DNA from: Hypnocyclicus thermotrophus
Lineage (GTDB): Bacteria > Fusobacteriota > Fusobacteriia > Fusobacteriales > Fusobacteriaceae
Assembly (NCBI RefSeq): GCF_004365575.1
Contig: NZ_SOBG01000001.1
Span: 372,001 to 436,000, forward strand
DNA: 64,000 bases
Reading direction: 5' to 3'
The stretch's first letter is position 1, and every line of letters starts with the position of its first letter. This document shows, piece by piece, positions 1 to 64,000 of this stretch. The translations under genes and the position numbers were made by a program. Below the pieces are notes generated by a model, which was not told where the DNA came from, made no database searches, and saw nothing but the letters and a program-made list of their open reading frames with translations.

Positions 1-1823
1 TTTATAGGTAATCCTTGAATTACAAAATTTTCTGGTGAATATATAAATGTCATATTCCCATATTCAGCTTTTTTATTATATACATAATAATTAAATTCGA
101 TATCTACATAATCTATTTTATTATCTATAAAATCTTGATAATTTTCTTGTGATAATAAATTTTTATTATATGTTTTATTATAAACATCGTATTTATATTT
201 AGTTTGATTATTTCTATAAAGTCTAAACATGATTTTTTGATTATTAAAATATTTAGCATATTTATTTGCTTCTATTTTCTTCCAAGTTATATTTACTAAA
301 TCACTATTTTGATTTAATTTAATATTATTTAGCTTTAATGGGTAATAAATATCTATAAGTTTATTTTTTAATGAATCTTTTAATGTTAATTTAGACACAT
401 TTGTAACATTATCTATACCTTCCATTACATCTTTATTTATAAATATATCACTTCCTGCACTACTACCCTTAAAATACCATTTTGAATTATATTCAATATA
501 ATCGTTAACTAAGTTATAGCTTAAGTTCTCTACATCTAAAGAATTTATCGTTCTTATTGCTTGAATAGTTGAACTATTATCATCTTCTAAATACGATAAA
601 TCTGTAAAATCTTTATCGATATATTTAGAAGCATGAAAAACTATAGTCTGATCTCTATCAGCATCTCTAGGTTCAGCAATAATAAGTTCTGGTATTATTG
701 GTCCTGTTATTTCAATATCTCCTTTTCCTTTTATATATGAATTACCTGTTAAATATAAATTTTTTGAAATAACACTTCCTTCTATCCTTGCACTTCCAGT
801 TAAATTTACATCTGCATTTGGAGCATATATATAATTTATTGGAGATACCCCTCCGTTTATAGTTACATTTTGACCTGATGTCACTATTCCATATTCAAGA
901 CTAGCACTTCCAGTTATATTTATATTAGTATTATTTGCATAAATTTTACCAGTTGTTACGGCGTTTCCATTAATTGTTAACTCATTTCCTTTTGTTATTA
1001 ATTCGTTAAAATCTATTTTTGCACTACCTGATATATTTATATCAGCTTGTTCTACATACAAAAAACCTTGTATTTCTATCGCATTAGCTAGATTAAGGGG
1101 TGCAGTTCCTAAATAATAGTAATAAATATAGCTATTATCATTTTTACTATCTATAATTTTACCATTTGACTTCAAATCAAATGTAGTCGTTACTATAAAA
1201 AATAATCTCCCTGTACCGTTTCTATTTATTATAACATCTCCACTGATATCTAATTTGTCAACTTTTATATATAAATCATTATTTCCAACATTAATAATCA
1301 TTTTATCTTTAACAGTAATATTCTTGTAATATCCACTATCTTCTGAATTAATTGTCACATCATTATTATAATCTTCATATATATCTTCTTGAGAATATAA
1401 ACCATCTACTACTGGTGTTTTAAAATCTAACCAATCTGGTATATCAAAGCTATATTGTTTGTTTAACTTAGATATCGTATTATTTTTTACATTATTATAA
1501 AATTCTTGTTGTTCTATACTTCCTGTTTTATACCAATCTGGGAAATTAATTATATCGTCTGCTATTGCTGTATTTCCTATATAAATAGAGCGATAGTTTA
1601 ATTTTGTATCTCCAATCCAAGAAGTACCTTCTAAAAGTATAGGTTTTTCTCCCTGTATTAAGCTATTTGCATTGCTTCCTGTCATTCCTTCAATTCTAGA
1701 TGAACCTGTTAAATTTACAATCCCTTCAATTGAAAAAGCAGTCCAATCTTTTACTATAATATTTTCAGCAAAAGTAAATGCAGTCATAAAAATGAATATC
1801 AATCCCACTATTTTCTTCTTCAT
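1..1823 (-). CDS. Exported protein with repeated GSA-type motifs (C-terminus beyond window edge)
   Basis: The frame is open from an ATG at 1823 down to base 1 without a stop, giving at least 607 residues. A GGAAGGTG ribosome site precedes the ATG. The N-terminus (MKKKIVGLIFIFMTAFTFAEN) is a signal peptide with a likely cut after FA. The middle carries repeated beta-helix-like motifs of the form V/I-N-I/L-T/S-G-S-A-x-I/L: ISGSAKID, ITGSASLEYG, LTGSARIEGS and LTGNSYIKGKG, including YAPNADVNLTGSARIEGSVI. That last stretch resembles the polymer-forming/PilX-associated DUF7305-type domain. This suggests a surface or periplasmic structural or adhesion protein. The family link is from motif resemblance only. 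No pilus gene is visible beside it, but the downstream side lies outside the window. Confidence 0.75.
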   Translation of the reverse strand, partial: MKKKIVGLIFIFMTAFTFAENIIVKDWTAFSIEGIVNLTGSSRIEGMTGSNANSLIQGEKPILLEGTSWIGDTKLNYRSIYIGNTAIADDIINFPDWYKTGSIEQQEFYNNVKNNTISKLNKQYSFDIPDWLDFKTPVVDGLYSQEDIYEDYNNDVTINSEDSGYYKNITVKDKMIINVGNNDLYIKVDKLDISGDVIINRNGTGRLFFIVTTTFDLKSNGKIIDSKNDNSYIYYYYLGTAPLNLANAIEIQGFLYVEQADINISGSAKIDFNELITKGNELTINGNAVTTGKIYANNTNINITGSASLEYGIVTSGQNVTINGGVSPINYIYAPNADVNLTGSARIEGSVISKNLYLTGNSYIKGKGDIEITGPIIPELIIAEPRDADRDQTIVFHASKYIDKDFTDLSYLEDDNSSTIQAIRTINSLDVENLSYNLVNDYIEYNSKWYFKGSSAGSDIFINKDVMEGIDNVTNVSKLTLKDSLKNKLIDIYYPLKLNNIKLNQNSDLVNITWKKIEANKYAKYFNNQKIMFRLYRNNQTKYKYDVYNKTYNKNLLSQENYQDFIDNKIDYVDIEFNYYVYNKKAEYGNMTFIYSPENFVIQGLPI

Positions 1824-1951
1824 AATATCACACCTTCCCAAATAATTCTTTTTTTGTATTCCAATACTAAATTCGAACTATTATTTTTATTTTTTCCATA
1901 TTTTTTATCATAAAAGTCTCTTTAAATAATAACATATTGCTCTTAAAAAGT

Positions 1952-1994
1952 CTATAAAAAAAGCAGCTTAAAATTCATTTTAATAAAGCTGCTG
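1952..1994 (-). terminator. Rho-independent terminator after the 49-aa gene
   Basis: On the minus strand AGCAGCTT and AAGCTGCT (1993-1986 and 1969-1962) form a stem with further AAAAT/ATTTT pairing inside, followed by a run of seven T. It lies 18 bases after the stop of the small gene at 2012-2161. Confidence 0.85.
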
Positions 1995-2011
1995 TAAGAT
2001 AATTTATGTAC

Positions 2012-2161
2012 TTATATTATATTGTCAATCAACTCTTCTAATTCTCTTCTTTCTGCTTGAGAAAGATCATACCCTAATTTTAATTTTTTTAAAATTTTAC
2101 TGTTCTCTGCTAAAGACGAGGATTCTAATATTTTTATTATTAATTTTTTATAAAAATCCAT
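2012..2161 (-). CDS. 49-aa microprotein, own transcription unit
   Basis: The frame encodes MDFYKKLIIKILESSSLAEN followed by a charged helical tail ending ERRELEELIDNII. An AAGGAG site lies 7-8 bases before the ATG. A promoter (TTGAAA, 16 bases, TATAAT) lies just upstream and a strong terminator directly downstream, so this is a complete one-gene unit. The protein is predicted to be almost wholly helical and amphipathic, without a signal peptide or membrane segment. The tail slightly recalls Spo0E-like short regulators but lacks their SxxLD signature. I do not recognise the family; function unknown. Confidence 0.75.
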   Translation of the reverse strand: MDFYKKLIIKILESSSLAENSKILKKLKLGYDLSQAERRELEELIDNII

Positions 2162-2189
2162 AAATTTACTCCTTGTATTTTATAATTAT

Positions 2190-2217
2190 ATTATACTCTA
2201 TAAATCAATTATTTCAA
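2190..2217 (-). promoter_or_regulatory. Promoter of the 49-aa gene
   Basis: On the minus strand TTGAAA (2217-2212), a 16-base spacer and TATAAT (2195-2190) lie about 30 bases before the start codon of the microprotein. Confidence 0.7.
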
Positions 2218-2271
2218 ACTTTTATGTTGTTTTTATTATTAATTTTTTTATTCTTTATAATTCATTATCTT

Positions 2272-3417
2272 TCAATTATTTTTTTGTTTTCTATTAAAAT
2301 ACTGATAATAATAACACTTTATCCCACCATTATATAGTTTTCTATTTTTATCAGATTTTTTCCCAAAATATCTTTCAAAATCTTCATTTGAAGTAATTAA
2401 ATAAAACTCAAAATCTTTATAATATTTTTTATATATTAGTCCCATCTCTTTATACAAATTAATTACGTAATCTTCATCTTCTAGTCTTACACCATATGGT
2501 GGATTAGAAATTATAACGCCATTTGTATAATTTTCTCTATTTTTTAAGTTTCTTAAATCTTTGTTTTTAAAAATAATTATATCATCAACATAAGCATTTT
2601 CTGCATTTTCTATTGCTAAATCAACTATACTTTTATCTATATCATAGCCAATAAACTTTTTATTAGTTGTTCTTTCATTTGAAAAAGCTTTATCTCTAAC
2701 ATCAATCCAAATATTTTCATCAATTATATTCCATTTTTCAGAGACAAAATTTCTATTTACACCAGGCATAATATTTTTAGCTATCATTGCAGCTTCTATA
2801 AGTAAAGTTCCTGTCCCACAAGTAGGATCTATAATTATATCTTTTTTCATTGCATTAGCTAAATAAACTAACGCTGCTGCTAAAGTTTCTTTTATTGGTG
2901 CTTCATTGTGTTTTGCTCTATAACCTCTTTTATGAAGAGGATCTCCAGATGTATCAATCATTATTTTTACAATATCTTTTTTTATTTGTACTTTTATTTT
3001 ATAACTTGCTCCATCCTCTTCAAATCTACTTACTTTGTATTTTTCTTTTAATTTTTCAACAATAGCTTTTTTTATTATTGATTGAGAATCTCTTTTACTA
3101 AAAAGTTTTGATTTTACAGAACTTATCCATGATATAGGAAAGTTTGCATCAACTGGTAATATTTCTCCCCAAGAAAGTCTCTTAGTATTTTGAAAAAGTT
3201 CTTCAAATGTTGTAGCTTTAAATTCACCCATTTTTAAATATATTCTATCTGCACAGCGAAGAGATATATTTAATATTGGTATATCCTTTATTCTACAATT
3301 TATTTCAATTTGTCCATCAAATACTTTAAAATCAGTATATCCTAAGTTTAATAATTCTTTTTTTACTATAGCTTCAAGTCCCATAGTTGTTGTCGCTATT
3401 AAAGTAATTTTATTCAT
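2272..3417 (-). CDS. THUMP-domain class I SAM-dependent 23S rRNA guanine-N2 methyltransferase (RlmL/YpsC type)
   Basis: A 381-aa protein predicted to methylate a guanine in large-subunit rRNA. The N-terminal ~150 residues look like a THUMP RNA-binding domain (FKATTFEELFQNTKRLSWGE). The C-terminal Rossmann domain has SAM motif I DPTCGTGTLLIEAAMIA and the catalytic NPPYGVRLEDED motif typical of N2-guanine or N6-adenine enzymes. Length fits the YpsC branch (~380 aa), not the long fused E. coli RlmL. Its start overlaps by 8 bases the end of the CPBP gene upstream, so the two are probably co-transcribed. Older databases often call such genes 'N6-adenine-specific DNA methylase'. Family confident; exact target base inferred. 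Confidence 0.88.
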   Translation of the reverse strand: MNKITLIATTTMGLEAIVKKELLNLGYTDFKVFDGQIEINCRIKDIPILNISLRCADRIYLKMGEFKATTFEELFQNTKRLSWGEILPVDANFPISWISSVKSKLFSKRDSQSIIKKAIVEKLKEKYKVSRFEEDGASYKIKVQIKKDIVKIMIDTSGDPLHKRGYRAKHNEAPIKETLAAALVYLANAMKKDIIIDPTCGTGTLLIEAAMIAKNIMPGVNRNFVSEKWNIIDENIWIDVRDKAFSNERTTNKKFIGYDIDKSIVDLAIENAENAYVDDIIIFKNKDLRNLKNRENYTNGVIISNPPYGVRLEDEDYVINLYKEMGLIYKKYYKDFEFYLITSNEDFERYFGKKSDKNRKLYNGGIKCYYYQYFNRKQKNN

Positions 3418-3967
3418 AATTGTCCTTTCTATTTCTTAAATAAAATTTTATTGCTATTTTATAAAATGGATAAATTAAACTCAATATTAAAATAATAAGA
3501 ATAATTTTTATTGATTTAATTTCTAAATATTTCTCAATAAAAATATCTATTTTATAAAATATTATTATTCTTGCAAATGCATTAAAAACAAAATGTGAAT
3601 ATATTGCATACCATATATTTTTAGTAGTGTAATAAATAAAGATAAAAAAAACATTTAATAATGATAAACTTATAAAATCTACTCCAAATAAAGAATATAT
3701 AAAAGTCGAAATAAAAATCGCCCACCAAAAATTATATTTTGCTATTAATCCAAATAAAAATTTTCTAAATAAAAGTTCTTCAAATATAGGTGAAATAAAT
3801 AAAAGTGTTATCCATATTTCTTTTTCAGTCATTGTGATTTCGGGTAATTTTATTAAATTTGGTAAAATAATCATTATAAAATTAATTGGTAAAATTATTA
3901 AAAACCTAAAAATTATACTAAGCAAAAATATTTCCCATAAGTTATCTTCTATTTTTTTGTAATTCAT
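3410..3967 (-). CDS. CPBP-family intramembrane protease-like protein
   Basis: A 185-aa polytopic membrane protein. I use the ATG at 3967, which has GTGAGG a few bases upstream, rather than the GTG at 3979. Motif 1 of the CPBP (Abi/Rce1-like) family is present (EELLFRKFLFG, the EExxxR glutamates). Motif 3 is present as HFVFN. In place of the motif-2 FxxxH histidine the sequence reads STFIYSLFGVD, so one predicted metal/active-site histidine seems absent. The protein may therefore be inactive or use another residue. It overlaps the methyltransferase gene by 8 bases. CPBP proteins range from prenyl-protein-type proteases to bacteriocin self-immunity factors; nothing here decides the role. Confidence 0.75.
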   Translation of the reverse strand: MNYKKIEDNLWEIFLLSIIFRFLIILPINFIMIILPNLIKLPEITMTEKEIWITLLFISPIFEELLFRKFLFGLIAKYNFWWAIFISTFIYSLFGVDFISLSLLNVFFIFIYYTTKNIWYAIYSHFVFNAFARIIIFYKIDIFIEKYLEIKSIKIILIILILSLIYPFYKIAIKFYLRNRKDNYE

Positions 3968-4048
3968 GATCAGCCTCACTATTTTTTACTAAATTATATC
4001 ATATTTTTTATTTTTTGTATTGAAAAAAATTGTTTTACAAAGTATAAT

Positions 4049-4110
4049 AGTTGTATTAATATAACAACTTTTTATAATACTTTATAAAATAAAATTTATA
4101 AAGTATTATA
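4049..4110 (+). promoter_or_regulatory. Promoter with two inverted repeats upstream of the MFS-trmB unit
   Basis: TTGTAT (4051-4056), a 16-base spacer and TATAAT (4073-4078) form a promoter. Inverted repeat 1 has AGTTGT at 4049-4054 and ACAACT at 4064-4069, covering the -35 and spacer. Inverted repeat 2 has perfect 16-base arms at 4073-4088 and 4095-4110 with a 6-base loop, covering the -10 and first transcribed bases. The placement suits repression by the TrmB-type regulator encoded downstream (inference). A second TATAAT further down, near 4130, could be an alternative -10. Confidence 0.6.
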
Positions 4111-4159
4111 CCTAGGTGACAAGATATATAATATAAATATATTGAGAGAGGAAAAATTT

Positions 4160-5286
4160 ATGAAATACTATAGTTTTCTTACATTCTTTTTATACTTTTC
4201 AATGGGTGCTACATTGCCTTTATTTTCACAATATCTACAATCTATTGGGTTATCTGGTATAGAAATAGGTTCAATTTTTTCTATTGGTACTTTTATTTCT
4301 ATATTATTTCAACCATTTTGGGGATTTATAGCAGATAAAACTAATGCAATAAAAAAATTCTTATATTTTTATTGACTTTTTCTGCATTGACTATTAGTTC
4401 TATTCCTTTTACTAAAAGTTTTATAATTATTGCTGTTTTATATGCCTTATATCAATTTTTCACTTGTGGAATTTTCCCATTAAATGATGCTGCTGTACTT
4501 CATTCAACACATGAATTTGGAAAAATAAGGCAATGGGGTTCTGTTGGATTTGCTACTGCTGCTTTTATATCATCAATATTAGCACAATATCTTTCAAATA
4601 ATATTATTTTTTATATCACTGCCTTTGCTTGTTTTACTGCTCTTATATTTTTAAAACAAATTGATATAAAAAGTATTCATGAGGAAACTATTAACTTAGT
4701 TTTATTAAAAGATTTATTTAAGAATAAAAATTATATATTATTTTTAATTATGGCTTTTTTTATAGGTGGTACTATAAATGCTAATAATACATATTTTGGA
4801 TTACTTTATAAAAACTTAGGTGGTACTACTTCTGGTATTGGATTTGCATTTTTACTTTTCGCTTTAAGTGAAGCACCTTTTTTAAAAAATAGTGATTTTA
4901 TAATAAAAAAATTTGGTGTAAACAAATTATTAATATTTTCTGGAATATCTTTTATGCTTAGATGGGGAATATACAGTTTTATTCCTAGCACAAAAATAAT
5001 ATTAATATTGTTTTTTCTACAAGGAATATCAATTGGAACTTTTTTAGCAGGAGCTGCACAATATATTAAATTGCATACAAAACAATCTCAAACTGCTACT
5101 GCTATTACCATATATTTCTCGCTTAGCTTAGGAATAGGTTCAATGCTATGTATATTTTTATCTGGTATAATAATAGATAAGATAAATATTTTTGCAGCAT
5201 ATAAATTTTATTTCCTATGGTCTACTATTGGATTTCTCGTTTTAATATATCTTTATTACTCATTAAAAAAACAAAACCATAGATAA
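4160..5286 (+). pseudogene. MFS transporter (LacY/HcaT-like), split by a -1 frameshift at an A7 run
   Basis: The ATG at 4160 follows AGAGAGG. The first frame (MKYYSFLTFFLYFSMGATLP...) stops at TGA 4373-4375. The remainder of a 12-helix permease continues in the -1 frame to 5286. A one-base backward shift on ATA AAA AAA (A run 4351-4357) joins KK to ILIFLLTFSALT and restores one ~375-aa MFS protein, a normal length. The run is a perfect A AAA AAA slippery heptamer in the zero frame. The cause could be programmed -1 frameshifting, a real indel or a sequencing error. The first frame includes the GxxxDK loop (GFIADKTNAIKK) typical of MFS helix 2-3. The gene is 5 bases ahead of a TrmB-type regulator, suggesting a sugar or related substrate; the substrate is unknown. 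Confidence 0.8.
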
Positions 5287-5290
5287 TTTT

Positions 5291-6082
5291 TTGGAGGTGG
5301 TTAATATAATTATAAATACTTTGTCAAAATTTGGATTTACAGAAATAGAATCAAAAGTTTATTATGAACTTATTAAAAATCCAAATTCAAATGGTTCTCA
5401 AATAGCTAAAATTCTTAATTTACCTCGAACTTCAGTGTACTCAGCATTAGATAAGCTTTTAAAAAAAGGTTGTGTATTTTTGCTTGCTGAAAATGATAGT
5501 AATAAATATATCGCACTCGAATCTAGTAAACTTCTTAAAAAACTAAAAAAAGAGTATATGGAAGGTATAGAATTATTAAATGATGAATTTAAAAAAATTT
5601 CTATTAATGATGAAAATAATCAATACATAAATATTAATGGTGAAGAAATATTTTTTGAAAAAATACGTGAAATGATTAAAAATGCAAAAGAAGAAATATA
5701 TATAAATACAAATTTTGATTTAAATTTATTTGAAAAAGAATTTTTAGAACTAAAAAAGAAAAAAATAAGAATTATTCTATTTACTTTTGAAGATATTGAT
5801 TATTCACATTTAGGAATAGAGGTTTTTAGTAAAAAATTTACTGGAAAATGTCGTGATGATTATAAGCGTATGATGATTGTTATTGATATGAAAGAAGCCT
5901 GCATTGGAGAAAAAGGAAGAAATAAAGAGTTGATAGGTAGTTTTACAAAAAATAGATTACTTATTGATATAGTTACAGAACATATTCATCATGATATTTA
6001 TCTTACTAATTTATCAAATTTTTATAATATCGATATGAATAAAATAAAAATAAATACTAAGCATGAAAATTTGTTTAATTAA
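5291..6082 (+). CDS. TrmB-family transcriptional regulator
   Basis: About 260 residues. The N-terminal winged helix reads FGFTEIESKVYYELIKNPNS then GSQIAKILNLPRTSVYSALDKL, classic TrmB. The C-terminal half (MIKNAKEEIYINTNFDLNLF...KKKKIRIILFTF) is the phospholipase-D-like effector part seen in TrmB proteins. The stop of the MFS gene is 5 bases upstream, so the two are one operon and the regulator probably responds to that transporter's substrate. The start is uncertain: the strong GGAGGTGG lies at 5293-5300, so TTG 5291 and GTG 5297 lie inside it. The best-spaced in-frame codons are ATA 5306 and ATT 5309, both rare initiators. The coordinate given is the outer limit. Confidence 0.85.
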   Translation: MEVVNIIINTLSKFGFTEIESKVYYELIKNPNSNGSQIAKILNLPRTSVYSALDKLLKKGCVFLLAENDSNKYIALESSKLLKKLKKEYMEGIELLNDEFKKISINDENNQYININGEEIFFEKIREMIKNAKEEIYINTNFDLNLFEKEFLELKKKKIRIILFTFEDIDYSHLGIEVFSKKFTGKCRDDYKRMMIVIDMKEACIGEKGRNKELIGSFTKNRLLIDIVTEHIHHDIYLTNLSNFYNIDMNKIKINTKHENLFN

Positions 6083-6084
6083 AT

Positions 6085-6127
6085 AAAAAACTCTCACTTT
6101 TAATTTGAAAAAAATGAGAGTTTTTTA
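6085..6127. terminator. Bidirectional terminator between trmB-type gene and dinB
   Basis: AAAAAACTCTCA and TGAGAGTTTTTT flank an 18-base A/T-rich loop. The stem has A runs on one side and T runs on the other, so it can stop both converging genes. Confidence 0.85.
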
Positions 6128-6140
6128 TTTTTAATTAATT

Positions 6141-7205
6141 TTAATCTAATTTTTTTTTAATTAAAGTTAATTGTTCATTTTTATGAGTAATTATATTTGA
6201 AAATGTTAATCCTATTAATCTTATCTTATTTTTATAATCAAATTCCTTTTTAAATTCTTCTAATAATTTAATAAATTCTATTTTATTCTCACTAAAATCT
6301 TTTAAAGTTTTAGAACGAGTAATTATGTGTCTATCTTCAAATCTTATTTTTAACACAAGTGTCTTTGCATAATATTTTTTATTTATCAGTCTTTTATAAA
6401 TTTTATTAAAAATATCATCAAGTGTATTAAAAATAATAATTTTATTATCTGTATTAAATTTAAAAGTGATTTCATTCCCTATAGATTTATATTTTCTTTC
6501 AGTTTTAATTTTTCGATAGTCTATTCCTCTACTATAATCATAAAGTAATTGAGCCTTACTACTTCCTAAAATTTCTTTTAAAAAATAATAATTTTTTTCT
6601 TTGATTTCTCTTATTCTATTTATATTATTCTGTCTTAAAAATTTTTGTGTTTTTTCTCCTATTCCTGGTAAAATTTTTATATCTTTTTCTTTAAAATATT
6701 CATAATATTCTTTATTATTTTTTATAATAAAAAATCCTCCTGGTTTATTTACTTCACTTGCCAATTTAGCAGTTAACTTATTATATCCTATCCCTACTGA
6801 GCAAGTAAGTTTTGTATGTATATAAATTCTTTTTTTAAACTTTTTTATAAAATACTCATAACTAGGATATTTATTTATAATATTTGTTATATCAATATAA
6901 CCTTCATCAAATGCAATAAATTCTATATTATCGGTTAATTTTTTAATTAAATTTTGAATTTGATATGCAACTTTTATATATTTATTTTTATCTACATTAA
7001 GATATATTCCATTTGGACATAATTTCCGTGCTTCAGTTACACTCATTGCAGAATGCAACCCATACTTCCTAGCTTCATAATTACAAGTTGTTATTACACG
7101 AGTTCCTACAATTACAGGCTTCCCTTTTAATTTTGCATTATCTCTTATTTCAATTGAAGCATAAAATGCATCCATATCATAATGCATTATAACTTGCTTT
7201 TTCAT
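6141..7205 (-). CDS. dinB: DNA polymerase IV (Y family)
   Basis: A 354-aa error-prone lesion-bypass polymerase. I chose the ATG at 7205 (MKKQVIMHYDMDAFYASIEI), which has AAGGAG 5 bases upstream. The frame extends further to 7310 but that part is low-complexity and lacks a ribosome site. Catalytic carboxylates are visible in HYDMDAFYASIE and in FIAFDEGYIDIT (family SxDE; the usual serine is an alanine/phenylalanine context here). The thumb helix-hairpin-helix LPGIGEKTQKFLRQ and the little-finger domain follow. The C-terminus lacks a clear beta-clamp QLxLF box but contains NEQLTLIKKKL, which is similar. It is a single gene converging with trmB. Confidence 0.93.
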   Translation of the reverse strand: MKKQVIMHYDMDAFYASIEIRDNAKLKGKPVIVGTRVITTCNYEARKYGLHSAMSVTEARKLCPNGIYLNVDKNKYIKVAYQIQNLIKKLTDNIEFIAFDEGYIDITNIINKYPSYEYFIKKFKKRIYIHTKLTCSVGIGYNKLTAKLASEVNKPGGFFIIKNNKEYYEYFKEKDIKILPGIGEKTQKFLRQNNINRIREIKEKNYYFLKEILGSSKAQLLYDYSRGIDYRKIKTERKYKSIGNEITFKFNTDNKIIIFNTLDDIFNKIYKRLINKKYYAKTLVLKIRFEDRHIITRSKTLKDFSENKIEFIKLLEEFKKEFDYKNKIRLIGLTFSNIITHKNEQLTLIKKKLD

Positions 7206-7227
7206 TTTTCTCCTTATATTAATAAAA

Positions 7228-7258
7228 TTATTTATACTAAATTTTTTCTTTATTTTAA
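7228..7258. repeat. 31-bp direct repeat, copy 1 (upstream of dinB)
   Basis: A 31-base sequence beginning TTATTTATACTAAATT is repeated exactly at 7416-7446, 188 bases away in the same orientation. This copy lies just upstream of the dinB ribosome site. Confidence 0.85.
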
Positions 7259-7313
7259 TTATATCATATTTTATACTAAAGAAGTAGTTTAAATTATTAT
7301 TCTTTAACATTTT

Positions 7314-7356
7314 AAAAGTAAAAAAATCCAGTAATTACAAGGTTTTTTTTACTTTT
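7314..7356. other. Imperfect hairpin in the dinB/decarboxylase divergent region
   Basis: Sixteen-base arms at 7314-7329 and 7341-7356 match in 15 of 16 positions with an 11-base loop. It sits between the two 31-bp direct repeats and before the decarboxylase promoter. It could be an operator, a transcription barrier or a remnant of an inserted element. Confidence 0.5.
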
Positions 7357-7376
7357 ACTTAATACAAAAAAAATAT

Positions 7377-7405
7377 TTGACAATAAACTAAAAATATAGT
7401 ATTCT
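7377..7405 (+). promoter_or_regulatory. Promoter of the polyamine operon
   Basis: TTGACA (7377-7382), 17 bases, TATTCT (7400-7405). The transcript would start near 7412, just before the second copy of the 31-bp repeat, which therefore lies in the leader. Confidence 0.7.
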
Positions 7406-7415
7406 TATTTAGTGT

Positions 7416-7446
7416 TTATTTATACTAAATTTTTTCTTTATTTTAA
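7416..7446. repeat. 31-bp direct repeat, copy 2 (leader of decarboxylase gene)
   Basis: Exact second copy of the sequence at 7228-7258. It ends 15-37 bases before the candidate start codons of the decarboxylase. Confidence 0.85.
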
Positions 7447-7473
7447 ATAAACATTTATTTTTTGATAGAGGAT

Positions 7474-8940
7474 GTGGTCAAAATAGAAAGAAAAAATCTA
7501 AATCATAGTGTAACTCCTCTTTTTGATGCTTTAAAACAATTTAAAAAGGACAATATAATTCCTTTTGATGTTCCAGGTCATAAAGCAGGAAAAGGATTGC
7601 CTGAATTTACTGATTATTTTGGAAAAAGAATAATGGAAGTCGATGTAAATTCGATGAAACAATTGGACAATTTAGCTAATCCTACTAGTGTAATAAAAGA
7701 AGCTGAAGAATTAATGGCTGATGCTTATAATGCAGATCATGCTTTTTTTCTAATAAATGGAACTACTTCTGGAGTTCAAGCAATGATTATGAGTTGTTGT
7801 AAGCCTGGAGATAAGATAATCTTACCTAGAAACGCTCATAAAAGTGCTGTTAATGCATTAATATTATGTTCTGCTATCCCTATATATGTACAGGCAGATA
7901 TAAGAAATGATTTAGGTATAGTAATGGGAGTATCACATAAAGAAATAGAAAAAGCAATTAGAGAAAATCCAGATGCAAAAGCTGTATTTTTATTAAATCC
8001 AAACTATTATGGTGCTGTTTCTGAATTAAAAGAAATTATTAAAATCGCTCATGAACATAACATGTCAGTACTCGTAGATGAAGCTCATGGTGCACATTTA
8101 AATTTCCATCCTGATTTTCCTAAAAGTGCAACTACTCTTGGTGCTGATATGGCTGCTACAAGTTTACATAAAACAGGTGGTTCTTTAACTCAGAGCTCTA
8201 TCCTTTTATTAAATGAGGGAAGAATAAGTAAAAATAAAGTAAAAAAAATTTTAAATCTCACTCAATCCACTAGTGCATCGTATTTATTAATGAGTAGTTT
8301 AGATGTAGCTAGAAAAAATCTTGTTTTAAATGGAAGAGAAAAATTTGATAAAATATTAAAACATATAAGATATATTAGAAATGAATTAAACAAAATCGAG
8401 GGTATATATGCGTTTGGAAAAGAAATTATAGATAAAAAAGGAATCGCAGATTTTGATGAATCTAAACTTGGAATCAACGTGGCAAAACTAGGTCTTAGTG
8501 GGTTTGAAGTATATGATATTCTTAGAGATGATTATTCTATTCAAATGGAACTTGCAGACACTTATAACGTTCTTGCAATAATAAGTATTGGGGATACCGA
8601 AGAAAACTTAAATAAACTTTTAGAAGCTTTTAAAGATATTTCTAAAAGATTTAAAGGTACTAAACATATAATAGAACATCCAACACTAGAAAATCCAAAG
8701 GTTGTTTTATCACCTAGAGAAGCTTTTTACGCAGAAAAAGAAAATGCTATTTTAGATGATTGTATAAATAGAATTAGTGGTGAATCTATAATGGTTTATC
8801 CTCCAGGGATTCCAATAATTACACCTGGAGAAAAAATAACAAAAGATATGATTAATTATATAAAATTTTTAAAAACTCAAGATACTGTGTTTAATGGGGC
8901 AGAAGACCCTGATATAAATTATATAAAAGTTGTAAAATAA
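7474..8940 (+). CDS. Orn/Lys/Arg decarboxylase (PLP, short ~490-aa type; SpeA-like)
   Basis: This makes a diamine (or agmatine) from a basic amino acid. The N-terminus has TPLFDAL...IPFDVPGHKAG, the family opening. PLP-site motifs follow: INGTTSGVQAMI, DEAHGAH and the Schiff-base lysine in TSLHKTGGSLTQSS. A C-terminal decarboxylase domain has YPPGIPIITPGE. It is followed within 21 bases by speD and then speE, so the product probably feeds aminopropylation. No agmatinase lies in the operon, so arginine, ornithine or lysine cannot be told apart by context. The start is uncertain: GTG 7474 is only 2 bases past AGAGG, and TTG 7462 has no ribosome site. ATA 7483 is well spaced but rare. Confidence 0.88.
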   Translation: MVKIERKNLNHSVTPLFDALKQFKKDNIIPFDVPGHKAGKGLPEFTDYFGKRIMEVDVNSMKQLDNLANPTSVIKEAEELMADAYNADHAFFLINGTTSGVQAMIMSCCKPGDKIILPRNAHKSAVNALILCSAIPIYVQADIRNDLGIVMGVSHKEIEKAIRENPDAKAVFLLNPNYYGAVSELKEIIKIAHEHNMSVLVDEAHGAHLNFHPDFPKSATTLGADMAATSLHKTGGSLTQSSILLLNEGRISKNKVKKILNLTQSTSASYLLMSSLDVARKNLVLNGREKFDKILKHIRYIRNELNKIEGIYAFGKEIIDKKGIADFDESKLGINVAKLGLSGFEVYDILRDDYSIQMELADTYNVLAIISIGDTEENLNKLLEAFKDISKRFKGTKHIIEHPTLENPKVVLSPREAFYAEKENAILDDCINRISGESIMVYPPGIPIITPGEKITKDMINYIKFLKTQDTVFNGAEDPDINYIKVVK

Positions 8941-8961
8941 ACTGGATATAGGGAGGAATAA

Positions 8962-9378
8962 ATGAAACTTGATACTTTAGGAAGACATATTTTAGTTGAG
9001 TATTACAATTGTGATGAGGAAATTTTAAAAAATGTTGAACTTATTCAAGAATTAATGAATGAAGCTGCAAGAGTCGCCGGTGCTACTATTGTAAATAGTG
9101 TATTTCATCATTTTAATCCTTGGGGAGTAAGTGGAGCGGTGATTATTTCTGAATCACATTTGACTATACACACTTGGCCAGAATATGGCTATGCTGCAGT
9201 TGATTTATTTACATGTGGAGACACTGTGAATCCATGGAAAGGTTTTGATTATTTAGAAAAAATGTTAAAATCTGATAGAAGTGAATCGATAGAAATTCCT
9301 AGAGGAATGACTGAAAAAATCAAAAAGTATTATCCAAAACCATTAGAAAAAATTGTGTTTAAACCAGAAAATAATTAA
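8962..9378 (+). CDS. speD: S-adenosylmethionine decarboxylase proenzyme
   Basis: A 138-aa bacterial class 1B proenzyme that self-cleaves to a pyruvoyl enzyme and supplies the aminopropyl donor for spermidine synthesis. The cleavage and active-site motif is SESHLTIHTWPE (cut before the serine of ESH). A further conserved stretch, YAAVDLFTCGD, carries the catalytic cysteine. Start: ATG after GGGAGGAATAA. It sits between the PLP decarboxylase and speE with short gaps, forming a compact operon. Length is close to the usual 120-140 aa. Confidence 0.95.
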   Translation: MKLDTLGRHILVEYYNCDEEILKNVELIQELMNEAARVAGATIVNSVFHHFNPWGVSGAVIISESHLTIHTWPEYGYAAVDLFTCGDTVNPWKGFDYLEKMLKSDRSESIEIPRGMTEKIKKYYPKPLEKIVFKPENN

Positions 9379-9392
9379 TGGAGGTATTTTTA

Positions 9393-10247
9393 ATGGAATT
9401 ATGGTTTACTGAAAATCACTCTGAGGGAGCAAGATTTTCAATCAAAATAAAAGAACATATTCACTCTGAAAAAAGTAAATTTCAACAAATAGATTTTTTT
9501 GATTCTTATGAATTTGGTAGGTTTTTCACATTAGATGGTTATGTAATGGTAACAGAAAAAGATGAATTTATTTATCATGATATGATAGCTCATGCACCAA
9601 TGGCCACAAATCCAAACATTAAAAATGTACTTATAATTGGTGGTGGTGATGGTGGAAGTGTCCGTGAATTAACTAGATATTCTTCTATTGAAAAAATAGA
9701 TATGGTCGAAATAGATGAAAGAGTTGTTAGATGTTGCCAAAAATATTTACCTATTACCGCATCAAAGCTTGAAGATAGAAGAGTAAATCTTTATTTTGAA
9801 GATGGCGTAAAATTTGTAGAAAATAAGGAAAATATTTATGATCTAATAATTGTAGATTCTACTGATCCTATTGGGCCTGGCGAAGGATTATTTACTACAG
9901 AATTTTATAAAAATTGTTATAAAGCTCTAACTAATAATGGAATACTTATCAATCAAAATGAAAGTCCATATTATCCGTTTAATGCTAGAGAAATGAAAAG
10001 AAGTCATAAGAAAATTAAATCAATTTTTCCTTTAAGTAAAATATATCAATTTCATATGCCTACATATGGTTCTGGGCATTGGTTGTTTGGATTTGCTTCA
10101 AAAGGAATTGATCCAATAAAAGATTTTAAACCTAAAGAATGGTTAAAATTAGGATTAAAAACAAAATACTATAATATTGATATTCATAAAGGTGCATTTG
10201 CACTTCCAACTTATGTACAAGAAATGTTAAAAAACCTTGAAGATTAA
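9393..10247 (+). CDS. speE: Polyamine aminopropyltransferase (spermidine synthase)
   Basis: A 284-aa enzyme that transfers the aminopropyl group of decarboxylated SAM to a diamine. I use the ATG at 9393 because GGAGG at 9380-9384 is correctly placed; an in-frame ATG at 9378 overlaps that ribosome site and the speD stop. Motifs are GGGDGGSVRELTRY (dcSAM binding), MVEIDERVV and DSTDPIGPGEGLFT (catalytic Asp loop). The C-terminal YGSGHW is typical. It is last in the operon, with a strong terminator 6 bases downstream. Whether it acts on putrescine, cadaverine or agmatine is not decided by sequence. Confidence 0.94.
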   Translation: MELWFTENHSEGARFSIKIKEHIHSEKSKFQQIDFFDSYEFGRFFTLDGYVMVTEKDEFIYHDMIAHAPMATNPNIKNVLIIGGGDGGSVRELTRYSSIEKIDMVEIDERVVRCCQKYLPITASKLEDRRVNLYFEDGVKFVENKENIYDLIIVDSTDPIGPGEGLFTTEFYKNCYKALTNNGILINQNESPYYPFNAREMKRSHKKIKSIFPLSKIYQFHMPTYGSGHWLFGFASKGIDPIKDFKPKEWLKLGLKTKYYNIDIHKGAFALPTYVQEMLKNLED

Positions 10248-10249
10248 AA

Positions 10250-10289
10250 AAACATGCCCTTGATTCCTTAACAAGGGCATGTTTTTTTA
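10250..10289. terminator. Bidirectional terminator after speE and zupT-like gene
   Basis: CATGCCCTTG (10253-10262) and CAAGGGCATG (10272-10281) form a perfect GC-rich stem flanked by A7 and T7 runs. Confidence 0.95.
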
Positions 10290-10306
10290 TAATCTATAAA
10301 AAATTA

Positions 10307-11119
10307 CTATCCTAGTGCTACATCTAAAAACATCATTACTGCAAATCCTAAAAGTGCTCCTAACGTCGACATATCTGTCTCATGCCCTAGTTGAGATTCT
10401 GGAATTAATTCTTCTACAACTACAAATATCATAGCCCCTGCTGCAAAAGAAAGCGCATATGGTAATAAAGGTTCTATAATAAAAACTAGATATGCTCCTA
10501 TTACACCGGCAATTGGTTCTACTATACCAGATAATTGACCATAATTAAAAGCTTTTAATCTAGACATTTTTTCTCTACGAAGTGGTATAGATACTGCTGC
10601 TCCTTCGGGAAAATTTTGGATTCCTATACCTAATGCTAATGCTAAAGCTCCTGCTAAAGCTCCTGTTGTTGGATTATTTGCTAATACTCCGAAAGCTACT
10701 CCTACTGCAAATCCTTCGGGTATATTATGAAGTGTAATTGCTAATACTAAAAGAATACTTCTTTGTAAATGAGTTTTTATTCCTTCGGCTTCATCTATTT
10801 CTAATCCCATATGTAAATGAGGTAAAATTCTATCTAATAGATATAAAAAAGCCCCTCCACCTAAAAATCCTACTAAGGCTGGAACCCAACCTATTTCTCC
10901 TCTTTTTTCAGCCATTTCAATTGCTGGACTAAGTAATGACCAAAAACTTGCCGCAATCATTACTCCTGCTGCAAATCCTAACATAGCATTTAATAACTTT
11001 TTATTTATTTCTTTAAAAAAGAAAACCATGGCTGATCCTAGAGCAGTCATAAACCATGTAAATAGAGTCGCTAATAATGCTAATAAAATAGGATTTATCG
11101 TTAACATTTTTTCTAACAT
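10307..11119 (-). CDS. ZIP-family metal transporter (ZupT/GufA-like)
   Basis: A 270-aa, eight-helix inner-membrane protein for divalent metal uptake (Zn, Fe, Mn possible). Transmembrane metal-site motifs are [15 protein letters not shown] in helix IV and [16 protein letters not shown] in helix V, followed by a helix VI/VII region ending [10 protein letters not shown]. These H/N/E residues match the ZupT/GufA subfamily. AGGAGG precedes the ATG. It lies 14 bases after the M18 aminopeptidase gene on the same strand, so the peptidase and the transporter may be co-transcribed. M18 enzymes need Zn, which fits, but this is inference. Confidence 0.9.
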
Positions 11120-11133
11120 TTTCTCCTCCTTTT

Positions 11134-12399
11134 TTATTTTTCAAAAAATTTATTTAATAATTTATTTAATAATTTTAAATCTTCTGTTCCGCATAGTTCT
11201 CTTATAGAATGCATAGCAAGCATAGGTATACCTATGTCAACAGAATTTATTGGTAAATTTGATTGAGAAATTGGACCTATTGTTGAACCACCTCTAGTAT
11301 CAGATCTATTTAAAAAATATTGATATTTTATATTATTTTCTTTACATATTTTCTTTATATAGCTTGCACTATAAGCATTAGAAGTATACGAATAATTTGA
11401 AGAATATTTAATTGCAATACCATTATTCATAAGCAATTTATTTGTTATATCTCCTTTATTTGAGTAATTAGGATGAAAAGCATGTGCTCCATCAGCTGAA
11501 ATTATAAAACTTTTTTCAAGTGAAGATATAAAATCTTCTCTGTTTAATTCCAGACCATAACAAATCTTTTCTAATAAATAAGATAATGAAAGAGAGTCAG
11601 CCCCCTGAAGAGTTGTACTTCCTATTTCTTCATTATCAAAACAAGCTATAATTTTTGTGTTTTTATTATTTTTATTATTAATTAATGCATTTAAACTAGT
11701 AAATACAGAAGCTAAATTATCTATTCTACTAGAAGAAATCATCTCGTTATTTAATCCGATTGTACTTCCTTTATCGTATTCATATAAAAATAATTCAAAA
11801 TCTAATATTTGATTAATATTAATTTCCGTTTCTTTTGAAATAATATTTAATAAATAGTTTTCTTTTTCTAATTTTTTTGTCATTATTTCTATTATCGGAA
11901 GTAAATTTTCTTGTGGATTTAATGATATGCCTTTATTCACTTCTCTATTTTGATGAATAGCTAAATTTGGTATTATTAGTAGTGGTTTATTTATATTTAC
12001 TATTTTAGTAGTCAAATCTTTTAATATTATTCTTCCTGCAATAGATAATGGCCTATCAAGCCAAGTATTATATATAGGTCCTCCATATACTTCAATATTT
12101 AATTTCATATAATTTTCTATTATTATTTCAGGATTTGGTTTTATCTTAAATCCTGGACTATCTGTATGACTTCCTATTATTTTAAAACCTGTTTCTTTTA
12201 TATTTTCTTCACCTATTTGAAAAGCAAATAAACTGCTATTATTTTTAATAATAAAATATTTACCTTTTTTTTCAAGATTCCATTTTTGTGACATATCTAA
12301 TTCAATAAAATTTTCTTTTAATAAAATTTTTTTTATATTATCTACAGCATTAAACGCAGTAGGGCTATCATATACAAATTTTAAAAACTCTTTTTCCAT
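11134..12399 (-). CDS. M18-family aminopeptidase
   Basis: A 421-aa cytosolic dinuclear-zinc aminopeptidase that removes N-terminal residues from peptides, often acidic ones. The metal and active-site motifs are [13 protein letters not shown] (H78, D80), DNEEIGS around residue 255 with the catalytic Glu pair, and a C-terminal [11 protein letters not shown] with the last metal histidine. GGAGGATTA precedes the ATG. It is the first of three unrelated peptidases (M18, M32, M17) within 5.5 kb on this strand, pointing to peptide catabolism as a major nutrient route. Length is normal for the bacterial M18 group (~420-460 aa). Confidence 0.93.
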
Positions 12400-12423
12400 T
12401 AATCCTCCTATTTTTTTATTTTT

Positions 12424-12744
12424 TTAATCTCTCAATAGTTTTTTGTATCTATTAATTTTAGATTCTAAATCAGGTAAATTAATAAATACACCATCTCTAA
12501 GAATCTCTTTTTTATCTACAAATAATGCTACTGTCGGAGCAGCTAAAATTCTATATACATCTCTTATTTCTTCAACCACATCTACTTTTGCTTCAACAAA
12601 CTCAATTTCTAATTTTTTAGCTAATGCTTCAACTTTAGGTTTTAATGATTCACAAGCATTACAACCTGTAGATGATACATAAAATATAACTATATCCTTT
12701 GTCTCAATTATTCCTTTAATTTTTTCTATATTTTCTAAATACAT
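12424..12744 (-). CDS. Thioredoxin-like protein (CNAC active site)
   Basis: A 106-aa thioredoxin-fold protein without signal peptide. The redox motif is CNAC (C28, C31) in place of thioredoxin's CGPC, after YVSSTG. The cis-proline loop is AAPTVALF (P70). The protein lacks the WCGPC tryptophan, so it belongs to the broad thioredoxin-like group rather than being the main thioredoxin. It lies 24 bases upstream of the M18 aminopeptidase and 14 bases downstream of the histidine phosphatase on the same strand, so co-transcription is likely. Substrate unknown. Confidence 0.85.
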   Translation of the reverse strand: MYLENIEKIKGIIETKDIVIFYVSSTGCNACESLKPKVEALAKKLEIEFVEAKVDVVEEIRDVYRILAAPTVALFVDKKEILRDGVFINLPDLESKINRYKKLLRD

Positions 12745-12758
12745 ATATCTCTCCCTCT

Positions 12759-13370
12759 CTACTGTAAATGTGAATTATCTAAATATTTAATAATTTTAAA
12801 TTCATTATCAAAATAAATATGTGTAAGTGCTGTATTTTTTACATGCCCTCCATCCCAAAATTCTTTTATATTTTTATTTTTTATATTAAATAAAAATGAT
12901 TTTATAGTTACACCATGTGATACTATAACTATGTGTTCATTTTTATTATATTTTTTTATTATTTCTTCTAAAAATTCTTTTGTTCGATTATTTAAACTAT
13001 AAAAGCTTTCTCCATTTATTTCTTTATGATTATATAAATGTGGATAATTCCAAAATTGTTCTATAGTATTACCATACTTTTTAATCCCAATTTCTCTATC
13101 AAGTCCTTCTAATACTCCCATATTAATTTCTTTTAATCTGTTATCTAATTCTATATCAATATCTCTATTTCCTTTTAAAATTTTAGCAGTATCATATGCT
13201 CTCCCTAAAGGACTTGAATAAATTTTATTAAACTTGATATTTTTTAATTTGTTTGCAAGTTTTTCTGCTTGTAATTTGCCTAATTCAGTTAGATTAGAAT
13301 TTTTATGCCCTTGCCATTTTTTTACGATATTCCATTCTGTTTCTCCATGCCTTATTATATAAATATTCAT
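12759..13370 (-). CDS. Histidine phosphatase family protein (GpmB/CobC-like)
   Basis: A 203-aa phosphatase of the phosphoglycerate-mutase-like branch. The phospho-acceptor histidine is H8 in YIIRHGETEWN. Partner residues are in YSSPLGRAYDTA, the acid loop KEINMGVLEGLD, and the second histidine in VIVSHGVTIKS. Length and motifs fit broad-specificity phosphatases (GpmB, PhoE, alpha-ribazole phosphatase). No cobalamin genes are nearby, so the CobC role is not supported. The gene is on the same strand as the thioredoxin-like protein and peptidases. Confidence 0.88.
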   Translation of the reverse strand: MNIYIIRHGETEWNIVKKWQGHKNSNLTELGKLQAEKLANKLKNIKFNKIYSSPLGRAYDTAKILKGNRDIDIELDNRLKEINMGVLEGLDREIGIKKYGNTIEQFWNYPHLYNHKEINGESFYSLNNRTKEFLEEIIKKYNKNEHIVIVSHGVTIKSFLFNIKNKNIKEFWDGGHVKNTALTHIYFDNEFKIIKYLDNSHLQ

Positions 13371-13404
13371 TTTTTACCTTTCATATTTTACATTTCATAA
13401 ATTA

Positions 13405-14910
13405 TCATTTTTTTATTTTATATATTTCACAATACTTTTCTTTTAGATAATCACAAAAATATTGTGGATTCAACTCTTCGTTAGTTATATCTTTTATAAG
13501 CTCTAATGGCTTTTTCATTTTACCATATTTATGTATTTTTTCATTTAAATATTTATTGATTTTTTTAAATTCACCATTTAATAAAGTGTTTTTTATGTCA
13601 ATTTCCTGAGATAATTTATTGTATATTTGAGCAGCATATGCATTTCCTAATGCATATGAAGGAAAATATCCAAAAAGTCCTGCTGACCAGTGTACATCTT
13701 GTAAAATACCTTCAGCATCATTCTCTATTTCAACATTTAAATAATCTTTCATTTTTTCATTCCATAAATTAGGTAATTCGTCTATTGTCACTTCATCATT
13801 AAAAATTGCTTTCTCTATTTCATATCTAACTAATACATGTAATGAATAAGTAAGTTCATCAGCTTCTACCCTTATTTTACTATTTTCTACTTTATTTATC
13901 AATTTGTAAAATTCAGCTATTGATATATCTTTAAATTCTTCAAAATTTTCTATAAATTTATTATATATTCCTTTCCAAAATTCAATACTTCTACCAAACA
14001 TATTTTCATACATTCTTGATTGAGATTCATGTATTCCCATTGAGGTACCATGTCCCAAAATAGTTTCACTTACCTCATCACTTATTCCCTGCTCATATAT
14101 TCCATGTCCACCTTCATGAAGTACAGAAAATATGGAAGATAATATATTATTTTTATAATAATGAGTTGTTATTCTTACATCTTTATTAGAAAAATTTAAT
14201 GTAAATGGGTGCATACTTTCTTTTAAAACACCTCTATTAAAATCAAAATTAATATATTCAGCTAAAAATTTTGCAAATCTCTTTTGTTTTTCTATATCTA
14301 CATCAATATTAAGTTTTTCATTATCTATAATTACATTAGAATCTTCTATTTTTTTTAATAATGGCACTATATTATTTTTTAACGCAGTAAAAAATAAATC
14401 TGCTTTATCTACTGTAAGTCCCGGTTCATAATCATCTAATAAAGTGTTATATTTATGCCCTTTATATCCTCTATATTTGATAAACTTTTTATTAAAATCT
14501 ATTATTTCTTTTAAATAAGGTTTAAAAATATCAAAGTCTTTTTTAGTTTTAGCTTCTTCCCACACAACTTGTGCTTTTGTAACTAATTCTTGATATTTAG
14601 AATATTCTTCCACAGGAATTTTTGTAGCTTTATCATATTCTTTTGTTAATTCATTTATTACTTTTGCATTAAGCTCGTCAAGTTTATCTATATTTTCATT
14701 CAATATATCTAATGTATCTTTCATCTCTTTTGATAAAAGAATATTATAATTTTCTGTAATAAAAAAACCCATTGTTTTACTTATTTTTTCTACACTTGCT
14801 TTTGGAGCCTCAGTCTCCATATCCCATTGAAATATTGCCATAGCATGTTCATATGCTTTCATTTTATTTGTTAATTCTTTTATTTTTTCTATACTTTTTT
14901 TTATATCCAT
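13405..14910 (-). CDS. M32 carboxypeptidase (Taq type)
   Basis: A 501-aa cytosolic zinc carboxypeptidase that trims residues from peptide C-termini. The catalytic HEGGH motif is at residues 265-269 (VLHEGGHGIYEQG), with the third zinc ligand Glu expected in the following HESQSRMYEN helix. The family signatures DDYEPGLT, IRTTTHY-like VRITTHYYKNN and GYFPSYALGN are all present. Length equals the family norm of ~500 aa. GGAGGAGC precedes the ATG. It is upstream of the phosphatase, thioredoxin and M18 genes on the same strand, with short gaps. Confidence 0.95.
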   Translation of the reverse strand: MDIKKSIEKIKELTNKMKAYEHAMAIFQWDMETEAPKASVEKISKTMGFFITENYNILLSKEMKDTLDILNENIDKLDELNAKVINELTKEYDKATKIPVEEYSKYQELVTKAQVVWEEAKTKKDFDIFKPYLKEIIDFNKKFIKYRGYKGHKYNTLLDDYEPGLTVDKADLFFTALKNNIVPLLKKIEDSNVIIDNEKLNIDVDIEKQKRFAKFLAEYINFDFNRGVLKESMHPFTLNFSNKDVRITTHYYKNNILSSIFSVLHEGGHGIYEQGISDEVSETILGHGTSMGIHESQSRMYENMFGRSIEFWKGIYNKFIENFEEFKDISIAEFYKLINKVENSKIRVEADELTYSLHVLVRYEIEKAIFNDEVTIDELPNLWNEKMKDYLNVEIENDAEGILQDVHWSAGLFGYFPSYALGNAYAAQIYNKLSQEIDIKNTLLNGEFKKINKYLNEKIHKYGKMKKPLELIKDITNEELNPQYFCDYLKEKYCEIYKIKK

Positions 14911-15008
14911 TGCTCCTCCTATTTTATTATATTTTTCTTATCTACAATTTTATTTAAGTATATTTATATTTTCTTACAGAACTTAAATATAAAACTTGTA
15001 TAAAATTT

Positions 15009-15037
15009 CAAAAAAGCCACTAAATTAATAGTGACTT
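15009..15037 (-). terminator. Terminator after pepA
   Basis: On the minus strand AAGTCACTA pairs with TAGTGGCTT (one G.T pair), followed by a T run. It starts about 5 bases after the stop of the leucyl aminopeptidase gene. Confidence 0.75.
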
Positions 15038-15041
15038 AAAT

Positions 15042-16478
15042 TTAAATCTTTTTTAAGAAATTTATAATCGTTCTTACTGGCTGTCCTGTTGCACCAAATT
15101 TATAGTAAGAATAAGGACTATCTGTATAAGCGACTCCTGCAATATCCAAATGAATCCATGGTTTCTTTTGAACAAATTTTTCAATAAACATTCCAGCTGT
15201 TATTGTCCCTGCAAATCTACCACCTATATTTTTTACATCAGCAATTTTTGACTCTAATAATTTACCGTATTCTGGAAAATTTGGTAACTTCCATACTCTT
15301 TCATCAGTTTCAATCGAAGCCTCTTCAAGCTTTTTATATAATTCATCATTATTAGTTATAACTGCTGTTGTTGTAGTTCCTAATGCAACAAGTGCTGCAC
15401 CTGTAAGAGTAGCTACATCTATTACTTTATCGGCTTTTTCATTTTCTATTACATAATGCACTGCATCTACTAAAGTAAGTCTTCCTTCTGCATCTGTATT
15501 TAATACTTCTATTGTTTTTCCTGCCATACTTCCTATTATATCACCAGGTCTATATGCATTTCCCGCAATTGAGTTTTCACATGCCGCTATAACTGCAATT
15601 ATATTTTTATCGATTTTTAATCTTGCAACTGCACTCATTACTCCTATTACTGTAGCAGCACCGCCCATATCACTTTTCATTGTATCCATACTATTAGTAG
15701 GTTTTAATGATAATCCTCCTGTATCATAAGTAAGTCCTTTTCCAACTAAACCAATCGTTTCATTAGATTTATTCCCTTTATATCTCATTACAATAAATTT
15801 TGGTCTTTTTTCTGCTGCTTGTGCTACAGATAAAAATGCTTCCATTTTTAACTCTTTTATTTTTTCTTCTTCAAATATTTCTACTTCAAATCCATATTTT
15901 TCTCCATATTCTTTTGCTTTTTCTGCCAAAGTTTCTGGATATATAGTATTCGCGGGCTCATTTATAAGCTCTCTAGTTATAAAAGTAGATTCTGCATAAA
16001 TTTTTGCTTCTTCTATTTTATTATTATTAAGATTTCCTAATATATCTATTCTTTTTATTTTTTTCTTTTCAGCTTTTTTAGTTTTATATTTATCAAATTC
16101 ATAGTTTGCAAAATATACTGTCTCAACTAAAGCTTTTTCAATATTTTCTATTGGATTATTTTTAATAATTAAAGTAGATTCTACATTTTTTAATGTTGTC
16201 AATCCCTTATATAAACTTTTTCTAACAATTTCCGTATTTACTTTTTCTTTTTTACCTAAACCTACTAGTACTATTTGAACTACACTATTTCCTTTAGCAA
16301 ATGGTATAACAAAAATTTCTTCTTTTTTAGCATTAAATCCAGATTTTTCAGCTAAATTTTTTAAATAAAGACCTTCTGAATAAAATAACGTGTTTTCAAA
16401 AGTAATATTATTTTTATACATAAAAATAATATATGAATCGTAGTTTTCTATTATATTGTCAATTAAATTTATCGTCAT
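15042..16478 (-). CDS. pepA: Leucyl aminopeptidase (M17)
   Basis: A 478-aa hexameric two-metal aminopeptidase. The N-terminal macro-like domain (~1-155) is followed by the catalytic domain with ITRELINEPANT, the metal-site lysine and aspartates in GLVGKGLTYDTGGLSLKP and MKSDMGGAA, and the signature NTDAEGRLTL. Length is typical (480-500 aa). AGGAGG precedes the ATG. It has its own promoter upstream and a terminator downstream, so it is a single-gene unit. It can also act as a Cys-Gly dipeptidase. Confidence 0.95.
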   Translation of the reverse strand: MTINLIDNIIENYDSYIIFMYKNNITFENTLFYSEGLYLKNLAEKSGFNAKKEEIFVIPFAKGNSVVQIVLVGLGKKEKVNTEIVRKSLYKGLTTLKNVESTLIIKNNPIENIEKALVETVYFANYEFDKYKTKKAEKKKIKRIDILGNLNNNKIEEAKIYAESTFITRELINEPANTIYPETLAEKAKEYGEKYGFEVEIFEEEKIKELKMEAFLSVAQAAEKRPKFIVMRYKGNKSNETIGLVGKGLTYDTGGLSLKPTNSMDTMKSDMGGAATVIGVMSAVARLKIDKNIIAVIAACENSIAGNAYRPGDIIGSMAGKTIEVLNTDAEGRLTLVDAVHYVIENEKADKVIDVATLTGAALVALGTTTTAVITNNDELYKKLEEASIETDERVWKLPNFPEYGKLLESKIADVKNIGGRFAGTITAGMFIEKFVQKKPWIHLDIAGVAYTDSPYSYYKFGATGQPVRTIINFLKKI

Positions 16479-16505
16479 TAATAACCTCCTATATGTTGTT
16501 TTTTA

Positions 16506-16557
16506 TATTATACACCAATATTATGTTTTTGTAAATTAATAATTACAAAATTGTAAT
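16506..16557 (-). promoter_or_regulatory. pepA promoter with upstream inverted repeat
   Basis: On the minus strand TTTACA (16535-16530), 17 bases and TATAAT give a promoter 30-40 bases before the pepA ATG. ATTACAA and TTGTAAT at 16542-16557 form a 7-base inverted repeat immediately upstream of the -35, a plausible regulator site. Confidence 0.6.
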
Positions 16558-16621
16558 CATTACTACTTTAATGCGTTTTTTTAATTATAACATATTTTTT
16601 TATAAAATATCTATCTAACTA

Positions 16622-16660
16622 AAAAATAAGACCTATTTTTTTAGGATTTCAATAGGTCTT
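16622..16660 (-). terminator. Terminator after the first chemoreceptor gene
   Basis: AAGACCTATT (16628-16637) and AATAGGTCTT (16651-16660) form a perfect stem. On the minus strand it is followed by ATTTTTT. It begins 8 bases after the chemoreceptor stop. Confidence 0.85.
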
Positions 16661-16667
16661 AAAAAAA

Positions 16668-18575
16668 TTATTTATTATTTTTTGTTTTAAATCCTTGTAT
16701 TTTTACATCTAATTCTTCTACTAAACTAATCATTCCTTTTAATTCATCAAGATTATTATCTAGTATCTGTCCAATTTTTTCAGATATATCATTCGTGTTT
16801 ATTGCGATTCCTTCTATATCTGTAGAACTATTTGTCAATAGTTCTATTGCTTTTGTTACCTCTTCTATTGAAGTTTGTTCCTCATTTATCATTTGAGTAA
16901 CATTTTTTACATATTCATTATTATTATATATAATTTCGTTTATTTTATTTATAGTGTTTTTAAGCTCCTCTGTAGCTTTTACTGCAAAATCTACTTTTTC
17001 ATCAATATCACTATTTGATTTTTTTACATTATTTATTTGATTTTGAATCTCATTTACAATATTTTCTATTTTTTGAGTTTCTTTATTTGTTTGTTCTGCT
17101 AATTTTCTTATTTCATCAGCAACTACTGCAAATCCTCTTCCTGCTTCTCCTGCTCTAGCTGCCTCTATTGCTGCATTTAATGCAAGTAAATTTGTTTGTT
17201 CTGCTATTGCATTTATTGCTAATGTTATACTTCCTATATTCTCTGAAGATTTAACTAATTCTTCTATTTCTCCGTCAGCTTTTTCTACACTTTCGCCTAT
17301 GGTTCCCATTTGTAAATTCATATTTTCTATTTTTTTTCTACCTTGTTTTGAAATTTCTAATGCTTTTTCAGATTCTTTAGATACTATATTTGTATTTCCT
17401 ACAACATTTTGAGATACTGCTGATATCTGTTCTATTGCAGCCAAACTTTCTTCTGAAGCTGCTGCTTGATTTCTTACATTATCAAGTATTGTTCCTATAT
17501 ATTGTTGTAAATCTATTGTTCCATTTTCTAATTTTTCTTCTAACAAATCAAAATATTTTGATTTACTACCACTTATTATATTATCCATGGTATTATGTAT
17601 ATAATCATTCTTTTCTATAAGAATATTTGATAATGACTTCATATCAAATATTAGATCATGTAATTTTTCAATAAATTTATTAAAATATCCTGCTAATTCT
17701 CCTACTTCATCTTGTGTTTTAATATCAAGTTTTACTGTAAGATTAGCTTCTCCCTCAGATATTTCTTTCATATTTTTATTTATTATTTTTAAAGGTTTTA
17801 AAGCTTTATTTACAATAATTTTAATTAATATAATACCAATAATTATTACTATAATTGAGTTTATTATAGCTCTTCTTTTTAAATCATCTATTTTATTCAA
17901 TGCATTTATTTTTTCAATTTTTATTTTTTCTAATATTTCATCAATATATGTTCCTGTAATGAGTATATAATCTTCAACTTTTGTACCATATATTAATAAT
18001 GTCCCTGCAGACATACTTCCAGGTTTTTTCCATTCATATTGAACAAATCCACCACCTTTTCTTCTTACCTGATCAAGTAATACTTTATATACATTTTTCC
18101 CATCTTCTCCAATTATATTGTATTTTGCATCATCAAGAACTTTTCCAATTTCACTTTTAAATTGAGGTTCAAATAACATTGTTGGATATGGTCCCTTTGC
18201 ATTTGTTAACCAAAAATAACCAGACCCATTTTTATTATATCTTACAGTTCCAAGTACTTCTTTGATTTCGTCTAGAGATTTTCCTTTTATCATTCCACTT
18301 ACTATTCTTACCATTTCTGTAAGTTCGTTTTGGACTGAAAGAGTCCCTTCATTTTCTAATCTTGCTATATATTCACTAGCTTTTTCTTTTTCTGCTTTTA
18401 TATTTTGATATACATTAATTCCACTAAATAAAATTAATAATATAACTACAGCTATTTCAATTTTCGTTCCTATTCTCATCTTTTTCAAACTAAAATTTTT
18501 AAGATTTAATTTTTTTAAAAAATTATTTTTTTTTAATCCCGACTTTTTATTTTTTTTCTTTTTTATTTTTTTCAT
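16668..18575 (-). CDS. Methyl-accepting chemotaxis protein with sCache_2 sensor (MCP 1)
   Basis: A 635-aa chemoreceptor. A lysine-rich cytoplasmic leader of ~33 residues precedes membrane helix 1 (~[18 protein letters not shown]). The periplasmic single Cache domain (~70-225) has the signature [19 protein letters not shown] and [13 protein letters not shown]. Membrane helix 2 is at ~235-255, then HAMP. The signalling hairpin tip [27 protein letters not shown] is near residue 460. AGGGAGGG precedes the ATG. Ligands of this Cache class are often small carboxylates, but that is family knowledge only. No che genes lie in the window. It is the first of three paralogues in tandem, each with its own terminator. 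Confidence 0.95.
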
Positions 18576-18591
18576 CGTTCCCTCCCTAATT

Positions 18592-18611
18592 TTATAAACA
18601 CGTGTTTATAA
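18592..18611. promoter_or_regulatory. 20-bp perfect palindrome upstream of MCP 1
   Basis: TTATAAACACGTGTTTATAA is a perfect palindrome centred on CACGTG, directly upstream of the MCP 1 ribosome site. It overlaps the end of the terminator hairpin of MCP 2. A related CACGTGTTTTATAA occurs at 48170 in the DGC/PDE intergenic region. It may be a binding site for a dimeric regulator (inference). Confidence 0.5.
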
Positions 18612-18660
18612 CTTGAAGAATAAAAAGCAGCTATATCACTGCTTTTTATTCTTCAAGTTA
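18609..18660. terminator. Long hairpin terminator between MCP 1 and MCP 2
   Basis: Arms at 18609-18630 and 18639-18660 are perfect 22-base complements with an 8-base loop. The inner part, AAAAAGCAG with CTGCTTTTT, has the layout of a terminator readable in both directions. Confidence 0.8.
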
Positions 18661-18691
18661 ATTATACTCTATTATTTTTTTTTTTTCAACT

Positions 18692-20497
18692 TTATTTTGT
18701 TTTAAATCCTTTTACTTTTTTTTCTAGTTCTTGAACTAATTCAACAGTATCTTTTATTTCAGAAAGATTATTATTTAAAATATCCCCTATTTTAACCGAA
18801 ATTTCTTGAGTATTTATTGATACACTTTCTATATTGGTAGAGCTATTTGTTAATAATTCTATAGCTTTACTTACATCTTGAACTGACATATTTTGTTCAT
18901 CTATCATTTTATTTACATCTTGAATTAATACATTGTTTTCATCTATTAATTTATTTATATTTAATATAGTTTCTGTTAATTCATTTGTTGTATTTAGTGT
19001 AAATTCTACTTTATTATCAATGTCTATATTAGCTTCTTTTACATTTTCTATTTGTTTTTGTATATTAGACACTATTTTTTCTATTTTTTTAGTCTCTTTA
19101 TTTGTTTGCTCTGCTAATTTTCTTATCTCTTCTGCTACTACACTAAATCCTCTTCCCGCTTCTCCTGCTCTTGCCGCTTCTATTGCTGCATTTAATGCAA
19201 GTAAATTTGTTTGTTCTGCTATTGCATTTATTGCTACTGTTATATCACCTATTATTTGTGATGATTTAACTAATTTGTTTATTTCTTTTTCTGCACTGTC
19301 TACACTATTTCTTATAGTACTCATTTGACCATTCATATCCGTTATCTTTTTGTGGCCGCTAACAGATACATTTATTGCAATTTCACTATTTTTACTGACG
19401 TCATTTGTTTTTAATTTTGATTCTTGAGACGCTGCTGAAATTTGTTGTATTGCAGCTAAACTTTCTTCTGAGGCTGCCGTTTGATTTCTTACATTATCAA
19501 GTACTCTATCTATATATTCTTGTAAATGGATAGTTCCTGCTTCAAGTCTTTCTTCTAACTGATGCAAATACTCTGATTCTCTTCCTTTAATTATATTATC
19601 CATAATATTATGAATTTGTGTATTTCTATCTGTTAATACAATCGTTAATTGTTTAATTTCATATATAATATCATGTAATTTATCAAGAAATTTATTAAAA
19701 TATTCTGCTAACTCTCCCACTTCATCATTAGATACTATTTGTATTTTATTAGTAAGATCCGCTTCTCCTTCTGCAATAAGTTTCATATTTCTATTTACTT
19801 CTTCTAATGGTTTTACTATTTTTCTTAAAATTAATCTAAAGATTAACCAAGAAATAATAATAATAATAAACGATAAAATAATTTGTCTTATTATTATATT
19901 TTGTATATTTTTTTTGGCTGCTATTTTTTCCCTATCTATTATACTTTGAATTTCTGATAAATATATTCCTGTTGCTATAATATAATTCCCTATTTTTTTA
20001 CCATAACTAAGTTTTGGTTCTTTTTTCCCACTTTTTGGATTTAACCATGTATATTCTACAAAACCAGCCCCATTTTTATTTGCTTTTTTAACTAATGCAA
20101 CAAATAAATTTTCTTTATTTTCACCCACTACATTATATTTAGTATTATTTAATAATTTACCTGTAAGTGATTTCCCATTTGGATTATATATCATTTTGGG
20201 ATAAGGTAGTGTAGTATCATTTACCCAGAAATAACCTGTTGAATCATATTTAGCTTTATCCAAAATCTCTATGATTTCTTGTTCATTTTTCCCTTCAATA
20301 AAACTTGCTATTGAATCCACTAAATTTATTAAATCTTGTTTTTTTTCATTGTAATAATTTTTAGTTAAATTTTCTAATACTCTTTTACTTCGCTTTTGTT
20401 CTGCTATTATACTCACTATAGAATTAAATAAACTAAAAATTACCAATACTAATATCACTGCCACATTAATTTTTTTAGAAATTTTTGTTTTTTTCAT
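18692..20497 (-). CDS. Methyl-accepting chemotaxis protein with sCache_2 sensor (MCP 2)
   Basis: A 601-aa chemoreceptor with the same plan as MCP 1: membrane helix 1 at ~9-30, sCache domain (~35-190, with [19 protein letters not shown] and [15 protein letters not shown]), membrane helix 2 at ~205-225, HAMP ([24 protein letters not shown]) and a signalling domain with [38 protein letters not shown] precedes the ATG. It lacks the lysine-rich leader of MCP 1. Part of its signalling region (19095-19252) is almost identical in DNA to MCP 3 (one mismatch in 158 bases), which suggests recent gene conversion. Confidence 0.95.
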
Positions 20498-20631
20498 CGT
20501 TTCCTCCCTGATTAATTTAACGACCTATTTTCCCTTTAAACATACCCAATCCAAAAACTAATTTAAAACGAGCCATTATACCATATTTCAGAATAAAAAT
20601 CAATCTTTAAATACAATTTTTATTGTTAAAA

Positions 20632-20668
20632 ATAAAAAAAGACTACCATAATTAATATGTTAGCCTTT
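20632..20668 (-). terminator. Terminator after MCP 3
   Basis: On the minus strand AAAGGCTAACATA pairs imperfectly with TATGGTAGTCTTT and is followed by a run of T. It lies about 10 bases past the MCP 3 stop. Confidence 0.65.
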
Positions 20669-20676
20669 ATATTTTT

Positions 20677-22530
20677 TTATTTGACTTTAAAGAAATTTAA
20701 ATCTTCTTGTAATTTATTAATAATGCTCTCTAATGATGAAAGTATTTCTTGATTCATAAGTATTTTTTCTTTAATTTCATTTGAAGTATCTGTTACTTCT
20801 ATTGTTAAACTTTCTATTTCTGTTGAGCTATCAGCTATACTACTGATTGCCGTTGTTACTTCTTTTGATGCATGTGATTGTTCGTCTACAGCTACAGAGA
20901 TTTCATTTATTTGTTTAGCATTTTTATCATTATTCTCTTTTATTCTTGTCATATTTTCAAGTGATCGATTTGTTAATTTTATTCCTCTTGTTACTTTTTC
21001 TTTTACTTCATCTGCTCCCGTTTTTACTATTTCTACTTCATTTTGAATAGTTTTTACTAGGTTTTCTATCTTATCGGTTTCTTTATTTGTTTGCTCTGCT
21101 AATTTTCTTATCTCTTCTGCTACTACACTAAATCCTCTTCCTGCTTCTCCTGCTCTTGCCGCTTCTATTGCTGCATTTAATGCAAGTAAATTTGTTTGTT
21201 CTGCTATTGCATTTATTGCTACTGTTATATCACCTATACTATTTGACAATTCCTTTAATTTTTCTATTTCTGTATTTGTTTCTTCAGTACTTTCACTTAT
21301 ATTTTCCATACTTTCTGTTAATTCTGTTATATCTTTAAAACTTCTCTCTGTTATTTTTAATGTTTCAGCAAAAGAAACGTTAGTAACTTTAATATTTTCA
21401 TTTATAGTTTCTGTAGTAGCAGTAATTTCTTCTAACGCTGCTAAGCTTTCTTCTGATGCTGCCGTTTGATTTCTTACATTATCTACTACATTTTCTATTG
21501 CTTCATTAAGTTGTATTATACCGTTGTTCAATTTATCTTTTAATTCATTATACACTTCACTGTCTTTACCATTTATTAAATTATCCATTATATTTACAAC
21601 TAATGTAAAGGTATTTTTTACTTCGTCTCCAAGGTTTTTAGTTTCTTTAATTATAGTTTTTATTCTCTCCATAAATGCATTTATATCTTCTGCCATTACA
21701 GCAAACTCATTATTTTGTTTTGTAACTATTTTAGCATCGAGCTCTCCATCTTTTGCTGCAGCTTCTAATACTTTATTAACATCTTTAATAGTTTTTGCCA
21801 TTATATCAGTAGCAAAACTTAAAATTAATACAAGAACAATAAACATTAGTATATTAGAAAATATTCTTTGTTTTATATTTTTACCAAGTACTTTTAATTC
21901 ATTTTGTTCCATATTTTTTACTTTTACTTCTATATCATCTATATAAAAACCCGTTCCTATATACCAATCCCAAGGTTTAAATTGCTTTACATGTCCAAGT
22001 TTTGGGAGCTCTGTAGTTCCACCAGGTTTTGGATAATAATATGTAACATAAGATTCACCATTTTGTTTTGCTATATCCACTAACTCTTTTACTAATTTTT
22101 TCCCTTGTTTATCTATTAAGTTTTCTCTATTTGTTCCCTCTGCTTTTGGTTTAACTGAATATAATATATTAATATAATTACCATTATCTATCCAAAAATA
22201 ATTATTTCCAGTATATCTCATATTTCTGATTGTTTCTTTTGCTTTATTTTTAGCCTCTTCTAATGTCATCTCTCCAGATTCATAAAGTTTATTATACTTA
22301 TCTAACACACCTATCCCCAATGAAACTAGGTCATTTAACTTTACTTTATTAAATTCAATTTGTTCATCTCTCAGTCTTGTTACTCTCTCTACTAACTCTT
22401 TATTAAAAGTATAAGAGGTATATAAAATATCTAATATTGAAATTATAATAAATGCAATAAATACTGGAATAATTATTTGATATTTTACTTTTTTTCTCTT
22501 ACCTTTTTTCATTGTCATAGATTTTATCAC
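20677..22530 (-). CDS. Methyl-accepting chemotaxis protein with sCache_2 sensor (MCP 3)
   Basis: A ~617-aa chemoreceptor. AAGGAG lies about 10 bases before GTG 22530; an earlier in-frame GTG at 22539 is too close to it. A short basic leader precedes membrane helix 1 ([16 protein letters not shown]). The sCache domain has [20 protein letters not shown] and [35 protein letters not shown], a better match to the Cache consensus than MCP 1 or 2. Membrane helix 2 ([17 protein letters not shown]), a HAMP-like linker and the signalling tip [27 protein letters not shown] follow. The 158-base block 21080-21237 is shared with MCP 2. Confidence 0.93.
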
Positions 22531-22689
22531 AACTACCACACTCCTTGTTTATTTTTTATAATAACTCCTTTCCCCTATTTCCCTAAATAATATTCTTTGT
22601 TACTAATCTTATACTCTTCTCATTATTTTTTCCTTTTTTTTTTATTTTTTAAAACAAAAATGAGTAAAAATTAATTTAGCCATTGATTC

Positions 22690-22760
22690 AAGAGAACTAC
22701 TCACCACTTAAATTCTAACGAATTTTGAAGTGGTAGTATTCTGCTAAGCAATTGATAAAA
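22690..22760 (-). mobile_element. Possible solo IS200/IS605-family right-end relic (no transposase)
   Basis: On the minus strand, ACTACCACTT...AAATTC-GTTA-GAATTTAAGTGGT forms a subterminal hairpin (arms 22734-22720 and 22715-22703 with a 2-base bulge), followed by GAGTAGTTCTCTTGAATCA. This layout, stem-loop then (G)TAGTTC, resembles the right end of IS605/TnpB elements and the 3' end of their omega RNAs. There is no T run after the stem, so it is not an ordinary terminator. No TnpA or TnpB frame is present. It sits directly after nrdB. Resemblance is by eye only. Confidence 0.4.
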
Positions 22761-22762
22761 TT

Positions 22763-23824
22763 TTATATTTCGTCCCACCCAGTAACAGCGCTTGATTGAT
22801 TATAACTTGTAACTGTACTTTCAAAAAAGTTTGCTTTTGTATCTCCTGAGCCTTCTGTATCTGCTATTTTTTCAAGATGTTTATATGGATTTTTATCAAA
22901 CCCTTTATATAATTCATTTAATCCTAAACTTCTAAGTCTTTGATTAGCTAGCCATTTTGTATATTCTTCTGTACTTTTTTTATTAATCCCAAGTACATCA
23001 TCACCTATAATATGATTTGTCCATTCTATTTCTTGTTTTACTGCTGTGTCAAACATTTCATATACAATGTTATCTATAAAAATTTCAGAATTTTCTTTTT
23101 TGATATCATTAATTATATTTTGAAAAAGCACTACATGGCTAAGTTCATCTCTGTTTATATATCTAATAATATCTGCTGTTCCAGGCATAAGATTTCTACT
23201 AGCTAATAAATAAAAAAAGTTAAATCCATTATAAAAATATATTGCCTCTAATAAATAATCCGCAACTAAAGTTTTAAAAAAATTTTCTATCGTTTCATTA
23301 TCATGATATTTTTGATAAATCTTTGCTATAAATTTTATTCTATCGAATAACACTTCATCATCTCTCCAAAATTCATAAATATTTTCTCTATCATCAACAG
23401 GAATAATACTTTCAATTGTATATGCATAACTTTGTGAATGTATAGCTTCTTGATAAGTTTGTATAGATAACACTAAATTTATTTCTGGTGCTGTAATTAC
23501 TTCCGATATTTTAGGTACATTGTTTGTTTGAATACTATCTAAAAATACTAAAAATGATAAAATACCATCATATGCTCTTTTTTCAAATTTTGTAAGCTTT
23601 TTATAATCTAAAGTATCCATTGTTAAATCTACTTTTTCTGGTATCCAAAAATTTTCCATCATAGTTCTATAAAGTTTATTTGCCCATTTATATTTCACAT
23701 TATTTAAATTAAATAAATTTGTTGTACTACCATTTATTATTCTTCTTTTTTCTATATTATCATTACCTTTTGGATTGAATAAAAGTTTTTTAGTTAATAA
23801 TTTTTCCAATTCTTTTCCAGACAT
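22763..23824 (-). CDS. nrdB: Ribonucleoside-diphosphate reductase, beta (radical) subunit
   Basis: A 353-aa class I small subunit that houses the dinuclear metal centre and the tyrosyl radical. Ligand motifs are visible in order: D in FLVFLDSIQTNN, E/H in YQEAIHSQSYAY (with the radical tyrosine in SQSY), E in LLEAIYFYNGF, and E/H in NRDELSHVVLFQ. The C-terminal tail (NFFESTVTSYNQSSAVTGWDEI) is the flexible part that docks on NrdA. AGGAGG precedes the ATG. It follows nrdA by 116 bases on the same strand, forming an nrdAB operon behind the NrdR-box promoter. Confidence 0.95.
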   Translation of the reverse strand: MSGKELEKLLTKKLLFNPKGNDNIEKRRIINGSTTNLFNLNNVKYKWANKLYRTMMENFWIPEKVDLTMDTLDYKKLTKFEKRAYDGILSFLVFLDSIQTNNVPKISEVITAPEINLVLSIQTYQEAIHSQSYAYTIESIIPVDDRENIYEFWRDDEVLFDRIKFIAKIYQKYHDNETIENFFKTLVADYLLEAIYFYNGFNFFYLLASRNLMPGTADIIRYINRDELSHVVLFQNIINDIKKENSEIFIDNIVYEMFDTAVKQEIEWTNHIIGDDVLGINKKSTEEYTKWLANQRLRSLGLNELYKGFDKNPYKHLEKIADTEGSGDTKANFFESTVTSYNQSSAVTGWDEI

Positions 23825-23940
23825 ACTATCCTCCTAAATTTTATTTTCTTTAAAAATCTTAATTTAATTAAACTCATTTTTTATTTTTCCAATTCTTTTA
23901 TTTAGATATTTCTTTCTTCTTAATTTTTTATAATAATTTT

Positions 23941-26211
23941 TTAATTTGCACAAGATACACATTCTTCTTTTTCATTCATTCTATTACTATTTTTCTGAAT
24001 TGTTCTAGTATAATATATAGTTTTACATCCTTTTTCCCATGCTGTCATAATAGTATTATAAATATCTTTTGCTGTAATCTCCATATTTAAATTATAAACT
24101 AGCTCAAAACTTATTCCTTGATCTATCCATTGTTGAATTGTCGATATAATTTCTACTACATCGGTTTGTGGAATATTTTTATTTTCTTTGTAATACCAAA
24201 ACGCTTTTTTTATAAATGGCGGTGCTATTGGTACAACTCCTTTTGCATTTTTATCCATATAAAATTTATTAAATATAGGTAATACACTCGCACTACAACC
24301 TTGTACTAATGCACTAGAAGTATTTGGTGCTATCGCTAATAATTGAGAGTTTCTTATTCCATATTTCTCTAAATTTTCTATTGTTTTTTCCCATTCACTA
24401 TATAAATTACTATTTTCTCTAAACCACTTTTTATTTTTTCCAAATAATATCCCTTTACTCCATTCACTACCTTCGTATTTTTTATATTTCCCACGTTCTT
24501 TAGCGAGTTCTATACTAGATTTTACAGCATTTAAAGCAATATATTCAAATAAATCATTCACCTCTATTAATGTTTCTTTATTTTTTCTATAAGGTAGCTT
24601 ATTTATTGCTAAATAATCTGCAAGTCCCATGGCTCCTACTCCTATCGTTCTATATATCTTATTATGGAGATTACTTTCTTGAATAGGAGTAACTGTTAAA
24701 TCAATAGCATTATCAAGTATCCTTACAGCTAACTTAGTAGCCTTTTCTAAATCTTTTCTTTCTAGTAAAGTAGAAAGATTTAAAGAAACTAAATTGCATG
24801 TATGTACAAGTCCACTTTTATATTCACTTTGGATTTTTTCTTTATTAAGAATTTCTTTATTTAATTTTGTTGGTTTAAAATTAGAAAATGATTCTTGACA
24901 AAGATTTCCGCTTCCTATCATTCCATCATGTTTATTAGGATTTGTTTTATTTACAGTATCCTTAAAGAAAATATATGGCATCCCTGTCTCTATTTGTGTT
25001 TTCATTATTTTTTTTAAAAGTTCTTTAGCCTTTATTTTTTGAGTTAATTTTAGTTTATTATCATTTTCAAATATTTTATAATGTTTTTTAAATTCTTCAC
25101 CCCATAATTCAGCTATTTCAACATTATATTTTAATCTTATTTCATTCGGTTCAAATAACGTCCACTCTTTATTTTCTTTTACTCTTTCCATAAATAAATC
25201 ATTAACTACTACTTGTGGAAAAATATCATAAGCTTTTTTTCTTTGATCTCCATTTTCTGTTTGAAGCTCTAAAAAATGTTCTATATCTAAATGCCAAACA
25301 TCTAATGCAACAGTTACCGCTCCTGCTCTTTTTCCTAATTGATTAACTGCTACTGCTGTATCATTTATAATTTTTATCCAAGGAATTACTCCACCTGAGG
25401 CCCCTGGAGTTTTATTTATTTCTGCTGATGTACCTCGAATTCTACTAAGATTTACTCCTACTCCACCACCATTTTTAGATATTTTAGCTATTTCAGTTAT
25501 ATTGTAAAATATACTTTCCAAAGAATCATCTATCGCTGTAATAAAGCATGATGATAAATTTCCATTTGGTTTTCTCAAATTTATAAGTATAGGAGTGGCT
25601 AAAGATATTTTTCTTCCTGCAATATGATGATAAATTTCTTTTGCTATTTTTAATCTAGTTTCTTTTTTTTCTGTAGATGCTATCATAAGCGCAATTGTCA
25701 AAAACATCTCTTGTGGAAGTTCAAATACATTATTTCTATCTTTAATAAGATATCTATTTACAAGCATTGACATTCCTGCATAATCATATTCAAAATCATA
25801 TTCTTGATTTATAAATGTAGATGCTTTTTTTAATTCTTCGTCACTATATATTTTTTTTATTTCATCACTATATAAACCTTTTTCTATCGCATTATTTACA
25901 AAATTTACATAATCATAATATCCCTTTTCTTTTATTTTTCTATTAGATTCTTTATATATTTCCATTAATAAAAGTCTTGCTGCTAATTTTTTCCAATCTG
26001 GCTCATCAACTGTAGTCATTGCAAGAGCTTGTGTTATAAGAGAATTTTGTATATCTTTTGTTGTAATAGTATCTGTATAAATACTTTGAATATGGCTTTC
26101 AAGTTCTAAATAATTAATCTCTAGATCTTTACTTGCCCATTCTAGTGCTTCTCTTATTTCTTTAATGTCTACTTCTGATACTCTGTTATCTCTTTTCACA
26201 ATTTTAGCCAT
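23941..26211 (-). CDS. nrdA: Ribonucleoside-diphosphate reductase, alpha (catalytic) subunit
   Basis: A 756-aa class I large subunit. The N-terminal ~90 residues form an ATP-cone (MAKIVKRDNRVSEVDIKEI...), so overall activity is probably allosterically switched by ATP/dATP. Active-site residues are present: first cysteine in LSSCFITAIDDS, the NLCQESF motif (Asn, thiyl Cys, Glu), and the second redox cysteine in LVHTCNLVSLNLS. The extreme C-terminus carries the CVSC pair that re-reduces the active site through thioredoxin or glutaredoxin. Length matches class Ia enzymes. It is transcribed from a promoter with paired NrdR boxes. Confidence 0.96.
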   Translation of the reverse strand: MAKIVKRDNRVSEVDIKEIREALEWASKDLEINYLELESHIQSIYTDTITTKDIQNSLITQALAMTTVDEPDWKKLAARLLLMEIYKESNRKIKEKGYYDYVNFVNNAIEKGLYSDEIKKIYSDEELKKASTFINQEYDFEYDYAGMSMLVNRYLIKDRNNVFELPQEMFLTIALMIASTEKKETRLKIAKEIYHHIAGRKISLATPILINLRKPNGNLSSCFITAIDDSLESIFYNITEIAKISKNGGGVGVNLSRIRGTSAEINKTPGASGGVIPWIKIINDTAVAVNQLGKRAGAVTVALDVWHLDIEHFLELQTENGDQRKKAYDIFPQVVVNDLFMERVKENKEWTLFEPNEIRLKYNVEIAELWGEEFKKHYKIFENDNKLKLTQKIKAKELLKKIMKTQIETGMPYIFFKDTVNKTNPNKHDGMIGSGNLCQESFSNFKPTKLNKEILNKEKIQSEYKSGLVHTCNLVSLNLSTLLERKDLEKATKLAVRILDNAIDLTVTPIQESNLHNKIYRTIGVGAMGLADYLAINKLPYRKNKETLIEVNDLFEYIALNAVKSSIELAKERGKYKKYEGSEWSKGILFGKNKKWFRENSNLYSEWEKTIENLEKYGIRNSQLLAIAPNTSSALVQGCSASVLPIFNKFYMDKNAKGVVPIAPPFIKKAFWYYKENKNIPQTDVVEIISTIQQWIDQGISFELVYNLNMEITAKDIYNTIMTAWEKGCKTIYYTRTIQKNSNRMNEKEECVSCAN

Positions 26212-26255
26212 AACCTTACCCTCTTTCTTTAATTATATTTATTTCATTTTTATTA

Positions 26256-26316
26256 TCGTTACAATAATAATACCATATATTGTGCTTAGATTCAATTTTT
26301 TTTCTATATTTTGTGC
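26256..26316 (-). promoter_or_regulatory. nrdAB promoter with a pair of NrdR boxes
   Basis: On the minus strand TTGAAT, a 17-base spacer and TATTAT form the promoter. Two NrdR-box-like sequences lie at 26270-26285 (ATACCATATATTGTGC) and 26301-26316 (TTTCTATATTTTGTGC), exactly 31 bases apart, i.e. three helical turns. This is the spacing known for NrdR tandem boxes (consensus ACACWATATATWGTGT). The first box sits in the promoter spacer, as expected for repression. No nrdR gene is in the window. Confidence 0.75.
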
Positions 26317-26325
26317 TATAAATAA

Positions 26326-26383
26326 ATTCTCTTTATTATTATTTTAAATTATATATTCTCTTTATTATTATTTTAAATTATAT
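26326..26383. repeat. Two tandem copies of a 29-bp unit
   Basis: The unit beginning ATTCTCTTTATTATTATT (29 bases) occurs at 26326-26354 and again at 26355-26383 without mismatch. It fills the space between the nrdAB promoter and the APC permease promoter region. Confidence 0.85.
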
Positions 26384-26524
26384 AAAGAGTTATTTAAACT
26401 ATATATTACTAAACAATATAAAATAATGTACTTAATAAATAGTATAAATATCACAAAAAAATATTGCATTTTTAACGACAATAAAATATAATTATTAGCA
26501 TAACAGAAATTTAAGGAGGATTTT

Positions 26525-27859
26525 ATGGAACAGTTACAAAAGAAGTATGGTTTAGCAACAGCTGTTGCAATGGTGGTAGGAGTTGTAATTGGGTCTGGAG
26601 TTTTTTTCAAAGCTGATGACATCCTAAAACTTACAAATGGAAATTTAATATATGCATTAATTGCATGGGGAATAGGTGCTTTTTCAATGATTTTTGGTGC
26701 ACTTGTTTTTGCTGAGTATGCTCAAAGAATAGAAAAATCAAATGGTCTAGTTGATTATTCAGAAGCAGCATATGGTCCAAGATTTGGATACCTTGTAGGA
26801 TGGTTTAAAGGAATAATCTATTTTTCGCCTTTATCTGCAATACTTGCATGGGTCGCATCACTTTATACTATGATATTATTTAAAAGTAGTAATCCTGTTA
26901 ACTCAAAAGAAACTTGGATTTTAGCATTTATATATTTATCAATAATATCTATAATAAATTGGACAGCACCTATTTTAGCTGGTAAATTGCAAGTAACTAC
27001 TACTATAATTAAACTAATACCTTTATTTGCAGTAGCAATAATTGGAACAATTAGCGGAATTATTAATGGGGTTACAGTATCTAATTTTATTGAAGCAGCA
27101 AATCAAGTAGGAAGTAGTAGAGGAACACTTGCATCAGCAGTTGTTGCTACAGCATTTGCTTATGAAGGCTGGATAATAGCTATTACAATAAACAACGAAA
27201 TAAAAGATTCAAAAATAAATTTACCAAAAGCTCTTGTAATAGGCACATTTATAGTATTTGTTGTGTATATATCATATTTTTTAGGGATAGCTGGAGTTTT
27301 AAAAACTGGAACTATCGTAAATGAAGGTGATAATGCTATTAGACTTGCTACTACACAGTTATTTGGAAATATTGGTTCTGTTGTATTAACTGCTTTTGTA
27401 GTAATATCTTGTCTTGGTACATTAAATGGTCTTGTTTTATCAAATATGAGAATCCCTTATTCACTTGCTATAAGAAATCAAGGACCTATACCAAATATTT
27501 TATCTAAAATCAATCCTAAAACAAATACACCTATAAATTCTGGTATTTTTTCTAATATTTTAACACTTATATATCTAGGGTTATGGTATGCTAGTTTAAA
27601 TAATTTATTTGGTAGATATATAGGACTCGATGAAATTCCTATAGTAATGGTTTATGGAATATATTTATCACTTTATATATGGTATATAAAAGAATTTAAA
27701 GAATTAAATTTTTTCAAACGATTTGTAATACCTATTTGTGCAATTATTGGAGCATTAATCATATTATATGGTGGGATAACTAATCCTGCTATTGGAATAT
27801 ATCTTGTAATTTCTCTTTTAGTATTTGCGTCAGGACTATTATTCTATAGAAAAGCTTAA
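26525..27859 (+). CDS. APC-family amino acid permease
   Basis: A 444-aa inner-membrane transporter with about 12 helices. The family opening GVVIGSGVFFKADDIL (helix 1 GSG unwound region) and helix 6 motif ATAFAYEGWIIAITINNEIK are clear. AAGGAGGATTTT precedes the ATG. It is a single gene with a strong terminator 6 bases beyond its stop. The substrate cannot be read from the sequence; the presence of three peptidases and a basic amino acid decarboxylase in the window makes amino acid uptake or exchange plausible. Confidence 0.9.
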   Translation: MEQLQKKYGLATAVAMVVGVVIGSGVFFKADDILKLTNGNLIYALIAWGIGAFSMIFGALVFAEYAQRIEKSNGLVDYSEAAYGPRFGYLVGWFKGIIYFSPLSAILAWVASLYTMILFKSSNPVNSKETWILAFIYLSIISIINWTAPILAGKLQVTTTIIKLIPLFAVAIIGTISGIINGVTVSNFIEAANQVGSSRGTLASAVVATAFAYEGWIIAITINNEIKDSKINLPKALVIGTFIVFVVYISYFLGIAGVLKTGTIVNEGDNAIRLATTQLFGNIGSVVLTAFVVISCLGTLNGLVLSNMRIPYSLAIRNQGPIPNILSKINPKTNTPINSGIFSNILTLIYLGLWYASLNNLFGRYIGLDEIPIVMVYGIYLSLYIWYIKEFKELNFFKRFVIPICAIIGALIILYGGITNPAIGIYLVISLLVFASGLLFYRKA

Positions 27860-27865
27860 TTTAAA

Positions 27866-27904
27866 TAAAAAACCACTAAATCAATTATAATTTAGTGGTT
27901 TTTA
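27866..27904. terminator. Bidirectional terminator between APC permease and nitroreductase
   Basis: AAAACCACTAAAT pairs with ATTTAGTGGTTTT around an 8-base loop, with A and T runs at the two ends. The two flanking genes converge here. Confidence 0.9.
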
Positions 27905-27906
27905 TA

Positions 27907-28647
27907 TTATTTGTCATTTTTAAATCCTTGTGATTTCATTGTAGGATACACATTAGGGAAATATACTTGCTTATATATACTTGCTGTTCTACTTGACCAA
28001 TTCTCTTCATTTTCAAGACCTATTTCTTTTAAATACATTTCCATTGTTTTATCATAATCACTAATATATTTAATTAAATTGTCTTTTTGATATTTTTCAT
28101 TATGAATAAATGTTTCTTTTGGTAATCTTGGTTTTTGTTTAGAGTTATTTTCAGCATATCCTATACATAATCCTACTAAAGGATATGTATACTCAGGTAA
28201 TTCTAAAAGTTTTATCATTTCTTCTGGATTTCTTCTAATTCCACCTATAGGAACTATTCCAAGTCCTAAAGATTCTGCTGCAATTATTGCTGCCCCCATA
28301 GCAAGTCCTGAATCAAATGTCCCAACTGCTGTACTTTCAATACTTTCATGAATAACTTGAGGTTCACCTGCTTTTTTACCTGCTAAATAAGTTTTATAAA
28401 AATCTGCTACAAATACTAAAAATACAGGTGCTTTTGCAATATATGGTTGTCCACCAGCCAATTCAGCAATTTTTTCTTTTGTATTTTTATCTTTTACTAC
28501 AATAACTGAAACCTGTTGGCCATTTATTGATGTAGGCATTGCTTGAGCTGCTTCTAAAATTGCATCAAGATGTTCTTTTGGAATATCCTTATTTAAATAT
28601 TCTCTAATTGATCTATGGTTTTTAATTGTTTTTATAGTTTCATTCAC
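27907..28647 (-). CDS. NADPH-dependent flavin oxidoreductase / nitroreductase (NfsA/NfrA-like)
   Basis: A 246-aa FMN enzyme. I use GTG 28647 because GGAG lies 8 bases upstream; the frame is open to 28683 but without a ribosome site. FMN-binding motifs are NHRSIREYLNKDIP at the start, AAQAMPTSINGQQVSVIVV, and the phosphate-binding AAESLGLGIVPIGGIRRNPEE. The length and the C-terminal extension (YDKTMEMYLKEIGLENEENWS) fit the NfsA/FRP group using NADPH. The physiological substrate is unknown; these enzymes reduce quinones, nitro compounds or flavins. Confidence 0.9.
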   Translation of the reverse strand: MNETIKTIKNHRSIREYLNKDIPKEHLDAILEAAQAMPTSINGQQVSVIVVKDKNTKEKIAELAGGQPYIAKAPVFLVFVADFYKTYLAGKKAGEPQVIHESIESTAVGTFDSGLAMGAAIIAAESLGLGIVPIGGIRRNPEEMIKLLELPEYTYPLVGLCIGYAENNSKQKPRLPKETFIHNEKYQKDNLIKYISDYDKTMEMYLKEIGLENEENWSSRTASIYKQVYFPNVYPTMKSQGFKNDK

Positions 28648-28785
28648 ATTATCATCTCCTAATTTATTAATATACTTAATCATAACATTTCTTTAGTTTT
28701 AAAGTCAAGTTTTTTTGTGTATTTAAATACTATTTTCATTTTATGTTAATTTTATTTATTTTTTATCTATAACCATAGATTTTAT

Positions 28786-29880
28786 TTAAAATCCAAAACT
28801 TCTCTTTCCATCATTATCTATATCTATAGTGATTAATTTATGTCCAAATCCATTTAATTCTACATATGCTTCACCTATGAACTCATCTTTAATATTTTTA
28901 ATAATACAATCCCCTTCCCAATATTCAGGCCCAATCCAAAATTTATGTTTACAAGCTAATTCTTGATTTTTTATTTTAGGATAAACATAATAATCCATGT
29001 TTTTTAACTTTATATGCCATCCACTAGGATATTTTATTTTTGTTTTTTTACTTATCCATTCATTAATTACTTTTACATTAAAATCTTCTTTAAATAATTC
29101 TATAGTTTTATTATTCTTAGTTATACTTCCATAATTATTTTTATTTTCTTTAAAAAAATCAAATAACATAATTGTATTTCCATTTTTTAATGATAATGCA
29201 AACCACTGCCACCCTTTAAAAATAGCTTGATACAACTCACCTAATTGTCTATCAAACCATGTTATTCCATAAATATCATATATTTCATTATCTATTTCCA
29301 TAATCCCACTTGTTTCCATTTTTTCTCTAGAATAATAATAGGTATAGCCTCCAAAAGTATATTCATAAGCTTTTCCATTATATCTGATAACTGGTTTTTC
29401 TTTTAATTTTAATTTTAATTTAACTAAATAATTATCTATTTTAAAATTAAGTTTATCTTCTCCATTTCCCCCACTACATTTTGACCAATTTTTTTTGTTT
29501 TTAAAATCAAATTTATAACCGTTTTTTAATTTTTTAGGTAAAGATAAAAATTTTACATCTTCATAATAAGAAAAATTTTTATCTTTTATATCTGTAATAG
29601 CAGCTTGTGCTAATTCATTTTTAAAAAAAATAAAACTATTAAAAGCAAAAAAAACTATTTCAAACCCAAACTCTCTTTCTTCTTTACTCTTTCTATTTAC
29701 TCCTTTTAGATGACCTGTCCAATACCACCATTGAACATCTTGGTCTCTTTGAAAAGAATCAAATTTTGGTAACGTTATAACTCTTTTTTTTCTATTTTTA
29801 AAAACACTCAATGGATGATGTACATTTTTTACATAAAATAATTTTTGATATAAATATGCTAAATATTTTTTTAAATTCAT
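28786..29880 (-). CDS. CrtC/AttH-like lipocalin-fold protein
   Basis: A 364-aa protein. The opening DVQWWYWTGHLKGV matches the start signature of the AttH/CrtC family (carotenoid 1,2-hydratase and svf1-like lipocalin-fold proteins), where (E/Q)WWYxxGHL is typical. Later parts (WFDRQLGELYQAIFKGWQWFALSLKNGNTIMLF, then YWEGDCII and GFGHK) fit the two-lipocalin arrangement. There is no signal peptide. It lies 18 bases downstream of a lycopene-cyclase-like flavoprotein, probably in one operon. A lipid or terpenoid substrate is likely, but no carotenoid backbone genes (crtB, crtI) are in the window, so true hydratase activity is not shown. Confidence 0.7.
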   Translation of the reverse strand: MNLKKYLAYLYQKLFYVKNVHHPLSVFKNRKKRVITLPKFDSFQRDQDVQWWYWTGHLKGVNRKSKEEREFGFEIVFFAFNSFIFFKNELAQAAITDIKDKNFSYYEDVKFLSLPKKLKNGYKFDFKNKKNWSKCSGGNGEDKLNFKIDNYLVKLKLKLKEKPVIRYNGKAYEYTFGGYTYYYSREKMETSGIMEIDNEIYDIYGITWFDRQLGELYQAIFKGWQWFALSLKNGNTIMLFDFFKENKNNYGSITKNNKTIELFKEDFNVKVINEWISKKTKIKYPSGWHIKLKNMDYYVYPKIKNQELACKHKFWIGPEYWEGDCIIKNIKDEFIGEAYVELNGFGHKLITIDIDNDGKRSFGF

Positions 29881-29898
29881 CTTAACCCCTTTTAAAAT

Positions 29899-31287
29899 TT
29901 ATTTTTTAAATTGAAAACCTAAATTATCCTCTGTAAATATTGAAAATATAAATGATAAAATATAGTAAAATATTACTTTTAACACTAAAAAATAATCTTT
30001 TTTTGAATTAAATATAGAAAATAATTCTTTTAAAGTAAACTTTTTAATAATTACTAAAAATAATTTAAATACCTCTTTTTCTTCTAACTCCAAACAAAAC
30101 ATAGTTTCTAAAGTTTTACCTTTAAAATTGTCTACTATTGTTTGAGTGAATTTATCAATAAGTTGTGGTTTAGCATTTGATAAAAAATGTAATACCAATT
30201 TATCCATAACAATTTCAAATTTTTGTCTTTGATTAAATGAAACTATTTTATCAAGATTTTTTTTATTTAATTTATCTTTTTTTATTAGTTTATTTAATTT
30301 AAAAGCATAATTTTTATAATTATTTAATATAAAAGACATCCCCCATCCCGCAGGAATAGTCCAACAACCAGCATCACCAATAAAAGCTAATCTATTTTTC
30401 GAAATTTTTTGAGATACTTCATTTGATGGGTACCAACCAAATCTAACTTTTAATATTTTTCCATTTTTAAAGTCTTTTATAGAATTTTCATTCTTTAATA
30501 TTGCATTAAATATATACTTCATAGTATTTTTATCTACTTTATTTTTTGAAAAAAATAAAATGAATACAAAAACTCTTTTTTCATCTAATACTTCATACTC
30601 CATAATAGGTCTAAATTGAAATAAATTAGTATTTTTATCTATTGGACTATCTTTAAATGCTTGCCAAAGCATATAATCACCAATTTGCATATTCCCTAAA
30701 TTTCCTGGGTGTTTTAATTTGCTAGTATCATCAAATTCTAAATCATATCCATATACTGACCAATGATAATAATTATCTCTATTTATATTTTCTTTTTTTA
30801 CAATCATTGAGTCATAGCCTGAAGCATCTATCAATATTTTTGCTTCTATTTTTTCTTTTCTATAACTTTTATTAATTATTTCTACAACTACATTAGTATC
30901 TTTTATTATATAATCACTACATATAGAATTTTCAAATAATTCTCCATTATTTTCTAAAATAATGTTTTTAAAATGATTTAATAATCCTGCCTGATCAATA
31001 AAAGGATAACACTTATATTTTTTATTTCCCCAAGGCGGATTTGTATCCCATTTTATTTCTAGATGTGGGGTATACTCTAAAAATCTTTTTACTCCATTAT
31101 ATGCATACTTTTGTAAATCTTTATCAAGCTTACTTATTACATTCCCAGGTATAAGCCATGAACGATTTGTTTTTCCTACAATATTTTTTTCAATTATAGC
31201 TATTTTATTACCTAGTTTAGAAAGTTCACTTCCTACACTAAGACCGCTTGGTCCACCACCTATAATAATCACATCATATTTCTTCAT
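29899..31287 (-). CDS. FAD-dependent oxidoreductase, lycopene-cyclase / geranylgeranyl-reductase-like
   Basis: A 462-aa flavoprotein. The Rossmann motif YDVIIIGGGPSGLSVGSEL opens the protein. KILIDASGYDSMIV lies in the middle, and the second FAD motif is RLAFIGDAGCWTIPAGWGMSFIL. This layout is shared by lycopene cyclases and geranylgeranyl reductases. The C-terminal ~40 residues are hydrophobic (ILSFIFSIF), suggesting membrane association. GGGG-rich ribosome site precedes the ATG. It pairs with the CrtC-like gene downstream (18-base gap). The substrate is probably an isoprenoid lipid; which reaction is catalysed is open. Confidence 0.75.
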   Translation of the reverse strand: MKKYDVIIIGGGPSGLSVGSELSKLGNKIAIIEKNIVGKTNRSWLIPGNVISKLDKDLQKYAYNGVKRFLEYTPHLEIKWDTNPPWGNKKYKCYPFIDQAGLLNHFKNIILENNGELFENSICSDYIIKDTNVVVEIINKSYRKEKIEAKILIDASGYDSMIVKKENINRDNYYHWSVYGYDLEFDDTSKLKHPGNLGNMQIGDYMLWQAFKDSPIDKNTNLFQFRPIMEYEVLDEKRVFVFILFFSKNKVDKNTMKYIFNAILKNENSIKDFKNGKILKVRFGWYPSNEVSQKISKNRLAFIGDAGCWTIPAGWGMSFILNNYKNYAFKLNKLIKKDKLNKKNLDKIVSFNQRQKFEIVMDKLVLHFLSNAKPQLIDKFTQTIVDNFKGKTLETMFCLELEEKEVFKLFLVIIKKFTLKELFSIFNSKKDYFLVLKVIFYYILSFIFSIFTEDNLGFQFKK

Positions 31288-31453
31288 TTAAATCCCCTTT
31301 CATTGTTTAAAATATTCAATTACATAAAATTAAAATGTAAAGAATTTTTTAATACTATTAGTTTTGTAAGTAATATCTATTACTCTAAAATTTATATCGG
31401 TATATTTAATTATTTAGTTTAAAAAACTTAAATTAATTGTAAGTGATTTAAAA

Positions 31454-31482
31454 TTGAAAATATTATTTAATTTTGGTATAAT
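31454..31482 (+). promoter_or_regulatory. Promoter of the kinase-ATPase-GAF-SpoIIE gene
   Basis: TTGAAA (31454-31459), 17-base spacer, TATAAT (31477-31482), 38 bases before the start codon. Confidence 0.75.
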
Positions 31483-31519
31483 TATAAAGTTAAAATAGAA
31501 GAATATTAGGAGGATTTTT

Positions 31520-34500
31520 ATGGAAAACTACATTCTTGACAAAAAGATATATGAAAGTAATAAAACTTTAATATACTCTATATTTGATAAAACATCTAAT
31601 GAAAAAAAAATAATAAAAATTTTAAATAAAGAATATCCTACAAAATATGATATTGATAAATTTCTATATGAATATAATATTGGAAAATTTTTAAATATTG
31701 AAGGAATTATCAAATATTATGATTTAATAAAATATAAAAATTCTTATGCTATTATTGAAGAATATTTTAATGGTGAACCAATAAAAAATCTTTCTTCTTA
31801 TTCTCTAAAAATAATTTTATCTATTTTAATTGATATAACAAAAATTATTTCTAAATTACATAATCAAGAGATAATTCATAAAAATATAAATCCTTCTAAT
31901 ATTTTATGGAATAAAATTGATAATACAGTAAAAATAATTGACTTTGGAATTTCTGAAAGAAATATTTCCAATAAATATCTAAATATCGAAAATGTTATTG
32001 AAGGTACTTTAGCTTATATTTCACCTGAACAAACTGGTAAAATAGATAGAGAAATAAGTTATACCACTGATTTATACTCTTTAGGAATTACATTTTATGA
32101 ATTGCTTACTGGAAAGTTACCTTTTGAAACTGATAATCCTCTTGAAATGATTCACTGGCACATTGCTAAAAAACCTGAAGAATTACGAAAAATAAATCCT
32201 AAAATTCCAAAAGTATTATCAGATATAGTAATGAAACTATTAAATAAAATGCCTGAAGATAGATATCAATCTGCTAATGGTCTTCTTTTTGATTTAAAAA
32301 AATGTTTAGAATATTTTGACAAAAATACTATCAAAGAATTTATAATAGCTAAAAATGATTACAGTGATAAATTAATTATTAAAAATAAAATATATGGTCG
32401 AGAAAAAGAAATAAATTTATTATTAAATAGTATTAAAAAACTAGAAAACACTTCTTCTACTATTTTTGTTCTTGGTGAATCAGGGAGTGGAAAAACTTCT
32501 CTTATTAATAATGTTTTATCTAAATCTTTAAAAAAAGATACTTTTATATTAACAGGTAAATTTGAGCAATTTAAAAAAAATATACCCTATTTTGCTATTA
32601 CTCAAATATTAAAGAAATTATTAATTGATTTATCCAAATTAGATCAAGAACAATTTAATAATTTAACAATTTCATTAAAAAAAGAACTTGGAGATAATTT
32701 AAACTATTTAATTGAAATTTTACCTGAACTTTCTAAAACTTTTGATATACCAACAAGAATAAATGAAGATACTAAGATTGATAAAAACAATATTTTGAAA
32801 TACATATTAAAAAAATTTATTGATATTATTACTAACTTTAATTTAAAATTAATTATTTTTTTAGATGATTTACAATGGGCAGATGCTGCTTCGTTAAATT
32901 TTATAGAAATTCTAATAACTGAAATCAACAAAAATCTATTATTTATAGGAAGTTATAGAAATAATGAAGTAAATTCTATTCATTATTTGAATATTATTTT
33001 AAATAACATTAATAAATATAATTTAAATATAAAAGAAATCAAGTTAGATAAATTGAAAAAAAATAACATCTACGAATTTATTTCTGATAATATATATACC
33101 TCAAATAAAGATAAAAAAAATCAACTTTCTAAAATATTATATGAAAAAACTGAAGGGAACCCATTTTTTTTAAAGGAATTTATTATTTCACTTTATAATG
33201 AAAACGATATATATTTTAATTATGATAAATATGAATGGGAATATAATCTTGAAAATATAACAAAAAAAAGTATTACAGAAAATATTTTGAAAATTTTATA
33301 TAAAAAAATGAATAGATTAAATAAAAAATATTTTGAAATCTTAAAATACTGTGCTGCCCTTGGAAATGAATTTGAATTTAACAGCTTAAAAGCTTTAACA
33401 AATATACATGAAAATGAACTTCAAGAAATAATGAATTTTTTAATTAAAGAAAAATTTATTATTTTAATAAATGTAAATCAGTTTAATAATATTTTTAAAT
33501 TTTCTCACGATAAAATAGAGCAAGCTATAATTGATGCTATGTCTGAAAATGATTTATTAGAAAAGCATCTTCAAATTGCTGAATATTTAATAAATAATTT
33601 TGATATTCATAATGAAAATATTATTTTTGATATAGTTTTTCATTATAATAAATGTTTTAATATTATAAAAGAAGATAAAAAAATAAAAAATATTTTATAT
33701 TATAATTATCTTGCTGGAGAAAGAGCAATTAAGTCATTAGCTTTTGATCAAGCATATATATATTTTAATTTTTTTTATAACAATTTGAATATATATAACA
33801 TAAAAAGCGATAGTGAATTATTAGAAAAATTTTATACTAAATATATTGAAACATTATATTATACAAAAAAATACAATGAACTTGTAAAAATATTTAATAT
33901 AATAGATGCTTATACCGACGATTTCACCAAAAAATTATCTGCATATGAAATATATATTGATTATCTAATAGCTGTTAATGAATATAATAAAGCACTTGAA
34001 ATTGCTTTAAAATTTTTAGAAAAATTTGGGATAAATTTATCTAAAAACCCTTTAAAAATAACTATAATTACTAAATTATTAATATTACAGAATAGGATTA
34101 AAAAACAAGATTTCAATAATTTACTTCATAGAAAACCAGTAAATGATAATAAAATTAAAATAATTTTAAGAATTACTTCTAACATATTAGGAACTGCATA
34201 TGTTGCTAACCCAAATCTTTTTATTCTTTTAGTTCTTACTCAAATTGAACTTACTTTAAAATACGGTAACTCTAGTAGTGCTCCTGAAGCATTTTCATTA
34301 TTTGGTCTATTATTAATAGGTCTATTTAATAATTATGATATCGGATATAAGCTTGGAAAACTTGCATTAAACTTAATTAAAAATAATAATTATTCAGATT
34401 ACAAAGGAAGAGTTATTTTTTATAATACAAATTTTATTCTTCATTGGAAAGAAAATAGCATTAAAAACCTTAAATTAATCGATGATATTTATAAAATTTC

Positions 34501-36724
34501 TTTAGAAACTGGAGATTTGGAATATGCTGCTTGGTCAATATTTTTACGAGGTGAATATGAATTTTTTTCTAGAGGAAATATTAATAAAGCTATTATTTAT
34601 TTTAGCGATATAACAGAAAAAACATCAAAACTTAATCAAATCAAACAAAAAATTTATTCTACAATTTTTTTAATAACTACAAAATATTTATTGAATATAA
34701 TATCATATGATGAATTCAATAAAAAAATGTTTGATATTTTAAAAGGTTCTGAAATAGAAAATGATAAAATTGCTATATATTTTGTTTATTATCATCTTGC
34801 TGTAGTCAATTATCTATTTGAAGATTATAAAAAAGCTTTAACAAATATTAATTTAGCTGAAAAATATTTAGACAGTAATATGGCTAGTATGAATTATCCT
34901 ATGTTTTATTATTTTTCATCTTTAATTCATCTTAGAGCCTATAAAACTAATATAAAAAATAGTGTTATTCATAAAAAAATTAAAAAATATTTAAAACAAT
35001 TATCAATTTATGCTAAAAATTCTACAGATAATTATTTACATAAATATCTAATAGTTAAGGCTGAATATTACAACTATACTAATAATAAAAATGCTAAAGA
35101 TATCTATGAGGAGGCTCTATTCCATGTAAATCATAGTGAAAACATCTTAGATATTGCTATTATAAACGAACTTATAGCTAATTATTACTTTGAAAATAAA
35201 CATTATAGAATTAGTGATATTTATTTAAAAGATAGTTTTTATAATTATGACAAAATTGAGTTAAATAATAAAATTGAGTTATTAGAAAGAAGATTTAATC
35301 AAACTTTTTTAAAAGAGCACTATGATAATATTGAATTAAACACAACTATGAATACAGTCTCTTTTAACAATGATACGCTTGATATTGATTTTTTACTTAA
35401 AATATCTAAACTTTTTTCTTCTGAAATTATATTTTCTAAATTATTAGAAAATATAATGAAATACCTTATTGAAACTATTGGGACAGAAAAAGGATATATT
35501 TTAATAAAAAGAAATAATGAATTTTATATAGAAGCTAAAATAGATATTAATTATTCAGATATTGAACTTATCTCAATACCATTAAAAGAAAAATTAGAAG
35601 AAAATATATCTTATGATATAATAAATTATGTATTAAAAACTAAAAATTTATTTGTTTTTAATGAAGATAATAACGAATTTGATTTTGTCATTGATAGCTA
35701 TATAAAAGAAAATTTAGTAAAATTTCTTTTATGTATACCTTTAATTAATGAAGGTGAATTAATAGGATTAGTCTATTTAGAAAACAATGTTGTAGTAAAT
35801 AAAGTATCAAATATTCAAATAGAAATACTTAAAATGATATCATCACAATTAGCTGTATCTATTAAAAATTCTATTATATATGAAAAATTAAACAAATTAA
35901 ATAGAACTCTTGAACGAAAAGTTTTTGAACGAACTCTATCACTTGATGAAAAAAATAAAAAACTTACTGATAGTATAAATTATTCTAAAAAAATTCAAGA
36001 AAATGTTTTGCCTAAAGAATCTGATATCATAAAATTTACAAAAGATTCCATGCTTATTTATTTACCAAAAGATGTGATTTCCGGTGATTTTTATTGGTTA
36101 AAAGAAATTGAGGAGAAAAAAGTATTTATAGTATCTGATTGCACTGGTCATGGGGTTCCTGGTGCATTCTTATCGATGATTGGCTCTATTTTATTAGATA
36201 AGTTATTAATCAATAACTTACTTCTTAATCCATCTAAAATATTAAAACAACTTGATAATGATTTTAAAAAATATCTTAAACATAACAATACAAATAAAAA
36301 ATTTGAGCAAATAGATGGTATGGAAACAGCTATAGTTACTCTTTATCAAAATAAAATATATTTTTCTGGTGCTAAAAGAAATATTTATATTTTGAGAAAG
36401 GAAAATAACACTTGGAAGCTAAAAGAGATAAAGGGTAATAAATTCTCAATTGGTGGGGTCCATAGAAAAAATGAAAAAATATTTAATACGATTGAATTTG
36501 AAGTAATAAAAAATGATATTATATATATGTTTAGCGATGGCTTTGTAGATCAAAATAATAATAAAAATGAAAAGTATGGTATAAATAGATTTGAAAATCT
36601 TATTTTAAATATAGCCGATAAAGATTTAGCAGTTCAAAAAACATTAATTTTACAAGAATTATCTACTTTTATGAAAGATACTTCTCAAAGAGATGATATC
36701 ACAATACTTGCATTTAAGATATAA
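31520..36724 (+). CDS. Multi-domain signalling protein: (pseudo)kinase - AAA ATPase - TPR-like - GAF - SpoIIE/PP2C phosphatase
   Basis: A 1734-aa cytoplasmic protein. Residues ~1-270 are a Ser/Thr kinase fold: VAIK-type lysine in IIKIL, IDFGIS (D141) and GTLAYISPEQTGK. The catalytic loop reads HKNINPSN (residues 120-127), with Asn122 where the catalytic Asp should be, so kinase activity is doubtful. Residues ~290-560 are an AAA-type ATPase (Walker A GESGSGKTS near 319, Walker B IIFLDDLQWAD near 449). A long helical, TPR-like region follows (~650-1270), then GAF (~1287-1450), a coiled coil and a SpoIIE-type PP2C phosphatase (SGDFYWLKE, SDCTGHGVPGAFLSMIG, FSDGFVDQ). AGGAGG precedes the ATG. The plan resembles the multi-sensor kinases of cyanobacteria and Leptospira. 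Its targets are probably an anti-sigma-antagonist or a c-di-GMP/stress pathway (inference). Confidence 0.88.
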   Translation: MENYILDKKIYESNKTLIYSIFDKTSNEKKIIKILNKEYPTKYDIDKFLYEYNIGKFLNIEGIIKYYDLIKYKNSYAIIEEYFNGEPIKNLSSYSLKIILSILIDITKIISKLHNQEIIHKNINPSNILWNKIDNTVKIIDFGISERNISNKYLNIENVIEGTLAYISPEQTGKIDREISYTTDLYSLGITFYELLTGKLPFETDNPLEMIHWHIAKKPEELRKINPKIPKVLSDIVMKLLNKMPEDRYQSANGLLFDLKKCLEYFDKNTIKEFIIAKNDYSDKLIIKNKIYGREKEINLLLNSIKKLENTSSTIFVLGESGSGKTSLINNVLSKSLKKDTFILTGKFEQFKKNIPYFAITQILKKLLIDLSKLDQEQFNNLTISLKKELGDNLNYLIEILPELSKTFDIPTRINEDTKIDKNNILKYILKKFIDIITNFNLKLIIFLDDLQWADAASLNFIEILITEINKNLLFIGSYRNNEVNSIHYLNIILNNINKYNLNIKEIKLDKLKKNNIYEFISDNIYTSNKDKKNQLSKILYEKTEGNPFFLKEFIISLYNENDIYFNYDKYEWEYNLENITKKSITENILKILYKKMNRLNKKYFEILKYCAALGNEFEFNSLKALTNIHENELQEIMNFLIKEKFIILINVNQFNNIFKFSHDKIEQAIIDAMSENDLLEKHLQIAEYLINNFDIHNENIIFDIVFHYNKCFNIIKEDKKIKNILYYNYLAGERAIKSLAFDQAYIYFNFFYNNLNIYNIKSDSELLEKFYTKYIETLYYTKKYNELVKIFNIIDAYTDDFTKKLSAYEIYIDYLIAVNEYNKALEIALKFLEKFGINLSKNPLKITIITKLLILQNRIKKQDFNNLLHRKPVNDNKIKIILRITSNILGTAYVANPNLFILLVLTQIELTLKYGNSSSAPEAFSLFGLLLIGLFNNYDIGYKLGKLALNLIKNNNYSDYKGRVIFYNTNFILHWKENSIKNLKLIDDIYKISLETGDLEYAAWSIFLRGEYEFFSRGNINKAIIYFSDITEKTSKLNQIKQKIYSTIFLITTKYLLNIISYDEFNKKMFDILKGSEIENDKIAIYFVYYHLAVVNYLFEDYKKALTNINLAEKYLDSNMASMNYPMFYYFSSLIHLRAYKTNIKNSVIHKKIKKYLKQLSIYAKNSTDNYLHKYLIVKAEYYNYTNNKNAKDIYEEALFHVNHSENILDIAIINELIANYYFENKHYRISDIYLKDSFYNYDKIELNNKIELLERRFNQTFLKEHYDNIELNTTMNTVSFNNDTLDIDFLLKISKLFSSEIIFSKLLENIMKYLIETIGTEKGYILIKRNNEFYIEAKIDINYSDIELISIPLKEKLEENISYDIINYVLKTKNLFVFNEDNNEFDFVIDSYIKENLVKFLLCIPLINEGELIGLVYLENNVVVNKVSNIQIEILKMISSQLAVSIKNSIIYEKLNKLNRTLERKVFERTLSLDEKNKKLTDSINYSKKIQENVLPKESDIIKFTKDSMLIYLPKDVISGDFYWLKEIEEKKVFIVSDCTGHGVPGAFLSMIGSILLDKLLINNLLLNPSKILKQLDNDFKKYLKHNNTNKKFEQIDGMETAIVTLYQNKIYFSGAKRNIYILRKENNTWKLKEIKGNKFSIGGVHRKNEKIFNTIEFEVIKNDIIYMFSDGFVDQNNNKNEKYGINRFENLILNIADKDLAVQKTLILQELSTFMKDTSQRDDITILAFKI

Positions 36725-36771
36725 AGTTAACTTTTGATTGCTTTATTTAATATATAATTAAGAGGTAAAAA

Positions 36772-37611
36772 ATGAAAAAAATTAGAGTAACTGTTCCCGA
36801 AGATATATACAGACTTATTAAAAATGATATAGAAGATTTTGGCATAAATAACAATAAACTCTGTAATTTTATTTTAGATAAATATAAATATAAACGTGAA
36901 AATGAAGATTTATTAAAATCTCAAGGAAAATCACTTAGAAAAATTATTCAATTTGACTTAAATCTAAAAAATAAAGAAATTTATTATAATATATTACGAA
37001 TAAATAAAGTAGCGGTAGAAGCAGAATTTTTTAGAGAATTATTTAAATATTATTGTTCCAATTTTAAATATAAACGCGAACTTTTTGTTTTTTCTGATTT
37101 AGTACAAAAAATTATTTTAGCTATTGAAAATAAAAATAAAATTAAAATTAAATATAAGAAAAAAATAAAAATAATTGAGCCCTATTTTATCAAACGTGAT
37201 GAACAAGGTGAAGAAAATTATCTGTTTTGTTACTGCTGTACTTCGAAAGAATATAAAAATTATAAATTAAAAAATATAGATTTTATATCTGAACTCTCTG
37301 AAAAAGTATTAAGACGTGATAAAAAATATATTGATTCTATTAGAAAAAATTTTGATCCATTTTTATCACATGGAAAAATAGTAAAAATAAAACTTACAAA
37401 AGAAGGTGAAAGTCTTTTAAAAACGTATACAGTACATAGACCAAAACTTTTAAGTAAAAATAATGATATTTTCGAATTCGAAGCCTCTACAGAAAAAGCT
37501 TTTCTATATTTTAGACAGTTTTTATCTGAAGTTATAATATTAGAACCTCTTGAACTTCGAGAAAAAATAAAAAATTACTTAATTAATACTTTAAAAAATT
37601 ATATAGATTAA
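36772..37611 (+). CDS. RHH-like / WYL-domain-like transcriptional regulator
   Basis: A 279-aa protein. The N-terminus (KKIRVTVPEDIYRLIKNDIEDFGINNNKLCNFILDKY) resembles a ribbon-helix-helix DNA-binding unit. The middle (KNKIKIKYKKKIKIIEPYFIKRDEQGEENYLFCYC...YKLKNIDFI) follows the WYL pattern, with the C-terminal WCX-like part EASTEKAFLYFRQFLSEVIILEPLELREKIKNYL. WYL domains bind small ligands or nucleic acid ends. It starts 47 bases after the kinase-SpoIIE gene in the same direction without an obvious terminator between, so it may be that system's transcriptional output. Assignment by motif only. Confidence 0.65.
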   Translation: MKKIRVTVPEDIYRLIKNDIEDFGINNNKLCNFILDKYKYKRENEDLLKSQGKSLRKIIQFDLNLKNKEIYYNILRINKVAVEAEFFRELFKYYCSNFKYKRELFVFSDLVQKIILAIENKNKIKIKYKKKIKIIEPYFIKRDEQGEENYLFCYCCTSKEYKNYKLKNIDFISELSEKVLRRDKKYIDSIRKNFDPFLSHGKIVKIKLTKEGESLLKTYTVHRPKLLSKNNDIFEFEASTEKAFLYFRQFLSEVIILEPLELREKIKNYLINTLKNYID

Positions 37612-37626
37612 ATATATATAATATAT

Positions 37627-37655
37627 TTTACTTTATATATAATTTAGTGTAAAAT
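37627..37655 (+). promoter_or_regulatory. Promoter of the metF riboswitch transcript
   Basis: TTTACT (37627-37632), 17 bases, TAAAAT (37650-37655), with the riboswitch starting about 20 bases later. Confidence 0.65.
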
Positions 37656-37676
37656 TAGTCTTAATAAAATAATACA

Positions 37677-37801
37677 ACTTATCAAGAGAAGTGGAGGGAA
37701 CGGCCCTAAGAAACTTCAGCAACCTACTTTAATGTGTGGTGCTAATTCCGTGAATTAATTGATTTAATAAAATTAAATCAATAATTCAAAGATGAGAGAT
37801 A
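37677..37801 (+). ncRNA. SAM-I (S-box) riboswitch
   Basis: The conserved S-box core is plain: AAGAGAAGTGGAGGGAACGG, CCCTAAGAAACTTCAGCAACC, then GTGTGGTGCTAATTCC and a closing GATGAGAGAT. A variable P4 stem lies between. It precedes an intrinsic terminator that overlaps the metF leader, so it should switch off metF when SAM is abundant. Confidence 0.97.
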
Positions 37802-37811
37802 TAGTTTATAC

Positions 37812-37845
37812 TACTTCTTTCTACTTTGAAAGAAGTATTTTTTTT
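37812..37845 (+). terminator. Expression-platform terminator of the SAM-I riboswitch
   Basis: TACTTCTTTC (37812-37821) and GAAAGAAGTA (37828-37837) form a perfect stem followed by eight T. It ends just before the metF ribosome site GGAGGG. Confidence 0.9.
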
Positions 37846-37855
37846 AGGAGGGATT

Positions 37856-38731
37856 ATGAAAATAAAAGACATATATATGCAAAAAAAAGAAAGTAAAAAA
37901 CCTGTATTCTCATTTGAAATATTTCCACCAAATAGTAAACATCCTATTGATACTATTTATAATACAATTGACGAATTATCAAAATTTAACCCTGATTTTA
38001 TAAGTGTAACTTATGGTGCTGGTGGAAGTACTAGAGGACGGACTGTAGAAATTGCTTCAAGAATAAAAAATAAATATAATATTGAATCTCTTGCTCATCT
38101 TACATGTATTGAGGCAAAAAAAAATGAAATAGACGATATATTATATAAATTAAAAGAAAATAACATTGAAAATATTTTAGCATTGCGTGGTGATCATCCA
38201 ATAGATAGAGAGCCCATAAAAGGTGATTTTAATTATGCTAGCGATCTTATTACATATATAAAAAATAAAAATATGGATTTTTCTCTTGGAGGAGCATATT
38301 ATCCTGAAGGACATTTTGAAACAAATGATCTTATGGATTTATTTAATTTAAAAAGAAAAGTTGATTTAGGAGCAGAATTTCTTATTTCTCAAATATTTTT
38401 AGATAATGAGATACTATATAGATTTAAAGAAAAAACTGATAAATTAGGAATCAATGTTCCTTTTGCTGCTGGTATTATCCCTGTAACAAATGCAAAACAA
38501 ATGAAAAGAATTTTTTCATTATCACATTGTTCTATTAGTCCAAAATTTAAAAGAATTCTTGATAAATATGAGCATAATCCTGAAGCATTAAAAGAAGCTG
38601 GAATCGCTTATGCTACTGAGCAGATAATTGATTTAGTTGCCTGGGGTATAGATGGAATTCATCTTTATACAATGAATAAAATAGATACCACTAGAAAAAT
38701 AGTAAAAGATATAGAATATATTATAAAATAA
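37856..38731 (+). CDS. metF: Methylenetetrahydrofolate reductase
   Basis: A 291-aa flavoenzyme that makes 5-methyl-THF for methionine synthesis. I use ATG 37856, after GGAGGG; an in-frame TTG at 37826 lies in the terminator. Motifs are FSFEIFPP (start of the TIM barrel with the catalytic Glu), ISVTYGAGGSTRGRT, LAHLTCIE and NILALRGDHP. It is a one-gene unit under SAM-I riboswitch control and is followed by a strong terminator. The methionine synthase is not in the window. Confidence 0.95.
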   Translation: MKIKDIYMQKKESKKPVFSFEIFPPNSKHPIDTIYNTIDELSKFNPDFISVTYGAGGSTRGRTVEIASRIKNKYNIESLAHLTCIEAKKNEIDDILYKLKENNIENILALRGDHPIDREPIKGDFNYASDLITYIKNKNMDFSLGGAYYPEGHFETNDLMDLFNLKRKVDLGAEFLISQIFLDNEILYRFKEKTDKLGINVPFAAGIIPVTNAKQMKRIFSLSHCSISPKFKRILDKYEHNPEALKEAGIAYATEQIIDLVAWGIDGIHLYTMNKIDTTRKIVKDIEYIIK

Positions 38732-38757
38732 GTATAAATTTATAGTAAAATTTTATT

Positions 38758-38801
38758 TTCACTGCAACAACAAATAATAAATTTATTGTTGCAGTGTTTT
38801 T
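38758..38801 (+). terminator. Terminator after metF
   Basis: CACTGCAACAA (38760-38770) and TTGTTGCAGTG (38786-38796) form a perfect stem followed by TTTTT. Confidence 0.9.
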
Positions 38802-38816
38802 CATAATTAAATTTTT

Positions 38817-40253
38817 TTAATTATCTTTTATAGCTTTTTCTAGTGTAAAGTAAAATTCTACTCCATTTTTTTTATTAATTACTCCAAAATCTGAATTATG
38901 ATTTTTTAATATCCCACTTGTTATAGCTAATCCAAGCCCTGTTCCACCATACTTTCTTTCCTCCAAGTCATCAGCTCTATAAAAAGGTCGCCAAATATAA
39001 TCTAAACTTTCTTCTGGTATATTTTTACCTTCATTAAATATTGAAATTTTTATTGTATTTTCTCCAAATTCTTCAACATTGATTTTTATTTTTCCATTTT
39101 CTTTTACATATACAAATGCATTTGACAATATATTATCTACAACAGATTTTATTCCTTTTTTATCAGCTAACACCGACTTATCAATTAATTTTAAATCTAA
39201 CTTCACATTTTTTTCTTCTATATCTAAATTATATTTTTCTAAAACATTTATAATAAATTCTTTTATTTCTATTTTTTCTTTATTTATCTCTTCTATATCT
39301 ATTTTATTTATATTAATAAGATTATTAATTATTGATACCATTTTTTCTATTTCTTCTTGAATAACTTCATAATAAAAATCTCTTTTTTGAGGTTTTATAT
39401 TATCTTTTAATCCTTTAGAATAACCTTGAATTATAGCTAATGGTGTTTTTAATTCATGGCTCATATTTGAATAAAATCTTTTTTGAATTTCATTTATTTT
39501 TTCTTTTTTCTTAATATCAGCTTTCAATTTATTTATATTTAATTCAAGTTCTTCTGATAAAAAATTTATACTTTTTGCAAGTTCCTCTAATTCATCCTTA
39601 CTATTTATATCAATCTTTTCTTTAAAATCAAGCTCTGCCATTTTATACGTTATATTTTTTATTTTTATAATTGGATTTATCAATTTTTTAGATACTAATA
39701 TATTTATTACTATAATTACTACTAAATATATCACTATAAACATTATCAATGAAAAAAGAGTGATTATTCCAAAAATTTCATCTAATCGTGTAAGTATTGC
39801 TGATATAAATATTGCTTCTCCATTTTTTTTGACATATTTATAAAGTAAAATATTTGCATTAAGCTGTTTTGTCCTTATTTCTTTCAAATAAAACTTTTCA
39901 TTTATTTTATTGCTATGTTGAAATTCTAAAAAGGCCTGCTCTATTTCTGGTGGTATTGGCGGTCTTTCTCTAATATTTTTAAATTTTTCATTTATTCTTT
40001 TTTTTAACTGTTCTTTTAGCTCATTAGTTTTTTTTTCTTTTAAATTAACTTGAATTATTCCTACTAAATACTTTTCTTGAAGTAATTTTACATTTTCTCC
40101 TTTTTCAATAAGTTTTCTTACTTCTTTTATTTGAGCTTTCTTATATGTTATATATGTAGGAATTGCAATATGTCTAGCTACAAAAAATAAAATTATAAAA
40201 ACTATAAACATTACACTACTTACAATTAAACCTATTTTTTTATTTAATTTCAT
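38817..40253 (-). CDS. Sensor histidine kinase (HAMP-HisKA-HATPase)
   Basis: A 478-aa inner-membrane sensor. Membrane helix 1 (~9-27), an extracytoplasmic sensor of about 125 residues, membrane helix 2 (~158-185), HAMP, and the dimerisation helix with the phospho-histidine in FYSNMSHELKTPLAIIQG. The ATPase domain shows N-box NILSNAFVYV and G-boxes IFNEGKNIPEE and YGGTGLGLAI. The start codon overlaps the end of the response regulator by 14 bases, so translation is coupled. The stimulus is unknown; the extracytoplasmic part shows no clear motif. Confidence 0.93.
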   Translation of the reverse strand: MKLNKKIGLIVSSVMFIVFIILFFVARHIAIPTYITYKKAQIKEVRKLIEKGENVKLLQEKYLVGIIQVNLKEKKTNELKEQLKKRINEKFKNIRERPPIPPEIEQAFLEFQHSNKINEKFYLKEIRTKQLNANILLYKYVKKNGEAIFISAILTRLDEIFGIITLFSLIMFIVIYLVVIIVINILVSKKLINPIIKIKNITYKMAELDFKEKIDINSKDELEELAKSINFLSEELELNINKLKADIKKKEKINEIQKRFYSNMSHELKTPLAIIQGYSKGLKDNIKPQKRDFYYEVIQEEIEKMVSIINNLININKIDIEEINKEKIEIKEFIINVLEKYNLDIEEKNVKLDLKLIDKSVLADKKGIKSVVDNILSNAFVYVKENGKIKINVEEFGENTIKISIFNEGKNIPEESLDYIWRPFYRADDLEERKYGGTGLGLAITSGILKNHNSDFGVINKKNGVEFYFTLEKAIKDN

Positions 40254-40908
40254 TTATCTCACCTTCATATTTATATCCAACTCCATGCACAGTTTTAATT
40301 ATATTTCCTATTTTTTTTCTTATGGTTTTTATATGTGTGTCTACAGTACGTATATCCCCCTCATAATCATATCCCCATATTATATCTAATAATCTTTGCC
40401 TTGATAAAACAATATTTTTATTTTTTATAAACGTAAATAAAAGTTCAAATTCTTTTTTAGAAAAATCTAAGACATTTTCTTTGTATTTAAGTATTCTTTT
40501 ATCTAAATCAAGCTCTATATTACCATCTATTATTTTATGCTCTTCTGGATAGATTCTTTTTAAAAGAACTTCTACTCGTTTTAAAAGAACATCTGGATTA
40601 AATGGTTTTCTTATATAATCATCTGCACCATAATTAAGACCTGTTAATTCATCTTCATCAGTTGTTTTTGCAGTTAACATTATTATCGGAATTTTTGAGA
40701 ACATTCTTATTTCTTTAACTAAATCTATACCATCCATTTTGGGCATCATTATATCTGTAATTATTAAATCATATTTAGTATTATAAAACATATCAAAAGC
40801 ATCTTCACCATTTTCAGCTTCATCTACTTCATAATCATTTTCTTCAAGATAATCTTTTAGAAGCCATCTTATTTTTTTTTCATCTTCTACTAAAAGAATT
40901 TTTTTCAT
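40240..40908 (-). CDS. OmpR/PhoB-family response regulator
   Basis: A 222-aa transcription factor. Receiver domain with acidic pair in LLVEDEKKIR, phospho-acceptor D52 (IITDIMMPKMDG), LTAKTT switch threonine and the conserved lysine in DDYIRKPF. The C-terminal winged helix ends KKEFELLFTFIKNKNIVLSRQRLLDIIWGYDYEGDIRTVDTHI and IKTVHGVGYKYE, the PhoB signature. It is first in the operon with its histidine kinase. Its likely targets may include the divergently placed P-type ATPase 286 bases away, but no direct repeat was found to prove it. Confidence 0.95.
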   Translation of the reverse strand: MKKILLVEDEKKIRWLLKDYLEENDYEVDEAENGEDAFDMFYNTKYDLIITDIMMPKMDGIDLVKEIRMFSKIPIIMLTAKTTDEDELTGLNYGADDYIRKPFNPDVLLKRVEVLLKRIYPEEHKIIDGNIELDLDKRILKYKENVLDFSKKEFELLFTFIKNKNIVLSRQRLLDIIWGYDYEGDIRTVDTHIKTIRKKIGNIIKTVHGVGYKYEGEINEIK

Positions 40909-41123
40909 ATATTTTCACCTCTTATAAGTCTAATTTATCCACTTTAATTAAAACTAATATTTATTAATTTTTTTAATTTACTATTTCTCTAAATAAATTA
41001 ATATAAATTTCAAGTTATTTTTTCTATGACAAATATCACTATACTTTAATATATTTTTAACTTTTATTTATACTATATTACCATAATTTTATGAAATTTT
41101 TGTGAATTTATTTTATTTTAATA

Positions 41124-41177
41124 TTGACTGATAAAATATCATCTAGTATAATATTATATATGAACAATTATTCATAT
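41124..41177 (+). promoter_or_regulatory. Promoter and ArsR/SmtB-type operator of the metal ATPase
   Basis: TTGACT (41124-41129), 17 bases and TATAAT (41147-41152) form the promoter. ATATGAACAATTATTCATAT at 41158-41177 immediately follows and is a textbook ArsR/SmtB/CzrA-type operator (12-2-12 pattern around TGAA...TTCA). The regulator gene itself is not adjacent. Confidence 0.8.
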
Positions 41178-41194
41178 GTTTTTAAGGAGGAAAA

Positions 41195-43246
41195 ATGATA
41201 ATTAATGAAAAAGTAATGTTAAAAAATCTCTTTTGTAGCAGCTGTGCTACAAAAATAGAAAATAATATTAAAAAAATGCCTGAGCTTGAAAGTGCAGAAT
41301 ATAATTTTTCAACTCAAATATTGAAAATCTCTTTTAAAAATATTTATAAAAGAGAAAAAATTTTAGAAAAAATAAAAAATATTGTTGACACTATAGAGGA
41401 TGGAGTAGACGTTTTTTATCTAAATGAAGCAAACAATAATGTGAATACTTCAAATAAAAAAAAGCTTATTTTATTAATACTGTCAACCACTCTATTTATT
41501 AGTTCATTTTTTATTAATAACAATTTTAAAATAATATTTATTATTTTGTCCTATATAATATCAGGATATCCCATTATTATTAAATCAATTAAAAATATAC
41601 AAAAAGGCGACTTTATGGATGAAAATTTTTTAATGACTATAGCCACTCTCGGTGCATTTTCAATAAAAGAATATCCTGAAGCTGCGGGAGTAATGCTATT
41701 TTATCAAATTGGAGAATTCATGCAAGATTTAGCTGTAAATTCATCTAGAAAATCTATTCAAGATCTACTTAATATAAAAGCGACTTATGCTAATCTATTT
41801 AAAAATGAAACAATAATAAAAGTTTCGCCTGAAGAGCTCAAAATAAGCGATATTATAATAGTAAAAAATGGTGAAACTATACCAGCTGATGGTGAAATAA
41901 TAGAAGGAAAAAGTTATTTTGATACTTCATCTCTTACAGGAGAATACGTAAAAAAATATTTAAAAACAGGTGACAACGTACTAAGCGGATTTATAAATAC
42001 TGACCGTACTGTAAAAATAAAAATTAAAAAAATGTTTACTGATTCTACCATAGCTAAAATCTTGGAGCTTGTAGAAGATGCTGCTAGTAAAAAAGCAAAA
42101 ACTGAAAAATTTATTACAAAATTTGCAAAATATTATACTCCTTTTATAGTTTATTCAGCTTTAGTTATTGCATTTATTATTCCTTTATTTTTGGGTAACT
42201 TTTCAACATGGTTTTATAGAGCTCTTATATTTTTAGTTGTATCTTGTCCTTGTGCTCTTGTAGTATCAATTCCACTTGGATTTTTTGCAGGAATAGGTAG
42301 AAATTCTAAAAATGGAGTTTTAATAAAAGGTGGAAACTATTTAGAGTTATTATCCGAACTTGATACAATAATTTTTGATAAAACTGGGACTCTTACAAAA
42401 GGAGAATTTAAAGTAGTTGAAATAACTGGCGATATCTTAGAAATTACAGCTTATGCTGAAAATTATTCAAATCATCCAATTGCTGAAGCAATAATAAAAA
42501 AGTATAACAAAAAAATCGATATAAATAAAATTCAAAAACATCAAGAAATAGCTGGATATGGAATAAGTGCAAAAATATTTAATAAAAGTGTATTAGTTGG
42601 AAATAAAAAACTAATGCAAAAATACAATGTCTCAATTCCTAAAATAAATAAAAACGGAACAATAATTTACACTGCAATTAATAATGAATTTCAAGGTTAC
42701 ATAATTATTGATGATATTATAAAAACCGAATCATTTAATACTATAAAATCATTAAAATCTAATAATATCTCTACTATAATGTTAACTGGTGATTCAGAAA
42801 AAGTTGCTAACTATGTAAGCACTAAATTAAGTATAGATAAATATTACGCTGACTTACTTCCTCATGAAAAAGCAAAAATATTTAAAGAAATTAAAAATAA
42901 AAAAAATAAAGTAGCTTTTGTTGGTGATGGTATAAATGATGCTCCTGTACTTGCTATGTCTGATGTAGGTATTGCTATGGGCGGAATAGGTTCTGATGCT
43001 GCTATTGCTTCTGCTGATATAGTGTTAATGGATGATAATCCATATAAAATTATTGAAGCTATAAAAATATCAAAATTTACTAAAAATATAATACTTCAAA
43101 ACATAATATTTGCTCTTTCAACAAAAATTTTAGTATTAATTTTAAGTTTATTTGGAGTTGCAAATATGTGGTTTGCTATATTTGCTGATGTCGGTGTTGC
43201 TTTACTTGCCATACTTAATTCAACTAGAATATTAAAAGAAAAATAG
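41195..43246 (+). CDS. Heavy-metal-translocating P-type ATPase (Cd/Zn type)
   Basis: A 683-aa P1B-type efflux pump. N-terminal HMA domain with the metal-binding CSSC (LFCSSCATKIE). Then the actuator (TGE motif LTGEYVKK), the membrane CPC motif SCPCALVVSIP, the phosphorylation site DKTGTLTKG, the HP motif (NHPIAEA), and GDGINDAPVLAMSDVGIAMG. The CPC plus a C-terminal helix with DVGVALLAILNSTRIL fits Zn/Cd/Pb exporters (ZntA/CadA), not Cu pumps. An ArsR/SmtB-like operator overlaps its promoter, in keeping with metal-induced expression. AAGGAGG precedes the ATG. Confidence 0.93.
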   Translation: MIINEKVMLKNLFCSSCATKIENNIKKMPELESAEYNFSTQILKISFKNIYKREKILEKIKNIVDTIEDGVDVFYLNEANNNVNTSNKKKLILLILSTTLFISSFFINNNFKIIFIILSYIISGYPIIIKSIKNIQKGDFMDENFLMTIATLGAFSIKEYPEAAGVMLFYQIGEFMQDLAVNSSRKSIQDLLNIKATYANLFKNETIIKVSPEELKISDIIIVKNGETIPADGEIIEGKSYFDTSSLTGEYVKKYLKTGDNVLSGFINTDRTVKIKIKKMFTDSTIAKILELVEDAASKKAKTEKFITKFAKYYTPFIVYSALVIAFIIPLFLGNFSTWFYRALIFLVVSCPCALVVSIPLGFFAGIGRNSKNGVLIKGGNYLELLSELDTIIFDKTGTLTKGEFKVVEITGDILEITAYAENYSNHPIAEAIIKKYNKKIDINKIQKHQEIAGYGISAKIFNKSVLVGNKKLMQKYNVSIPKINKNGTIIYTAINNEFQGYIIIDDIIKTESFNTIKSLKSNNISTIMLTGDSEKVANYVSTKLSIDKYYADLLPHEKAKIFKEIKNKKNKVAFVGDGINDAPVLAMSDVGIAMGGIGSDAAIASADIVLMDDNPYKIIEAIKISKFTKNIILQNIIFALSTKILVLILSLFGVANMWFAIFADVGVALLAILNSTRILKEK

Positions 43247-43270
43247 TGCACGAATTAGCACTATTTTTAA
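43241..43270 (+). terminator. Terminator after the P-type ATPase
   Basis: AAATAGTGC (43241-43249) and GCACTATTT (43258-43266) form a stem overlapping the stop codon, followed by TTTTTAA. Confidence 0.8.
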
Positions 43271-43307
43271 TATATAAAAAAACAGGAGAGAATTTTATTC
43301 TCTCCTA
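43270..43307 (-). terminator. Terminator of the candidate noncoding RNA
   Basis: AGGAGAGAAT (43284-43293) and ATTCTCTCCT (43297-43306) form a perfect 10-base stem with a 3-base loop. On the minus strand it is followed by G and a run of seven T. Confidence 0.9.
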
Positions 43308-43646
43308 AAACGGCTTCACTAATTCATTTGTTTCAATTTCGATACAAAACTCCTTCAGTGATTCTTCCTAAATATTTTATTCTTACTTCTTACTTCTTAC
43401 TTCTTACTTCTTACTTCTTACTTCTTACTTAAGAATACTACTCTTTTCTTTAAAATACAATACTTATTTTTATTTCTTTTATTACAAAATACTACACTAA
43501 CAATTAAATGGTTTAATTCTTAAAAAAAATTTTCATTAATACAATAATTTTTCTAATCTTTAATTTTTAATACATAAAATACAACTACAACATTTACAAA
43601 CTATTAATCTTAAAAAAGCTATTATTTGTTATATGTGAAGCCGTCT
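43275..43646 (-). ncRNA. Candidate ~370-nt structured noncoding RNA
   Basis: On the minus strand a promoter (TTGTTT 43682-43677, 17 bases, TAATAT 43659-43654) predicts a start at about 43647. Directly there the RNA begins ACGGCUUCAC (43644-43635). Its exact complement GUGAAGCCGU (43319-43310) lies 325 bases later, three bases before a perfect terminator (43306-43284). The transcript is thus closed end-to-end by a 10-bp GC-containing stem in an otherwise AT-only region. The interior has no open frame with a ribosome site and holds seven perfect copies of the 7-mer AGTAAGA (43429-43381). It matches no RNA class I know: it is too long for 6S, and I see no tmRNA or RNase P core motifs. Confidence 0.55.
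43381..43429. repeat. Seven perfect tandem copies of TCTTACT
   Basis: Seven head-to-tail copies of a 7-bp unit (49 bases). On the minus strand this is (AGTAAGA)7 within the candidate noncoding RNA. Such a short perfect array should change copy number by slippage. Confidence 0.95.
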
Positions 43647-43653
43647 TGTATAT

Positions 43654-43682
43654 ATATTACTCTATAAAAAATTTAAAAACAA
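43654..43682 (-). promoter_or_regulatory. Promoter of the candidate noncoding RNA
   Basis: TTGTTT (43682-43677), 17-base spacer, TAATAT (43659-43654); the predicted first base falls 1-3 bases before the closing stem. Confidence 0.6.
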
Positions 43683-43756
43683 CCTTTTCTATAAAATATT
43701 TCAAAAAAATATTTTGTTCGTTGATTTTATTAATCTAAATAGAATTAAAATATATA

Positions 43757-44866
43757 TCATTTTTTAAAATAATTTTTTTTGTTTTTCAATACTTCTATTA
43801 TATCAAAATTATATTCTTTAAGTTTCGGATTATAATATTTTGATAATTTTTTAATATTTAATTTTTTAAAATTATCATATGATATTAATTCTCTATAATA
43901 ATTTATATTTTCTTTAGTTATTATTTTCATTTTTGTTTTTATGGGAAATTTCCCTATATCTATCCCCATAGAATGATCTTTTATCATAATTAAGACTAAT
44001 ACTCCTTCGAAAAAATGACCTCCTACGGTTGTTGTAAAAATACCAGTATCTGTAGCTTCTAATCCAATATTACTCCAATCAATTCCACCAAAAATAATAT
44101 TATTTATCTTTTTAGGATTAATTTTTTTTATTGAATTATATCCTCCTAATGCAATAAAATCACCTGCTCCCCATATTATGTTTGTTTCTGGATATCTATT
44201 AATTAAGATTGATGTTTTTAAATATGCTTCACTGTATTTCCAATTAGTATAAAAAATTTGATTTATTATTGTATTATTTTCTTCCCTTACAGCTTTTTTC
44301 AATCCTTTATTTCGATTATTTGCTACAGAACTATCAAAAGAACCACTTAGTCCTATTATATTTATTTTTTTATCATAATTTCTTTTTTTTGCTTCATTAA
44401 TAAGCTCTTTTGCTAATATATATCCAGCATATTCATCATCTGGATATATATGTCCTATCCAATACTTATATTTCTCTCCTACTTTACCTATTACATTTTT
44501 ATCTCTTTCAGGAATATCACTATTAAATGCAAAAGTATACACTTTGTTTTTTTCTGCACAGTCTAATATTTCTTTTGAAATATTTACTAAAAAAGGTAAA
44601 ATTAAATAATCTGGTTTATCATTTTCAATTTCATTAATTGCTAACTCTTTTATTATTGTTCTCCCAGTTTTATCAGGATAAAGTATTTTTAAATCCATTT
44701 CAAGTTGTTCTGCTGTAATTTTCATATATTTTATCACTTTATCTCAAAATGGATTTCCTGGTGGATCTGTACTTATAAAAGTTATTTTAGCATTTGCTGA
44801 AAAGTTTAATGTGTAAATAACAAACCAAAAAATCAAAGTTAATTTTTTTAAATTAATAATCTGCAT
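43757..44866 (-). pseudogene. Periplasmic sugar-binding-like protein (Peripla_BP/LuxP type) interrupted by in-frame TGA
   Basis: Reading from ATG 44866 gives an exported N-terminus ([20 protein letters not shown], cut near SANA), then KITFISTDPPGNPF. A TGA follows (44746-44744), then DKVIKYMKITAEQLEMDL through to 43757. Sugar-binding proteins of this class usually have Trp or Tyr at this point (NPFW), so a single TGG-to-TGA change would explain it. The rest is a full type-1 periplasmic binding fold, with hinge motifs such as INIIGLSGSFDSSVANNRNKG and FGGIDWSN. The remaining 326-aa open part starts at GTG 44737 but would have no signal peptide. The ATG overlaps the asnS stop. No transporter genes are near. 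Confidence 0.8.
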
Positions 44867-46247
44867 TTTTAGGCGTTCTTGGAAATGGTATTACATCTCG
44901 TATATTTGACATACCAGTTACATACATAACCATTCTTTCAAATCCTAATCCAAATCCTGAATGTGGTACAGAACCATATTTTCTTAGATCAGTATAAAAT
45001 TTATAATCTTCTTCTTTTAAACCATTTTCAGCCATTCTTTTTTCTAATATCTCTAATGAATCCTCTCTTTGGCTTCCCCCTATTATTTCTCCTATTCCAG
45101 GTGCTAATAAATCCATAGCTCTTACAGTTTTACCATCTTCATTCAATTTCATATAGAAAGCTTTTATTTCTTTTGGATAATCAATTACAAATACAGGTTT
45201 TTTAAAATATTCTTCCGCAAGATATCTTTCATGTTCTGTTTGCAAATCAATTCCCCATTCTACTTTATAATCAAATTCTTTTTTACTATTTAATAATATA
45301 TCTATTGCTTCAGTGTAAGTAACTCTTGAAAATTCATTATTTAATATATTATTTAATTTATCTAAAAGTCCTTTCTCAATAAATTTATTAAAAAATTCCA
45401 TCTCTTCTTTTGCGTTTTCAAGAAGATATTTTATCACATATTTTATCATTTCTTCTGCTACATCCATATTTAAATCAAGATTTGCAAAAGCCATTTCTGG
45501 TTCTATCATCCAAAATTCTGCAGCATGTCTAGCAGTATTTGAATTTTCTGCTCTAAATGTAGGCCCAAAAGTATATACATTTCTAAAGGCCATACAATAT
45601 GTTTCTACATTTAATTGTCCACTTACTGTTAAATTTGTCTCTTTTCCAAAGAAATCCTCTTTATAATCAATTTCTCCTTTATCATTTTTAGGTATATTAT
45701 TCAAATCAAATGTTGTTACCCTGAACATTTCTCCAGCACCTTCACAATCACTACCTGTAATTATTGGAGTATGTACATATACAAAGTTTTTTTCTTGAAA
45801 AAAACTATGTATTGCATGTGCTAATAATGATCTCACTCTAAATACCGCAGAAAAAGTATTTGTTCTCGGTCTAAGATGTGCAATTTCTCTAAGAAATTCA
45901 AAGCTATGTCTTTTATTTTGTAATGGGTACTCAAGATCTGCTTTTTGTATTACTTTAATATTTTTAGCTTTTATTTCAAAATCTTGACCTTTTCCTTCTG
46001 ATTTTACAAGTTTTCCTTCTACAATTATTGAAGATATTATACTCAATTTTGCTATTTCATCATAATTTTCTATTATATTTCTTTCAAAAACTATTTGTAT
46101 TCCTTTAAAAAAGCTACCATCATTTAATTCAATAAATCCAAAATTCTTAGAATCTCTAATTTTTTTTATCCAACCTGATAATTCTATTTCTTTATTCATA
46201 AAACTTTCTTTATTTTTATAAATATCTTTTACAATGGTTTTTATCAT
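44853..46247 (-). CDS. asnS: Asparaginyl-tRNA synthetase
   Basis: A 464-aa class IIb synthetase. The N-terminal OB-fold (~15-110, [23 protein letters not shown]) binds the anticodon. Class II motifs follow: motif 2 [27 protein letters not shown] and motif 3 [15 protein letters not shown]. The EGAGEMF stretch of motif 1 region ([13 protein letters not shown]) separates AsnRS from AspRS. AGGA-type site precedes the ATG. It is followed by the periplasmic binding gene with overlap, and preceded within 15 bases by the DUF896 gene on the same strand. Confidence 0.96.
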
Positions 46248-46261
46248 TTATATCCTCCCAA

Positions 46262-46459
46262 TTAGTTTATTTCATTTTCATTTACTATTTTTATACTATC
46301 AAGGTGCCCTCTTACTTGTGCTCTAAATTTTTCTAAATAAATTTTTCTATATTTCTCTCTATCTTGTTTTTCAATTTCAGTAAGCTCTCTTTGTTTCGCT
46401 AATCCAGAATAATAATTTACCATTTTTATTATACTATTCATTTCCATTTTTTCAGACAT
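46262..46459 (-). CDS. DUF896 (UPF0291, YnzC-like) small protein
   Basis: A 65-aa protein from ATG 46459, which has AAGGAG 8 bases upstream. The sequence runs IIKMVNYYSGLAKQRELTEI then EKQDREKYRKIYLEKFRAQ and VRGHLDSIKIVNE, the DUF896 helical hairpin (family pattern LTxEExxEQxxLRxxYLxxFRxxxxxxLxSIKxVD). In Bacillus, the YneA-linked YnzC is of unknown role. It lies 15 bases before asnS on the same strand. Confidence 0.88.
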   Translation of the reverse strand: MSEKMEMNSIIKMVNYYSGLAKQRELTEIEKQDREKYRKIYLEKFRAQVRGHLDSIKIVNENEIN

Positions 46460-46487
46460 TTTTACACTCCTTAACACTTTATCGTAA

Positions 46488-46520
46488 AAAAATGCTCTCC
46501 ACTTAATTAAAGTGAAAAGC
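46488..46520 (-). terminator. Terminator after the diguanylate cyclase gene
   Basis: On the minus strand GCTTTTCACTT pairs with AAGTGGAGAGC (two G.T pairs) around a 5-base loop and is followed by ATTTTTTT. It also lies in the leader of the DUF896 gene. Confidence 0.7.
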
Positions 46521-46582
46521 AATTTAAAATACTCGTTTTATTATAAAATTTATACGCTATTTTGTCAAGTAATATCAATATA

Positions 46583-48091
46583 TTATACCTTTTTATTTTT
46601 CATATTTGTTTTCATTATATACATTATTTTATCTGCTTTATCAATAGTATGTTTTATATTTTTTTCAAATTTAACTATACCATAAGAAATAGAAAGAGGT
46701 ATCGTAAATTTTTTGATTTCTTCTTGTATACTTTTGAATATTATTTTTATCATTGTTTTTTTACTATTTTTCATAACTACAATAAATTCATCGCCACCAT
46801 ATCGTATAATACACTCATTTTTATTTAAATATTTTTTTATGCTATCAATAATATGTACTATTATTAAATCACCAATATTATGTCCATATTTATCATTAAT
46901 TATTTTCAAATCATTTATATCTATAAATACTAAATAATCATTATTTGTAAGAGAAATTTTATCTAAATATTCCCTATTATAAATACCCGTTAATGGGTCA
47001 GTAATTGCTTTTGTTTGAAAATAAGATAATTTTAAATTTAAATATTTTATCTCATCAATTACAATAAGAACGACAAAAATAGAATAAGATAATAATCCGT
47101 ATGAAAATAAAAATCTATGCTCCATTATAGGAAAATAATGTATAAAGTAATCATTAAGTGCTGTCAAAAGAAGAAAAGTAAATATAATATTTATTTTATT
47201 ATTTTTTCTATTTAAATATATAATATAAAACATTGTAACTATTCCAATAGGTATAAATTCATTAAAATAATTATATAACATAAGATAATTTTTTGAAAAC
47301 ATAAAAAATATTATTGGAATTAATAAAATACATTGAAAAAACTTTTTTAATAAACTCTTATTATTATGACTTTGTAAAAATATAAATAAAGAACTCATTA
47401 AAGATATATAAACTATTTTTTTTATAATAAAATATGTATCTCGATTTATATATGGTGAATAATAGATATCTCTAGTAAAAATATAAAGTAATATAATTGA
47501 AATAAAAAAATAAACATCCTTTTTACTTTTATTTTTATTTTTTGAAAAAAGAAAAAAAGAAAAAATAACTATCGTAAATAATAATACTCCATTCATTATT
47601 GAAATCAAATAATAATTAAAAAAATATATTATATTATAATAATAAAATTTGTTAACTGGTAATAAAAAAGGAGATATATTAATTCCTGCATTACCTAATG
47701 AAAATATTTTTACTTCTAGATTATTACTTTCTTTTAATTTTGGAAGTAAAATTCCTTGAGGCATTAAAAATGTATCCATCAAAATATTTTTATTATAACC
47801 AATTTTTTTTAATAATTTTCCATTTAAATAAACTTCTGTATAATTACTAGATATAATAGGAAAAACTAATAAATACTCACCTTCTTTTTTTTTAAAGCTA
47901 GTCTTTAAGGTTATTTCTCCTCCATTAATATCTCGTATCAGTGGAATATCTACTTTTTTCCCTTCTTCTGTATACCAAGTTTTCAACTTATAAAAACCAT
48001 GATTTATATTTATCTCATTACTTGCAAATCGCAATAAAAAAAATAGTAATATTCCTACAATACTAAATAATGAGTTTTTCCCTTTATTCAT
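46583..48091 (-). CDS. Membrane diguanylate cyclase (7TMR-DISM-like, GGDEF)
   Basis: A 502-aa inner-membrane enzyme that makes c-di-GMP. The N-terminal helix is followed by an extracytoplasmic beta-rich domain (~20-150; YLLVFPIISSNYTEVYLNGKLLKKIGYN), in the 7TMR-DISM style, then about seven membrane helices (~160-345). The catalytic domain has DPLTGIYNREYLD, DINDLKIINDKYGHNIGDLI and the intact IIRYGGDEFIVV motif. No RxxD product-inhibition site was clear. It is divergent from the EAL protein (223 bases between), forming a synthesis/breakdown pair. Confidence 0.92.
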   Translation of the reverse strand: MNKGKNSLFSIVGILLFFLLRFASNEININHGFYKLKTWYTEEGKKVDIPLIRDINGGEITLKTSFKKKEGEYLLVFPIISSNYTEVYLNGKLLKKIGYNKNILMDTFLMPQGILLPKLKESNNLEVKIFSLGNAGINISPFLLPVNKFYYYNIIYFFNYYLISIMNGVLLFTIVIFSFFLFSKNKNKSKKDVYFFISIILLYIFTRDIYYSPYINRDTYFIIKKIVYISLMSSLFIFLQSHNNKSLLKKFFQCILLIPIIFFMFSKNYLMLYNYFNEFIPIGIVTMFYIIYLNRKNNKINIIFTFLLLTALNDYFIHYFPIMEHRFLFSYGLLSYSIFVVLIVIDEIKYLNLKLSYFQTKAITDPLTGIYNREYLDKISLTNNDYLVFIDINDLKIINDKYGHNIGDLIIVHIIDSIKKYLNKNECIIRYGGDEFIVVMKNSKKTMIKIIFKSIQEEIKKFTIPLSISYGIVKFEKNIKHTIDKADKIMYIMKTNMKNKKV

Positions 48092-48320
48092 TTATAATCT
48101 CCCCTAATTCATAAATAATAATTAAAAAATAAATATATTTATTATTATATATAAAAATAGACTAAATGTCACGTGTTTTATAAGTTGTTTTTAAATAAAA
48201 TTAATTAATCTTGTAAAATAATTGTGAGAAATAATAGTTAAATAGATTTCTTTACTTAAGGAGAAAATAGTGTTAAAATAAATAAAATAGAATTATATAT
48301 TTTAATTTAGGAGAATGGTT

Positions 48321-49961
48321 ATGTATATTAATGATTTAATTAATTTCTTAAATATTTTAGAACTACCATATTCTATTATTAATGAACAAGGAATTATCAT
48401 AGAAGTCAATGAAAAATTTTGTGAGCTTTATAATTATTTACCTTCAGAATTAATAGGAGCATATTTTACTAAATTAAGTGCAGAAACAAAATATCTTTCC
48501 ACAGAGGAATGTAAAAATATTTTCCTAAATTCTTTTAATAAATATAATAGTTTCTTTAAACACCCAGAACCATATGAAGTGATGGATAAAAATAATAATA
48601 AATTTTTTATTAATACAATTTCATATGATTTTATAGATGAAAATAATACTAAAAAAAGATTAAGTATAGATATTCAGCTAAAAAACACTAATAAAATTGA
48701 AAGAATAAAAGAAAATTTAAATAATTATAATAAATATAAATATGTTTCATTAGATTTTTTAAAAAAAATTATTGATTCCCATTTATTAAATAAAGATTAT
48801 TTTAAATTTACACTTTTTAATATAAAATTTATTAATGCTATTATTTTTGATGAAAAAGATGAATTTTTAAAAGAATTTTATGATAACCTAGTTAGTATTT
48901 TTGAAGATAATATTACTGTTTCTTTTATTTCAAAAAATAGAATTATAATTTTTTATGATAAAATTGATATAAATAAAATAAAAATCATTTCAAATAAAAT
49001 ATTAAATATTTTTTCTAATCCCTTTGAAATAAATAATAAATTTATAAAAGAAAATCTAAAAATTGGAATCACACAATTTTTAGATAATAGAAAATATGAT
49101 TTTAATTCTTTATATGACGAATTAGAAATTGCTTTAAAATATTCAAAAGATAACGGTTATTTAATATTTAATAATGAAGTAAATCTTCGCCTTCAAAAAG
49201 AAATAGAAATTAATTCTATAATATTTGATGCATTTAAAAATAAAGAGTTTATAGCATATTTCCAACCATATTTTTCAGTAAAAGAAAATAAGTTCGTTTA
49301 CTGCGAAGCTTTAATGAGACTCATTTCATCAAAATATGGAATAATATCTCCAAGCGAATTTATTCCTCTTTTAGAAGAAAATCGTTTTATTACAATGGTC
49401 GAAAAACAAGTTATGAATAATATTTTTAAAAAAATTATTAAATGGAAAGAAAAATATAAAATAACATTTCCAGTATCGATAAATTTATCTCCTATTCAAT
49501 TTAATAACTTGGATTTAATTGAGTTTTTAGATGAAGCTATTATATTATATGAAATAGATACTACTAAAATAACATTTGAAGTAACAGAAACAACAATTAT
49601 GGAAAATATTGAAATAAGTAAATTTGTTTTAAAAAACTTAAAAGACAAAGGATTTAATATTGCTATAGATGATTTTGGAACAGGATATTCATCATTAGCA
49701 TATTTAAATAATTTCCCAATAGATTATTTAAAAATTGACAGATCTTTTATTAAAAATATTGATACAAATAAAAAGGATCAAGCAATAGTAGAAGCGATAG
49801 TAAATATGTGTAAAGCCCTTAAAATAAAAGTTGTTTGTGAAGGGATTGAAACAAAAGAGGAATTTGAATATTTAAAAAAAATTGATGTTAATCTATTACA
49901 AGGTTTCTTTTTTTCTAGACCATTACCTATAGAAGCATTTGAAAAAAAAGTATTTTATTAA
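48321..49961 (+). CDS. PAS - degenerate GGDEF - EAL c-di-GMP phosphodiesterase
   Basis: A 546-aa cytoplasmic protein. I use ATG 48321, 8 bases after TAGGAG; another ATG at 48315 is only 2 bases from it. The N-terminal PAS (~10-125, LPYSIINEQGIIIEVNEKFCELYNY) is followed by a divergent GGDEF domain (~150-290) with no GGDEF box. The C-terminal EAL domain is complete: YCEALMRL, NLSPIQF, FEVTETTIMEN, IAIDDFGTGYSSLAYL, LKIDRSFI, VCEGIET and LQGFFFSRP. This predicts active hydrolysis of c-di-GMP to pGpG, possibly tuned by PAS and GTP-binding GGDEF domains. It is divergent from the DGC gene. Confidence 0.92.
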   Translation: MYINDLINFLNILELPYSIINEQGIIIEVNEKFCELYNYLPSELIGAYFTKLSAETKYLSTEECKNIFLNSFNKYNSFFKHPEPYEVMDKNNNKFFINTISYDFIDENNTKKRLSIDIQLKNTNKIERIKENLNNYNKYKYVSLDFLKKIIDSHLLNKDYFKFTLFNIKFINAIIFDEKDEFLKEFYDNLVSIFEDNITVSFISKNRIIIFYDKIDINKIKIISNKILNIFSNPFEINNKFIKENLKIGITQFLDNRKYDFNSLYDELEIALKYSKDNGYLIFNNEVNLRLQKEIEINSIIFDAFKNKEFIAYFQPYFSVKENKFVYCEALMRLISSKYGIISPSEFIPLLEENRFITMVEKQVMNNIFKKIIKWKEKYKITFPVSINLSPIQFNNLDLIEFLDEAIILYEIDTTKITFEVTETTIMENIEISKFVLKNLKDKGFNIAIDDFGTGYSSLAYLNNFPIDYLKIDRSFIKNIDTNKKDQAIVEAIVNMCKALKIKVVCEGIETKEEFEYLKKIDVNLLQGFFFSRPLPIEAFEKKVFY

Positions 49962-49980
49962 TAATATTTGTAATATTATA

Positions 49981-50030
49981 TTCAAATAAAAAAATCAGAG
50001 TTATATTTTACCCTGATTTTTTTATTTGAA
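49981..50030. terminator. Bidirectional terminator between EAL gene and GNAT gene
   Basis: Arms at 49981-49998 and 50013-50030 are perfect 18-base complements with a 14-base loop; A7 and T7 tracts lie within the stem. The flanking genes converge. Confidence 0.85.
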
Positions 50031-50049
50031 TTTTTCCAATTTATTATAT

Positions 50050-50541
50050 TTATTTATATTTTTTTAAAGTCTCTCCATCTATTCTTAACGTAATCCATTC
50101 ATCCATAGATTTTGCTCCTATTTTCTTATAAAATTCTAGTGATGGTTTATTCCAATCTAAACATGACCATTCAACTCTTCCACAACCCCTATTATTTGCT
50201 ATCTTAAAAAGATTAGTTAACATTTCTTTTCCATAACCTTTTCCTCTATATTTAGGTTCTATATATAAATCTTCTAAATATATTCCTGGTTTCCCAAGAA
50301 ATGTAGAAAAATTATAAAAAAATAACATAAATCCAATGTATTCATTTTTATATTTAGCTAATATTACTTCACAATACTTTTTATTAAAAATATTTTCTAT
50401 TAGAATTTCTCTAGTTGCTACAACTTCATTTTCCATTTTTTCATATTTTGCAAGTTCTTTTATAAAATAAAATATTTCATCTACTTCATTTTTTTCTGCA
50501 AATTTTAATGTTAAATCCTCTATTTTTGTATTAATTATCAT
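50050..50541 (-). CDS. GNAT acetyltransferase, diamine/thialysine N-acetyltransferase (SSAT)-like
   Basis: A 163-aa acetyl-CoA-dependent enzyme. The SSAT subfamily pattern is strong: FYNFSTFLGKPGIYLEDLYI, then PKYRGKGYGKEML (acetyl-CoA loop Q/RxxGxG/A), NRGCGRVEWSCLDWNKPSLEFY and GAKSMDEW. These are the hallmarks of diamine and spermidine/thialysine N-acetyltransferases. Polyamine acetylation would fit with the speD/speE operon 40 kb upstream (inference). Its start follows the Gfo/Idh stop with no gap (50541/50542), so the two genes are translationally coupled. The ATG follows AGGAGGAATAA within the end of that gene. Confidence 0.85.
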   Translation of the reverse strand: MIINTKIEDLTLKFAEKNEVDEIFYFIKELAKYEKMENEVVATREILIENIFNKKYCEVILAKYKNEYIGFMLFFYNFSTFLGKPGIYLEDLYIEPKYRGKGYGKEMLTNLFKIANNRGCGRVEWSCLDWNKPSLEFYKKIGAKSMDEWITLRIDGETLKKYK

Positions 50542-51519
50542 TTATTCCTCCTCAACAGGATAAATTACTCCATGTTTTTTTCTTATTAAATCCATAATTT
50601 CCAATACTTGTAATGTTTTTGAATGAGAAGCTATATCACTTTCTAGTTTCCCTTCTTGTATACATTTACATACTTCATCAGCTTCAAAATTATATCCATT
50701 ATATCTACCTTCATCAGTATAATTAATTATTCTTGTTTTTGTACGAAGTTGCATCTCTTTGCACATCCAAAACTTTTCAAGAGATAAACTTCCTTTTGTA
50801 CCATATACAAAAGCTCTATTTTCAAAATTTTGTCTACTTGATGTAGATAATTCAGCTTGTATTCCATTTTTAAATTTTATTAAAATAGATACATATTCAT
50901 CTACTCCTGTATCACCTTTTATAGCCATACTTTCTACTTGTTCATATTCACTATTTGCTAAAAAACAAGCAAAGCTTATAGGGTAAATCCCTAGATCAAG
51001 TAATGCTCCTCCACCTAATTCTTTATTATATAATCTTGCTTGTGGATCAAAAGGTATTTTTAGACCAAATTCAGCTTTAATTAATTTTATATCACCTATT
51101 TCATCCTCTTTTATCCATTCAACTGCTCTCTCAATAGCAGGTATAAAGTACATCCACATTGCTTCCATTACAAATAAATTTTTTTCTTTTGCTAATTTTA
51201 TTATTTCTTCAAACTGATTTTTATTTAAAGTTATTGGTTTTTCGCATAATATATTTTTTCCATGTTCTATACAACTTTTCATATTTTCATAATGAAAATT
51301 ATGTGTCGTTGCAATATAAACTACGTCTATCTCTTTATTATTTAATAATTCTTCATAACTATCATAATAATTTTTAATTTCATACTTTTTTGCAAATTTT
51401 TTAGCTTTATCAAGTGATTTTGAAGCAACTGCTATCATTCTTCCACCGAGTACATATCTAAAATCATTCATAAATTTAGTAGCTATATTTCCAGCTCCTA
51501 TTATTCCCCAATTTAACAT
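50542..51519 (-). CDS. Gfo/Idh/MocA-family NAD(P)-dependent oxidoreductase
   Basis: A 325-aa dehydrogenase. The Rossmann opening WGIIGAGNIATKFMNDF is followed by the active-site CEKPITLNKNQFEE and a C-terminal substrate domain (GGGALLDLGIYPISFACFL). The EKP lysine and the DLGIYP aspartate and tyrosine are the expected catalytic residues. Substrates in this family are diverse (myo-inositol, dihydrodiols, hexoses). It abuts the SSAT-like gene directly. A sugar substrate would suit the neighbouring sucrose genes, but nothing here proves it. Confidence 0.9.
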   Translation of the reverse strand: MLNWGIIGAGNIATKFMNDFRYVLGGRMIAVASKSLDKAKKFAKKYEIKNYYDSYEELLNNKEIDVVYIATTHNFHYENMKSCIEHGKNILCEKPITLNKNQFEEIIKLAKEKNLFVMEAMWMYFIPAIERAVEWIKEDEIGDIKLIKAEFGLKIPFDPQARLYNKELGGGALLDLGIYPISFACFLANSEYEQVESMAIKGDTGVDEYVSILIKFKNGIQAELSTSSRQNFENRAFVYGTKGSLSLEKFWMCKEMQLRTKTRIINYTDEGRYNGYNFEADEVCKCIQEGKLESDIASHSKTLQVLEIMDLIRKKHGVIYPVEEE

Positions 51520-51548
51520 TTTATTATCACTCCTATTCTACTATTACA

Positions 51549-51584
51549 ATAAAAAAGATATCATAAATACCCTTATGATATCTT
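51549..51584 (-). terminator. Terminator after the amylosucrase gene
   Basis: AAGATATCATAA (51555-51566) and TTATGATATCTT (51573-51584) form a perfect 12-base stem; on the minus strand TTTT follows. Confidence 0.8.
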
Positions 51585-51597
51585 ATCACTTTTTTAT

Positions 51598-53526
51598 TCA
51601 TTTTACAAATTTTAACCATAAAAATTCATATGGATCTAGCTTAATTAATCCATGTTCCAGATTTATTTCATTTCCATTATATATATTATAAACTCTGTAT
51701 CCTAAATTTGCTCTATTTAATATTTCTTGAGATACTACTTGATAATGTTCTGAGACATTCATAAGTACAAGTGTTTTTTCACCTTGATACTCTCTTAAAA
51801 ATGAAAACACATGTTCATTTTCATTTTTTATTATAGTATAATTATTTTCATTATAAAATTCTTTTAAATTTTTTCTTATTTTTATCATTTTTTGAATAGC
51901 TATAAATATTTTATTTTCAATAGTTCCTTCTTTTTTTCTATTTTCCACTTTATTCCAATTAATTATAGGTCTATTTAACCATCTATTATCATTTTTCTTA
52001 CCTTCATCATTTAAAAATGAATAATCATTTGTAAATCCTACTTCATCTCCATAATATACTAATGGTATTCCACCTAACGACATTATTCCGCTATGCATAA
52101 GAATAATCCTTTTTACTGCTTTATCTATTAAATCTCTATTTTTTTCTAAAATCCCCTTTTCTAATCCAAGAAGTGATGCTGTAGCTCCTGATATTCTTGC
52201 ATCTTTTGTTTTGGGATTATACATAAATCTCTCTCCCTTTGCATAACTACTAGGAAATTCTCCCACATAAAATGATATAATAAATTGTTTATGATCAAAA
52301 GGGCTATATCCAGCAGAGATTATATCATGATCAGCATATCCAAGTCCTATATCATCATGGCATCTTATATAATTTACCCAAGTTGTATTTTTAGGAATTC
52401 TTGGAATATTTTCAAGGCCTCTTTCCAAAATTTTTTTATTTTGTGTAGCCATAGCATCCCATAAATATACCATATAAGAAGCATTATAAGCTATTTCACA
52501 CTCATCTACTATTCCACCACCAAGGTATTTCACTATTTCTTTTGGCTGAACTATAGCTTCCGCTTTAAATACTACTCCTGGTGCTACAATTTTTGCACAT
52601 ACTTTATATAATTGTAAAATAATATGAGCTTCTTCTAGATTTTGTGAATCTGTTCCTATTTTTTTCCACATAAATGCCACTGCATCAAGCCGAAGTATAT
52701 CTACACCTTGATTTGCTAAATTTAACATAATTTTAACCATTTCAATAAATACTTTTGGATTTGTATAATTTAAATCCCATTGATAATTATTAAAGACTGT
52801 AAATACCCATTTATCTATCTCTTTTCTATAAGTAAAATTCCCAGGAGCTGTTTGTGGAAATACTTCTGGTAATGTTTTTTCAAATTCATCCGGTATTACT
52901 CTGTCATCAAACATATAATACATATCTTGATATTCTTTTTCTCCACTTAATGCTTTTTTTGCCCATTCGTGTTCATCAGAAGTATGATTTAACACTAAGT
53001 CAAGTTCTAAAAGCATATTTTTTTCTCTAAATGTTTTAGAAATATCTCTTATATCATCCATCGTTCCAAATTTTTCATCTACTACTCTATAGTCACTTAC
53101 TGCATAACCACCATCATTTTCTTTTTTAGGCATTTTAAGAATTGGCATAAGATGTACATAATTTATACCTAATTCCTCTAAATAATTAATTTTTTCTTTA
53201 AATCCTTTTAAATCTTTATTATATCTATCTACATAAAGCATTGTTCCTACCCAATTTTGACTCATATACCAATTATTATCGAGTTCTCTTTCTCTATCTA
53301 GCTCTTTTAATTCATTACTTCTCTCTACATACATATCAGCTAATGAAATAATAAGTTCTTCTAATCTGTCCACAAATAATGAGTTTTCTTTATATAATTT
53401 ACTATATTTTTCATATAATGTAGTAAAATTTTTACCAAGTCTTGTATAAAATATTGTTAAGTCTTTTTTTGAATACTTTTTATTTATTTTATCTATGCTT
53501 TCATATAAATATTTATCTTTTAGCAT
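51598..53526 (-). CDS. GH13_4 amylosucrase-type glucosyltransferase
   Basis: A 642-aa protein from ATG 53526, after GAGGAG. The amylosucrase pattern is clear: N-terminal helical domain, NNWYMSQNWVGTMLYVDRYNKDL, barrel motifs LDLVLNHTSDEHEW, GVDILRLDAVAFMWKK (nucleophile Asp), FKAEAIVQPK (acid/base Glu) and NYIRCHDDIG (third acid). The N-terminal domain, the QWDLNYTNP stretch and the length (Neisseria amylosucrase is ~636 aa) fit better than alpha-amylase. It would transfer glucose from sucrose to a glucan and release fructose. The fructokinase and LacI-type genes directly upstream on this strand make a sucrose unit. No secretion signal is present, so it is probably cytoplasmic. Sucrose-hydrolase activity remains possible. 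Confidence 0.85.
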   Translation of the reverse strand: MLKDKYLYESIDKINKKYSKKDLTIFYTRLGKNFTTLYEKYSKLYKENSLFVDRLEELIISLADMYVERSNELKELDRERELDNNWYMSQNWVGTMLYVDRYNKDLKGFKEKINYLEELGINYVHLMPILKMPKKENDGGYAVSDYRVVDEKFGTMDDIRDISKTFREKNMLLELDLVLNHTSDEHEWAKKALSGEKEYQDMYYMFDDRVIPDEFEKTLPEVFPQTAPGNFTYRKEIDKWVFTVFNNYQWDLNYTNPKVFIEMVKIMLNLANQGVDILRLDAVAFMWKKIGTDSQNLEEAHIILQLYKVCAKIVAPGVVFKAEAIVQPKEIVKYLGGGIVDECEIAYNASYMVYLWDAMATQNKKILERGLENIPRIPKNTTWVNYIRCHDDIGLGYADHDIISAGYSPFDHKQFIISFYVGEFPSSYAKGERFMYNPKTKDARISGATASLLGLEKGILEKNRDLIDKAVKRIILMHSGIMSLGGIPLVYYGDEVGFTNDYSFLNDEGKKNDNRWLNRPIINWNKVENRKKEGTIENKIFIAIQKMIKIRKNLKEFYNENNYTIIKNENEHVFSFLREYQGEKTLVLMNVSEHYQVVSQEILNRANLGYRVYNIYNGNEINLEHGLIKLDPYEFLWLKFVK

Positions 53527-53673
53527 TTTACACTCCTCTAAATTTATATTAAATAATTTAAACACTAATTTACATAAATAGATACAAATAATTTTTTACC
53601 ACTCAACCCTTATCTTCACTATTTTTTTATTTATATTTTTATCTATATAAATTAGTACTCATTAAATTATTTT

Positions 53674-54621
53674 TTATTCTATTTCATCTAATGTAGGTAA
53701 TGCACTTATTGCTCCATATTTTTCACAAGTTCTAGCTCCTACTTTATTTCCAAAATTTATTATTTCTTTCATTTTTTCCATATTTTTTATATCAACTTTT
53801 GTTAAGTTTTCTTTTATTATTTTATAAAGTACCCCTCCAATAAATGCATCTCCTGCACCTGTTGTATCTATTGGTTCTATTTTTATGCTATTTATTATTT
53901 CTTGTTTATCATCTATACTAAGTAATGTCCCTTCTTTTCCTAAAGTTACTAGTACTACTTGTGCACCTATTTTATGTAATTCTTTTACTCCTTCTTTTAC
54001 ATTTTCTTTTCCCGTTATTAATAATATCTCTTCATCACTTACTTTTACTATATCAGATTCTTTTATATATTTTTTACTCTCTTTTATAAATTCTTCAACT
54101 TTCCCCTTCCATAAATCTATTCTATAATTTGGATCAAAAGTAATTATTTTATTCTCATTCTTAGCTAATTCTAAAACTTTTTTATATGTTTCTTTTAACT
54201 CTCCTCCAAGCAATGCTGTTGCTGAACCTAAGTGTATTATTTTAGCTTCTTTTATCTTTTCTATATTAAGCTCTTCATATTTTAATTTTTCATCAGCTCC
54301 TCTATTAAATATAAAATCTCTTTCTCCATTATTTGCTATTGATACAAATGCTAAAGTTGTATTTTCTTTTGTATCTAAAATAAGCATATCTGTACATACT
54401 TTTTGATTTTCTAATGTTTCTTTTAAGAAAATTCCAAAAGAATCTTTTCCTACTTTTCCAACAAAACTAGCATTCCCCCCAAGCTTTGATATAGCAGCAC
54501 ATACATTTGCTGGAGCTCCTCCTGCTTTTTTTATAAAATTTTCTCCATTTACAAGTCCCATATCTATATCAGTACATATAAAATCAATAACTAATTCACC
54601 TACACAAACTATTTTATCCAT
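53674..54621 (-). CDS. scrK: PfkB-family fructokinase
   Basis: A 315-aa ribokinase-fold sugar kinase. The N-terminal substrate half has ICVGELVIDFI and KAGGAPANVCAAISKLGG; the C-terminal signature is DTTGAGDAFIGGVLYKI with the catalytic Asp. The GGAPANVA-type motif and length suit fructokinases (ScrK). It overlaps the LacI-type gene by 8 bases and precedes the amylosucrase, so it probably phosphorylates the fructose released from sucrose. Confident in family; sugar inferred from context. Confidence 0.88.
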   Translation of the reverse strand: MDKIVCVGELVIDFICTDIDMGLVNGENFIKKAGGAPANVCAAISKLGGNASFVGKVGKDSFGIFLKETLENQKVCTDMLILDTKENTTLAFVSIANNGERDFIFNRGADEKLKYEELNIEKIKEAKIIHLGSATALLGGELKETYKKVLELAKNENKIITFDPNYRIDLWKGKVEEFIKESKKYIKESDIVKVSDEEILLITGKENVKEGVKELHKIGAQVVLVTLGKEGTLLSIDDKQEIINSIKIEPIDTTGAGDAFIGGVLYKIIKENLTKVDIKNMEKMKEIINFGNKVGARTCEKYGAISALPTLDEIE

Positions 54622-55624
54622 TTCTTACCACCTCACATGATTTTCTTATTATTAATTCTGTATTTAAAACTATCTCTTCTTTTTTACCATTATTAATTAA
54701 ATTAAAAAGTGCTTCTCCTGATTTTTTACCAATAATATCAATATTTTGAGAAATAGAAGTTATTTCAGGAGTAAAATAAGCATCTAGTTTAAAATTATCA
54801 TAACTAATTATTGATATATCTTTTGGTATATTTATATTTTTATCTAAAAACCCTTTTACTAATCCATATGTAGTCATAGCTCCAGATACAATAAATGCAG
54901 TAGGCATATCATCTAAATTTAATAACATATTTGATAGTTCATACCCCTTTTCTATACTAAAATCACTTTTAAAAATATAATTTTCATTATATAAGTTATA
55001 TTTTTTAGATATTTTTTTAAAAGATTCTAATCGTTGATAAGAAACATAAGCTTTATTGTGTCCATTTATAAATCCTATTTTTTTATGATTTAATTTTTTT
55101 AAATAATTAAATGATTTTTCTATCCCGGTATCACTATCACTTACAATTGTAGAAATATTAGGACTATCATATTTATAATCAATTAAAACAATCGGTAATT
55201 TTGATTGACTTAATTCTTCTAATTGCTTAGTATTATATTCAAGACCTATAAAAATAGCCCCTTCAACTCTTCTTTCTCTACAAAGTTCTAAATAAGATTT
55301 TTTTTCTAAACTGTCAGTAGAAAAAACTATAACGTCAAAGTTATTTTTATTAGATACTTCTAATATTCCTGAAAGAAATGAAAACCCTGTATTTTCTTCA
55401 TTTGGTATTTTATATCTCGAAAGAATAAATACTCCTATTGTATTACTTTTTTGATTAACAAGCCTACTAGCTATAGTATTTTTAGTATACCCCATTTTTT
55501 TTGCTGTTTTCTTTACTTTTTCTTTTAATTCATCACTTATATCTGGTCTATCATTAAGTGCTTTTGATACAGCAGTTATTGATATTTCTAATTTTTTAGC
55601 AATATCTTTAATTGTTACAGACAT
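54614..55624 (-). CDS. LacI-family transcriptional regulator of the sucrose unit
   Basis: A 336-aa repressor. The N-terminal helix-turn-helix is VTIKDIAKKLEISITAVSKALN, and the hinge helix KNTIASRLV follows. The periplasmic-binding-like effector domain covers ~60-330. GAGGTGG precedes the ATG. It is first in the transcript with the fructokinase (8-base overlap) and amylosucrase. An AACGTT-centred operator and a promoter lie upstream, consistent with auto-repression relieved by sucrose or fructose. Confidence 0.93.
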   Translation of the reverse strand: MSVTIKDIAKKLEISITAVSKALNDRPDISDELKEKVKKTAKKMGYTKNTIASRLVNQKSNTIGVFILSRYKIPNEENTGFSFLSGILEVSNKNNFDVIVFSTDSLEKKSYLELCRERRVEGAIFIGLEYNTKQLEELSQSKLPIVLIDYKYDSPNISTIVSDSDTGIEKSFNYLKKLNHKKIGFINGHNKAYVSYQRLESFKKISKKYNLYNENYIFKSDFSIEKGYELSNMLLNLDDMPTAFIVSGAMTTYGLVKGFLDKNINIPKDISIISYDNFKLDAYFTPEITSISQNIDIIGKKSGEALFNLINNGKKEEIVLNTELIIRKSCEVVRNG

Positions 55625-55639
55625 ATTTCCACCTCTTTA

Positions 55640-55690
55640 CTAAAACGTTAAAGTTAATACTATATTATTTCAAAAATTTTATTTTGTCAA
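55640..55690 (-). promoter_or_regulatory. Sucrose-unit promoter and LacI-type operator
   Basis: On the minus strand TTGACA (55690-55685), 17 bases and TAATAT (55667-55662) form a strong promoter. CTTTAACGTTTTAG (55653-55640), centred on AACGTT, lies at the transcription start, where LacI-family repressors bind. Confidence 0.75.
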
Positions 55691-55722
55691 TAACAAATTT
55701 TAATATTTTATTAAATATCAAA

Positions 55723-55842
55723 AAAATAAAACCACAAGATTTATAAAAAATAAATATTATATTTTTAATTAAAAACTTTCAACTTAAAATAAAATATCAA
55801 CAGTTTTTTATATTTATTATCTGTAATCTTATGGTTTATTTT
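55723..55842 (-). terminator. Long-loop hairpin after the patatin gene
   Basis: On the minus strand AAAATAAACCATAAGATT (55842-55825) pairs, with two mismatches/bulges, with AATCTTGTGGTTTTATTT (55741-55723), which ends in a T run. The enclosed ~85 bases are A/T-rich and hold further pairing. It may be an inefficient terminator or a small RNA hairpin. No gene is seen in 55691-55861 otherwise. Confidence 0.5.
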
Positions 55843-55861
55843 ATAAAAAATATAAAATTTT

Positions 55862-56716
55862 TTATTCTATCTCGCAAAATTTTTTTATCTCATTTATTAT
55901 CTCTTTCCCCTGAGTATATCCTAATTCAAATGCTTTTTTTAATTTTTCTTTATCTCTTTCTGTTCTAGCAATTGGAAGTTTTGATTTTGGTCGAATAATA
56001 AATGCTTTCCCATTTTCTTCTAATTTTTCAAGTTCTTTTATGGCATTATTATAATTTATATGTCTATTTTTCATTGTTTCTCTTAATTTTGGATAATCTT
56101 TATATATTATTTTTCCTAATGTTTGTAGTTTCATTTTACTTTTTACATATCCTTTTGGTTGAGTTAAAATCACTATTATTTTTTCACAACCATCATCTAA
56201 AGCTTTTTTATATGGTATAGGATCTGCAATTCCACCATCTAATAGCTCATATTCACCAAGTTTTACTATTTTAGAAACATATGGTAAACTTGTACTTGCT
56301 TTTAATGCTTCTGATAAAGAATATTTTTTAAAATTTTCTATATAATGTGCTTTTCCTGTCTTACAATCTGTTGCTGTTACTATAAATTTTTGTTTAGAAT
56401 TATAAAAAGTATCAAAATCAAATGGATTTAATTTATTTGTTATCTCTTCAAAAATAAATTCCATTCCAAATAATTCACCTTTTTTTAGAAAATTTTTATA
56501 ACTTATATATCTTTCATCATTTATATATTTATATGGAATTTCTATATTTCGTCCTTTTTGCTTTGAAATATAGTTTGCTCCATTGCAAGCACCCATAGAT
56601 ACACCAATAACATATGGAATTTCTATATTTTTTTCTAAAAAATAATCTAAAATTCCAGCAGAATATATTCCTCTAAATCCTCCACCTTCTAATATTAACC
56701 CTATTTTTTTTTTCAT
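55862..56716 (-). CDS. Patatin-like phospholipase (RssA/YjjU-like)
   Basis: A 284-aa serine lipid acyl hydrolase. Oxyanion loop GGGFRGIYSAG, nucleophile S40 in IGVSMGACNG, and the catalytic dyad aspartate in ELLDGGIADPIP. No signal peptide or autotransporter domain is present, so it is cytoplasmic or peripheral, unlike the long type Vd patatin autotransporters known in fusobacteria. GAGGAAA precedes the ATG. It is 39 bases downstream of the DUF554 gene on the same strand and possibly co-transcribed. Activity on phospholipids is by family. Confidence 0.9.
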   Translation of the reverse strand: MKKKIGLILEGGGFRGIYSAGILDYFLEKNIEIPYVIGVSMGACNGANYISKQKGRNIEIPYKYINDERYISYKNFLKKGELFGMEFIFEEITNKLNPFDFDTFYNSKQKFIVTATDCKTGKAHYIENFKKYSLSEALKASTSLPYVSKIVKLGEYELLDGGIADPIPYKKALDDGCEKIIVILTQPKGYVKSKMKLQTLGKIIYKDYPKLRETMKNRHINYNNAIKELEKLEENGKAFIIRPKSKLPIARTERDKEKLKKAFELGYTQGKEIINEIKKFCEIE

Positions 56717-56755
56717 ATTTTCCTCCTTACTTTAATCAAATTATATCTAATAAAA

Positions 56756-57472
56756 TTAACTAAATATTTTATTTATAATAAATTTTATACTATTATTTAC
56801 AATTGGAATATAATAAATCACTGGTATAATAAGAGCTGGTAATAAATTAAGAGTTTTTATTTTTACAGCTTTTAGTATATTTAATCCTGTTGTCATAATC
56901 AAAATTCCACCGATTATTGATATTTCATTTAACAATTCTAAAGAAACTGTTCCATTTAATATTTTTGCTATAAAATAAATACTTCCTTGCCAAATTAAAA
57001 GAATCGGTGCTGATAATATGATTGTTATCCCAAATGTAGAAGCTAACATAAGAGATGTAAAACCATCTAATACAGCATTTATAAATAATAATGTATGATT
57101 ATTATTTAATGCACTTTCTATAGGCCCAAGTATTGACATAGTACCTACACAAAATAAAAGAACTGCTGTTACAAGTCCTTGAAGTGCGTTACTATCACCT
57201 TTATTATATTTATTATTAATGTTTTCTATTTTTTTATCAAGATTAATAAATTCACCTATAAGAGCTCCTATTACCATACTAAATACAAATAAAAGTGGTT
57301 CATTACTTTTTGTAATACTTTTTGATATCCATGCTATTCCTAAAGAAATAGCTATTAATCCTATACTATTTAATACATTATTTTGATATCTTTCTTTTAA
57401 TCCCTTATTAAATATACTTCCTATTATACTTCCTATTATTATCGTTATTACATTTACTATTGTTCCTATCAT
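56756..57472 (-). CDS. DUF554 membrane protein (YdfK-like)
   Basis: A 238-aa inner-membrane protein with about seven helices. Opening MIGTIVNVITIIIGSIIGSIF and the later ALQGLVTAVLLFCVGTMSILGPIESAL and GFTSLMLASTFGITIILSA are the recurring DUF554 motifs. The function of the family is not known; a transport role is often assumed. It is divergent from the PAS-GGDEF-like gene across a perfect hairpin at 57517-57558. Confidence 0.9.
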   Translation of the reverse strand: MIGTIVNVITIIIGSIIGSIFNKGLKERYQNNVLNSIGLIAISLGIAWISKSITKSNEPLLFVFSMVIGALIGEFINLDKKIENINNKYNKGDSNALQGLVTAVLLFCVGTMSILGPIESALNNNHTLLFINAVLDGFTSLMLASTFGITIILSAPILLIWQGSIYFIAKILNGTVSLELLNEISIIGGILIMTTGLNILKAVKIKTLNLLPALIIPVIYYIPIVNNSIKFIINKIFS

Positions 57473-57516
57473 AATTTTTTCCCCTTCTATTTTAATAATG
57501 TTTTAATTTAGTTTAT

Positions 57517-57558
57517 CAAAAAAAACAGATAAATAAAAGGATTTATCTGTTTTTTTTG
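57517..57558. other. Perfect 18-bp hairpin between divergent promoters
   Basis: Arms at 57517-57534 and 57541-57558 are perfect complements (A8 and T8 outer tracts) around a 6-base loop. TATAAT at 57559-57564 follows directly for the plus-strand gene. It is terminator-like but lies between two outward-facing genes, so it may insulate them or bind a regulator. Confidence 0.6.
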
Positions 57559-57596
57559 TATAATATTTTATGATTTCTCATAACGGAGGTAGTACA

Positions 57597-58502
57597 ATGA
57601 ATATAAATATTAAAAATTATAAAAATATATTAGACAATATTAGTGATGGTGTTTATTTTGTTGATAAAAATAGAAAAATATTATATTGGAATAATGCTGC
57701 AGAAAAAATTACTGGATTTACATATAATGATGTAATTAACTCATTTTGTTATCATAATATTTTAAGACATGTTGATAAAAGCGGGAATGAATTGTGTAGA
57801 AATGGATGTCCTTTATTAGAAAGTATGAAAACAGGAACTTTCATTCATGCAGATGTTTATATGCATCATAAATCTAGTTATTTACTTCCTATATCAATAA
57901 AAGTCTTTCCTTTAAAAAATGATAAAAATGAAATAATTGGTGCTATTGAAATTTTTAATAAACAAAAAAAAATAAATAATACAACTCCTTCTCCACTTGC
58001 TTTAAAAGAATTTTTAATGTATGATCCTCTTACAAATCTACCAAATGCAAAATATCTTTATAAAGTAATAAATTCTAAACTTAATGAGATAAAATCAATT
58101 AAACGAAATGTAGGCATTTTAATAATAGATATTGCTAATTTTACATCTATTATTAATAAACATGGTTCTGATATTGCTAATCAATTACTTAAAATAGTTG
58201 CTTTTACTTTAAAATCAAATATAAAAACTGGGGATATAATTGCTCATTGGAAAAATGATAAATTTGTTTTAATATTTAATTTAGAAAACAAAGAAGAATT
58301 AAATAAAATTGCTATAAGACTTAAAATGCTTTCTGAAAAAACATCTATTTTAATAGAAAACAAAAATATTTCGCTTAGTATTTCAATCGGTGGAACATAT
58401 TTTTTAACTAATGATAATATTGAAAAACTTATTGATCGCCTTAACAATGCTTTAATTAAAAGTAAAAATGATAAATATAACAAAATAAGAATATTAGAAT
58501 AA
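57597..58502 (+). CDS. PAS - degenerate GGDEF protein
   Basis: A 301-aa protein from ATG 57597, after GGAGG. N-terminal PAS (~8-125) with GVYFVDKNRKILYWNNAAEKITGF and a cysteine-rich stretch SFCYHNILRHVDKSGNELCRNGCPLLE, which is a recurrent PAS type in diguanylate cyclases. The C-terminal GGDEF fold is clear (DPLTNLPNAKYLYKVINSKL), but at the catalytic loop it reads AHWKNDKFVLIFN, so the GGDEF signature is lost and cyclase activity is unlikely. It may act as a GTP or c-di-GMP sensor, or a partner of another cyclase. Divergent from DUF554. Confidence 0.85.
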   Translation: MNINIKNYKNILDNISDGVYFVDKNRKILYWNNAAEKITGFTYNDVINSFCYHNILRHVDKSGNELCRNGCPLLESMKTGTFIHADVYMHHKSSYLLPISIKVFPLKNDKNEIIGAIEIFNKQKKINNTTPSPLALKEFLMYDPLTNLPNAKYLYKVINSKLNEIKSIKRNVGILIIDIANFTSIINKHGSDIANQLLKIVAFTLKSNIKTGDIIAHWKNDKFVLIFNLENKEELNKIAIRLKMLSEKTSILIENKNISLSISIGGTYFLTNDNIEKLIDRLNNALIKSKNDKYNKIRILE

Positions 58503-58536
58503 AAAAGCTATCGAAAATTTCGATAACTTTTTTTAT
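58503..58536. terminator. Terminator between PAS-GGDEF-like and cyclophilin genes
   Basis: AGCTATCGAAA pairs with TTTCGATAACT and is flanked by A and T runs; the genes converge here. Confidence 0.8.
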
Positions 58537-59180
58537 TTTGACATAGCACTATTAAATTGTTCTACTACATCTTCCATATCTTTTAAAAATTCATCTAAAT
58601 CGCCTGATATAATTACCTCATTCATTATATCTCCTTGAGATATTGAGTCTACTATTTTTTGTGTATCTTCATTTAATACTTCCCCAAAAATAGTATGTTT
58701 ATAATTTAACCACTCTGTTGGTACATGTGTTATAAAAAATTGACTTCCATTTGTATTTGGTCCAGCATTTGCCATCGCTAATATTCCTGATTTATTAAAT
58801 TCTATACCTTCAACAAATTCATCTCTAAAATTATATCCAGGACCTCCTGCTCCTGTTCCTGTTGGATCTCCACCTTGTATCATAAAATCAGCTATAACTC
58901 TATGAAATTTTAATCCATTATAATAACCTTTTGTTGCTAAATTTACAAAATTTGTTACTGTAATAGGTGCGATATTTGGAAATAATTTTAATTCAATATC
59001 TCCTTTATCAGTTTTAATTACTGCTTTTAAATTATACTCTTTGTTCAATTTAACCTCCTTAAAATCAATAAAATTTAATTTTTTTATTACTCTATATTTC
59101 AAAAATTTTGTAACTAAAAATATTGCTAACACTATTATAATTATAAAAATAATATTATTTTTAAATACCATTTTATTCAT
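58533..59180 (-). CDS. Membrane-anchored cyclophilin-type peptidyl-prolyl isomerase
   Basis: A 215-aa protein from ATG 59180, after GGAGAG. A single N-terminal hydrophobic helix (~8-30, [20 protein letters not shown]) anchors the enzyme; the catalytic domain (~50-215) probably faces the periplasm. Conserved active-site residues are visible: [31 protein letters not shown], with the catalytic Arg and Phe/Met/Gln, and [25 protein letters not shown]. The start overlaps the coiled-coil gene upstream by 8 bases. The domain helps folding of exported proteins (inference). Confidence 0.9.
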
Positions 59181-59841
59181 TATTCTCTCCATTCATTTTA
59201 AATTCATCTTTATATATTTTTTCTAATTCATTTTTTGAAATAGTTCCATACATTTCATAATACCATTTTTTTGCTAAAAACTCATTTAGTTTTTCAAGTC
59301 TTTTATTTATTTTAATTATTTTATTATTTAATTTATCTATTTTTTTTCCATTTTCTTTTACTTTTTCAAAATATTTTAATTCTTCATCTTGCTGTATTGC
59401 ATCAGCTAATGCCTTTTCATATTCTTTTTGTTTTTCAAGTAATGGTTTTCCTAACTTTTCTATTTCAAAAAGTTTTTTATTAAGCTCTTTTTTTTCAAAT
59501 TCAAATAATCTTTTTACAGCTATACTACCTGAATTTTTAGACATTTTTTCTCTTTTTTCTATTTCTTTTAATATATATTCTTTTGTTAATTTATTACTTT
59601 CTCTTATTTCTTCTATATTTTTTTCTATTTCATTGAAATTTTCTATATTTTCTATATCATTTTTTGAAATAGAATCAAAATATAAATATAATTTTTCAAA
59701 TTTTGGTATAACCTCTTCATCTATTTTTTTTATATTTTCTATATCATTTAATTCTAAAAACCTTTTTTTATTTATATAAGCTTTTTCAAGAATTTTTAAA
59801 CATATTTCTTTTACATATTTAATAAATTCCAACTTTTTCAT
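59173..59841 (-). CDS. Coiled-coil protein of unknown function
   Basis: A 222-aa protein, predicted to be almost all alpha-helical, with heptad-like charged stretches ([20 protein letters not shown] and [20 protein letters not shown]). No signal peptide or membrane segment. AAGGAG precedes the ATG. It overlaps the cyclophilin gene by 8 bases and lies 12 bases after the HI0933-type flavoprotein gene, so the three are probably one operon. I do not recognise the family. Confidence 0.8.
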
Positions 59842-59853
59842 TTATAACTCCTT

Positions 59854-61053
59854 TTATTTTTCTATTATATCTCTTGCTGCAGCTACTCCCATAGATATTG
59901 CTGCTTGAATATTATATCCTCCTGTATCTCCATCTATATCTATCACTTCACCTACAAAATACAAATTTTTTATTAATTTTGATTCAAGAGTATTTTTATC
60001 AAGTTCTTTTAATTCAATACCCCCTTTAGTTACCATTGCTTTCTCAAAACTATCTAATTTACTTACTTTAAATCTATAATTACAAAACATATCTAAGATT
60101 TTTTTTCTGTTTTCTTTTGATAAATCTGCTATTTTTGTATATTCAAGATCTAATATTTTTAATATTTTATTTATAAATCTTTCTGGAATATCATATTTTA
60201 ATAATATTGTTTTAATTTTCTTTTTATTGTTTTGATTATCAATAAATTCATTTTCTAAAATTTCTCTATCTGTTTTAACAAAATTAAATTCTAAAAAATC
60301 ATTCTTCTCTATATTTCTACTATTATTAATTATAATTGGGCCACTTAAATTTTTATGTGTAAATAATAAATCACCATATACTTTTTTATAAATTTTGTTT
60401 TTTTTAAGTATTTTCATTTCAATATTTTTAAATGATATTCCTGATAAATCAAAAAAAATATAATTATTTACAAATATCGGTGTCAGTGCTGGCACTATTT
60501 TGGTTATTTGATGTCCAAAGCTTTTTGCAAATTTATATCCATCACCTGTTGTTCCTATTTTTTTATAACTTTTTCCACCAGTCGCTACTATTACATATTT
60601 AGATTTATATTCCAATTTATCTGTTTTTACAATAAATTCATTTTCTAATTTTTTTATCTCTTTAACTAATTCTTTTACTCTATATTCACCTTTATATTCT
60701 TTTAATAATAAATTTATTACATCAATAGATTTAAAAGTTTCTGGAAAATATTTGCCATCTTCTCTTTTTATTAATTTTAATCCATTTTTATTAAAAAAAT
60801 CTATTGTATCTTGTGGTGAAAATTTATATAAAACTCTTTTTAAAAATTTTCCATTTTCACCATATTTTTCTAAAAAATCCTTATAATTACCAGTATGAGT
60901 AATATTGCACTGACCACTTCCAGCTATAAAAAGTTTCCCACCTATTTTTTCATTTCTTTCTATTATCAGTACTTTTTTGTTATTTTTTGCTAACATAATC
61001 GCAGAAAATAATCCACTAGGACCAGACCCAATTACTATTATATCAAAATTCAT
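59854..61053 (-). CDS. HI0933/YhiN-type FAD-binding flavoprotein
   Basis: A 399-aa flavoprotein from ATG 61053, after GGAGGAATTA. The FAD-binding start FDIIVIGSGPSGLFSAIMLA, the family hallmark GGKLFIAGSGQCNITHTG, VIVATGGKSYKKIGTTGDGYK, and the C-terminal VTKGGIELKELD with YFVGEVIDIDGDTGGYNIQAAISMG are all present. The physiological reaction of this widespread family is not known. It is first in an apparent operon with the coiled-coil and cyclophilin genes. Confidence 0.93.
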   Translation of the reverse strand: MNFDIIVIGSGPSGLFSAIMLAKNNKKVLIIERNEKIGGKLFIAGSGQCNITHTGNYKDFLEKYGENGKFLKRVLYKFSPQDTIDFFNKNGLKLIKREDGKYFPETFKSIDVINLLLKEYKGEYRVKELVKEIKKLENEFIVKTDKLEYKSKYVIVATGGKSYKKIGTTGDGYKFAKSFGHQITKIVPALTPIFVNNYIFFDLSGISFKNIEMKILKKNKIYKKVYGDLLFTHKNLSGPIIINNSRNIEKNDFLEFNFVKTDREILENEFIDNQNNKKKIKTILLKYDIPERFINKILKILDLEYTKIADLSKENRKKILDMFCNYRFKVSKLDSFEKAMVTKGGIELKELDKNTLESKLIKNLYFVGEVIDIDGDTGGYNIQAAISMGVAAARDIIEK

Positions 61054-61088
61054 TAATTCCTCCAAATATTAAACCTAAATTATTTTTT

Positions 61089-61113
61089 AAAAATACTTCC
61101 TTGTATTTCAAGG
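61089..61113 (-). terminator. Terminator after the 120-aa gene
   Basis: ACTTCCTTG and CAAGGAAGT form a perfect 9-base stem with a 5-base loop, followed on the minus strand by ATTTTT. Confidence 0.85.
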
Positions 61114-61116
61114 AAG

Positions 61117-61479
61117 TTATTTTATCAAATATTTTTTTTGATCTTTAATAATTTTTTCTATATCAATAGTTCTATTAAAATCTAATTGATATATATTAAA
61201 ATCAAAAAAACCTTCTTCTGTTTGTGGTATAGATGTTTTAGGCCGCTTATACTTTGATATAAAATCATACAAAATAACAATAAAACTAATATCTCCATTA
61301 CTATCTTCTACTTCTCTTATATCAATAATTCTATTTTTATTAATATTTAAAGCTATTTTTATTATTTCTTCAGCTTTTTCTATACCTAGTTCTTGTATTA
61401 TTTTATTAAATGTATCCACTAATTTAAGAGCAAAAAGTGGTTTCATTCCACCCTTTGGATAAAATTTTACTATTGCCAT
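61117..61479 (-). CDS. Small conserved-looking protein, unknown function (120 aa)
   Basis: A 120-aa protein starting MAIVKFYPKGGMKPLFALKL, with GAGAGG before the ATG. The pattern alternates beta strands and helices (DISFIVILYDF in the middle), with no signal peptide, membrane helix or known catalytic motif. It follows the 102-aa unknown by 28 bases on the same strand and ends at a terminator. I do not recognise it. Confidence 0.7.
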   Translation of the reverse strand: MAIVKFYPKGGMKPLFALKLVDTFNKIIQELGIEKAEEIIKIALNINKNRIIDIREVEDSNGDISFIVILYDFISKYKRPKTSIPQTEEGFFDFNIYQLDFNRTIDIEKIIKDQKKYLIK

Positions 61480-61507
61480 ATTATTACCTCTCTTATTTTT
61501 ATTAACA

Positions 61508-61816
61508 TTAACCTCTTGGCTCCCAATCTCCTCTATTTATTATAGCACCACTTGTTATTTCTTCTTCTTTTACATTAAATTTAGTTAATTCTTCTACTAT
61601 TTCATCTAGTGTTATTCTTACTTTTGTTTTTTCAATATTATTTGGTGTTATTACAAAATCATATTCCTTATAATATTCATTATTTTCTATTGAATATATA
61701 ATATCTTGACCACCTGTTCTATAATCTTTATTCCCTTTATACCAACCTACAGTTGTATCTAAATATATCTCTTTATTTTTATCTAAAGTTTCTTTAACTA
61801 TATTTTTTATATTCAT
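61508..61816 (-). CDS. Small protein, unknown function (102 aa)
   Basis: A 102-aa protein starting MNIKNIVKETLDKNKEIYLD, with GGAGGG before the ATG. It is acidic and soluble, with a tyrosine/tryptophan-rich middle (GWYKGNKDYRTGGQDIIYSI) and an odd tail ending NRGDWEPRG. No motif recognised. It is probably co-transcribed with the 120-aa gene downstream and is divergent from the ABC-F gene. Confidence 0.7.
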   Translation of the reverse strand: MNIKNIVKETLDKNKEIYLDTTVGWYKGNKDYRTGGQDIIYSIENNEYYKEYDFVITPNNIEKTKVRITLDEIVEELTKFNVKEEEITSGAIINRGDWEPRG

Positions 61817-61882
61817 TCAAAACCCTCCTTAATTAAAAGCTGCAAAACATTTTATCATATTTAGTTAGTATTTTCAATATTG

Positions 61883-61911
61883 TTTACTTTTTATATTAAT
61901 AATGATATAAT
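61883..61911 (+). promoter_or_regulatory. Promoter of the ABC-F gene
   Basis: TTTACT (61883-61888), 17 bases, TATAAT (61906-61911), 50 bases before the ATG. Confidence 0.75.
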
Positions 61912-61961
61912 GTGTCGGATAATATAATTATTAATAATTAATATAGATTTAGGAGGATAAA

Positions 61962-63575
61962 ATGATAACAGTTAGTGGATTAGGACTTAGATTTGGAAGT
62001 CGTAAACTTTTTGAAGATGTAAATATTAAATTTACTCCTGGTAATTGCTATGGTGTAATTGGAGCAAATGGAGCCGGAAAGTCAACATTTTTAAAAATAT
62101 TATCAGGTGAAATAGAATCAACAGAAGGCGAAGTAATTTTAGGACCTGGTAAAAGATTATCATTCTTAAAACAAGATCACTTTGCTTACGAAGAAGAACA
62201 AGTACTTGATGTTGTAATTATGGGACACAAAAGATTATATGAAATAATGCAAGAAAAAAATGCTATTTATGCTAAAACTGATTTTTCAGATGAAGACGGT
62301 ATGAAAGCTGCCGAACTAGAAGGTGAATTTGCTGAATTAAATGGTTGGGAAGCTGAAATGGAAGCTGAAAAACTTTTATTAGGCCTTGGATTAGAAACTG
62401 ATAAACATTATAAATATATGAAAGAATTAACAGAAGCTGACAAAGTAAAGGTTTTATTAGCTCAAGCTTTATTTGGACATCCAGATATTTTATTACTTGA
62501 CGAACCTACAAATGGTCTTGATATCAAAGCTATTACTTGGTTAGAAAATTTCTTATTGGATTTTGATGCTACTGTTATTGTAGTCTCTCATGATAGACAT
62601 TTTTTAAATAAAGTTTGTACTCATATAGCTGATATCGATTATGGTAAAGTGAAATTATATGTTGGAAACTATGATTTCTGGTATGAATCAAATCAACTTA
62701 TGCAAGAACTTATTAGAAATAAAAATAAAAAACTTGAACAAAAAAGACAAGAATTACAAGAATTCATCGCTAGATTTAGTGCTAATGCTTCAAAATCAAA
62801 GCAAGCTACATCTAGAAAAAAACAGCTTGAAAAATTAAAACTTGAAGACATGCAAGTTTCAAATAGAAAATATCCATTTATAGAATTCAAGCCTGAAAGA
62901 GATGCTGGAAATAACATGCTATTTGTTGAAAATCTATCTAAAACTATAAATGGTGTAAAAGTTCTTGATAACATAAGTTTTACAATTAACACAGGTGATA
63001 AAGTTGTATTTTTATCAAGAAATGACTTAGTTACTTCTACTCTACTTGATATTTTAGCTGGAGAAATTGAGCCGGATAGCGGTAGTTTCACATGGGGAGT
63101 TACTACATCTCAAACATATTTACCTAGAGATAATTCAAAATATTTTGATTATGATGGTTCTATAATCGATTGGTTAAAACAATACTCTGATGACCAAACA
63201 GAGTCATATGTTAGAGGATTCTTAGGAAGAATGTTATTTTCTGGTGAAGAAGCCTCTAAAAAAGTTAAAGTTCTTTCTGGAGGAGAAAAAGTTAGATGTA
63301 TGCTTTCTAGAATGATGCTTTCTAAAGCAAATGTTCTTTTACTTGACAATCCTACTGATCATTTGGACCTAGAATCTATTACATCATTAAATAAAGCATT
63401 AATAAAATTTAATGGTACTATTTTATTTTCTGCTCATGATCATGAATTTATTCATACTATAGCTAATAGAATAATAGAAATTACTCCAAATGGATTAGTT
63501 GATAAATTAATGGATTATGATGATTATATCGAAAACGAAGAAATCCAAACAAGATTAGAAGAATTGTATAAATAA
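61962..63575 (+). CDS. ykpA: ABC-F ATPase, YkpA/YbiT type
   Basis: A 537-aa ribosome-associated twin-ATPase without membrane domain. Domain 1 has Walker A GANGAGKST, signature region ELTEADKVKVLLAQAL and Walker B LLLDEPTNGLD. A charged interdomain linker with SANASKSKQATSRKK follows (~245-300). Domain 2 has a Walker A replaced by FLSRNDLVTSTLL, a feature seen in the YkpA subfamily. It has an intact LSGGEKVRCML signature but Walker B LLLDNPTDHLD, where the catalytic Glu is Asn. Domain 1 signature LTEAD also deviates from LSGGQ. So ATP hydrolysis at one site is in doubt. AGGAGG precedes the ATG. Confidence 0.92.
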   Translation: MITVSGLGLRFGSRKLFEDVNIKFTPGNCYGVIGANGAGKSTFLKILSGEIESTEGEVILGPGKRLSFLKQDHFAYEEEQVLDVVIMGHKRLYEIMQEKNAIYAKTDFSDEDGMKAAELEGEFAELNGWEAEMEAEKLLLGLGLETDKHYKYMKELTEADKVKVLLAQALFGHPDILLLDEPTNGLDIKAITWLENFLLDFDATVIVVSHDRHFLNKVCTHIADIDYGKVKLYVGNYDFWYESNQLMQELIRNKNKKLEQKRQELQEFIARFSANASKSKQATSRKKQLEKLKLEDMQVSNRKYPFIEFKPERDAGNNMLFVENLSKTINGVKVLDNISFTINTGDKVVFLSRNDLVTSTLLDILAGEIEPDSGSFTWGVTTSQTYLPRDNSKYFDYDGSIIDWLKQYSDDQTESYVRGFLGRMLFSGEEASKKVKVLSGGEKVRCMLSRMMLSKANVLLLDNPTDHLDLESITSLNKALIKFNGTILFSAHDHEFIHTIANRIIEITPNGLVDKLMDYDDYIENEEIQTRLEELYK

Positions 63576-63582
63576 TCTAAGT

Positions 63583-63620
63583 AAAAGCCCAATTTTCTAA
63601 ATAGAAAATTGGGCTTTTAT
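63583..63620. terminator. Bidirectional terminator between ABC-F and msrA
   Basis: AAAAGCCCAATTTTCTA pairs with TAGAAAATTGGGCTTTT around a short loop, with A and T tracts at the ends; the genes converge here. Confidence 0.93.
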
Positions 63621-64000
63621 TATACTGGTTCTTGATAATCTTTACTATTTTTTATTGAATTTAGGTTTATATGACAATAACCTGTAGGATTTTTTTCTAA
63701 ATAGTTTTGATGATAATCTTCTGCCTCAAAAAAATTACTTTCTTTTAATATTTTAGTAGCTACTTTTTTATTAAAATTATTTTCAATCTCTTGTATCATT
63801 TTTCTTATAATATCATATTGCTCTTTATTATTATAAAAAATAGCAGTTGCATATTGCGGGCCTACATCTCCACCTTGCCTATCAATAGAAAAAGGATCTA
63901 TTATATCAAAATAATGTCTTAATATTTTTTCTAAATTAATTATTTTTCTATCATATTCAATATATACAGCTTCTAAATGTCCTGTTTTTCCACTGCACAC
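63620..64000 (-). CDS. msrA: Peptide-methionine (S)-S-oxide reductase MsrA, N-terminus beyond window edge
   Basis: The frame runs through the right edge, so only the last ~126 residues are visible. SGKTGHLEAVYIEYD is the MsrA motif after the catalytic GCFW region, which is out of view. DVGPQYATAIFYNNKEQ and FFEAEDYHQNYLEKNPTGYCHIN are the other family signatures (the usual QYRSAIF is QYATAIF). It repairs oxidised methionine in proteins. The visible 5' codon is a valine, not a true start. Confidence 0.92.
   Translation of the reverse strand: MCSGKTGHLEAVYIEYDRKIINLEKILRHYFDIIDPFSIDRQGGDVGPQYATAIFYNNKEQYDIIRKMIQEIENNFNKKVATKILKESNFFEAEDYHQNYLEKNPTGYCHINLNSIKNSKDYQEPV

Follow-up and report, generated by a model that had tools for sequence, protein, structure and literature searches.

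A gene in the window (the whole analysed stretch of 64,000 nucleotides of Hypnocyclicus thermotrophus DNA) encodes a giant protein in which a CP1-type pseudokinase/COG3899-type ATPase chassis is joined to a SiaA-type PP2C phosphatase, and on balance we favour the reading that this output acts on SiaC and, through it, on a GGDEF protein. SiaC is a small phosphoprotein that switches on second-messenger enzymes. It is the likely target because the phosphatase falls into the SiaA clade, giant genes of relatives are linked to siaBC, and the genome has its own siaBCD genes without siaA. The original prediction had named no target for the phosphatase; the clade, the metal residues and the siaBC neighbours in relatives now allow SiaC to be proposed.

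Domain Anatomy of the Giant Protein

The features of the gene and its surroundings are the following:
31454..31482, + strand: promoter-like TTGAAA-17-TATAAT, 11/12 matches, the top promoter-like match of the region
31520..36724, + strand: giant protein gene, 1734 aa; pseudokinase, COG3899-type ATPase/TPR, GAF, SiaA-type PP2C
31568..32269, + strand: protein-kinase-like domain, residues 17-250 (Pfam Pkinase, 120 bits)
31883..31885, + strand: Asn122 replacing the catalytic Asp, codon AAT, loop HKNINPSN
32390..32947, + strand: AAA_16 ATPase domain, residues 291-476 (Pfam, 83 bits)
35438..35863, + strand: GAF domain, residues 1307-1448 (Pfam, 38 bits)
36086..36721, + strand: SiaA-type PP2C/SpoIIE phosphatase core, from metal-ligand Asp1523 (Pfam, trees, metal residues)
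36772..37611, + strand: WYL-like regulator gene (WYL 20.5 bits, cut-off 21.8), probably outside the system

The ATG start of the giant gene is preceded by AGGAGG. Promoter-like matches in the region overall show no excess (77 vs 71 in shuffled sequences). The GC content of the DNA is low (23.7%).

The Walker A motif GESGSGKTS (from residue 319) and the Walker B motif IIFLDDLQWAD (from residue 445) are intact, and the Pfam SpoIIE match covers residues 1535-1733 (64 bits). The claim that the SpoIIE and AAA motifs are intact was thus borne out, the PP2C metal aspartates being kept as well. The predicted anatomy of pseudokinase, ATPase, GAF and PP2C likewise stood in both sequence and fold model, and it is from these that we infer the inactivity of the kinase.

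In the available part of PMC12599244, CP1 bacterial pseudokinases are described as having a kinase-like domain linked to a COG3899 ATPase, and about 40% of CP1 proteins are degenerate and called pseudokinases. The window protein resembles them in its kinase-like domain, predicted ATPase and GAF-type sensors, but differs in its PP2C output: that part of the paper holds no PP2C/SpoIIE or Sia link, and the term SpoIIE is absent from the main text as available. A CP1 pseudokinase has lost at least one of the Lys, the HRD Asp and the DFG Asp, and here Asn122 stands for such a loss, with Lys33 and Asp141 kept. The order of the domains is Pkinase and then AAA_16, and the relatives align along the whole chassis; we therefore call the protein CP1-type or COG3899-type by domain order and alignment, not by the published CP1 or COG3899 models. 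The HstK-type Ser/Thr-His kinases of cyanobacteria also have an N-terminal Ser/Thr kinase domain, but their output is a histidine kinase instead of PP2C (available part of PMC2176072). No paper joining pseudokinase, SpoIIE, AAA ATPase and GAF was found in the open-licence PubMed Central literature. The available part of PMC12599244 states that hardly anything is known about what CP1 pseudokinases do in the bacterium under discussion there; here one CP1-like protein gains a named, testable candidate substrate and pathway.

Loss of the Catalytic Aspartate

The sequence confirmed that the catalytic loop reads HKNINPSN, with AAT and not GAT at codon 122. The ATP lysine and the DFG motif remain, as claimed (K33 and D141), together with E51 and N127. 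The AlphaFold2 model of the kinase domain shows a normal fold (pLDDT 92.1, pTM 0.90), and its closest solved folds are PknB structures. Asn122 and this confident PknB-like model indicate that the catalytic base is gone from an otherwise normal kinase fold. Judging by sequence and model, the domain is a predicted pseudokinase, which would not transfer phosphate.

To place this change, we assembled a set of 160 unique family sequences that cover a kinase region, the window protein among them: 86 from a scan of genome contigs, 70 from the class of a Leptospiraceae metagenome-assembled genome and 4 from the window's order. The class search scored at most 10 candidates per genome, so its chassis counts are lower bounds, and L004 (HLNLNPKN, DTG) does not figure in the set, as the kinase N-lobe is missing from its frame. 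The catalytic Asp is present in 147 of the 160 sequences and replaced in 13 (by N in 4, A, S and R in 2 each, C, E and L in 1 each). Asn122 thus departs from a conserved column, as do 12 other sequences, and the loss is not unique to the window protein, although most chassis relatives, which are abundant in cyanobacteria, keep the Asp. Among five residues tested, it is the only one missing in the window protein, L044 and L105. The question raised earlier, whether Asn is shared in a kinase phylogeny, is answered in the negative, since the four Asn sequences are scattered on the trees. These were hand-thinned (115 of 160 rows for the ATPase domain, 76 for the longer chassis); on the former, the Asp state changes at least 11 times. 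On the latter, the window protein pairs with L002 (96 SH-aLRT), a degenerate kinase with a histidine-kinase output.

HER3, a kinase with Asn at the catalytic-Asp site, retains weak activity. This precedent, the retained Lys, Glu, Asn and DFG and the intact fold leave some room for an active or merely weakened chassis kinase. Asn122 was also seen in one genome only and the sister genome G001 has no giant gene, so codon 122 may hold a base-call error. We nevertheless consider both unlikely, as the closest chassis relative, L002, lacks the Asp as well and about 11 separate changes are spread across the family. It is very unlikely that the giant gene is a recently acquired, functionless gene in decay: it sits on a long branch in trees, and the chassis occurs in 5 of 98 genomes of the phylum and was not found in the sister species, but 1734 codons stay open with the ATPase and PP2C residues intact.

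The same chassis with histidine-kinase or GGDEF outputs was seen in L002, L003, L073 and L105, and three of these four (L002, L073, L105) have lost the catalytic Asp. When outputs were typed by single-sequence phmmer, the results were weak, 106 of 161 rows being left without assignment.

The Phosphatase Domain Belongs to the SiaA Clade

The best solved-structure match of the C-terminal 280 residues is Pseudomonas aeruginosa SiaA (6k4e, 7e-29). The NCBIfam SiaA model gives 160 bits over residues 1455-1734, under its full-length cut-off of 700; as the PP2C part alone matches, the protein is SiaA-type by domain and not a SiaA ortholog.

The phosphatase tree was built from 59 of 63 SpoIIE rows, one duplicate and three partial rows being left out. 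It holds a SiaA clade of 12 rows (support 100/100) that includes the window PP2C, the paralogs C11 and C6 of the same genome, the C6-type protein of the sister genome, P. aeruginosa SiaA, three free-standing sia-operon phosphatases and four leptospiral genes. Within it, the window PP2C groups with the leptospiral siaBC-linked phosphatases (93/93), and the split from the non-SiaA SpoIIE domains is 100/100. All SiaA metal residues tested are kept in the window PP2C, D534 as Glu: C475, D/E534 and D604 of SiaA correspond to C, E and D. Cys475 and Asp/Glu534 are found in 12/12 clade members and Asp604 in 10/12, whereas position 475 is V/A/I and position 534 is T/S in all 50 non-clade rows, 48 of which have Glu at 604. 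The available part of PMC7647112 describes these three positions as lying at or near the SiaA metal site.

A search of 395 genomes of another phylum gave nine SiaA-type matches, with Cys475 and Asp/Glu534 in 9/9 and Asp604 in 8/9; the smaller alignment that includes them misplaces the window's 534 column to Gly. None of the nine has a chassis-length frame. In five, siaB and siaC are adjacent, and four show no SiaC within 1.5 kb flanks, which speaks against a SiaC pairing. In the phosphatase tree, siaC lies close by in 9 of 11 clade rows with loci, all except the giant gene and C11, which both belong to the window's genome, and in 2 of 47 other rows, both of them effector genes whose sia operons also include a clade phosphatase; in a few of the loci counted, the flank was too short to tell.

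With SiaA as described in the available parts of PMC7647112 and PMC8457831, the window protein shares the PP2C clade, C475 and the third-metal residues, and its genome has SiaB, SiaC and GGDEF partners. It differs in its input, a giant pseudokinase-ATPase-GAF chassis outside a sia operon. The open-licence PubMed Central literature yielded no paper joining SiaA phosphatase/SpoIIE with AAA.

SpoIIE/RsbU phosphatases classically act on STAS anti-anti-sigma proteins. The earlier advice to look for STAS partners did turn up eight STAS matches in the genome, and STAS genes occur in six loci with other chassis genes (L179, L183, L192, L193, L198, L199). A STAS target is nevertheless improbable, because the window PP2C is firmly inside the SiaA clade and SpoIIE domains outside that clade differ at the third-metal site; SiaC is proposed instead.

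Sia Partners in the Genome and the Proposed Signal Flow

About 40 kb from the giant gene, on the same contig, a single operon of the window's genome (C1:361493-363168) combines siaB and siaC with a GGDEF gene and has no siaA. The SiaB encoded there scores above the NCBIfam subfamily cut-off (126 vs 85), while SiaC (126 of 150) and SiaD (179 of 290) score under the equivalog cut-offs; the phosphorylated-threonine motif YLNTSS is kept in SiaC. Among 98 genomes of the phylum, SiaC was found in two, both of the window's genus. The sister G001 (93% complete) encodes a single SiaC, of the C6 type; siaBCD and the giant gene were not found in it.

Although siaB and siaC do not adjoin the window gene, they do so in its leptospiral relatives. 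In L174, L173 and L176 (the class of Leptospiraceae), siaB, siaC and a class III cyclase gene come after a similar giant gene, and L234 has the same siaB-siaC-cyclase series after a phosphatase gene that is truncated by the end of the contig, its cyclase being called by similar N-terminal sequence and not by Pfam. The catalytic Asp is retained in all three complete siaBC-linked chassis from leptospiral genomes, so the kinase loss is not tied to the SiaA-type output.

We propose the following signal flow, each step of which we infer. The chassis would sense a signal, with the pseudokinase binding nucleotide without phosphate transfer as an allosteric switch, and the ligand and ATP state would be relayed by the ATPase/TPR and GAF parts to PP2C. 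The activated PP2C would dephosphorylate SiaC at its threonine (YLNTSS). In this state, SiaC would dock on the SiaD-like GGDEF protein of the siaBCD operon, at its stalk, and raise c-di-GMP. With SiaB as the kinase opposing PP2C on SiaC, activity of the chassis kinase would not be required.

Some observations speak against the pairing. If anything, the SiaB and SiaC trees lean against an inheritance parallel to that of the phosphatases, the SiaC of the C1 operon grouping with that of P. aeruginosa (85/74) and not with leptospiral SiaC. The genome also encodes a second orphan SiaA-like phosphatase, C11 (HAMP and PP2C, 655 aa), so the pairing of the giant gene with siaBCD is unproven. C11 might be the siaBCD phosphatase, in which case the window protein would have the C6 SiaC or some other target; C11 has the HAMP-PP2C arrangement and a higher SiaA score (235 vs 160 bits), and it has no siaC beside it either. 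We regard this as rather unlikely, since the tree places C11 beside the C6 phosphatase (96/94) and the window phosphatase with the leptospiral siaBC-linked set (93/93); moreover, both may feed one SiaC.

A second sia-like unit lies at L125:5158-8638 (G000:C6:102158-105638) and comprises a stalk-HATPase protein, a SiaA-type phosphatase and SiaC; it is also present in the sister genome (L238:3108-6583). A SiaB gene was not found at the L125 unit, where the HATPase protein may stand in for SiaB or be the effector. Three genomes have a SiaC family member with YFNTA instead of YLNTS and no SiaB nearby (L237:4436-4816, L258:1486-1866, L264:1486-1866).

Origin of the Fusion

While the phosphatase domains of the window and leptospiral genes do group, their chassis do not: the AU test, resting on one quick LG+G4 tree, rejects the window chassis and the three complete leptospiral siaBC-linked chassis as one clade (p 0.0137). 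Common ancestry of these chassis is therefore disfavoured. Two independent fusion events are probable; these, or else a swap of domains, would be the simplest reading of the sequences.

The Neighbouring WYL-like Gene

The giant protein had been predicted to be coupled to an RHH-WYL-like regulator. We rejected this coupling, as relatives of the WYL gene (up to 64% identical) occur in 62 of 98 genomes of the phylum vs 5 of 98 for the chassis, and their neighbours differ among the five loci inspected. The two genes are 47 nt apart, no terminator-like site was found between them while one is present after P0002, and they may share a transcript here.

A Putative SiaC Docking Motif and Effector Diversity

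According to the available part of PMC8457831, K77, V78, R80, I81, S82, D83 and Q86 of SiaD are among the contacts. A SiaD-like stalk motif is present in 10/10 SiaC-neighbour effectors, near residues 48-75, with the pattern composed after the effectors were inspected and chance matches of about 4 in 34,220 aa. Examples are KLIKINDIQQ (own GGDEF), KLMKIGDSTQ (cyclases) and KLTALGDKFQ (own HATPase). The motif was then seen in 3/9 of the other-phylum SiaA-type loci, in one of them twice with a spacing of 32, like the SiaD sites S50/Q54 and S82/Q86.

It is a tentative suggestion, a little short of an even chance in our judgement, that SiaA-type phosphatases were acquired by the chassis on two or more occasions and that SiaC is a general adaptor hub, with one stalk docking motif, GGDEF, cyclase, HATPase and PP2C effectors, and interchangeable phosphatase inputs. 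The leptospiral operons suggest that SiaC partner switching is tied to cyclases beyond diguanylate cyclases, and cAMP or cGMP is a possible output of SiaC there through the class III enzymes. No paper on SiaC with adenylate cyclase in Leptospira was found in the open-licence PubMed Central literature.

The cyclases (L174:10465-11946, L173:1354-2820, L176:10282-11745, L234:1840-3294) have a SiaC-docking-like stalk and stand at the end of siaBC operons. Two further SiaC neighbours (L232:2349-3389, L233:5563-6525) combine the stalk motif with a second, non-SiaA SpoIIE phosphatase domain and possibly form a phosphatase cascade.
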